DNA of 32,987 nucleotides from Oscillospiraceae bacterium (GTDB lineage Bacteria > Bacillota > Clostridia > Oscillospirales > Acutalibacteraceae): contig SVPU01000017.1 in the NCBI GenBank assembly GCA_015065685.1, forward strand, positions 1-32,987. The letters are read 5' to 3'. The notes under the pieces were generated by a model. That model saw nothing but the letters and a program-made list of their open reading frames with translations, was not told the DNA's origin and did not search any database. Of the stretch, positions 1-32,987 are shown one piece after another (the stretch's first letter is position 1; each line of letters begins with the position of its first letter). Made by a program: the position numbers and the translations under genes.

Positions 1-17
1 CAATTACAGCCACCAAC

Positions 18-93
18 GGCCCGGTGGTCAAGAGGCCTAAGACACCGCCCTTTCACGGCGGTAACACGGGTTCGAATCCCGTCCGGGTCACCA
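18..93 (+). tRNA. tRNA-Glu (anticodon UUC)
   Basis: The 76 bases fold as a complete cloverleaf. The 7-bp acceptor stem pairs 18-24 with 83-89 (one G-U), the discriminator is A90 and CCA is encoded at 91-93. The anticodon stem CCGCC/GGCGG encloses a 7-base loop with anticodon TTC at 52-54, which reads Glu codons. The T-arm has the standard TTCGAAT loop between ACGGG and CCCGT. A strong terminator follows directly, so this is the last gene of its transcript. Bases 5-15 end in a CCA and could be the 3' end of a preceding tRNA, which suggests a tRNA array cut by the window edge. Confidence 0.96.
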
Positions 94-137
94 AAAAACC
101 GAAATACCCTTTTGGGTGTTTCGGTTTTTTCTTTTTG
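94..137 (+). terminator. Rho-independent terminator after tRNA-Glu
   Basis: An 11-bp stem (99-109 with 114-124) closed by a TTTT loop is followed by a T-rich run at 125-136. It starts immediately after the CCA end of the tRNA. Confidence 0.9.
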
Positions 138-185
138 TGTAACGAATACTACCAGCGGTGCCTGTAGTATTCGTTACACAAAAAG
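131..185. repeat. Perfect 22-bp inverted repeat with 11-base loop
   Basis: Bases 131-152 are the exact reverse complement of 164-185; the 11 bases between (153-163) do not pair. Neither side is followed by a proper T-run beyond the stem, so it is not a standard terminator on its own. It sits between the end of a tRNA gene and the end of the convergent spoVAD unit. It could be a small non-autonomous element, a recombinase or attachment site beside the tRNA, or a stable convergent-end hairpin; the sequence does not decide between these. Confidence 0.8.
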
Positions 186-209
186 AACCTGGCGTTGATC
201 ACCGCCAGG
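174..209 (-). terminator. Terminator for spoVAD on the minus strand
   Basis: On the minus strand a CCTGGCG/CGCCAGG stem (188-209) with an 8-base loop is followed by TTCTTTTT (180-187). The U-run lies inside the right arm of the neighbouring inverted repeat. Confidence 0.75.
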
Positions 210-277
210 CCTAAGAAAGTTTTAGGTTTCAAAAAACCAGTTGATTTATTTGCATTTTCTTTCTCTAAATGTTGCAC

Positions 278-1303
278 TTAGTTTGACAATTCATCGTCTA
301 TTTTAATATTCAACAAATGTGCCACACCGGGTATGCTCTCACCCTGCATTGTAGAAGTTGGGGAAAGAAGCGCACCTGTGGACATAAACAGAATATTTTT
401 AAAGTTGCCGTCTTCAAACCTATGCATAATAAATGAAGCAAGCACCGATGCGCTACAACCGCAACCCGAGCCGCCACCGTGAACATCCTGACTTTCGCGG
501 CGGAAAATCATATTGCCGCAGTCGCTGTGTTTACAACGAAGGTCAACACCCTTTTCATCGGTCAACTCATATAAAAGTTGCGTGCCGATATACCCCAAAT
601 CTCCCGTGTAAATAACATCATAATCTTGCGGAGTGGTACCTGTATCCTCAAAATAATGAATTAGAGTAGAGGCAGCAGCAGGTGCCATTGCCGCACCCAT
701 ATTGTTAGCATCGGTTATGCCGTAATCCTCGATTTCGCCGAAGGTGATGGAATTTATATAAGGCTTATTTTTACCTTTGCCCAAAACAAGAGCGCCTGAG
801 CCGGTAACCGTCCACTGAGCGGTTGGAGTGCGTTGTGAGCCGTAATCGAGAGGAAAACGGTATTGCCTTTCTGCAGAACAAAAATGGGAAGAAGTAACTG
901 CTATTACTTTTTCGGCGGCGCCGCTATCGATAAAGAGTGAAGCCAGAGCGGTTGAGAGCGACATGGTTGAGCAAGCACCGTAAAGACCGATAAAAGGAAT
1001 ACCCAATTCTCTAAGGCCGAAAGAACTGCCAATGCACTGATTTAGCAGGTCTCCTGCGAAAATATTGTCAATATCTTCTGCCTTTAACCCTATTTTATCA
1101 AGGGCGATTCCTATTGCAGTTTTTTGCAGCTTACTTTCAGCTTTTTCAAAGCTTTCTTCACCGAAAAAGCTATCGTTTATGTGGTAATCAAATTCCTGTG
1201 ATAACGGGCCCTCGTGTTCTTTTTTGCCCACAACTGAAGCATAGCTTAAAATGCTTGGTTTATTATCAAAGCCGATAGTTCGTTTACCTATTTTATAAGC
1301 CAT
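278..1303 (-). CDS. spoVAD: Stage V sporulation protein AD (SpoVAD)
   Basis: The 341-residue product matches SpoVAD, a thiolase-fold protein needed for uptake of dipicolinic acid into the forespore. It begins MAYKIGKRTIGF and carries the family's GLYGACSTMS segment (C111, at the thiolase nucleophile position), SSHFCSAERQYRFPLDYG and QRTPTAQWTVTGSG. An open frame extends upstream to 1417, but the ATG at 1303 has an AAGGA site 8 bases before it and gives the usual family length, so I chose it. In Bacillus and Clostridium it normally sits between spoVAC and spoVAE. Here neither is present: upstream is yfcE behind a terminator and downstream is a convergent tRNA. It therefore seems to be an orphan copy or a relocated gene with its own promoter. 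Confidence 0.93.
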   Translation of the reverse strand: MAYKIGKRTIGFDNKPSILSYASVVGKKEHEGPLSQEFDYHINDSFFGEESFEKAESKLQKTAIGIALDKIGLKAEDIDNIFAGDLLNQCIGSSFGLRELGIPFIGLYGACSTMSLSTALASLFIDSGAAEKVIAVTSSHFCSAERQYRFPLDYGSQRTPTAQWTVTGSGALVLGKGKNKPYINSITFGEIEDYGITDANNMGAAMAPAAASTLIHYFEDTGTTPQDYDVIYTGDLGYIGTQLLYELTDEKGVDLRCKHSDCGNMIFRRESQDVHGGGSGCGCSASVLASFIMHRFEDGNFKNILFMSTGALLSPTSTMQGESIPGVAHLLNIKIDDELSN

Positions 1304-1369
1304 AAAATCAATCCTTAAATTATATTTAATAATAATTTTAACGCTTATCGGCAAAATATTCTCATCATT

Positions 1370-1397
1370 AAAAAATGCCCGTATTTTAATACGGGCA
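1370..1397 (-). terminator. Terminator after yfcE-like gene
   Basis: A 10-bp stem (1376-1385 with 1388-1397) is followed on the minus strand by six T (1370-1375). It lies just after the yfcE stop codon and separates the long operon from spoVAD. No clear sigma-A promoter is visible in the 66 bases left before spoVAD, which would be compatible with a sporulation sigma factor, but I cannot assign one. Confidence 0.8.
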
Positions 1398-1409
1398 AAA
1401 TTTATATTT

Positions 1410-1958
1410 TTATTCAATTTCGAACTTATTATAAGTTTCGAGTGTTAACAGATTTTTCCACAAGAACACTCCATTTTCGAGTGTTATATAGCTGTGGAAG
1501 GAATTTTCTTTCGGAATTGAAACCGAGCCGCAGTTCATATAAATAAAATCTTCTTTTATCTCACATTTTGGAACATGGGTGTGGCCGTTCAGCAGAATGT
1601 CGCCGTTTGATAAAGGAGGTGGAGTAGCGGGACCGAATTTATGACCGTGGGTTGCGTATAAAATTTTATCACCCACGGGAATAACTGCATAATCGGCTAA
1701 AATGGGAAAGTCAAGCACCATCTGGTCAACTTCGGTATCGCAGTTACCCCTAACGCACAAAAGCTTATTTTTTAAGGGATTAAGCATTTCGATAACCTTT
1801 TTGGGTGCATACTCCAAGGGTAAATCATTGCGCGGTCCGTGATATAAAATATCTCCGAGTAAAAGCACTTTATCTGCTTTTTCTTCTTCGATGGCTTTAA
1901 GTAACAATTCGCAATAATGCGCTGAGCCGTGAATATCAGATGCAATTAAAAACTTCAT
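1410..1958 (-). CDS. yfcE: YfcE/MJ0936-family metallophosphoesterase
   Basis: The 182-residue protein has the complete calcineurin-like phosphoesterase motif set in order: SDIHG (D8, H10), LLGD (D36), RGNCD, THGH and GHTH, which bind two metal ions. E. coli YfcE hydrolyses phosphodiesters in vitro; the physiological substrate of the family is not settled. The start follows the stop of the flavin-reductase-like gene by one base, so the two are translationally close. It is the last gene of the minus-strand operon, with a terminator just beyond its stop codon. The family call is firm; the substrate is unknown. Confidence 0.9.
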   Translation of the reverse strand: MKFLIASDIHGSAHYCELLLKAIEEEKADKVLLLGDILYHGPRNDLPLEYAPKKVIEMLNPLKNKLLCVRGNCDTEVDQMVLDFPILADYAVIPVGDKILYATHGHKFGPATPPPLSNGDILLNGHTHVPKCEIKEDFIYMNCGSVSIPKENSFHSYITLENGVFLWKNLLTLETYNKFEIE

Positions 1959-1959
1959 T

Positions 1960-2451
1960 TTATTTTACCAAAACCTTTTCAATTTTTCCTATTATGATAT
2001 TATGAAAATCATCATTATACCAGTGAAGTGGCTCGTTATCGGTGAAATTTTGCTGCTCGAGTTTACCTACATACTGCTTTTTGCAAATGAAAATAAGTCT
2101 TGCTTCTTCGAAATATACAGTGCCATCACTGAAAACAGGGGTGAGTCCCGCGAGAGCGGTTTTATCAACATCTCTGCCCGATTTTGAGCCGCAGATTTTA
2201 TGGATTTCTTTGTTATCACCGTAAAAACTCAAGGTGAAATAGTCATTTTTATCAATAAATTCCATTGTGTAACGCTGAGGTCTTACCATTGCGATAACAC
2301 TGTCGTTACCCCACATTTCACCTGCAAAACCCCAAGAGGCAGTCATCATATTATAACCGTTTTCATCCCCTGCAGAAATTAGCATCCATTCGTCTGCAAT
2401 GGCCTTTATCAAATTATCTTTAACGTCTTTAGCAGAAATTTCTTTGAACAT
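1960..2451 (-). CDS. Flavin reductase-like FMN-binding split-barrel protein
   Basis: This 163-residue protein resembles the flavoredoxin/flavin-reductase-like family: an N-terminal MTASWGFAGEMWGNDSVIAMVRPQRYTMEFI segment of the split barrel (residues about 36-66), then FTLSFYG and a HKICGSKSGRDVDK stretch typical of small clostridial members. Such proteins bind FMN and move electrons in anaerobes, but the partner is rarely known. It starts 9 bases after recG and ends one base before yfcE, so it is cotranscribed. No iron-sulfur cysteines are seen. The family is clear; the exact redox role is not. Confidence 0.85.
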   Translation of the reverse strand: MFKEISAKDVKDNLIKAIADEWMLISAGDENGYNMMTASWGFAGEMWGNDSVIAMVRPQRYTMEFIDKNDYFTLSFYGDNKEIHKICGSKSGRDVDKTALAGLTPVFSDGTVYFEEARLIFICKKQYVGKLEQQNFTDNEPLHWYNDDFHNIIIGKIEKVLVK

Positions 2452-2460
2452 AAAGCACCT

Positions 2461-4485
2461 CTAATTTTTGTTAAGATTTTTATATAAAGCGGCAATTTCT
2501 TTTCTCAAGGCAAGATTTTCTTCGCGCTTTAGGTGTGGATCGTTTTTAAGGAGATATTCCACCTCTCTGCCTGCAAGGTTAAGAATTTTTCTATCGGCAA
2601 AAAGGTCGGCGATTTTCATATCGGGCAGACCGTGCTGGCGCGAGCCCAAGAAATCACCGGGACCTCTGAGTTCGAGGTCGGCGTCGGCGATTTTAAAGCC
2701 ATCGGCCGTGCTTTTAATAACTTCTAAGCGCTTTTTAGTATCATCAGAACTGTTGTCGGAAATAAGTATACAGTCCGATTTATATTCGCCTCTGCCGATT
2801 CTGCCGCGCAACTGATGAAGTTGTGAAAGGCCGAATCTTTCGGCGTTTTCAATCACCATAATAACGGCATTTGGAACATCAATTCCAACCTCAATAACGG
2901 TGGTGGAAATCAGCAACTGAATATTCCCGTTTGCAAACTCTCGCATAACCTTGTCTTTGTCTTTAGAAGGCATTTTGCCGTGCAACAGTCCTAAAGAATA
3001 GCCTTTGAATTCATTTCCCTTTAATGCTTCATAATATTCAGTAGCACTGGTTATATCGAGAGTTTCGTTTTCTTCAACCAATGGACAAACGATATAACCC
3101 TGTCTGCCTTGGTTTAAGAATTTTTTTATATAATTGTAGATTCTTGCCTTATAAGAAGAATCTACAAGATATGTTTCAATTTTCTGTCTGCCTTTGGGGT
3201 ATTCATCAATAACGCTGATATCAAGGTCGCCATAGAGAATAAGTCCAAGAGTTCTTGGAATAGGCGTTGCCGACATAACAAGTGTATGCGGATTTTCGCC
3301 CTTGGATGATAATTTACCCCTTTGCGCAACGCCGAAACGGTGCTGCTCATCGGTTATAACAAGTCCCAAATTATTAAACTCAACATCGTCGCTAAGAAGC
3401 GCGTGAGTGCCGATTATAACATCAATATCACCGTTTTTAAGGGCGTTTTTTATTATCGTTTTTTGCTTTTTTGTGGTGGCACCCGTTAACAATCCGCAAC
3501 GGATTCCCGTGGATTTTGTGAAATTGAGCATTGTGTTATAATGCTGTTCGGCCAAAATTTCGGTTGGCGCCATCAAGGCTGACTGATAACCGTTGTTGGC
3601 GGCATTAAAGCAAAGCGCCGCACAAACCGCGGTTTTTCCGCTGCCAACATCGCCTTGAATAAGTCTGTTCATAGGTCTGCCTGTCTTCATATCTGCAAGA
3701 CATTCTTCCGCAACCCTTATCTGAGCATTTGTGAGTTCAAAGGGGAGAAGTGCTTTGAATTCATTAAGGAAATTCTTTTCCATAACGCAAGCGGTTTTTC
3801 CGCGTGAATTCTTTTTAAGGAATGTAAGCCCTGCCTGCAAAACAAAAAGCTCTTCGAAAACAAGCCTTTTCTTTGCGATTTCAAGCGCTTCGGTGGTTTT
3901 TGGGAAATGGATATTCCACAGAGCAAAATCAATATCACAAAGATTATTTCTTTGTCTGATTTGCTCTGAGAGAGTCTCTGGAATTTTAAGCGAGGACAAT
4001 GCATTTTTCATCAATCTGCTTATGGTTTTTGAGGAAAGGTCGTGAGAAGCGGGGTAGATAGGCTCAACCCCCGCAAACGAAGCCTCGTTCACAAGCGGTG
4101 AAGACATCTGTTTTATGTAAAAATTGCCCGTAACCCTTCCGTAAAAAAGATATTCTCTGCCAAGCCTTAATTTTTCGGCAAGGAATTTTTGGTTAAAAAG
4201 CGTTATTTCAATTTGAGAGGAGGCATCCTCGGCCAAAACCTTGAAAATTGTCATACCGCGTCTCGTATTTTTAGTTTCAACGGGTGAAATAATTTTCGCT
4301 CTGATACAAGAATTTTCAAAAAAGGAGCACTCGCTTATTGGTGTTATGTTTGTCCAATCAAGGTACGCTCTCGGATAATAACGCAAAAGGGCACCGATGG
4401 TATCGATGCCCCGTTTTTTCAAAACAACAGCACGCTTTTCACCAACACCCTTTAGATATTGAATATCGGTAGTAGCTGTTATCAT
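2461..4485 (-). CDS. recG: ATP-dependent DNA helicase RecG
   Basis: The 674-residue protein is a full-length RecG, which regresses stalled replication forks and processes branched recombination intermediates. The N-terminal wedge/OB region covers roughly 1-150 and begins with the helix-hairpin-like LKGVGEKRA. The helicase core has Walker A GDVGSGKT (278-285), motif II DEQH (379-382), MSATPIPRTL, and the late motifs STTVIEVGIDVPNA and QLRGRIGRG. The C-terminus has the RecG signature LRGPGDFLGSRQHGLPD. The ATG at 4485 follows an AGGAG site. Its position just behind fakA and asp23 matches the conserved Firmicutes order. Confidence 0.97.
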   Translation of the reverse strand: MITATTDIQYLKGVGEKRAVVLKKRGIDTIGALLRYYPRAYLDWTNITPISECSFFENSCIRAKIISPVETKNTRRGMTIFKVLAEDASSQIEITLFNQKFLAEKLRLGREYLFYGRVTGNFYIKQMSSPLVNEASFAGVEPIYPASHDLSSKTISRLMKNALSSLKIPETLSEQIRQRNNLCDIDFALWNIHFPKTTEALEIAKKRLVFEELFVLQAGLTFLKKNSRGKTACVMEKNFLNEFKALLPFELTNAQIRVAEECLADMKTGRPMNRLIQGDVGSGKTAVCAALCFNAANNGYQSALMAPTEILAEQHYNTMLNFTKSTGIRCGLLTGATTKKQKTIIKNALKNGDIDVIIGTHALLSDDVEFNNLGLVITDEQHRFGVAQRGKLSSKGENPHTLVMSATPIPRTLGLILYGDLDISVIDEYPKGRQKIETYLVDSSYKARIYNYIKKFLNQGRQGYIVCPLVEENETLDITSATEYYEALKGNEFKGYSLGLLHGKMPSKDKDKVMREFANGNIQLLISTTVIEVGIDVPNAVIMVIENAERFGLSQLHQLRGRIGRGEYKSDCILISDNSSDDTKKRLEVIKSTADGFKIADADLELRGPGDFLGSRQHGLPDMKIADLFADRKILNLAGREVEYLLKNDPHLKREENLALRKEIAALYKNLNKN

Positions 4486-4526
4486 TGAGAAACACTCCTA
4501 TTAAAGTAAATTAATTGGATTTTGAA

Positions 4527-6203
4527 TTATTCAACCGAAATAATATAATAATAAACAGGTTGACCGCCGTTTATAACGGTAATTTCAGCCTTATCGCCAT
4601 ATTTTTCCTGAATTTGAGATTCAATAGCCATTGCTTGCTCATCGGTTACATCCTCACCGTAAATCACGGTTACGAACTGACTGTCGCGCTTAATCATTTG
4701 TTTCAAAAGCTTTAAAACAGTTCTTTCGAGGTCGGTATCAACATAGGTGATTTTGCCGCCTAGAAGAGCCATTAATTCACCCTTTTTAATGCTGTGGCCA
4801 TCAAATTCAGAATCTCTTGCGGCAAAGGTTATTTGACCTGTGGCAATTCTTTCTGCCGCCTTTTCCATTTCGATAGCATTGGTATCATTATCGCTGTCAG
4901 GGTCGAAGGTGAGCATTGCGGTAATGCCCTGAGGGATTGTGCGTGTGTGAAGCACAATAACCTTTCTTGTGCTAATTGGAATGGTTTGCTCCGCAGCCAT
5001 AATAATATTTTTGTTGTTAGGGAGAACAAAAACAGTTTCGGCAGGGGTGGATTCGATAGCCTTTAAAATATCATCAGTGCTGGGATTCATTGTCTGACCG
5101 CCTGAAACAACGGTATCAACGCCCAAATCCTTGAACAACTCTTCAAGTCCTACGCCTGCGCTTACAGATACAAAACCAACAGGCTTGGTCGGCTCAACAG
5201 GTGTGAAGGTTTCGGTGCGGTCGGCACTCTTTGCGGGCTTTTTGCGAGCTGTTTCAGCATCATGCTTTGCTCTTTCGTGCTGATCACGCATATTTTCTAT
5301 CTTGAGATGCACTAACGGTCCGAAGGTGAGTGCATTTTCAATTGCATTACCGGGATGGTCTGTGTGAACATGAACCTTAATGATTTCTTCATCATCAACC
5401 ACAACAACACAGTCGCCGATAGTCTCGAGGAAAAGGCGCAATTCGTTAGGCTCTTTTTCACATTCGCTATCGCGATTAACAATAAACTCGGTGCAATAGG
5501 TGAAGGTGATTTCACCCTCAAATTCACCTGCAGCGTTAAAGCCTTCTTCTTGCTCTTCTTCAGGCTCTGAAGCGGATGCGGCAGAGTTAATCATAACGCC
5601 ATCCTTAAGAACAGAAAGCATACCCTTTAGAATAAGCACAAAGCCATAACCGCCGGCATCAACAACGCCAGCTTTTTTAAGAGCGGGGAGAAGCTCGGGA
5701 GTTTCTGCGAGAGCCTTTTCAGCGCCCTCAATAGCAGCCTCGAAAACCTCGATTTCGCTCTTGCCGTCGCTAAAGGCTTGATTTGCATATTCGCTTGCAA
5801 CACGGGATACGGTTAAAATTGTACCCTCGGTTGGCTTCATAACTGCTTTATATGCAGCTTCAACACCAAGTGTTAAGGCTCTTGCAATGTTCTCGGCAGT
5901 TACGAATTCATCATTTTCCATTCCCTTGGCGAAGCCACGGAATAGAAGCGAGGTTATAACACCTGAGTTTCCGCGTGCGCCTCTGAGTAGTGCAGAAGCA
6001 TTAACAGAAGCCACTTTTCCTGCGGTAGCACCGCTTAATTTTTCTAGCTCTCTTGCACTGTTTGCAAGAGTCATCGACATATTAGTACCTGTATCGCCAT
6101 CCGGAACGGGGAAGACATTAAGGTCATCTACTTGTTTTCGGTTATTTGCGAGATTATTTGTTGCGGAAATTATCGCATCACGCAATATATCACCGTTAAT
6201 CAA
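4527..6203 (-). CDS. fakA: DAK2-domain fatty acid kinase subunit (FakA/YloV)
   Basis: The 558-residue protein matches FakA/YloV, the ATP-binding subunit of fatty acid kinase that phosphorylates fatty acids held by DegV-type FakB proteins for phospholipid synthesis. The DAK2 kinase domain fills about residues 1-200, with the nucleotide/Mg motif DLNVFPVPDGDTGTNM (D35, D37) and LLRGARGNSGVI. A Glu-rich, low-complexity stretch near 215-222 leads to the C-terminal domain, which ends with the usual TVINGGQPVYYYIISVE. The start is TTG (6203), supported by AAAGGAG 8 bases upstream; no better ATG is near. No fakB partner is in the window. It follows the asp23-like gene, the typical pair. Confidence 0.92.
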   Translation of the reverse strand: MINGDILRDAIISATNNLANNRKQVDDLNVFPVPDGDTGTNMSMTLANSARELEKLSGATAGKVASVNASALLRGARGNSGVITSLLFRGFAKGMENDEFVTAENIARALTLGVEAAYKAVMKPTEGTILTVSRVASEYANQAFSDGKSEIEVFEAAIEGAEKALAETPELLPALKKAGVVDAGGYGFVLILKGMLSVLKDGVMINSAASASEPEEEQEEGFNAAGEFEGEITFTYCTEFIVNRDSECEKEPNELRLFLETIGDCVVVVDDEEIIKVHVHTDHPGNAIENALTFGPLVHLKIENMRDQHERAKHDAETARKKPAKSADRTETFTPVEPTKPVGFVSVSAGVGLEELFKDLGVDTVVSGGQTMNPSTDDILKAIESTPAETVFVLPNNKNIIMAAEQTIPISTRKVIVLHTRTIPQGITAMLTFDPDSDNDTNAIEMEKAAERIATGQITFAARDSEFDGHSIKKGELMALLGGKITYVDTDLERTVLKLLKQMIKRDSQFVTVIYGEDVTDEQAMAIESQIQEKYGDKAEITVINGGQPVYYYIISVE

Positions 6204-6236
6204 ATTGAAACACTCCTTTAACTATTAAACCCTCGG

Positions 6237-6587
6237 TTATTCCTTGATACCGTCAATCTTAACAACAACTTTGTTAACGGTTATCCCTGTTGTTTCTTTA
6301 ACAACATATTTAACCTTCTCGGTAATACTTGCGGCTATAGCGTTTATGTTCATACCGTAGGTTACAACAATATGAAGCTCAACAATTACACCATCTGTAT
6401 TGCCTAAAACCTTGATTCCTGTATCAAGCGGTTCGCTTTTATAAAATTTATTGAGGAGCTTTTGCTTATTTGAGCTTGGAACCATTCCAACAACGCCAAA
6501 GCAAGAAGTAACCTCGTGGCCGATAAGCTTTGAAAGATAAGCTTCGGATATATCGATTTTACCTAATCTGTTTTCATAAGCGATCAT
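6237..6587 (-). CDS. Asp23/Gls24 family envelope stress protein (YloU-like)
   Basis: The 116-residue protein shows the Asp23/Gls24 pattern: GKIDISEAYLSKLIGHEVTSCFGVVGM at the N-terminus, VELHIVVTYGMNINAIAASITEKVKYVVKETTG in the middle and VNKVVVKIDGIKE at the end. Family members are small alkaline-shock or membrane-associated proteins, often encoded beside fakA in Firmicutes. A strong AGGAGG site precedes the ATG, and fakA starts 33 bases after its stop. The role here is probably envelope homeostasis coupled to lipid metabolism, inferred from the pairing. Confidence 0.92.
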   Translation of the reverse strand: MIAYENRLGKIDISEAYLSKLIGHEVTSCFGVVGMVPSSNKQKLLNKFYKSEPLDTGIKVLGNTDGVIVELHIVVTYGMNINAIAASITEKVKYVVKETTGITVNKVVVKIDGIKE

Positions 6588-6610
6588 AAAAAGTATCCTC
6601 CTGTGTTTTG

Positions 6611-8161
6611 TTAACTATTGTAAATATATGAGTCAATTGAAGAATAAATATCACTCGCAGAGTAACTCTTTATATTCTCAATTTTTTCATTGCAGAAAAG
6701 AACACCAGTCCTATAACAAATAGGGATGAACGGCATTTCGGTTTGTAGGGTGGTTTCTATATCAAGAATGGATGTGCTGCCGTTATAAAAGCCGTTAACA
6801 ACATCTGCGGCTGAAGCCGTTTTTTCCAAGCCCTCATCCGCGGTTTCTGCGGTAGCGGTTTTTATTCCGAAAGCCGCGCTGCCGCTGGGTGTTACCATGG
6901 GGGAAATATCCATATTCTCAGTAAGCTTTATTTCACCCAAAAAGAGCTGGAAATTACCGTTTTGCAAGCTTTCCAAATATTTATCATAGCTTTTTTCTAT
7001 TATCTGAATTTCAATTCCGTAAGCTTTCAGTTGCGCTGCTATAAGCTGTGCAGTAGCAACACGGGTTCGATTTTCAGAATTCACAAGCATGGTAAGCTTG
7101 AGCGTTTTACCATTGCCGCTTAAACTATTATATCCTATTTTTTGTAAATTCTCAACTGTTATTTGTGAAGCGGCGTTAATTTGTATATTTTGAATAGATT
7201 TTGTTTCATTCCAAACGGGGCTGAAAAAGCCTTTTGCCGGCAACGCATTGTTATAAAATGCATTCTGGCAAATACTGCTTCTGTCAATACCTGAGGAAAG
7301 CGCTTGTCTGAGCTCTGTGTGTGATAGAACACCAAAATTTTGGTTAACTCCGATATAAACCAGGTTATTAAGGTTTATATCGAATTTATTTCCGCTCATT
7401 CGAATAATGCTTTGGTCGCTTGTGCTGCTATAATAAATATCTGCGGCGCCGACCGAAACATAATGCTCAACCGATTCACTGTCCGGCGCATTTATAAGCT
7501 TGATTTGGGTTATATTGCCCTTTTTGCCGAAATAATTTTCATTTAAAACAAGTCCATCATTTTTTTCGTTTAGCTTATATCTTCCACAACCGATGGGTGG
7601 CAAAACCACACTGTCTGAGTTTGTGATTTTATCACTGCCTTGTTTAAGAATGGGGAAGTCGAGCAGATTTTTAAAGTAAGGGTCGTTTTTTGAAAGATTA
7701 AAAACAACTGTTTTACTATCAGCTGCCAAAACCGATGTAACCTCATAAAGCTTTGAGGCAAAGTTTGCGGACTCGAGCGCTAATTTTGCAGAATAAACAA
7801 CATCATCCGCCGTAACAAAAGAGCCGTCCGAAAATTTGGCTTCACCAATTGTTACTGTGCATTTATTGTTTTGAGTTTCCACGCTGTTTGCCAACACATT
7901 AACTGCATTGAATTTATTATCAAGCTCAATCAGTGGCTCATATAACAGATGGCAAAGCTCAATATTTATATTTGTTTTGGCGGTATACGGATTGAATGTA
8001 TCTGCGGCGGAATAAAGAAGAGTTAAATGATTTTGCTGTGGCGCATCTTCGCTTGTTTCCGAATCGGTGGAGGATGCTTCCGGCGGATTTTTTTTGCAAC
8101 CGCAGAATGATACAATCAAAAGCGTAACCAGCATAAAGGCTAAAACTTTTTTGATTTTCAT
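6611..8161 (-). CDS. ABC transporter solute-binding lipoprotein, family 5 (oligopeptide/nickel type)
   Basis: The 516-residue protein has a lipoprotein signal peptide (hydrophobic residues 6-19, FCGC with lipidated Cys likely C22) and a Ser/Glu-rich linker (28-43). The mature part follows the SBP_bac_5 plan: SAADTFNPYTAKTNINIELCHLLYEPL, then FSDGSFVTADDVVYS and ALSSGIDRSSICQNAF, and a C-terminal lobe ending in YRTGVLFC. Such proteins deliver peptides, nickel or sugars to ABC permeases. No permease or ATPase gene is in the window, so its partner must lie elsewhere. It starts 10 bases after ymdB and is in the same operon as DNA and lipid genes, an odd place for a transporter component. Confidence 0.88.
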   Translation of the reverse strand: MKIKKVLAFMLVTLLIVSFCGCKKNPPEASSTDSETSEDAPQQNHLTLLYSAADTFNPYTAKTNINIELCHLLYEPLIELDNKFNAVNVLANSVETQNNKCTVTIGEAKFSDGSFVTADDVVYSAKLALESANFASKLYEVTSVLAADSKTVVFNLSKNDPYFKNLLDFPILKQGSDKITNSDSVVLPPIGCGRYKLNEKNDGLVLNENYFGKKGNITQIKLINAPDSESVEHYVSVGAADIYYSSTSDQSIIRMSGNKFDINLNNLVYIGVNQNFGVLSHTELRQALSSGIDRSSICQNAFYNNALPAKGFFSPVWNETKSIQNIQINAASQITVENLQKIGYNSLSGNGKTLKLTMLVNSENRTRVATAQLIAAQLKAYGIEIQIIEKSYDKYLESLQNGNFQLFLGEIKLTENMDISPMVTPSGSAAFGIKTATAETADEGLEKTASAADVVNGFYNGSTSILDIETTLQTEMPFIPICYRTGVLFCNEKIENIKSYSASDIYSSIDSYIYNS

Positions 8162-8171
8162 AATATCTCCA

Positions 8172-8951
8172 TTATAAACTTATTCGTTTTATTGAGGTGG
8201 TTTTACCGGATTGCAAATCAATATCGAATATGCATCCGTTTAATATGCATTCGCCCTCGGCAAAGACAAATTTCGATAAATCGTTATTTCGAAGCCGATT
8301 GATTATAATATCGCTTTTAACACCCAAAACCGAGTTTTTGGGACCGGTCATACCCAAATCGGTGATATAACCCGTACCGTTGGGGAAGATTTGCTCATCG
8401 GCTGTTTGAATGTGGGTGTGTGTTCCGAAAACGGCTGAAACCTTGCCATCAAGATAAAGCCCCAAAGCGCGTTTTTCGCTTGTGGCCTCGGCGTGAAAGT
8501 CAACAATTATGACCTTAGCGCCATCCCGCTTTGCTTTTTCAATCAACTCATCGGCAGCAAGAAAAGGATTTTCTGCCTCAAGTTTTTCAAGATAAATTAT
8601 ACCCGAAAGATTGATAACCGCTAAACTAAAGCTTCCAAAATCAACAAGCCTGTAGCCTGTTCCGAATTCGGCGTTCGGAATATTGTGCGGTCGTAAAATC
8701 GGTTTATTGCTATCGAGATAATCATAAATTTCTTTTTGCCTTAAAGAATGATTGCCACCCGTGATAACATCGGCACCGGATGTAAAAATATGCTCGGCAC
8801 TAAAGGGTGTAACCCCATTATTATCGGCTGAATTTTCGCCGTTTACAATAACAATATCTATATGATTTTCTCTTTTTATTAAAGGAAGCTTTTTGCGAAG
8901 ATATTCACAGCCTGCAGCTCCGCAAACATCGCCAATTGCTAATAATCGCAT
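8172..8951 (-). CDS. ymdB: YmdB-family metallophosphoesterase (2',3'-cyclic nucleotide phosphodiesterase)
   Basis: The 259-residue protein matches the TIGR00282/YmdB family. Metal ligands are in the expected places: D8 in IGDVCG, E39-N40 in NGENSADNNG, GGNH, FHAEATSEK and GTHTHIQTAD. B. subtilis YmdB hydrolyses 2',3'-cyclic nucleotides and affects biofilm and motility gene choice. It is the first gene of the minus-strand operon, with AAGGAGG upstream of the ATG and a near-consensus promoter about 65 bases further up. In many Firmicutes ymdB lies next to rny or spoVS; neither is seen here. Confidence 0.93.
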   Translation of the reverse strand: MRLLAIGDVCGAAGCEYLRKKLPLIKRENHIDIVIVNGENSADNNGVTPFSAEHIFTSGADVITGGNHSLRQKEIYDYLDSNKPILRPHNIPNAEFGTGYRLVDFGSFSLAVINLSGIIYLEKLEAENPFLAADELIEKAKRDGAKVIIVDFHAEATSEKRALGLYLDGKVSAVFGTHTHIQTADEQIFPNGTGYITDLGMTGPKNSVLGVKSDIIINRLRNNDLSKFVFAEGECILNGCIFDIDLQSGKTTSIKRISL

Positions 8952-9014
8952 AATTCCTCCTTAATTAAATTCATAATAATCGACATACAATAACCCATTA
9001 TAAAAAGTATATAT

Positions 9015-9043
9015 ATTATAGATTATGTTACAATAAAAGTCAA
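9015..9043 (-). promoter_or_regulatory. Sigma-A promoter of the ymdB-to-yfcE operon
   Basis: On the minus strand TTGACT (9038-9043) and TATAAT (9015-9020) are separated by exactly 17 bases. It reads toward ymdB; the start site should fall near 9008. Confidence 0.85.
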
Positions 9044-9116
9044 ACTTTTTGTGCCCAAAACACTGTGTGAAACAAAATTATTTAACCTTTATTAACAAAT
9101 TCAAGACAAAATGTGC

Positions 9117-9122
9117 TACAAT
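9117..9122 (+). promoter_or_regulatory. Probable -10 element (TACAAT) for the small membrane gene
   Basis: TACAAT lies 30 bases before the ATG at 9153. The best -35 is a TTAACA 19 bases upstream, so the promoter is weaker than its divergent neighbour. AAGGAGGGG at 9140-9148 is a very strong ribosome binding site. Confidence 0.5.
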
Positions 9123-9152
9123 TAAAGTGTAACCTATTAAGGAGGGGACTAT

Positions 9153-9557
9153 ATGAATTTCAGATATAGATTAATGCAATTTATGAGTGGGCGCTATGGC
9201 ACAGATGAATTGTTTTATTGGATTTTTTTTGCCGCCGCGGTGCTATCGCTAATTAATATATTTTTGCGTTGGGCGATTTTGCAGGTCTTTGTGTATATTT
9301 TGGTTTTTTATGCATTGTTCCGTTTTCTTTCTCGAAATTTTGAAGCAAGGCGCCGCGAAAACAGATGGTTTCGCGAAAAAACCAGCCTTTTTAAAAGGCA
9401 AATCGAGCTTTATAACCAAAGAAAGCTTGATAAATGCCATGTCTATAAAAAATGTCCGAGGTGCAAGGCGATTTTAAAGCTGCCACACAGAATAGGCACT
9501 CATAAAACTGTGTGTCCAAGATGCAGTAAAGAGTTTACGGTAAAGGTTAAAAAATAA
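9153..9557 (+). CDS. Small membrane protein with C-terminal zinc ribbon, function unknown
   Basis: I do not recognise a named family for this 134-residue protein. It has two hydrophobic segments (about 21-38 and 41-59) forming a membrane hairpin, then a basic, Arg/Lys-rich linker (61-95) and a zinc-ribbon-like pair of CPRC knuckles (C101/C104 and C121/C124). The arrangement predicts a membrane-anchored cytosolic zinc-binding tail with a strongly basic stem, suited to nucleic acid or protein contacts. It is monocistronic, with its own -10 element, a very strong ribosome binding site and a terminator directly after the stop. Its real-gene status is well supported by these signals; its job is not known. 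Confidence 0.85.
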   Translation: MNFRYRLMQFMSGRYGTDELFYWIFFAAAVLSLINIFLRWAILQVFVYILVFYALFRFLSRNFEARRRENRWFREKTSLFKRQIELYNQRKLDKCHVYKKCPRCKAILKLPHRIGTHKTVCPRCSKEFTVKVKK

Positions 9558-9560
9558 GAT

Positions 9561-9601
9561 AATTCCCGAAATCAATGTTGGTTTCGGGAATTTGTTTTTT
9601 T
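9561..9601 (+). terminator. Bidirectional terminator between the zinc-ribbon gene and araC
   Basis: An 11-bp stem (9561-9571 with 9582-9592) with a 10-base loop is followed by TTTGTTTTTTT. On the minus strand the same hairpin is followed by a T-rich run, so it may also end the AraC gene transcript. Confidence 0.85.
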
Positions 9602-9650
9602 GTAGAAGTTATAAAAGATTAAGGATAAAAAGCAGAACGGTTTCCTCAAT

Positions 9651-10403
9651 TTATAAATCCTTTCTGTAATCACTTGGCGTTTGTCCTGTTTCCTTTTTAA
9701 AGGTTTTGCTAAAATAGTAAATATCGGCAAAGCCGCACATTTCTGATATCTTTGAAACCGAAAGGGTGGTGGCAGCAAGCAGCTGCTTTGCATATTCTGT
9801 ACGGAGTCTTACTATGTATCTGTTTGGCGTGATACCAACCGACTTTTTAAAAAGGTCATTAAAACGGCGACGCGTAACATCTGAGGCTTCTGCCGCTTTT
9901 TCGAGGCAGTCATCTTCACGGAAGTGATTGTCCATATAATCTCTTGCGTCGGCCATTCGTATGTCCCTTTTCGAATAGGTTTTTTTGCGTGCGGCCTCGG
10001 TAGCATTGCAAAAGCGATAGAACAATTCATATAATTTGAGGTCGTTTCCGCCCGCAACAGAGCATTTGGTTATAATTCTATCTAACAAGGCGATTATTTC
10101 GGGTGTGGCACCGTCATAAATACAAAATGAATCGGTTTCGATATCCTCGTATGTGGTGAAGTGAACGCTCAAGGACTCACCACGCTCTTCAATGTTAACC
10201 TCATAGTCATCCTTTTGATTATAAAAGAACAGAGAATTTCTTTTTGTTATAAATTTATCGAAACCAAAATCGTGTACGGATATACCGCCTAGTTCCACAC
10301 CAATAATGTGAAATTTTCGGTTTTTTACTATCCAATGGTTGCTTTCAGGCATCATTCTTATACCGCATTCAATGCTTTTGAGCTTTAAATTTTCGAATTG
10401 CAT
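9651..10403 (-). CDS. AraC family transcriptional regulator
   Basis: The 250-residue protein has an N-terminal cupin-like sensing domain (about 1-125) and a C-terminal AraC DNA-binding domain (about 150-250) with two helix-turn-helix units: DCLEKAAEASDVTRRRFNDLFKK and SVSKISEMCGFADIYYFSKTFKKETGQTPSDYRK. A frame opens at 10433, but the ATG at 10403 has AGAGGTGG just upstream and lies correctly behind a promoter, so I use it. It is divergent from the GRE1 operon with 145 bases between the two start codons, and the shared intergenic region holds an inverted repeat that overlaps its own promoter. It is therefore likely the local regulator of GRE1; whether it activates or represses is unknown. Confidence 0.93.
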   Translation of the reverse strand: MQFENLKLKSIECGIRMMPESNHWIVKNRKFHIIGVELGGISVHDFGFDKFITKRNSLFFYNQKDDYEVNIEERGESLSVHFTTYEDIETDSFCIYDGATPEIIALLDRIITKCSVAGGNDLKLYELFYRFCNATEAARKKTYSKRDIRMADARDYMDNHFREDDCLEKAAEASDVTRRRFNDLFKKSVGITPNRYIVRLRTEYAKQLLAATTLSVSKISEMCGFADIYYFSKTFKKETGQTPSDYRKDL

Positions 10404-10421
10404 TTTTCCACCTCTGAAACA

Positions 10422-10450
10422 AGTGTAACACAAAGGTGGGAATTTGTAAA
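10422..10450 (-). promoter_or_regulatory. Promoter of the araC-type regulator
   Basis: On the minus strand TTTACA (10445-10450) and TACACT (10422-10427) are 17 bases apart. The -35 lies inside the left arm of the candidate operator, which fits autoregulation. Confidence 0.65.
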
Positions 10451-10475
10451 TATTTATTTCCTTATTTTACAAATT
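10441..10475. promoter_or_regulatory. Candidate operator: 10-bp inverted repeat AATTTGTAAA / TTTACAAATT
   Basis: The two perfect arms (10441-10450 and 10466-10475) are 15 bases apart, so their centres are 25 bases (about 2.4 helical turns) apart. The left arm covers the regulator's -35 and the right arm ends 13 bases before the GRE1 -35. Being A/T-rich, it could arise by chance, but the position is right for a dual control site. Confidence 0.5.
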
Positions 10476-10488
10476 TCCTTTATTTGCA

Positions 10489-10517
10489 TTGTAAAGCAAA
10501 TTGATGAATGTTAAAAT
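10489..10517 (+). promoter_or_regulatory. Promoter of the GRE1 operon
   Basis: TTGTAA (10489-10494) and TAAAAT (10512-10517) are spaced by 17 bases and read into GRE1. The weak -35 suits an activator-dependent promoter. The ribosome binding site AAAGGAGG follows at 10532-10539. Confidence 0.65.
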
Positions 10518-10548
10518 GAACTCAAATAATAAAAGGAGGCTTCCTATT

Positions 10549-12795
10549 ATGACACATAACACCTTAAGAGAAGAACTCAAATCGTTTTATTATTACAAAT
10601 CGGACGATACTTCACATGAGTTCTTTAAAAAATGTATGCCCGAAATTGATAAACTCTACAAAGAGGGTATGAACCCCTATCAGATGAAGATGCTTCAGTA
10701 TGAAGTTATTGCCGATATGTTTGAGCCTGTTGTTTTTGCAAATTCACCTTTTTATCATGAAACAGGTACTATTGTAGGCCGTAGTGATGGTTCACGTAGT
10801 TCAAGGGGTGATTTTCATCCCGGCGGATGGACATATTTTAAGAACGAACACCTTTTTATCGACCAAGACCCTGAACTTTGGAAATTAAGATGCCGCCAAG
10901 GCGATGAAGGTTTATATTTGATTTGCGGACCGTATAACGATGTTGGTCAGCACTATGCGCTTGATAACCGTCCTATATTAAAGGGTGGACTTTCTTCAAT
11001 TTATGAGGCTGCTAAAAAAGGTCTTGAAACCGCAAAGGAAGGCGATGAAACCGATTTCCTTAATGCAGTGTGCAGCGGTATGTTAAACCTTAAAAAAGTA
11101 GCTCAGAAGTTCTCTGATAAAGCGAAAGAAATGCTAGAAACCGCTAAGACCGATGATGAAGTAAAGTATTTAACAATGCTTTATGAAACTGCTAAGAGAG
11201 TGCCTTGGGAAAAACCTGAGACCTTCTATGAAGCACTTTGTACGCTCGCATTTATGAGAAGAGGTCTCGGTACATTGGATGGTGTTGGTCCTAACAGCTT
11301 CGGTAGACTTGATGTGGACCTTTATCCCTTCTATAAAAATGATATTGAAAACGGGACTCTCACAAAAGAAGAGGCTTATGACCTTATTACCAGATTTCTT
11401 ATCGTTTGGGATACTCACTATGACCACGATATGAAGATGGTTGGTTATTCTGACCACGAGCTTGAAAACACCTATGTTCTCGGCGGTTGTGATTTAGAAG
11501 GCAAACCCGTTTATAATGAACTTACAAAAATGTTCCTTCAGGCTACAAGAGAAGAAAAAATTATCTACCCTAAAATTAAATGCCGTTTCTCTAAAAATTC
11601 ACCTAAAGAATATTTAGACGAAGTTAATAAGGCTATAATTTCAGGTACAAGTACCGTTCTTTTGCAGAATGACGATGGAACAATCCCTGCTCTTATAAAA
11701 GCTGGTAGAACTATTGAAGAAGCACGCGATTATCTTACCACGGGTTGTTGGGATGTTACCACTCAGGGAACTGAAAAATATGACCACGGTTCTTACATTA
11801 ACATTTTAAAGCCTTTTGAATATGCGGTTCATAAGGATTATGAAAAAATGGAATATGTTGGTCTTGACCTTAAAACCTTTGATGATGCAAAGGATTTTGA
11901 AGACCTTTATGCAAGAGCTTTCGAAGATGTTATCTCGGTGTTCAAAGAAAGAATTCGTGTTTCAACTCTTGGCGGTCAAATTCGTGATAAGGTAGAACCA
12001 CTTCCGATTTTCTCAAGTACAATGCAAGGCTGTATTGAAAAGAAGAGAGACTATTGCAACGGCGGTATGAAATATTATGATGATTTCTTGCTTTGCATTG
12101 GTTTCCCTGAAGTTGTGGACTCATTACTTGCTATTAAAACACTTTGTTTTGACCAAAAGAAATACACTGTAGAAGAGTTCCTTGAAGCAGTTAGAAACAA
12201 CTGGGAAGGCCATGAGGATATGCAGATAGAAGCAAAGCATTGTCCCGGTTGGGGTGATGGCAGCGAAGAATCAAACACTTTGGCTCGTCGCCTTAATGAT
12301 GATATTCATAATTACCTAAGTGGTATGACCGGTACTTATGGTGGAAGAGTTCATCTTGGACATATCACATATACCGAGATTCGTTGGTGGGGTGAAAAAA
12401 CTCGTGCTACACCTAACGGAAGAAAGAACGGCGAATACATTTCTCAGGGCCTTACTCCTTCAAGACTCAAGAAGATTCCGTCTGTAACAAGTGTTGTAAA
12501 CAGTTTTGCTGCTTTAGATAATGAATCAATGGGTGCTAACAGCGTTGTTAATATCATTATGTCTTCAAATAATATGACACTCGATATTTGCGAGGCGTTT
12601 TTACGTGCCTGCGCAGGCACTGCAATGCAATCATTGCAGCTTAACTGCACCACAAAGGAACAGCTTCTTGATGCACAGAAGCATCCTGAAAAGTATCCCG
12701 ACCTTATTGTGCGTGTTTGCGGTTTCTCTGCAAAATTCACAAGTCTTTCACCCGATTGGCAGAAAGAGGTTCTTTCAAGAAACTTCTACGAATAA
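10549..12795 (+). CDS. Glycyl radical enzyme of unknown substrate (GRE1, GCWD active site)
   Basis: The 748-residue protein has both hallmarks of the pyruvate formate-lyase/diol dehydratase superfamily: an active-site Cys in TTGCWDVTTQG (C400) and a C-terminal radical loop RVCGFSAKF with the radical-bearing Gly at G725. In known dehydratases and lyases the motif is GCxE, with the Glu acting as base; here it is Asp402. It is not PFL, which has adjacent Cys-Cys. The open frame begins at 10501, but the ATG at 10549 has AAAGGAGG 9 bases before it and the promoter -10 lies inside the longer frame, so I start there. It heads an operon with a serine hydrolase and a matching activase, next to a divergent AraC regulator. 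Substrate is unknown; no shell proteins are seen, so it probably acts in the cytosol. Confidence 0.93.
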   Translation: MTHNTLREELKSFYYYKSDDTSHEFFKKCMPEIDKLYKEGMNPYQMKMLQYEVIADMFEPVVFANSPFYHETGTIVGRSDGSRSSRGDFHPGGWTYFKNEHLFIDQDPELWKLRCRQGDEGLYLICGPYNDVGQHYALDNRPILKGGLSSIYEAAKKGLETAKEGDETDFLNAVCSGMLNLKKVAQKFSDKAKEMLETAKTDDEVKYLTMLYETAKRVPWEKPETFYEALCTLAFMRRGLGTLDGVGPNSFGRLDVDLYPFYKNDIENGTLTKEEAYDLITRFLIVWDTHYDHDMKMVGYSDHELENTYVLGGCDLEGKPVYNELTKMFLQATREEKIIYPKIKCRFSKNSPKEYLDEVNKAIISGTSTVLLQNDDGTIPALIKAGRTIEEARDYLTTGCWDVTTQGTEKYDHGSYINILKPFEYAVHKDYEKMEYVGLDLKTFDDAKDFEDLYARAFEDVISVFKERIRVSTLGGQIRDKVEPLPIFSSTMQGCIEKKRDYCNGGMKYYDDFLLCIGFPEVVDSLLAIKTLCFDQKKYTVEEFLEAVRNNWEGHEDMQIEAKHCPGWGDGSEESNTLARRLNDDIHNYLSGMTGTYGGRVHLGHITYTEIRWWGEKTRATPNGRKNGEYISQGLTPSRLKKIPSVTSVVNSFAALDNESMGANSVVNIIMSSNNMTLDICEAFLRACAGTAMQSLQLNCTTKEQLLDAQKHPEKYPDLIVRVCGFSAKFTSLSPDWQKEVLSRNFYE

Positions 12796-12823
12796 TCGGG
12801 TACCTCAATAAAGGGAAGAAAGT

Positions 12824-13960
12824 ATGTTTGAATATATAAAAAAATATTGCGATTCTTTTTTAGAACTCGGTGTGCCGGGTTTTGATTTGGCGGTTTATAA
12901 AAGCGGAGAATGCGCTCTCCGCTATATGAACGGCTATAGCGATATTGAAAACAAGATTAAAGTAAGCGGCAAGGAAAGATATGATATCTATTCTTGCTCA
13001 AAACCTATCACCTGTGTTGCGGCGTTGCAATTATGGGAAAAAGGGTTGTTTTCGCTTGAGGATAAACTGTCGGACTATATGCCTGAATTCGAGAAGATGA
13101 CTGTTATTACAGAAAACGGCGTAAAACCGGCAGAAAATCCGATTAGAATTAAGCATTTGTTTGAAATGACAGCCGGATTTTCTTACGACCATTATTCACC
13201 GTGGCTTAAAAAGGCGGTGGCTGAAACAAACGGCAGATGTCCCACCCGAGAGGTTATGAAATATCTTGCTAAAGAACCGTTGCAGTTTGAACCGGGGGAC
13301 AGATGGAGATATAGCCTTTGCCACGATGTTTTAGCGGCGTTTATTGAGGTTATAACAGGTGAAAAATTTGAGAAGTATGTTAAAATAAATATTTTCGATC
13401 CGCTCGGAATGGAAAATTCAACCTTTATGCTGCCTGATAGTGAGCTGACAACCATTTCTCCTCAATATAGGTTTAAAAATGGCAAAGCGGTCAATGTGGG
13501 CAGGAAGATTGATACTCATAAAATGGGTAGCGAATATGCCAGCGGTGGCGCAGGTTGTATTTCCACGGTGGATGATTATGTCAAATTTTTGGAGGGTGTA
13601 CGCACCTATAAATTGCTCAAACCCGAAACTGTTAAATTGATGATGACCGACCGCTTGAGCGACCACCAAAAGCGAACCTATACTGATTTAGACCTTACAG
13701 GCTATAGCTATGGTTTGGGTGTGCGCTGCCCTAAGGGAGACAAACGCTATACCGATTTTGGTTGGGCGGGTACAGCTTGTTCTTATTTAGCGATTGATAT
13801 GGAAAATGAAATCAGCGTGTTTTTAGGCGTTCATTTACTCAGCTCACCGGCTCAGAATTTCATTTCAATGCTTGGCCGTTTTGCGAGAGCAGAATTGGTT
13901 GATGGTGAATTTGAAAGTATAAGAAAAGACTTAAAAGAAATATTTAATTACACTTATTGA
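12824..13960 (+). CDS. Serine hydrolase, class C beta-lactamase/esterase family
   Basis: The 378-residue protein has the beta-lactamase-like serine hydrolase fold. The catalytic SxxK is S57-CS-K60, the second motif is YSLCHD with Y163, and a DFGWAGTACSYLAID segment takes the place of the KTG strand. This pattern is closer to EstB-like esterases and DD-peptidase relatives than to true resistance enzymes. No signal peptide or membrane segment is visible, so it is probably cytosolic. It lies 28 bases after GRE1 and 14 bases before the activase, inside the same operon. That placement suggests it cleaves an ester or amide to feed or clear the GRE1 substrate, which is inference. AAGGGAAG precedes its ATG. 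Confidence 0.88.
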   Translation: MFEYIKKYCDSFLELGVPGFDLAVYKSGECALRYMNGYSDIENKIKVSGKERYDIYSCSKPITCVAALQLWEKGLFSLEDKLSDYMPEFEKMTVITENGVKPAENPIRIKHLFEMTAGFSYDHYSPWLKKAVAETNGRCPTREVMKYLAKEPLQFEPGDRWRYSLCHDVLAAFIEVITGEKFEKYVKINIFDPLGMENSTFMLPDSELTTISPQYRFKNGKAVNVGRKIDTHKMGSEYASGGAGCISTVDDYVKFLEGVRTYKLLKPETVKLMMTDRLSDHQKRTYTDLDLTGYSYGLGVRCPKGDKRYTDFGWAGTACSYLAIDMENEISVFLGVHLLSSPAQNFISMLGRFARAELVDGEFESIRKDLKEIFNYTY

Positions 13961-13974
13961 TTGGGGGAATAAAA

Positions 13975-14811
13975 ATGCTTACAGCAACTATTTTTGATAT
14001 CCAGCGCAACTCTTTTGTTGATGGCCCAGGAATCAGAACAACAGTGTTTTTCAAAGGCTGCAACTTAAAATGTGCTTGGTGTCATAACCCCGAAAGTCAG
14101 AGCTTTGAGCCTCAAATGATGTTTTACAGGGATAAGTGTACAGGCTGCGGCAAGTGTTTGGAAAAATGTCCAAATAAGCTTGAAAGTTGTGATTTGTGCG
14201 GCAAATGTGAAATGTATTGCCCAGCAGAAGCTCGTAAGGTGTGCGGCAAGGAATATACCGTAGACGAGGTTTTAAAAGAGGTTATAAAGGATAAGCTTTT
14301 TTATGAAAATTCGGGCGGCGGCGTAACATTTTCGGGCGGCGAATGTATGCTCAGAATAGATTTTCTTTTAGAAATTCTTAAAAAATGCAAGGAAAACGGC
14401 ATACATACCGCAGTTGATACCGCGGGGCATGTGAATTTCGAAAGGTTTGAAAAAATCTTGCCTTATACCGATATGTTTCTTTATGATTTTAAGATTTTTG
14501 ACAGCGAAAAGCACAAGACCTATGTTGGCGTTGGAAATGAATTGATTTTAGAAAATCTTAAAAAGCTTTTAGAACTCGGCGCAAAAATTCGTATTCGCAT
14601 TCCCGTTATGGCAGGAGTTAATGACAGTGTGGAAGAAATGAATCAGATAAAGGAATTTCTTTATTCACATGGAAAGCCCGACTTGGTTGAGCTTTTGCCA
14701 TATCACGCAATGGGGGAGAACAAATACAGAGCAATAGGATTGGAGCCACAAACCTTTAAAGCCCCAACAAAAGAAGAAATGAAAGTTTTAAGAGAAGTCT
14801 TTAGCGAGTAA
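13975..14811 (+). CDS. Glycyl radical enzyme activase (radical SAM), for GRE1
   Basis: The 278-residue protein is a GRE activating enzyme that uses S-adenosylmethionine to make the glycyl radical. The radical-SAM cluster motif is C29-x3-C33-x2-C36 (CNLKCAWC), followed by a ferredoxin-like insert with two four-Cys sets (C55, C58, C61, C65 and C72, C75, C78, C82), as in activases of the non-PFL type. NSGGGVTFSGGE is the SAM-binding GGE region and RIRIPVMAGVND the later strand motif. An open frame begins at 13957, overlapping the hydrolase gene, but ATG 13975 has GGGGGA at the right distance. It is the last gene of the GRE1 operon and is presumably the partner of GRE1. Confidence 0.95.
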   Translation: MLTATIFDIQRNSFVDGPGIRTTVFFKGCNLKCAWCHNPESQSFEPQMMFYRDKCTGCGKCLEKCPNKLESCDLCGKCEMYCPAEARKVCGKEYTVDEVLKEVIKDKLFYENSGGGVTFSGGECMLRIDFLLEILKKCKENGIHTAVDTAGHVNFERFEKILPYTDMFLYDFKIFDSEKHKTYVGVGNELILENLKKLLELGAKIRIRIPVMAGVNDSVEEMNQIKEFLYSHGKPDLVELLPYHAMGENKYRAIGLEPQTFKAPTKEEMKVLREVFSE

Positions 14812-14821
14812 TAAAAAACCC

Positions 14822-14854
14822 AACTCCCGAAACCATTATGGTTTCGGGAGTTTT
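14822..14854. terminator. Terminator after the GRE1 operon
   Basis: A perfect 13-bp stem (14822-14834 with 14840-14852) with loop ATTAT is followed by T on the plus strand and by GGGTTTTTT on the minus strand, so it can act in both directions between convergent units. Confidence 0.85.
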
Positions 14855-14858
14855 ACTA

Positions 14859-14933
14859 TGCAAAAAACAAGCCCTGTGTTTCCACAAGGCTTGTAAAAAA
14901 ACGAAATGAAATTAACGTTTTGAGAACTGGGGT
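14859..14933 (-). repeat. Second copy of the rpsI 3' tail and terminator
   Basis: These 75 bases match 15012-15087 with about four differences. They include the last six codons-worth of rpsI (PQFSKR then stop) and its terminator hairpin. In this copy the hairpin has a C-A mismatch and one A fewer in the run, so it appears to be the decaying copy. Confidence 0.9.
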
Positions 14934-15011
14934 TACTCCCCATAGTATGGGGAGATGTCGCGAAGCGACAGAGGGGACGGGCACAGTCAGTGCCACGGCG
15001 AGCGCGAGGAG
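14934..15011. repeat. Palindrome-rich 78-bp intergenic element (REP/MITE-like)
   Basis: Three hairpins lie in a row: 14936-14954 (9-bp arms, one-base centre), 14956-14970 (TGTCGC-GAA-GCGACA) and 14980-14994 (GGCAC/GTGCC). It is more GC-rich than its surroundings and sits between the two copies of the rpsI tail. Similar hairpin strings recur as repeats in gut Clostridia genomes; that this one does is an expectation, not shown here. Confidence 0.55.
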
Positions 15012-15014
15012 TGC

Positions 15015-15048
15015 AAAAAAACAAGCCTTGTGTTTCCACAAGGCTTGT
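15015..15048 (-). terminator. Terminator of the rplM-rpsI operon
   Basis: On the minus strand a perfect 12-bp stem (15021-15032 with 15037-15048) with a GAAA tetraloop is followed by a T-run at 15015-15020. Confidence 0.95.
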
Positions 15049-15065
15049 AAAAAAACGAAATAAAA

Positions 15066-15464
15066 TTAACGTTTTGAGAACTGAGGTGCACGACGAGCGC
15101 CCTTGAGACCGTACTTCTTTCTTTCCTTCATACGAGGATCGCGAGTGAGAAGACCTGCTTTTTTGAGTTCTGCTCTGAGCTCAGCATCGTACTGAAGAAG
15201 AGCACGTGAAATACCGTGGCGGATGGCACCAGCCTGACCGGTAACGCCGCCACCTGCAACACGGCAAACGATGTCGAACTTGTCAACAGTGCCTGTGAGG
15301 TTAAGGGGCTGACGAACGATAAGCTTTAAGGTTTCAAGACCAAAGTAATCATCGATGTCTCTATCATTAATTGTGATTTTACCTGTACCATTGTACACAC
15401 GAACACGGGCAACAGAACTCTTTCTTCTGCCTGTTCCGTAGAAATAAGGCTTTGCTTCAAACAT
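15066..15464 (-). CDS. rpsI: 30S ribosomal protein S9
   Basis: The 132-residue product is full-length S9. It has [25 protein letters not shown] at the N-terminus, the [19 protein letters not shown] segment, and the basic tail ending [12 protein letters not shown], whose last residues reach the P-site tRNA in the ribosome. GGGAGA precedes the ATG, 17 bases after the rplM stop, so the pair is cotranscribed as in most bacteria. Its 3' end and terminator are duplicated just downstream (14859-14933). Confidence 0.98.
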
Positions 15465-15481
15465 TGTTTCTGTCTCCCTTC

Positions 15482-15910
15482 TTAAAATTCATACTTTTCG
15501 GGCTTCTGAGCAACCTGTGCAAACTCAGTGCCACTGTAAACGTGAAGTCTTGTAAGAGCCTTGCGGCCGATTGTAGTATCGGGAACCATTCCCTTAACTG
15601 CAAGTTCCATAGCAAGTTCGGGGCGGGTCTTCATAAGGATTGAATATTTAACCTCTTTAAGACCGCCTACATAACCTGTATGACGACGATAGAATTTCTT
15701 TTCAAGCTTCTTGCCTGTTAAAACTGCTTTATCAGCATTGATAACGATAACATGGTCACCGCAATCAACATGGGGAGTAAACTCAGGCTTAATTTTACCT
15801 CTGAGAATATCCGCAACCTTAGCAGCTGTGCGACCTAAAGGTCTGTCAGCAGCGTCGATTATATACCATTTACGCTGAATATCAGTAGGTTTTGCCATAA
15901 ATGTTGACAT
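15482..15910 (-). CDS. rplM: 50S ribosomal protein L13
   Basis: The 142-residue product is L13, an early 23S rRNA-binding protein. It shows [26 protein letters not shown], the [22 protein letters not shown] core and [11 protein letters not shown]. An open frame continues to 16009, but that would start upstream of the promoter -10 region; ATG 15910 has GGAGG 9 bases before it and gives the family length. It is the first gene of the rplM-rpsI operon, behind a strong promoter and a leader of about 60 bases that may carry an L13 control structure. Confidence 0.97.
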
Positions 15911-15931
15911 ATTTCTCATCCTCCGTAAATT

Positions 15932-15965
15932 ATTATGTGTGGTAAGAAAACATAATTCCCCCACA
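15932..15965 (-). promoter_or_regulatory. Candidate L13 leader with competing helices
   Basis: In the rplM leader, read on the minus strand, TGTGG (15961-15965) can pair with CCACA (15938-15942), and ATTATG (15951-15956) with CATAAT (15932-15937). The order is a-b-a'-b', so the helices interleave and would be a pseudoknot or mutually exclusive hairpins just before the ribosome binding site. L13 autoregulatory leaders are known in low-GC Gram-positives; I cannot confirm a match to that family. Confidence 0.35.
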
Positions 15966-15977
15966 GCCAGCTTGAAT

Positions 15978-16006
15978 ATCATACCACAAGCAAAACACAA
16001 AGTCAA
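15978..16006 (-). promoter_or_regulatory. Strong sigma-A promoter of rplM-rpsI
   Basis: On the minus strand TTGACT (16001-16006) and TATGAT (15978-15983) are spaced by 17 bases. The start site should be near 15971. Confidence 0.85.
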
Positions 16007-16009
16007 CAC

Positions 16010-16150
16010 TATTTTTTCAAAATTTTAATTTAAAGTTTGTAATCTCCTGTTTTCTCCGCTTTTCTCGCGTTTTCGCCTAATTTTCTCACTTATTATTTTT
16101 AAATTTTTGTTGTTGTGGAATAAAAAAGAGTGTGTAAAGTGAATGGATAA
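16010..16150. other. Gene-free spacer between the rplM promoter and the U32 operon terminator
   Basis: The 340-base gap between rplM and the U32 gene holds the rplM leader and promoter (15932-16006) and the terminator at 16152-16189. The stretch in between is T-rich on the plus strand, with repeated TTTTC-type runs. I see no open frame with a ribosome binding site, RNA gene or repeat in it. Confidence 0.6.
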
Positions 16151-16151
16151 A

Positions 16152-16189
16152 AAGAAAAACTCCCGTCCTCACAAGAGAATGGGAGTTTT
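16152..16189 (-). terminator. Terminator of the thyX-to-U32 operon
   Basis: On the minus strand AAAACTCCC (16181-16189) pairs with GGGAGTTTT (16156-16164) around a 16-base loop, followed by TCTTTTTATC. It lies about 60 bases beyond the stop of the U32 gene. Confidence 0.8.
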
Positions 16190-16250
16190 GACGGGGTACA
16201 CTCACAGTACCACTCGAAAATTTACAGTTTCAAAATTATATTTCGGCTTT

Positions 16251-17486
16251 TTATACCGTTTCCATTCTAAGCAAAGCACCTGATTTTATAGGTCTTTCGA
16301 ATGGAATTTTAATTATGCTCATCGGGTGGGGTGCCGAATCTATTGGGTTATTCTTTTCATCAAACAACTCATCCGCCACCAATGTAAAGGGAGCCGACTT
16401 TGGCTCAAGGCAATCAAATTTTTGACCCCTTAAAAATTTATTTTTAAGTATTGCCGTAACCATGCCATTTTCATAGCCCGTTACAATTGCCGCAACCGAA
16501 TAATCCCTCACATATCCCGCATTAGCATAGGTTTGAGCACCGTTTGGCTGACCCAAATAAAATCCCGTTGAATAGGTTCTGTGGCTTATTTTATTAAGCT
16601 CCTCCATTACCCAAGCGGGACATTTCCATTCGCCATTATAATCCAAAAGGCTATCAAGCGCGCCGCGGTAGGCATTGGTTACAACCGCAGTATAATAGTG
16701 GGACTTTGCTCTGCCCTCAAGCTTAATGCTATCTACCCCTGCGGCAGCCATTTTATCGAGATGCTCTGCCATACACATATCATTAGCATTAAGAATATAA
16801 GTGCCTTTATCGGTTTCGGTGATGTCAAAATACTGTCCCGGGCGTTTTTCCTCCATAAGAGAATAACTCCATCGGCAAGACTGTGCGCAGTCTCCCCTAT
16901 TGGCATCTCGGCCCGTCATATAACTCGAAAGCAGACATCTCGCCGAGAATGACACACACATTGCACCGTGAGCAAAGGCTTCTATCTCTAAATCTCTTGG
17001 CGTTTTCGCTCTGATTTCTGCAATTTCATCAAGCGATAGCTCACGCGCAACAACGATTCTTTTTGCGCCGAAATCATAAAATGCGCGCGCGGTTTCATAG
17101 TTGCAAATGCCCGACTGCACAGATATGTGCAAATCACAATTAGGTGCATATTTTTTCACAAGTGTCATTGTTCCGATGTCCGAAGCAATTATTGCATCTG
17201 CACCCAATGAATCAATCATTTCCAAAAATGCGGGAAGTCTTGGCATTTCGCTGTTGTGCGGAATTGTGTTGCAGGTTATATGCACCTTAACTCCGTTTTT
17301 GTGGGCATATTCAATGCCCTCTTTTAAATCCGCCTCGCCAAAATTAGTGGCGGCAGTTCGCATTCCAAACTCTTCCCCCGCAAGATAAACCGCATCGGCG
17401 CCGTAATCAACCGCCGCCTTAAGCCTTGTTAAATCGCCCGCAGGGCTTAAAAGCTCGGGAATGCTTTCATTAGTCAAAATATTCAT
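16251..17486 (-). CDS. Peptidase U32 family protein (tRNA/rRNA hydroxylation type)
   Basis: The 411-residue protein carries the U32 signature IEAFAHGAMCVSFSARCLLSSY with C177 and C184, plus C200 and C204 in the NRGDCAQSCRW segment; four such Cys bind an iron-sulfur cluster in characterised members. The N-terminal part has the TIM-barrel-like ELLSPAGDLTRLKAAVDYGADAVYLAG. Although named as peptidases or collagenases, E. coli YegQ (TrhP) and RlhA and B. subtilis YrrN/YrrO are RNA hydroxylation factors using prephenate-derived chemistry. The position directly behind mltG (yrrL) matches the B. subtilis yrrL-yrrM-yrrN-yrrO order, favouring a TrhP-type role. It overlaps mltG by 17 bases. Confidence 0.9.
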   Translation of the reverse strand: MNILTNESIPELLSPAGDLTRLKAAVDYGADAVYLAGEEFGMRTAATNFGEADLKEGIEYAHKNGVKVHITCNTIPHNSEMPRLPAFLEMIDSLGADAIIASDIGTMTLVKKYAPNCDLHISVQSGICNYETARAFYDFGAKRIVVARELSLDEIAEIRAKTPRDLEIEAFAHGAMCVSFSARCLLSSYMTGRDANRGDCAQSCRWSYSLMEEKRPGQYFDITETDKGTYILNANDMCMAEHLDKMAAAGVDSIKLEGRAKSHYYTAVVTNAYRGALDSLLDYNGEWKCPAWVMEELNKISHRTYSTGFYLGQPNGAQTYANAGYVRDYSVAAIVTGYENGMVTAILKNKFLRGQKFDCLEPKSAPFTLVADELFDEKNNPIDSAPHPMSIIKIPFERPIKSGALLRMETV

Positions 17487-18690
17487 AAACCCAATTATTT
17501 CCCTGTTGTAACTGTTTTATTGTCTTTTGTTGTTCACTGTAGGTTTTGTGGTAATAGAATTTACCGTTGCTATCGGTAACAAAATAGAAATATCCATCCA
17601 TCTCGCTCGGATAAAGCGCCGCCTTAATAGCATCAATTCCGGGTGAGCAAAGCGGTCCCGGAGGCAGACCCTTTATTTTGTAGGTATCATATCTTCCGTC
17701 ATCTTTTTTATATGCTTTTCCATAATAGCAGGTTGGTGAAGAGCCTAGCGTTGCAAAATCATCGCTGTTTAATCTGTTATAAAAGATTGCCGCAACATTG
17801 GCCATTTCAGATGTGCTCTTTCCTGCTTCCATTTGAATGATTGAAGCCATTGTGAGAATTTCGTTCATAGAATAGCCCATTTCATCTGCTCTTTTAAACA
17901 TAGCATCGGTAATGCGCTTTTCACTTTCCCTTATCATACGCTCAACAACAAACTGTGCACATTCTTCGGAATCATAGGAATAAAAATCATAGGTTTCGGG
18001 GAAAAGATAACCCTCTAACTCATAATAGGTTTTGCCCACATTCACATTTTTAAGAAGCTTTGAATCATAATCAACCGTATCCAAAGCACTGAAGAAATCT
18101 GCCTTTGTGCAAACCCCCGCCTTTTCAAGCAAAGTTCCGATTCCGGGCACAGTAACATTCTCTCCGTTAACATTTTTAACATAATCCTTAATGCCTGTTC
18201 CCTCGGGAATGGTTACAGTTATGCTCTCGGCCTTTGCGCCCTCGTTTATAAGCATTTGCGCAATAGCCTCATAGCCCGCCTCGGTATTAAACTTATAATA
18301 ACCATATTTAAACTGACTGTCATACCCTTTGAGTTTGCTGTAAAGTCTGAAGAAAATCGGAATTTTAACCGAGCCTGTTTCTTCTAACTTCTCTGCAATA
18401 ACCGATGCAGGAGTGCCCATTTCTATCTGCATTTCGCAGTCTTCACCTCTGCCAAAACCTATACCCGTGAAATCAGCACCGGCATAGATTATACCAAAAG
18501 CAAGTCCTACAGAGACAACAACAATAGAGACAATCCATATCACGCTTTTTATGGCCGAACCGCTCTTTTTCTTTTTTCTTTTCTTCTTATCTTTTAAAAA
18601 CTCTTCATTTTCATCCAACGCAAAACCTTTACCGATGATAAAATCATCATCATTTTCATTGCCCTGAAAATTCACATTGTTTTCGTTCAT
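17470..18690 (-). CDS. mltG: Endolytic transglycosylase MltG
   Basis: The 406-residue protein matches MltG/YceG, which cuts nascent peptidoglycan glycan strands at the membrane and sets their length. It has an acidic then very basic cytosolic N-terminus (1-45), one membrane segment (about 47-69), a LysM-like stretch around 85-165 and the YceG catalytic domain with YELEGYLFPETYDF and ASIIQMEAG. The E. coli motif in that last place is ASIVEKE; here Q replaces the first Glu and E288 is the remaining acid. ANVAAIFYNRL and the closing YHKTYSEQ are typical. It overlaps the U32 gene and starts 12 bases after the DJ-1 gene. Confidence 0.95.
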   Translation of the reverse strand: MNENNVNFQGNENDDDFIIGKGFALDENEEFLKDKKKRKKKKSGSAIKSVIWIVSIVVVSVGLAFGIIYAGADFTGIGFGRGEDCEMQIEMGTPASVIAEKLEETGSVKIPIFFRLYSKLKGYDSQFKYGYYKFNTEAGYEAIAQMLINEGAKAESITVTIPEGTGIKDYVKNVNGENVTVPGIGTLLEKAGVCTKADFFSALDTVDYDSKLLKNVNVGKTYYELEGYLFPETYDFYSYDSEECAQFVVERMIRESEKRITDAMFKRADEMGYSMNEILTMASIIQMEAGKSTSEMANVAAIFYNRLNSDDFATLGSSPTCYYGKAYKKDDGRYDTYKIKGLPPGPLCSPGIDAIKAALYPSEMDGYFYFVTDSNGKFYYHKTYSEQQKTIKQLQQGNNWVYEYFD

Positions 18691-18702
18691 TTTTTAGTCC
18701 TT

Positions 18703-19242
18703 TCAAATGTATCTCATTTGTTTTTTCAATAATTCTGCACACTCTTTACTTTTGAGTTTTTCTAAAATTGCAAATCCAAACTCAAACGCTGCGCCCGCGC
18801 CGTATGCGGTCACAATATTTTCGCAAACTTCCACTTTCTCCTGTGAAACAACAGCGCCCAAAAGTTCTTTTTCAAAGCCACAAAAGCAGGTGGCTTTCTT
18901 GCCAACTAATAAATTTTTATGGCCCAAAATACTCGGTGCCGCACAAATTGCGGCTAAAAGTAATTTTTCTTTATCGGCAAAATCAATAAAATTTTGCACA
19001 GTTTCGCTTTTTTCAAGATTTATTGTGCCGGGCATTCCGCCGGGAAGTATAACCGCTTCTAAATTTTCGGTTGTCGCTTCGGTATCAATAAGGTCGCACT
19101 CAATCTTTATTTTGTGTGAGCCTTCAATAACTTTAGCACCAATACCAACAGTTTTAACCTTGATATCCGCTCTTCTTAATATATCAAGCGGAACTAATGC
19201 TTCGCATTCTTCGAAGCCTTCTGCCAAAAATATATAAACCAT
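18703..19242 (-). CDS. DJ-1/PfpI family protein (ThiJ/YajL-like)
   Basis: The 179-residue protein is a DJ-1 superfamily member. The nucleophile elbow AAICAAP places the reactive Cys at C100, and GFEECEALVPLDILRRA gives the partner Glu at E14, the DJ-1/YajL arrangement. LEAVILPGGMPG and the closing EKLKSKECAELL are also typical. Members act as glyoxalase or proposed deglycase enzymes or as redox sensors; which applies here cannot be seen. It starts two bases after the tmk stop, so it is in the thyX operon. Confidence 0.92.
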   Translation of the reverse strand: MVYIFLAEGFEECEALVPLDILRRADIKVKTVGIGAKVIEGSHKIKIECDLIDTEATTENLEAVILPGGMPGTINLEKSETVQNFIDFADKEKLLLAAICAAPSILGHKNLLVGKKATCFCGFEKELLGAVVSQEKVEVCENIVTAYGAGAAFEFGFAILEKLKSKECAELLKKQMRYI

Positions 19243-19244
19243 TT

Positions 19245-19916
19245 TTATTCTCCATCATATATTTTGAGAACTTCTTTTAAAATATCCTCTGCTATATCAT
19301 CAAGGCTTCTCGCCTCTCCGCTTTTTGCGCAAGAAATGGTTGTCCATCCCGAATAATTTGCTGTGAAAACCGCAGCCTTTCTGCAATTATTAAGATATTC
19401 GGTATCACTTTCGTGAATATCTTTTTTGCTCTCATCACCCTCATAACGTTTAGAAAGTAATTTCTGTGAAACCTCAATAGGCATATCGAGGAAAATCACC
19501 TTATCAGGTTTTGGAATTCCGATTTTGTTATATTCGAAATCATACAGCCAATCGAGATAATCTTCCCATTCATCTGCGCTTAATTTTGATGCTTGGTGAA
19601 TCGCATTAGAGGTTGTATATCTTCCCGAAACCACCGTTCCGCCGTTGTTATAATATTCTCCCCATTTTGCTTTGAAAGAAGCGTATCTGTCAACCGCATA
19701 GAAAACCGAGGCGGCATAAGCGTTAACATCACCCGGTTTTTTACCGAACTCACCGCCTAAATACATCTTAACCAAACTGCTTGAAGGGCTTTCATAGTCG
19801 GGAAAAGAAACACTTCTGCAATCGATGTTCAATTTCTCAAGATTAGCCTTTAACAGTTCTAACTGGGTGGACTTTCCGCTACCGTCAAGCCCCTCTATAA
19901 CTATAAGTTTACCCAT
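19245..19916 (-). CDS. tmk: Thymidylate kinase
   Basis: The 223-residue protein phosphorylates dTMP to dTDP. The P-loop is GLDGSGKST (9-17); the DRY-type motif appears as [12 protein letters not shown], where the Asp is replaced by Gly; and [28 protein letters not shown] forms the LID region. The sequence is of the divergent clostridial dTMP-kinase type, slightly longer than E. coli Tmk (213). The gene overlaps the end of thyX by 8 bases, placing two consecutive dTMP pathway steps in one translationally coupled pair. Confidence 0.92.
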
Positions 19917-20682
19917 TATTTTTCAGTCTCCTGTAAAACTCTTTCATTTCTTTTGCTTTTCCGCAGGACATTTTACCCTCAGGACACGGACCGCTAACAC
20001 AAGACGGTCCCGCATTTTTGAAAAGGTTAGGCGCTACTGCTGATACCAATTCGAGCATCTGGTTAGCAATATCCTGAATTTCCCACTGTGCTCTTGCGCA
20101 ACAACGGTGTCTGAAGAAATTATGTAAAGAACGGGCATTCATTGTCATAACCATTTGGGTTTCACAAGCGTTAGGCAAAACAAAACGCGCATCTTCTATT
20201 GCTTTTTTCTCTGCCATACGGGTTGCCGTTTTTTCATCTTTTCCCTCTGCCATAAAGGTTTTGATGTGCTTATTCTTTAAAATTTCTGCCAAACGGTCAT
20301 ACCGCCTTTGGTCTTCTGCCATAATCTCTTTGTAAATTTCCAAAGCCTCAGGCTCTGCTTCTATTTCGGGGGGAGTTACATATTCAAAAGCGCCCTCTCT
20401 GACATATCTCTGGCTCTTGACCGAGAAAGATGCCATTCTGTGTCTTGTTATCTGCGCCAATAAAGCACGCGAAACGCCCTCAATACCAAAAGTGAAACTT
20501 GCATGTTCAATAGGACTTTCATGTCCAATTTTAGAAAGCATTTCAACAAATGAAGCCGCCTTTTCATTGGTTAAATTTTCATTTAGTTCACTTATGGTTG
20601 AACTGCTGTAACAAAGTTTTGCTGCAGCCGCAACAGTATGCTCAGGATTTGGGGTGTGTGCTAATAAATAAACCTTAGGCAT
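19909..20682 (-). CDS. thyX: Flavin-dependent thymidylate synthase ThyX
   Basis: The 257-residue protein makes dTMP from dUMP using FAD and methylenetetrahydrofolate. The ThyX motif is [14 protein letters not shown] (R80-Y93), and the second nucleotide site is [22 protein letters not shown] Cys-rich C-terminal tail ([15 protein letters not shown]) extends beyond the catalytic core; similar tails occur in other clostridial ThyX and may bind metal. It is the first gene of its operon, with AAAGGGAG before ATG and a consensus-like promoter. Having ThyX in place of ThyA saves reduced folate and is common in anaerobes. Confidence 0.96.
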
Positions 20683-20717
20683 AACATTAACTCCCTTTAT
20701 TTTTCATATTCAAATTG

Positions 20718-20746
20718 ATTATACCAAAAACAATTAAAAGATTCAA
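20718..20746 (-). promoter_or_regulatory. Sigma-A promoter of the thyX operon
   Basis: On the minus strand TTGAAT (20741-20746) and a perfect TATAAT (20718-20723) are spaced by 17 bases, 35 bases before the thyX start codon. Confidence 0.85.
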
Positions 20747-20829
20747 CCTTTAAATAACTTTTAAAAGACTAAATTCAAGACTTTAAGTCAATAATTATAT
20801 TTAGACAAAACATATTTAAGGGTGATAAA

Positions 20830-22434
20830 TTGAACAATCATATTTTATTTTTTAAAACCTTTTCCAAAAGAAGTGCGATTTGCTTTTTTGTTATTTGTTT
20901 TTTGTTTTTAATCAGTATTCTGAGAATTGCAAAAATAGTATCGAACGATTTAACTACTGCCCAAACATATCAAAACAGATTAAACTTGAGCGTTGGTAAA
21001 CAGCGCGGAACCATATTTGACTGCAACAATATTCCGCTCACCAACAAATCCAAAAAAATAATTGCTGCCGTTTCGCCAACTCCTCGTGCAATAACTGCAA
21101 TCAGCCACATTTTAGAGGGTGATGAATTAGAGGCGGTGCTTTCGGCTTTAAAACACGAAAAGCCCGTACTTTGCGAAGTACCCGAATTTATTGATTGCGA
21201 TGGTATTGTCTGCACCGAAGTTTATGAACATTCAGAACAAGATAATGTCACCCACATTATCGGTTACACAGATAATGATTTGAACGGAATGTCGGGTATT
21301 GAATATGCTTACAACGATATATTAACCATTAAAGATGAGATTTGCTTTTTATATGAATGTGACGGCAAAGGAAAACTGCTTGAGGGGTTAGAGCCAACTG
21401 TGATTAACAGTTCTGCGGCGGCATCAAACGGGGTTATCACCACATTGGATATTAATATCCAATCCATTACGGAAACAGTGAGTGAAAATATCGAAAAAGG
21501 TGCAATAATTGTTGCCGATGCAAAATCAGGCAAAATAAGAGCCTGTGTCAGCCGACCGACTTTTAATACCGACCAAATATCCGAAATTTTAAACAGCGAA
21601 GAAGCGCCGCTTTTAAACCGTGCGATAAACGCTTATAATGTCGGTTCTGTTTTTAAACCCTGTGTGGCTATTGCGGGTATTGAATCAAATCTTGATAACT
21701 ACTGTTATACCTGCACGGGAAAAACAGAAATTATAGACCGTTTTTTTAAATGCCATATGTTAAGCGGCCACGGGTTTATGAACCTGAGAACTGCAATTGC
21801 CAACTCTTGCAACACTTATTTTTATAACTACGCAATAAAAATCGGAAGCGGAAAAATCCACAGCACCGCCACCAATCTTCGTTTTGGAAAACCCCTTAAA
21901 TTATGTGACGGAATATACACTTCTTCAGGCAATTTGCCGAGTGAAGTTTCCCTTAGAAATGATGCTTATCTCGCCAATTTTAGCATAGGTCAGGGCGAAT
22001 TGCTTCTCTCCCCTGTTTCAATGCTCACTCTTTACTGTGCAATAGCCTCGGACGGCAGTTACTCCGTTCCGTCTATTGTGGAAGGTACCGTAAAAAACGG
22101 AGGTTTCGAAAAATATGAAAGTTCCTCCCCCACACGAGTAATGAATAAAGAAACTGCGGCAATGTTAAGGGATTATTTGAAAAGTGTTTTATCGGAAGGT
22201 ACGGGCGAAAGCGCAAGGCCCAAAACCGTTTCGGCCGCAGGAAAAACCGCTACTGCGCAAACAGGAAAATATGTAAACGGAGTGGAAATTTGCCAGGGGT
22301 GGTTTTGCGGATTCTTCCCCGCCGAAAACCCCGAATATGTAATTATTGTTTTTTCCGAAGACACATCAAAGCAAAAACTTTCGTGCTCCGAGGTTTTTAG
22401 TTTTCTCGCCGATAAAATAAATTTTATAAAATGA
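20830..22434 (+). CDS. Class B penicillin-binding protein (PBP2/SpoVD-type transpeptidase)
   Basis: The 534-residue protein is a membrane-anchored peptidoglycan transpeptidase. It has one N-terminal membrane segment (about 17-33), then the RGTIFDCNNIPL dimerisation-domain motif, and catalytic motifs S273-VF-K276 (SxxK), S326-C-N328 (SxN) and K472-T-A474. The last is KTG in nearly all PBPs; here the Gly is Ala (KTATAQTG). The start is TTG at 20830 with AAGGGTG upstream; no ATG is suitably placed. At 534 residues it is short for a PBP2 and lacks PASTA domains, similar to small Firmicutes copies linked to sporulation or elongation. It is a single gene, divergent from thyX; no convincing promoter or terminator is visible. 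Confidence 0.9.
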   Translation: MNNHILFFKTFSKRSAICFFVICFLFLISILRIAKIVSNDLTTAQTYQNRLNLSVGKQRGTIFDCNNIPLTNKSKKIIAAVSPTPRAITAISHILEGDELEAVLSALKHEKPVLCEVPEFIDCDGIVCTEVYEHSEQDNVTHIIGYTDNDLNGMSGIEYAYNDILTIKDEICFLYECDGKGKLLEGLEPTVINSSAAASNGVITTLDINIQSITETVSENIEKGAIIVADAKSGKIRACVSRPTFNTDQISEILNSEEAPLLNRAINAYNVGSVFKPCVAIAGIESNLDNYCYTCTGKTEIIDRFFKCHMLSGHGFMNLRTAIANSCNTYFYNYAIKIGSGKIHSTATNLRFGKPLKLCDGIYTSSGNLPSEVSLRNDAYLANFSIGQGELLLSPVSMLTLYCAIASDGSYSVPSIVEGTVKNGGFEKYESSSPTRVMNKETAAMLRDYLKSVLSEGTGESARPKTVSAAGKTATAQTGKYVNGVEICQGWFCGFFPAENPEYVIIVFSEDTSKQKLSCSEVFSFLADKINFIK

Positions 22435-22509
22435 TTTTTTAACTTTATTCACTAATTTCGCCGTTTTTTTGACTCCATTAGCAGATTTTCAGAATCACTC
22501 TTTTTTTAA

Positions 22510-22538
22510 TTGACAACAAGAATTTACTATGCTAAACT
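22510..22538 (+). promoter_or_regulatory. Promoter of GRE2
   Basis: A perfect -35 TTGACA (22510-22515) and TAAACT (22533-22538) are spaced by 17 bases. The -10 and following bases (TAAACTCAAAATGAA) match those of the GRE3 promoter at 14 of 15 positions. Confidence 0.8.
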
Positions 22539-22595
22539 CAAAATGAAAGATAATATCTATAATTTATATTTTTCTAATTAAAAGGAGTTGATTTA

Positions 22596-24776
22596 ATGTT
22601 TGAATTTAAAACAAAATTAGAGCCTTTCGGCCGCGGATTTGTTAACTGCGAAAGTGAAAACAAAGCAGTAAAAATCAGTGCGGGTCTTATAAATTGCGCA
22701 AAGGAACTCCCACTAAACATTGACCTTAACAACGGTATGCCCGAGTTTAATATTTCTTCTCAGGCGTTTTCCTTTTCATTCGGCAACAGCGTGACCTGTA
22801 ATTCGGGACTACTCAATGAAATTATAGATAAAACCCCCGAAGAAAAAGATGAGTTACTGCTCATAAAGGAAAAAATGTGGCCATATCTCAAACACGAAAC
22901 AGAACTTTGGGACTGCTTTACAAAGCGCCAGAGCGAGCACGAAAAAGCAATGGATATCTGGGCAGGATATTGGATGGGTCACTGTGTTCCCAAATATGCC
23001 GATATCGCTATCCACGGAACAGACGGTTACAGAGCAAAGGTTGAAAAATACAGAAAAATCAACCCAGGCAAAGATGATTTTTATGATTCCATAAATCTGC
23101 TTATGGATGCCATTGATATTTTCGGTGAGCGTTTTTACCACCTTGCAGATGAAATGCTTAAAACGGAAACCGAAGAAAAGCATATCGAAATTCTTGAGAC
23201 CATCAAGCACACCTTCTCCCACGCTCCGAAGAAACCTTGTAAAGACTTTGCCGAGGCGGTTATTGTGTTCTTTATGATGTTCCAGATTGACGGATGCGAT
23301 TCTCCCGGACATTTCGACCAGTATATGTATGATTTCTGGAAAGTAACTGACCAAACACAAGCCAAAAAATACTTGAGATACCTTTGGGATGCATTCTTTA
23401 AACTCGGCAATATTATGAACCTTTGTATTTCAGGCTCGGATGAAAACTGGAATGATATTTCAAACGACCTCACCTATGCAATTCTTGAAGTTACCGCCGA
23501 AACTGCATACAATACCCCTAACCTTACAATGCGTTGCCACCGCAACACACCCGATAAGTTGTTGCAAGCGGCACACAAGTCCATTGGAACAGGCTGTGGT
23601 TTGCCCGTTCTTTACAATGATGAGGCAGTGTGTCCCGCCCTTGAGAGTCTGGGAATTCCAAGTGCAGATGCTCACCGTTATGTTATGAACGGATGTAATC
23701 AGATTGATATTCAGGGCAAGAGCCATATGGGTCTTGAAGATGGTGAAGTATGCCTTGCAAAATCCATTGAATATACCCTTTTCAATGGTTATTCGCCTTA
23801 TATGAAAAAGGAATTGGCTCTGAAAACCGGTGACCCTACTGAGTTTAAAACCTACGATGAATTTTATGCGGCAGTAATCAAGCAAATTGATTATCTTATT
23901 GATACTGCAACAAGCAAATCAAATTCTGCACAGAAACTGTTTGCAAAAGAGGCGCCAAACCCCTTCCGCTCAGCCTTTATCGAGGGTTGTATCGAAAAGG
24001 GTCTTGACTATAAGCAGGGCGGTCCGCTTTATGGCCACGGACAGATTTTAGCAGAGGCCATTGCCGAAACGGTTGACTCTCTTGCGGTTATAAAGAAATA
24101 TGTTTATGAAGAAAAGCGTTTCACAATGGCAGAACTCGTAGATGCCCTTTCAAAAGACTTCGAGGGTTACGAAGATTTGTATCATTTCCTTAAAAATAAT
24201 GACCTCAAGTTTGGCAACGATATTGATTATGTTGATGAAATTGCCAAAGGTGTTGTTGACCATTACAACAGTTACCTCAAAACTATTCCTACATATCGCG
24301 GCGGTTATTTCACAGGCGGTTGTTCGCCTTTTAACCGTTCTGCACGATATGCCAAAACTATCGGCGCATTACCCAACGGCAAAAAGAAGGACGATTATGT
24401 TATTGGCGATTCAATCGGCTGTACACCGGGCAAGGATGTCAACGGCCCCACTGCGCTAATGAATTCTTGCCTTAAATTTGACCATACCCTTCCCGCAAGC
24501 GGATTTATCCTGAATCTCAAATTTGACAAGGAAATGTTTAACACAGATGCGGGCAAAGACGGTTTTGCCGCCATTTGCCGTTCTTATTTCGGACAAAAAG
24601 GTCAACAACTCACAATCACCGTTGTATCTCTCGAAGATTTGCTTGATGCTAAGGTTAACCCGCAAAATCATCAAAATCTTATTGTTCGTATCGGTGGCTA
24701 CAGTGCTCGTTTTATCGACCTTACCCCCGAACTTCAGGACAATGTTATAGCAAGAACAAGCCACACTACAATGTAA
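22596..24776 (+). CDS. Glycyl radical enzyme of unknown substrate (GRE2, GCNQ active site)
   Basis: The 726-residue protein has the C-terminal radical loop RIGGYSARFIDL with the radical Gly at G701 and an active-site Cys C367 in VMNGCNQIDIQGKSH. The residue two after the Cys is Gln369, not the Glu of dehydratase-type GREs, and there is no second Cys beside it as in PFL. It is shorter than most GREs (about 760-850) and its N-terminus (MFEFKTKLEPFGRGF) is not a typical one. AAAGGAG precedes the ATG. It has its own promoter and a terminator after it, with no activase of its own, so it likely relies on the activase behind GRE3. It is a close paralogue of GRE3, same length, roughly 80-85% identical by eye. 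Confidence 0.92.
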   Translation: MFEFKTKLEPFGRGFVNCESENKAVKISAGLINCAKELPLNIDLNNGMPEFNISSQAFSFSFGNSVTCNSGLLNEIIDKTPEEKDELLLIKEKMWPYLKHETELWDCFTKRQSEHEKAMDIWAGYWMGHCVPKYADIAIHGTDGYRAKVEKYRKINPGKDDFYDSINLLMDAIDIFGERFYHLADEMLKTETEEKHIEILETIKHTFSHAPKKPCKDFAEAVIVFFMMFQIDGCDSPGHFDQYMYDFWKVTDQTQAKKYLRYLWDAFFKLGNIMNLCISGSDENWNDISNDLTYAILEVTAETAYNTPNLTMRCHRNTPDKLLQAAHKSIGTGCGLPVLYNDEAVCPALESLGIPSADAHRYVMNGCNQIDIQGKSHMGLEDGEVCLAKSIEYTLFNGYSPYMKKELALKTGDPTEFKTYDEFYAAVIKQIDYLIDTATSKSNSAQKLFAKEAPNPFRSAFIEGCIEKGLDYKQGGPLYGHGQILAEAIAETVDSLAVIKKYVYEEKRFTMAELVDALSKDFEGYEDLYHFLKNNDLKFGNDIDYVDEIAKGVVDHYNSYLKTIPTYRGGYFTGGCSPFNRSARYAKTIGALPNGKKKDDYVIGDSIGCTPGKDVNGPTALMNSCLKFDHTLPASGFILNLKFDKEMFNTDAGKDGFAAICRSYFGQKGQQLTITVVSLEDLLDAKVNPQNHQNLIVRIGGYSARFIDLTPELQDNVIARTSHTTM

Positions 24777-24875
24777 AATCTTCTGCAAAAGCATATTTTA
24801 GCATTGGTTTTTAGGTTGGATTTTTATAACTATATTTACCTTTTTCCAAAATTTTAAAACTGTATTATCTTCTTT

Positions 24876-24905
24876 TGAAAGCAGCCCTGTTTAAGGGCTG
24901 TTTTT
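24876..24905 (+). terminator. Terminator between GRE2 and GRE3
   Basis: CAGCCCT (24882-24888) pairs with AGGGCTG (24894-24900) around a 5-base loop, followed by TTTTT. The GRE3 -35 starts three bases later, so terminator and next promoter abut. Confidence 0.85.
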
Positions 24906-24907
24906 AA

Positions 24908-24936
24908 TTGACTTTTATTTTCCGTTGTGTTAAACT
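24908..24936 (+). promoter_or_regulatory. Promoter of GRE3
   Basis: TTGACT (24908-24913) and TAAACT (24931-24936) are spaced by 17 bases, the same layout as the GRE2 promoter, followed by CAAAGTGAA. Confidence 0.78.
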
Positions 24937-25018
24937 CAAAGTGAACAATGATAACTTTTTTATTGTTCAAAAACTGAAATATTCAGTATCACCTTTTCAG
25001 GAAAAGGAGTCGATTTTA

Positions 25019-27199
25019 ATGTATGAATTCAAGACAAAATTGGAACCCTTTGGTCGCGGATTTGTAAATTGCGAGAGCGAAAACAAAGCAGTAAAAATCG
25101 GCGCAGGTCTTATAAACTGTGCAAAGGAGCTTCCTATTGATATTACCCTTGATAACGGTATGGTAGAAATCAATGTGGCTTCGCAGGCTATTTCATTCTT
25201 ATATTCACACAGCGTGAATTGCCGTTCTGAAGTGTTGAATAAAATTATAGAAAACAACCCTGAAGACAAAGAAGAATTATTGCTTATTAAAGAAAAGGTT
25301 TGGCCTTATCTCAAGCACGAAACTTGTCTTTGGGACTGTTTCACACAAGAACAAAAAGAGCACGAAGCCGCAAGAGACATCTGGGCAGGATATTGGATGG
25401 GCCACTGTGTTCCCAAATATGCCGATATAGCCATCTATGGAACAGACGGTTATAGAGAAAAGGTTGAAAAGTATAGAAAACTCAACCCCGGCAAAGATGA
25501 TTTCTATGATTCTTTAATTATGTTATTAGAGGCGATTGATATTTTCGGCGAGCGTTTTTATCATCTTGCAGATGAAAAGCTCAAAACCGCAACAGAAAAA
25601 GAACATATCGAGATGCTAAATAATATCAAACGCACCTTCTCCCACGCTCCAAAGAAACCTTGTAAAGACTTCGTTGAGGCAGTTATAGTCTTCTTTATGA
25701 TGTTCCGTATAGAAGGCGGAGATGCTCCCGGACATTTCGACCAATATATGTATGATTTCTGGAAGGTAACCGATGAAAAAGAGGCTAAGAAGTACCTTAG
25801 ATACTTGTGGGTAGCTTTCCACAAACTCGGCGGAACAATGAACCTTTGTATTTCGGGCTCAGATGAAAATTGGAATGACCTTTCAAACGACCTCACCTAT
25901 GCAATTCTCGAAGTTACTGCCGAAACGGCATACAGAACACCCAACCTTACAATGCGTGTTCATAGAAACACTCCCGAAAAACTCTTACGCGCCGCACACA
26001 AAGCAATTGCAACGGGTTGCGGTTTGCCCGTAATTTATAATGATGAGGCTGTTTGCCCTGCCCTTGAGAGTTTGGAAATCCCAACCGATGATGCTCACCG
26101 TTATGTTATGAACGGTTGTAATCAGATTGATATTCAGGGCAAAAGCCATATGGGTCTAGAAGATGGCGAAGTTTTCCTTGCAAAAGCGGTTGAGTATGTT
26201 TTATTTAATGGCTACTCACCTTACAGACAAAAGGATTTATCAATTAAGACGGGTGACCCCACCGAGTTTAAAACCTATGATGAATTTTATGCGGCAGTTA
26301 TTAAGCAACTCGACCACTTAATTGATACTGCAACTGCAAAATCAAATGCTGCACAGGAGTTGTTTGCAAAGGAAGCGCCCAACCCGTTCCGTTCGGCATT
26401 TATTGAGGGTTGTATCGAAAAGGGACTTGACTATAAGCAGGGCGGTCCTATTTACGGTCATGGACAGATTTTAGCGCAAGGTATTGCCGAAACTGCCGAT
26501 TCTCTAGCAGTTATAAAGAAATATGTTTATGAGGAAAAGCGTTTCACAATGGCAGAACTCATTGATGCTCTTTCAAAAGACTTTGAGGGTTATGAAGAAT
26601 TGCATCATTTTCTTAAAAATAATGACCTCAAGTTTGGTAACGACATTGATTATGTTGATGAAATTGCCAAAGGCGTTGTTGACCATTTCAATAGTTATTT
26701 AAGAACTATCCCCACACGCCGTGGCGGTTATTTCACAGGCGGTTGTTCGCCCTTTAACAGAACCGCCAACTATGCAAAAACTCTTGGTGCTTTCCCCAAC
26801 GGCAAGAGAAAAGATGAGTATATCATCGCCGATTCAATTGGCTCAACACCGGGTAAGGATGTTAACGGTCCTACGGCACTTATGAATTCTTGCCTTAAGT
26901 TTGACCATACGCTTCCTGCAAGTGGATTCATTCTTAATCTTAAATTTGATAAGCAGATGTTTAATTCCGAAGCAGGTGAAGATGGATTCGTAGCGCTTTG
27001 CCGTTCATATTTCGGTCAAAAAGGTCAGCAACTTTCAATAACCGTTGTTTCCCTTGAAGATTTGCTTGATGCGAAGGTTAATCCGCAAAATCATAAAAAT
27101 TTGATTGTTCGTATCGGCGGTTACAGTGCGCGATTTATTGACCTTTCCCCCGAACTTCAGGACAACGTTATTGCAAGAACAAGCCATATTACAATGTAA
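25019..27199 (+). CDS. Glycyl radical enzyme of unknown substrate (GRE3, GCNQ active site)
   Basis: This 726-residue protein is a tandem paralogue of GRE2. It keeps the active-site segment VMNGCNQIDIQGKSH (C367, Q369) and the radical loop RIGGYSARFIDL (G701), and the C-terminus differs by only one or two residues. Differences cluster in residues 40-120 and in scattered places that could line a pocket, such as 306 (N to R), 314 (C to V) and 387 (C to F; about position 386). An open frame begins at 24908, but that covers the promoter; ATG 25019 has AAAGGAG and matches the GRE2 start, so I use it. It is followed after 23 bases by an activase gene, forming a two-gene operon. Confidence 0.92.
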   Translation: MYEFKTKLEPFGRGFVNCESENKAVKIGAGLINCAKELPIDITLDNGMVEINVASQAISFLYSHSVNCRSEVLNKIIENNPEDKEELLLIKEKVWPYLKHETCLWDCFTQEQKEHEAARDIWAGYWMGHCVPKYADIAIYGTDGYREKVEKYRKLNPGKDDFYDSLIMLLEAIDIFGERFYHLADEKLKTATEKEHIEMLNNIKRTFSHAPKKPCKDFVEAVIVFFMMFRIEGGDAPGHFDQYMYDFWKVTDEKEAKKYLRYLWVAFHKLGGTMNLCISGSDENWNDLSNDLTYAILEVTAETAYRTPNLTMRVHRNTPEKLLRAAHKAIATGCGLPVIYNDEAVCPALESLEIPTDDAHRYVMNGCNQIDIQGKSHMGLEDGEVFLAKAVEYVLFNGYSPYRQKDLSIKTGDPTEFKTYDEFYAAVIKQLDHLIDTATAKSNAAQELFAKEAPNPFRSAFIEGCIEKGLDYKQGGPIYGHGQILAQGIAETADSLAVIKKYVYEEKRFTMAELIDALSKDFEGYEELHHFLKNNDLKFGNDIDYVDEIAKGVVDHFNSYLRTIPTRRGGYFTGGCSPFNRTANYAKTLGAFPNGKRKDEYIIADSIGSTPGKDVNGPTALMNSCLKFDHTLPASGFILNLKFDKQMFNSEAGEDGFVALCRSYFGQKGQQLSITVVSLEDLLDAKVNPQNHKNLIVRIGGYSARFIDLSPELQDNVIARTSHITM

Positions 27200-27222
27200 A
27201 AGGATATCCAAAAGAGAGAAGT

Positions 27223-28122
27223 ATGAATTTATCTTATTTCAACATTCAAAAATTCTGTATTCACGACGGTCCGGGTATCAGAACCACTGTTTTCTTAAAG
27301 GGTTGTCCCTTAAAGTGCAAATGGTGCCATAACCCCGAATCACAGGAAACAGGGCCCGAACTTTTATTTATAAAAGATAGGTGTACCTCTTGTGGCAGGT
27401 GCCTCGGTTTTTGTGCGGCGAGAAAAATGTCCCCAAGCGGTGAAATCATTTATGACCGTTCCCGTTGTGTTTTGTGCGGTAACTGTATCCAAAGATGCTT
27501 TAATTTCGCTAATGAAATAGTAGGTAAAACCGCCTCTGTTGATGAAATTTTGGCAGAAGTTGTAAAAGACAAACACTTTTACGAGTCTTCGGGTGGAGGT
27601 ATGACCGTATCGGGCGGTGAACCTTCGGCGCAACCCGATGCCGTTTTGGAACTTATCAGAAAAGCAAAGGAAAATGGCGTTGATTCTGCAATAGAAACCT
27701 GCGGTAGCGGAAGCCATGAATTTTACAAGCAGGCAAACGAACTCGACTGCATATTCCTTTTCGATATAAAGGGAATTGATTCCAAGAAACATTTAGAAAA
27801 CACAGGAGTTCCTACCGACAAGATTCATAAAAATCTTGAATACCTACTTGAGAACAACGCGAAGGTTATTATCAGAATTCCCTTAATTCCCACAATGAAT
27901 GATTCTGAAATGGACTTGGAATTATTAAAAGAATTTCTGTATAATATCAAAGACAAAATTATGTATGCCGAGATTATGCCATACCATAATTTAGGTGTTG
28001 AAAAATCACGAAGGCTCGGTAAATCACAAAAGGATGATATTCCAAACGGAAAGCCTTTTGCAAAGAAATGGCAAGAAATTTTATCAAAATCAGGTGCTAC
28101 AGTTAAAGTTTCAGGCGAATAA
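27223..28122 (+). CDS. Glycyl radical enzyme activase (radical SAM), for GRE3 and probably GRE2
   Basis: The 299-residue protein is a GRE activating enzyme. The radical-SAM motif is C28-x3-C32-x2-C35 (CPLKCKWC), and the ferredoxin-like insert has C54, C57, C60, C64 and C82, C85, C88, C92 for two extra clusters. SSGGGMTVSGGEPSAQ and IIRIPLIPTMND are the SAM-binding and barrel motifs. It lies 23 bases behind GRE3; the ribosome binding site (AGAGAG) is weak, which may keep its level below that of the enzyme. Since GRE2 has no activase and a near-identical radical loop, one activase may serve both. It is clearly different from the GRE1 activase, so each type of GRE has its own. Confidence 0.95.
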   Translation: MNLSYFNIQKFCIHDGPGIRTTVFLKGCPLKCKWCHNPESQETGPELLFIKDRCTSCGRCLGFCAARKMSPSGEIIYDRSRCVLCGNCIQRCFNFANEIVGKTASVDEILAEVVKDKHFYESSGGGMTVSGGEPSAQPDAVLELIRKAKENGVDSAIETCGSGSHEFYKQANELDCIFLFDIKGIDSKKHLENTGVPTDKIHKNLEYLLENNAKVIIRIPLIPTMNDSEMDLELLKEFLYNIKDKIMYAEIMPYHNLGVEKSRRLGKSQKDDIPNGKPFAKKWQEILSKSGATVKVSGE

Positions 28123-28126
28123 GTTT

Positions 28127-28162
28127 AAAAGCAGATATCTTTAAAATGATATCTGCTTTTTG
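28127..28162 (+). terminator. Terminator after the GRE3 operon
   Basis: GCAGATATC (28131-28139) pairs with GATATCTGC (28148-28156), extended by four A-T pairs and followed by a T-run. Confidence 0.9.
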
Positions 28163-28169
28163 TTATCTG

Positions 28170-28200
28170 AAAAATGGACTGCTGAAAATCAGCAGTCCAT
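28170..28200 (-). terminator. Terminator of the giant surface protein gene
   Basis: A perfect 12-bp stem (28174-28185 with 28189-28200) with a 3-base loop is followed on the minus strand by TTTT. It faces the plus-strand terminator a few bases away. Confidence 0.85.
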
Positions 28201-28221
28201 CTTTAATTTAATTAGAATATT

Positions 28222-31200
28222 TTATGCTTTCTTGCGTTTTTTAGCAATAACAATTATTACGAATGTTGCACCGCCTAAAACCACAAGACCGCCAACTGCA
28301 ATAAGAACAATTGCCCAAATCGGTAAACCTGAACTTACATCGTTATCGGTATTTGCACTCTTTTCAGGTGCTTCGCGTGTTACGATAATTCTGTATGTTC
28401 TCTGGAGTCCGTCTTCAGAAACAACCTTAACTGTTACCGAGTTTCTACCAACATATTCAAGGTCGGTTTTACCTATTGTTATAGTTGCATTTTCATCTTC
28501 TGCAACTGCGATAACCTTAACCTTATCAACGCTGAACGGAACGGTTGCGGTGTATTCCTTGATTTCAGGGTCAAACTCTGGTGAAATCTTAATGCCGTCG
28601 AGTCTGAGTTCTGAAAGTCTGTTCTTAGCCTTAACAACCAGCTCGGTAGGACCGCCGGGTGTTGTCTGAGAACCGGTTGAACTTCCGCTATTTGTTCCTG
28701 TGTTAGTACCGGTATTAGTATCAGTATTTGTAGGCGGAACTTTACCGGGTGTCCAGAGATATTCTGCAGATGAGAGCAGATTTGCACCCGAAGTTGAGAA
28801 GAGTTCTGCCAACTGCAACTTAATATCACTGTATTTCTGAACTTCGCCAACCTTAAAGGTAAAGGTTATAATCTCTTTACCCTTTTCGCTGCCACTGTTC
28901 TTAGTCGTATCAGCTGCATAGAAATTAACTTCCGAAGCAGTAGTATCGTCATCAATTGACAATACCCAGTTGCCCGAAACATCAAGAGCCGCAGATACAA
29001 ATGTTAAAGCAGACTTGTTATATTTGAGTTTACCGTTTAAAGCACGGAGATTATCTTCACTTGCAAGAAGTGAAATTTCAATCTCATCACCAACTGCAAA
29101 CTTATCAGGACCTGTAAGAACGAAATCTGACTTTCCTTCTTTAGCAGCATTGGCATTAAAGTTAGTATCATAAATATTAACTTTGCCATCGTTGTTATAA
29201 TCGGCCGCTTCGAGATAAATATCATTCTCAATTACTTTTTCATAACTTAAATGCTTAATAATTGCTTCAACGTCTTTAGCATCAACAAGACCGTCGCCGT
29301 TAACATCACCCTTAATCACAATTTTAGCACGGGCGGCGATTTGCGGTCCGTTTATAAGACGGATTTCCATGCCTGTTTCTGCTAATCTGTTAAGGTCTGT
29401 AACAACCTTTTTATTTGCATCATAAATTTTGATGTATTGAGAATTTTCGAAAGAAGCAACAACATCAGAGAGTTTAGTGCCAGATGTAAATCCAAATGCG
29501 AACTCATCTTCAACGCTTATTCCTGCTTTATTGGGTTCGAATTTTTTCGGGAAATCATCCGAAACCGAATCAAGAAGTGCGCCGTCACTTGTTTTAAAGA
29601 GACGGAAGTCATCCATATAAGCAGTACCGCCGCTATCTTTCACGAAAATACCAACACGGTTGAGGTCTTTAGAGTTAAAGGTGAAACCGACTGTCTGCCA
29701 GGATTGGTCTTCAAGATAATTATTTTCGCCGAATGAATATTCCTTAATTATGGTAGGATACATTTGGTTTTCAGAAATTACATTTCCGTTAGAATCCCAA
29801 GTGCTTTCAATTCCTGCGGCATTATAGCCGTTCACAAGACCGAAACCACCATTACCTACTTTAGTGATTGCATATTTAGCAGAGAAAGTATATTCAGTGT
29901 TAGGTTCAACATCTATCCACTTGAAATAATAAATATTATGTGGATATAAAACATCGGGTTCATAGTAGAATGCTTCGCCTTGCACTGAATCGCCTGTGTC
30001 AACTATATTTAGTGATTTACCATACATGTAGTTAACAAACTTAGAACTATCAGACCAATAAGAATCAACCGCATCTTCAAAGTTAAAGTTTTCCACTAAG
30101 TTTACTCCACCGTCTTTAATTCCAAGATAGTTAGGTTCGTCGGTTATAAATTCAACACTTTTCTCTATTGTAGATAAAGGTGAGTTAGTTACAACTGTAC
30201 TCGAATATACAGGGTCCCAAACAGCAAGTGTATCTAAATAAACTGTTGCATGAGTTGCACGGAATTGTAAATAGAAGTCAGTTTGGTCGTTTGTTTTGAA
30301 TGAATATGCATTCCAGTGCCATTTATTATCATTAATTCCTAAGAATTGGAAATAATCTTGATATTGCTTCCAACTGTGGTCAGTTTTGCTTCCAACATTT
30401 TGAACGGTAAGGTAATTACCTGTTGAGCCATCAGCAATACCATAAGTAAATCTTGTAAATTCGCCATTCTTTGCATAATAGTCAACTGATTTACCCATAA
30501 AACCAAAGCAATAGGTTTTGTTGGGTTCGAGTTTTAAAGGAATAGAAATAATTTCTTCTTTAGAGCCTGCTTCTAACTTAATAGCTGAATCACTATAGTG
30601 AGACACATCTGTTCCACCGCTAACAATTTTCACACAAGAAACTCCGTCCTTATCGTTATCGGTTGCTATATAATTCATTGCATTGTTATAAGGTTCACTA
30701 CTTGTTGTGGTAAGGTCACCATTAAGCAACATTGAACTGCCATCAACAGGAGCACCAAGGAACATTTCAGCCAAGTTTTCATAAACAGGACCAACAACCC
30801 AAGCACGATTTACCTCCATTGCAATTGTTGCGGGTTCTTCAGTTGGTTCAAGAATGATATTATCTATTAAAACATCGCAACCTATTGTTGACTGAAGCAT
30901 AAAATAAGCTGATTTATATGCAGTTGCAACATTGAAAACTACTGAATAATGAGTCCAATCAGAAGCACTCGGTACTGATTGTGTAATAACTGCCTTATGG
31001 GTAGAAAGAGTTGTTTCCTCTTTACCAATGCCCCAGAAAATTTTACCTTCGGGTATTGTCCCTTTATAATCAAAATCTAATTTATAATTTCCTTCTGTCA
31101 ATTTAACTTCTTGAGAAAAAACTTTATGGAAACTTGATTTAATATTAAGTGCTGCACCGCCATCTTTATCGGCAGTTGTATCAACCTTGAAGAAATCTTC

Positions 31201-32987
31201 ATCACCTGACCAGAACCGATTTCCATCATTAAACTCGCTATTATAAACTATTGAGTTTCCAGTACCAACCTTTTCAAATGTAACATTATCTATATATATT
31301 GTTTTTCCCGCTTTTGCACCAAATAAAGTGAACACAACTAAAATATATTCATTGTCTCCACTGGCAACAATACCGCCAACATTTACCCATTCATTAAGTA
31401 TGTCTATAGCACTCATATAACTATAAATAGTATTCTTTGATTGCGCTATTACATCACCATTGGCTTCTTCTACGGAAGTTGCATCAAAAAATAAACCACC
31501 AATACCGTTACTTATAATATCAGCATTAACTTTGTACTGTGTATTCTTTTCAACCTTTACATACTGATATACTCTTGTTACACTTTCTGCAATACCATTA
31601 ATTACAATAGCCTTTGAACCTTCACTAGCAGTTGTTGTAGTAACCGGTGCAGGTGAACCCTTTACACCCCAACCACTTAATCCGTTTTCAAAACTAGGAT
31701 TTACAACAAAATCCGAATCGGAGTTTGAAGCAACCTTTTCTAAAACAACATTATCTACATATAATACTTTTCCATCTTTTGAGCCAAAGAATGTAAATAC
31801 AACTAAGATATATTCATTGTCCCCGCTATAAACTTCACCGCCAACATTAACCCATTCGTTGAGTGTTGCTATAGCACTCATATAACTGTAAATAGTATTT
31901 TGTGATTGTGATATAACTTCACCGTTAGCTTCCGTTACTGGAGTTGCATCAAAATATAATCCACCAATACCGTTACTTATAATATCAGCACTAACTTTGT
32001 ATGTGGTATTCTTTTCAACCTTTACATACTGATATATTCTTGTTGTACTACCTGCAATACCATTAATTACGATAGCTTTTGAACCATCACTAGCAGTTGA
32101 TTCAGTAACCGCAGGTGCTGGCGAGCCCATTGTTGACCAATTGCTTAAACCACCTTCAAAACTGGAATTGAAAATGAGATTAGAAGAAGGTTCATTCTCT
32201 TCAACAATAACATTATCTACATATAAAACTTTACCTGCTTTTGAACCATAGAATGTAAATACAACTAGAATGTATTCATTTTCTCCACTATAAACTTCAC
32301 CACCAACATTAACCCATTCATTAAGTGTTGCTATTGCACTCATGTAGCTGAAAATATGATTCTGTGATTGTGATATAACTTCACCGTTAGCTTCCGTTAC
32401 TGGAGTTGCATCAAAATATAATCCACCAATACCATTACTTATAATATCAGCGCTAACCTTGTATGTAGTATTCTTTTCAACTTTCACATACTGATATACT
32501 CTTGTTGTACTACCTGCAGTGCCGTTAATTATGATTGATTTTGAACCCTCACTAGCAGTTGATGTTGTAGCAGCCGGTGCAGGTGAACCCATTGTTTTCC
32601 AATTGCTTAAACCACCTTCAAAGCCAGGATTTAAAACAAGATTTTTCGAAGTATTTGAAGAAGCAACTTTTTCTAAAACAACATTATCTACATGTAATAC
32701 TTTTCCATCTTTTGAACCAAAGAATGTAAATACAACTAAGATATATTCATTGTCCCCGCTATAAACTTCACCGCCAACATTAACCCATTCGTTGAGTGTT
32801 GCTATAGCACTCATATAACTGTAAATAGTATTCTTTGATTGTGATGTGACTTGACCGCTAGCTTCTGCTACAGAAGTTGCATCAAAAAACAAACCGCCAA
32901 TACCGTTACTTATAATATCGGCACTGACTTTGTATGTGGCGTTCTTTTCAACCTTTACATACTGATATACTCTTGTTGTGCTACCTG
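28222..32987 (-). CDS. Giant repeat-containing cell-surface protein with dockerin, cohesin-like and cadherin-like modules (5' part outside window)
   Basis: The frame is open to the window end, so only the last 1587 residues are seen; signal peptide and any catalytic domain are missing. From the N-terminal side: four carbohydrate-binding-like beta-sandwich repeats of about 155 residues (LNPGFEGGLSNW ... VYVDN-type), a divergent fifth one (about 30840-31260), two more jelly-roll-like modules with NFNFEDAVDSYW, a short Ig-like module, a type I dockerin with two calcium loops (DVNGDGLVDAKD and DYNNDGKVNIYD, 29160-29316), a cohesin-like domain (about 28765-29130), a Thr/Asn/Gly linker (28675-28745), a cadherin-like beta-sandwich (about 28375-28630), and a C-terminal membrane helix with a KKRKKA tail (28225-28320). 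No LPXTG is seen. It is probably a membrane-anchored polysaccharide-binding or scaffold protein. Confidence 0.88.
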   Translation of the reverse strand, partial: GSTTRVYQYVKVEKNATYKVSADIISNGIGGLFFDATSVAEASGQVTSQSKNTIYSYMSAIATLNEWVNVGGEVYSGDNEYILVVFTFFGSKDGKVLHVDNVVLEKVASSNTSKNLVLNPGFEGGLSNWKTMGSPAPAATTSTASEGSKSIIINGTAGSTTRVYQYVKVEKNTTYKVSADIISNGIGGLYFDATPVTEANGEVISQSQNHIFSYMSAIATLNEWVNVGGEVYSGENEYILVVFTFYGSKAGKVLYVDNVIVEENEPSSNLIFNSSFEGGLSNWSTMGSPAPAVTESTASDGSKAIVINGIAGSTTRIYQYVKVEKNTTYKVSADIISNGIGGLYFDATPVTEANGEVISQSQNTIYSYMSAIATLNEWVNVGGEVYSGDNEYILVVFTFFGSKDGKVLYVDNVVLEKVASNSDSDFVVNPSFENGLSGWGVKGSPAPVTTTTASEGSKAIVINGIAESVTRVYQYVKVEKNTQYKVNADIISNGIGGLFFDATSVEEANGDVIAQSKNTIYSYMSAIDILNEWVNVGGIVASGDNEYILVVFTLFGAKAGKTIYIDNVTFEKVGTGNSIVYNSEFNDGNRFWSGDEDFFKVDTTADKDGGAALNIKSSFHKVFSQEVKLTEGNYKLDFDYKGTIPEGKIFWGIGKEETTLSTHKAVITQSVPSASDWTHYSVVFNVATAYKSAYFMLQSTIGCDVLIDNIILEPTEEPATIAMEVNRAWVVGPVYENLAEMFLGAPVDGSSMLLNGDLTTTSSEPYNNAMNYIATDNDKDGVSCVKIVSGGTDVSHYSDSAIKLEAGSKEEIISIPLKLEPNKTYCFGFMGKSVDYYAKNGEFTRFTYGIADGSTGNYLTVQNVGSKTDHSWKQYQDYFQFLGINDNKWHWNAYSFKTNDQTDFYLQFRATHATVYLDTLAVWDPVYSSTVVTNSPLSTIEKSVEFITDEPNYLGIKDGGVNLVENFNFEDAVDSYWSDSSKFVNYMYGKSLNIVDTGDSVQGEAFYYEPDVLYPHNIYYFKWIDVEPNTEYTFSAKYAITKVGNGGFGLVNGYNAAGIESTWDSNGNVISENQMYPTIIKEYSFGENNYLEDQSWQTVGFTFNSKDLNRVGIFVKDSGGTAYMDDFRLFKTSDGALLDSVSDDFPKKFEPNKAGISVEDEFAFGFTSGTKLSDVVASFENSQYIKIYDANKKVVTDLNRLAETGMEIRLINGPQIAARAKIVIKGDVNGDGLVDAKDVEAIIKHLSYEKVIENDIYLEAADYNNDGKVNIYDTNFNANAAKEGKSDFVLTGPDKFAVGDEIEISLLASEDNLRALNGKLKYNKSALTFVSAALDVSGNWVLSIDDDTTASEVNFYAADTTKNSGSEKGKEIITFTFKVGEVQKYSDIKLQLAELFSTSGANLLSSAEYLWTPGKVPPTNTDTNTGTNTGTNSGSSTGSQTTPGGPTELVVKAKNRLSELRLDGIKISPEFDPEIKEYTATVPFSVDKVKVIAVAEDENATITIGKTDLEYVGRNSVTVKVVSEDGLQRTYRIIVTREAPEKSANTDNDVSSGLPIWAIVLIAVGGLVVLGGATFVIIVIAKKRKKA
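31262..32987 (-). repeat. Tandem repeats of about 465 bp within the surface protein gene
   Basis: Three full units (about 31262-31726, 31727-32189 and 32190-32660) and one cut by the window edge (32661-32987) are in frame. Their periods measured at the NEWVNVGG codons are 471, 462 and 465 bases. DNA identity is high, with long shared runs, notably between the unit at 31727-32189 and its neighbours, so they are recent or kept alike by recombination. Confidence 0.93.

Follow-up and report, generated by a model that had tools for sequence, protein, structure and literature searches.

Sequence comparison places the two tandem, oxygen-sensitive glycyl radical enzymes (GREs) of the window, which is the whole stretch of 32,987 nucleotides analysed here, in a discrete GRE clade that appears to be undescribed and is here called the GCNQ family. 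GRE eliminases are commonly regarded as sharing a glutamic acid two residues after the thiyl cysteine (the CxE Glu) in their chemistry. This clade of uncultured Clostridia, marked by several tandem duplications, has a glutamine there in every member seen. It offers a natural test of the role of the Cys-loop Glu and a defined orphan family whose substrates can be screened for, and any reaction found may belong to the fermentation of plant matter in herbivore guts. The reading that we favour, as plausible if somewhat short of probable, is that GRE2 and GRE3 would act as C-O lyases on a substrate resembling a sugar or polyol, and that the candidate residues D235, E381 and H129 would take over proton transfer.

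The tandem genes and their activase

The features of the window on which the analysis is based are the following.

22583..22588, + strand: AGGAGT, Shine-Dalgarno-like, 5' of GRE2 (from the sequence)
22596..24776, + strand: GRE2, glycyl radical enzyme of the GCNQ family, 726 aa (PF02901 355 bits, PF01228 78.6 bits; C367, Q369, G701)
23298..23300, + strand: GRE2 codon of D235, invariant acid directly before SPG and candidate acid/base (75/75 family rows; alignment)
23694..23702, + strand: GRE2 codons of C367-N368-Q369, thiyl Cys and the Gln that replaces the CxE Glu (residue numbering; alignment to CxE)
24696..24698, + strand: GRE2 codon of the radical glycine G701 (residue numbering; Gly in 99/99 family rows)
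25005..25010, + strand: AGGAGT, Shine-Dalgarno-like, 5' of GRE3 (from the sequence)
25019..27199, + strand: GRE3, second copy, GCNQ family, 726 aa (PF02901 367 bits in its own genome; start and motif positions; identity)
25721..25723, + strand: GRE3 codon of D235 (75/75 family rows)
26117..26125, + strand: GRE3 codons of C367-N368-Q369 (residue numbering)
27119..27121, + strand: GRE3 codon of the radical glycine G701 (residue numbering)
27223..28122, + strand: radical-SAM glycyl radical enzyme activase, 299 aa, with ferredoxin-type Cys clusters (TIGR02494 317 bits against a cutoff of 174; Radical_SAM and Fer4)

Both reading frames are open and of full length, and for GRE3 the ATG at 25019, which lies behind the AGGAGT, is a better start than the TTG at 24908 given in the program-made list of reading frames. 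GRE2 contains a PFL-like barrel (PF02901) and a Gly-radical domain (PF01228), both above the cutoff, which assigns it to the GRE superfamily, and the downstream gene passes the TIGR02494 cutoff, as befits a cognate radical-SAM activase of this superfamily. The initial annotation had read C367-N-Q369 and G701 in both proteins, and both were recovered at these positions. GRE2 and GRE3 are 84% identical, and the low dN of 0.092 relative to a dS of 1.11 (dN/dS ~0.08) indicates purifying selection.

The GCNQ motif

Q369 is placed opposite the CxE Glu in all five PDB chains whose alignment to GRE2 was inspected (9rco, 5i2a, 1r8w, 6vxc and 8iof), and the CxE motif is also present in three chains aligned to another GRE (8yjo, 9ht9 and 9r0v), these eight being the chains inspected out of 34 distinct chains matched. 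The Glu that defines the CxE eliminases is replaced by Gln in all members seen, and the adjacent Cys-Cys of PFL is absent as well, GRE2 and GRE3 reading GCN at this site. GCNQ was found in 99/99 family rows scoring above 850 bits, a set that was collected partly with a pattern containing the motif itself, and C367, the radical G701 and their flanking residues are invariant in the same rows. Searches that were independent of the motif recovered GCNQ in 5/5 close relatives and, above 980 bits, in 6/6 genomes other than the own genome, while the next-best matches, which show 32% identity or score roughly half as high, contain GCVE. Four loci that were skipped by the gene caller also carry GCNQ, and since the motif is present both there and in all 99 rows, an effect of chance or sequencing can be excluded. 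The cysteine of TGCGLPV (C334), which the initial annotation had named as a possible true active-site residue, was rejected; it is present in only 2/7 aligned members, both of them the window copies, and is therefore not the catalytic Cys.

The surroundings of the cysteine are specific to the family: N365, N368, D371, H377 and L380 are invariant in its members, and each occurs in at most 1/33 other GREs. In the wider GRE set, the CxE Glu is replaced in other lineages by W, G, D or a further type of Gln (GCSQ). The loss of this residue is therefore not unique to the family. The earlier suggestion of a separate GRE family is supported in that the clade is discrete, the two window proteins reach no NCBIfam cutoff and the Glu is lacking in all members seen. 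In the aminoacyl radical enzymes (AAREs; PMC11528403) the position of the radical Gly is taken by a different residue, and the GCNQ family differs from them in that G701 is retained throughout the 99 rows.

It is very improbable that GRE2 and GRE3 are inactive or helper copies, such as pseudo-enzymes or radical spare parts. Such a role would agree with the loss of a residue that is essential in relatives and with the presence of tandem copies. However, the Cys and the Gly are invariant in every row, the dN/dS is low, and the gene is present in single copy in 58/74 loci, some of which lie near contig ends. Because the surroundings of C367 and G701 are equally invariant and the genes are under purifying selection, both enzymes are predicted to work.

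Exchanging the CxE Glu for Gln is reported to kill HypD (PMC7077986), IslA (PMC8473560) and indoleacetate decarboxylase (IAD; PMC9248008). A standard Glu-assisted mechanism is therefore unlikely in the GCNQ family, and an elimination, if retained, would need a relocated base. The initial annotation had inferred from the Gln that these enzymes probably do not carry out a standard base-assisted dehydration or C-N/C-S cleavage; the missing Glu alone does not exclude elimination, because other acids are invariant at the aligned pocket positions. The IAD report states in one sentence that the E502Q variant was built "to mimic PAD" (PMC9248008), by which phenylacetate decarboxylase (PAD, PhdB), a characterised GRE, would have a natural Gln at the position of Glu502. 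The earlier statement that no characterised GRE with this motif is known therefore appears too strong.

Phylogeny and distribution

The GCNQ family formed a single clade with an SH-aLRT support of 100, nested among CxE enzymes. Both trees in which it was placed are quick trees. In the first tree it joined the GCSQ proteins with a support of 88, unstarred, whereas in the larger tree L174, a GRE with the motif GCQE, was placed beside it with a support of 95, and a clade of GCNQ and GCSQ proteins was not rejected (AU p 0.65). The Gln of the two groups may have arisen once or separately. Since the clade is nested among CxE enzymes and has the GCQE protein as sister, the Gln is likely to be derived from Glu. 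The nearest clades in the trees are represented by L174 and the GCSQ protein L124, both from uncultured relatives and both sharing D235 with the GCNQ family. L174 also shares the GKSxxGxEDG stretch but retains the Glu, and L124, at 483 bits, scores like the CxE enzymes.

The two window proteins fall below every NCBIfam cutoff. Against TIGR01774 (PFL2-3 subfamily) they score 352.2 and 349.5 bits, compared with a curated 678.2; among the HypD, CutC, HpsG and PRK09983 equivalogs (curated 1000-1109) the best score is 341 bits, to the HypD model; and the PFL model TIGR01255 gives 77 bits against 994.2. The family shares with the CxE eliminases (glycerol and propanediol dehydratases, CutC, HypD, IslA and HpsG) the PFL-like and Gly-radical domains, the thiyl Cys, the radical Gly loop and a ferredoxin-type activase, and differs from them in its Gln, its shorter length (726 aa) and its separate clade. 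Members were found here only in assembled genomes of Clostridia, and no relatives were found in viral contigs. In some cases the genes stand in tandem, with as many as six in one array. A survey of titles and abstract openings in the journal literature returned nothing on a GCNQ family and no match to the term itself.

The family might instead perform a non-elimination reaction in which the Cys loop has no part in proton transfer, for example the epimerisation or isomerisation of a sugar, or C-C cleavage or formation. The invariant Gln at a site where three different GREs die on the same exchange, the five family-specific residues near the Cys and the absence of any NCBIfam assignment are all consistent with this. 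However, the closest relatives are CxE enzymes, and no second Cys can be assigned to the pocket of the family. C576, present in 70/75 rows, was considered as a possible further catalytic Cys that could serve epimerisation. It is an unlikely candidate, as the alternation of residues along the strand, counted from HypD T645 and from the pocket-lining Y640 of glycerol dehydratase, suggests that it faces outward. We regard a non-elimination reaction as rather unlikely.

Conserved positions of the aligned pocket

All pocket positions of the family are derived from sequence alignment and were matched via the alignment to glycerol dehydratase. H129, D235 and S577 are present in 75/75 family rows and E381 in 74/75. 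In glycerol dehydratase the residues opposite H129 and E381 are H164 and D447, respectively, and D235 is placed two columns past HypD D278 in the printed alignment. The polar and (nearly) invariant nature of these four residues would fit a polyhydroxylated substrate. Among 33 other GREs, D235 was found only in L124 (1/33), and in the wider set it accompanies Gln in 14/14 rows, Glu in 8/89 and Trp in 4/5, although its alignment shifts between runs, L061 having Gly in one and Asp in the other. Its occurrence together with Glu and Trp weakens the idea that D235 is a one-for-one substitute for the missing Glu, and argues against a simple replacement.

The residues aligned to H164 and D447 would also be expected of an ordinary dehydratase acting on glycerol, propanediol or another common diol, in which a Gln would suffice since the substrate needs no deprotonation. 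However, there is a three-residue gap relative to 9rco and 5i2a (diol dehydratase) at the HSI stretch, which presumably holds H281 and S282 of glycerol dehydratase; for 1r8w, which is glycerol dehydratase itself, the gap is placed elsewhere. The clade is also far from the diol-type CxE enzymes, and the Glu-to-Gln exchange is reported as lethal in HypD and IslA. Diol dehydration is accordingly an improbable function.

Marginally less probable still is a PhdB-like radical decarboxylase, which would abstract a hydrogen alpha to the carboxylate and release CO2, with the Gln serving as in PAD. The reported Gln of PhdB and the H-abstraction mechanism proposed for it (PMC9248008) agree with this. PhdB differs in having an aromatic substrate. 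However, the aligned pocket set of the GCNQ family is polar, and GRE2 reaches only 203 bits with the indoleacetate decarboxylase model (cutoff 1100) and 128 bits with that for hydroxyphenylacetate decarboxylase (cutoff 1150). No aromatic-acid genes were found among the 20 neighbours scanned singly, nor among the 25 commonest of the 130 families near the GCNQ genes.

Proposed mechanism

The general GRE cycle proceeds from the activase to the glycyl radical, the thiyl radical and the abstraction of hydrogen from the substrate. For GRE2 and GRE3 as C-O lyases, the activase at 27223-28122 would place the radical on G701, which would hand it on to C367; the thiyl formed there would abstract a hydrogen atom from the substrate. 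Q369 is probably unable to act as a base and may, together with N368, only hold the substrate through hydrogen bonds. Proton transfer would be shifted to the polar D235, E381 and H129, perhaps D371 or H377. The substrate, a polyol, a sugar or one of its derivatives, would most likely be cleaved at a C-O bond to yield a carbonyl product that could be passed to a reductase. That the genes have been duplicated in tandem repeatedly suggests that the copies serve related substrates.

PflD and YbiW of E. coli, reportedly lyases of 1,5-anhydrohexitol 6-phosphates according to work in JACS in 2024, are GREs that would resemble the family in their sugar-type substrate. However, PflD has GCVE, and GRE2 scores 271 bits against a cutoff of 1109 with PRK09983, which we take to be the PflD model. 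A broader and more speculative scenario, which we consider doubtful, is a reaction type not yet described that would dispense with acid/base catalysis from the Cys loop, act on compounds derived from plant polymers and have diversified in herbivore-gut Clostridia by tandem duplication (up to six paralogues) with a graded choice of substrates.

Gene neighbourhood

The activase is the next gene in 30/74 GCNQ loci. Against the proposed function, many members stand alone or adjoin apparent housekeeping genes, as seen in the part of the loci that was annotated. The 88 co-directional genes nearby include four aldo/keto reductases, three FAD oxidoreductases and two each of SDR, Gfo/Idh, GH28 and FGGY kinase, and a GH4 gene is located near the GCNQ locus L101; these genes count in favour of the proposed C-O lyase function. 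The link of the GCNQ genes to reductases is weak. Gfo/Idh genes are equally common far from the GCNQ genes (2/86 far versus 2/88 near). Aldo/keto reductases account for 4/88 near genes versus at most one of 86 far genes, being absent from the 25 commonest far families, and all four belong to one subclade of the family.

Glutamine in place of the CxE glutamate

The tandem glycyl radical enzymes (GREs) GRE2 and GRE3 form a set of three genes with an activase gene, and both have an ATG start after AGGAGT:

22596-24776, +, GRE2, 726 aa, with C367-N368-Q369 at the thiyl Cys and the radical glycine G701
25019-27199, +, GRE3, 726 aa, with C367-N368-Q369 and G701
27223-28122, +, activase gene, third gene of the set

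The two proteins are 84% identical, and the low dN (0.092) compared with dS (1.11; Nei-Gojobori count) implies that selection keeps both. A penicillin-binding-protein gene is located upstream of the pair, and downstream of the activase gene the opposite strand encodes a large dockerin/CBM protein. This protein (28222-32892, -; 1556 aa) combines a dockerin and a cadherin-like domain with three CBM_4_9 stretches, which hints at a cellulosome-like polysaccharide system in the small genome (91% complete, with 1.48 Mb on 24 contigs). The six PF02901 genes of this genome have the Cys motifs CC, which marks a pyruvate formate-lyase (PFL), GCNQ (twice), GCWD, GCQW and GCWE.

In the HMMER alignments, Q369 is placed opposite Glu in all five PDB chains with a printed GRE2 alignment, and the profile of the GCNQ family likewise sets Gln opposite Glu in GREs of the order, in agreement with the position assigned by the initial annotation. 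By these alignments, the Gln does occupy the place of the CxE Glu. The alternative that the true catalytic residue is C334 in TGCGLPV was rejected, as this cysteine is present in just two of seven members.

The GCNQ proteins form a discrete family

Neither GRE2 nor GRE3 reached any NCBIfam cutoff (TIGR01774, 352 of 678 bits; HypD, 341 of 1100). HypD and CutC representatives found within the taxonomic family exceed their own cutoffs (L015, 1313 bits; L018, 1660 bits) and are placed elsewhere in the trees. A quick tree of 48 GREs grouped all 14 GCNQ rows into a single clade (SH-aLRT 100), and a second quick tree, of 107 rows, recovered seven GCNQ rows as a single clade (support 100) inside the CxE enzymes, with a GCQE protein (L174) as its sister (support 95), which indicates that Gln replaced Glu. 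A rare GRE, L124, contains GCSQ together with an aspartate at position 235 (D235); it either marks a separate, second lineage with Gln or is sister to the GCNQ clade.

Among 150 genomes of the taxonomic family, the best matches outside the own genome were five proteins at 43-49% identity, all with GCNQ, followed at 32% by a GCVE protein (L013). A profile of 75 members, run on 147 genomes of the order including the own, gave matches at 986-1104 bits in six other genomes, all GCNQ, and the next match was a GCVE protein at 508 bits. In a phylum-wide sample of 398 genomes, the own genome alone passed E 1e-110, and no relatives were found among viral contigs. When 84,980 species genomes were scanned, 202 stretches were obtained, 179 of which encode some relative at E 1e-3; the set of relatives rests on the best 80, corresponding to 77 loci. 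These are labelled metagenome-assembled Clostridia, and their titles name a ruminant gut site for 40 and chicken for one. The set is biased because one of the two search patterns contained the GCNQ motif; GCNQ is also present in three loci with the other pattern only and in two array members with neither. All 99 rows above 850 bits contain N365, G366, C367, N368, Q369, D371, S376, H377, G379, L380, G383 and G701. GCNQ is thus the mark of a family rather than an oddity of one genome, and as far as these tools show, the family is real and discrete, with no characterised member found.

Candidate catalytic residues

The Gln of GCNQ cannot act as a base, and proton transfer could instead be performed by other invariant residues, for which the alignments offer D235, E381, H129 and S577 as candidates. 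D235 (75/75 rows) is two columns past D278 of HypD, beside a three-residue gap in the printed alignments. By column counts from printed alignments, E381 (74/75), H129 (75/75) and S577 (75/75) are opposite D447, H164 and Y640 of glycerol dehydratase, residues with roles in that enzyme.

According to published reports, the variants HypD E436Q (PMC7077986) and IslA E470Q (PMC8473560) are inactive, while E502Q in indoleacetate decarboxylase (IAD) abolished skatole formation, yet raised the radical content (PMC9248008). Since IAD E502Q was made to mimic phenylacetate decarboxylase (PhdB), the latter enzyme naturally has Gln at this site, as far as PMC9248008 indicates. This contradicts the earlier statement that no characterised GRE with such a motif was known, and with this precedent in PhdB the claim of an unusual residue is lowered.

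Tandem arrays and gene neighbourhoods

A full gene is present in 74 loci, of which 16 hold at least two adjacent GCNQ copies when partial ones at the ends of contigs are counted, and the next gene is an activase in 30 of the 74. The largest arrays contain six (L042), five (L044) and four (L101) copies, identity within an array is 56-84%, and arrays occur in several separate branches of the GCNQ tree. In a FastTree phylogeny, four copy pairs group across the L042 and L044 genomes (three at 100, one at 92), and two copies within L042 form a pair of their own. Much of the array therefore predates the divergence of the two genomes.

Many members adjoin genes resembling housekeeping genes. The 88 co-directional near genes (counts for the commonest 25 of 130 Pfam families) include aldo/keto reductase, MORN repeat and beta-propeller (four each), FAD oxidoreductase and BNR propeller (three each), and short-chain dehydrogenase, Gfo/Idh, FGGY kinase, GH28 and others (two each). 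The commonest among 86 far genes (first 25 of 110 families) are ABC transporter (five) and AAA (three), with Gfo/Idh also found twice. The four aldo/keto reductases are confined to one subclade of six; GH4 precedes the L101 array, and GH95 is near L039. Overall, the neighbours point weakly to sugar or polyol metabolism. Beta-propeller proteins of a single cluster, with Cytochrom_D1-like matches, are located just before the GCNQ GRE in L071, L085 (with one gene between), L104 and L115, and a BNR/sialidase-like protein is immediately 5' of the gene or array in L042, L044 and L045.

The CxE glutamate in other GRE lineages

The Glu is also missing in other GRE lineages. The Cys loop was readable in 114 GREs other than PFL, 13 of them GCNQ rows. 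Two positions past the Cys, 89 have Glu, 14 have Gln, five have Trp, three have Gly and three have Asp, and D235 is found in 14/14 Gln, 8/89 Glu and 4/5 Trp rows. Behind the third GRE in the window, GRE1 (764 aa, GCWD), come a serine hydrolase of the beta-lactamase family and an activase belonging to GRE1 (10501-14811). Its clade, beside a GCWE protein (L006), mixes GCWD (L200) with GCWG (L155, L179), and the Glu was therefore lost there too. A long-branched clade (L005 on contig C8 of the own genome, L061, L157, L183 and L209) contains GCQW, GCNW or GCHW, with Trp at the place of the Glu, and the radical loop KVTGYT or RVTGFT. The GRE L144, the tree neighbour of a GCVE protein (L017), has GCAG, in which the second residue past the Cys is neither an acid nor an amide, and the radical loop GVSGF. 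Some small genomes have very many GREs: PF02901 matches, some of them partial or split, number 26 in G686, 16 in G627 and 15 in G132, compared with six in the own genome.
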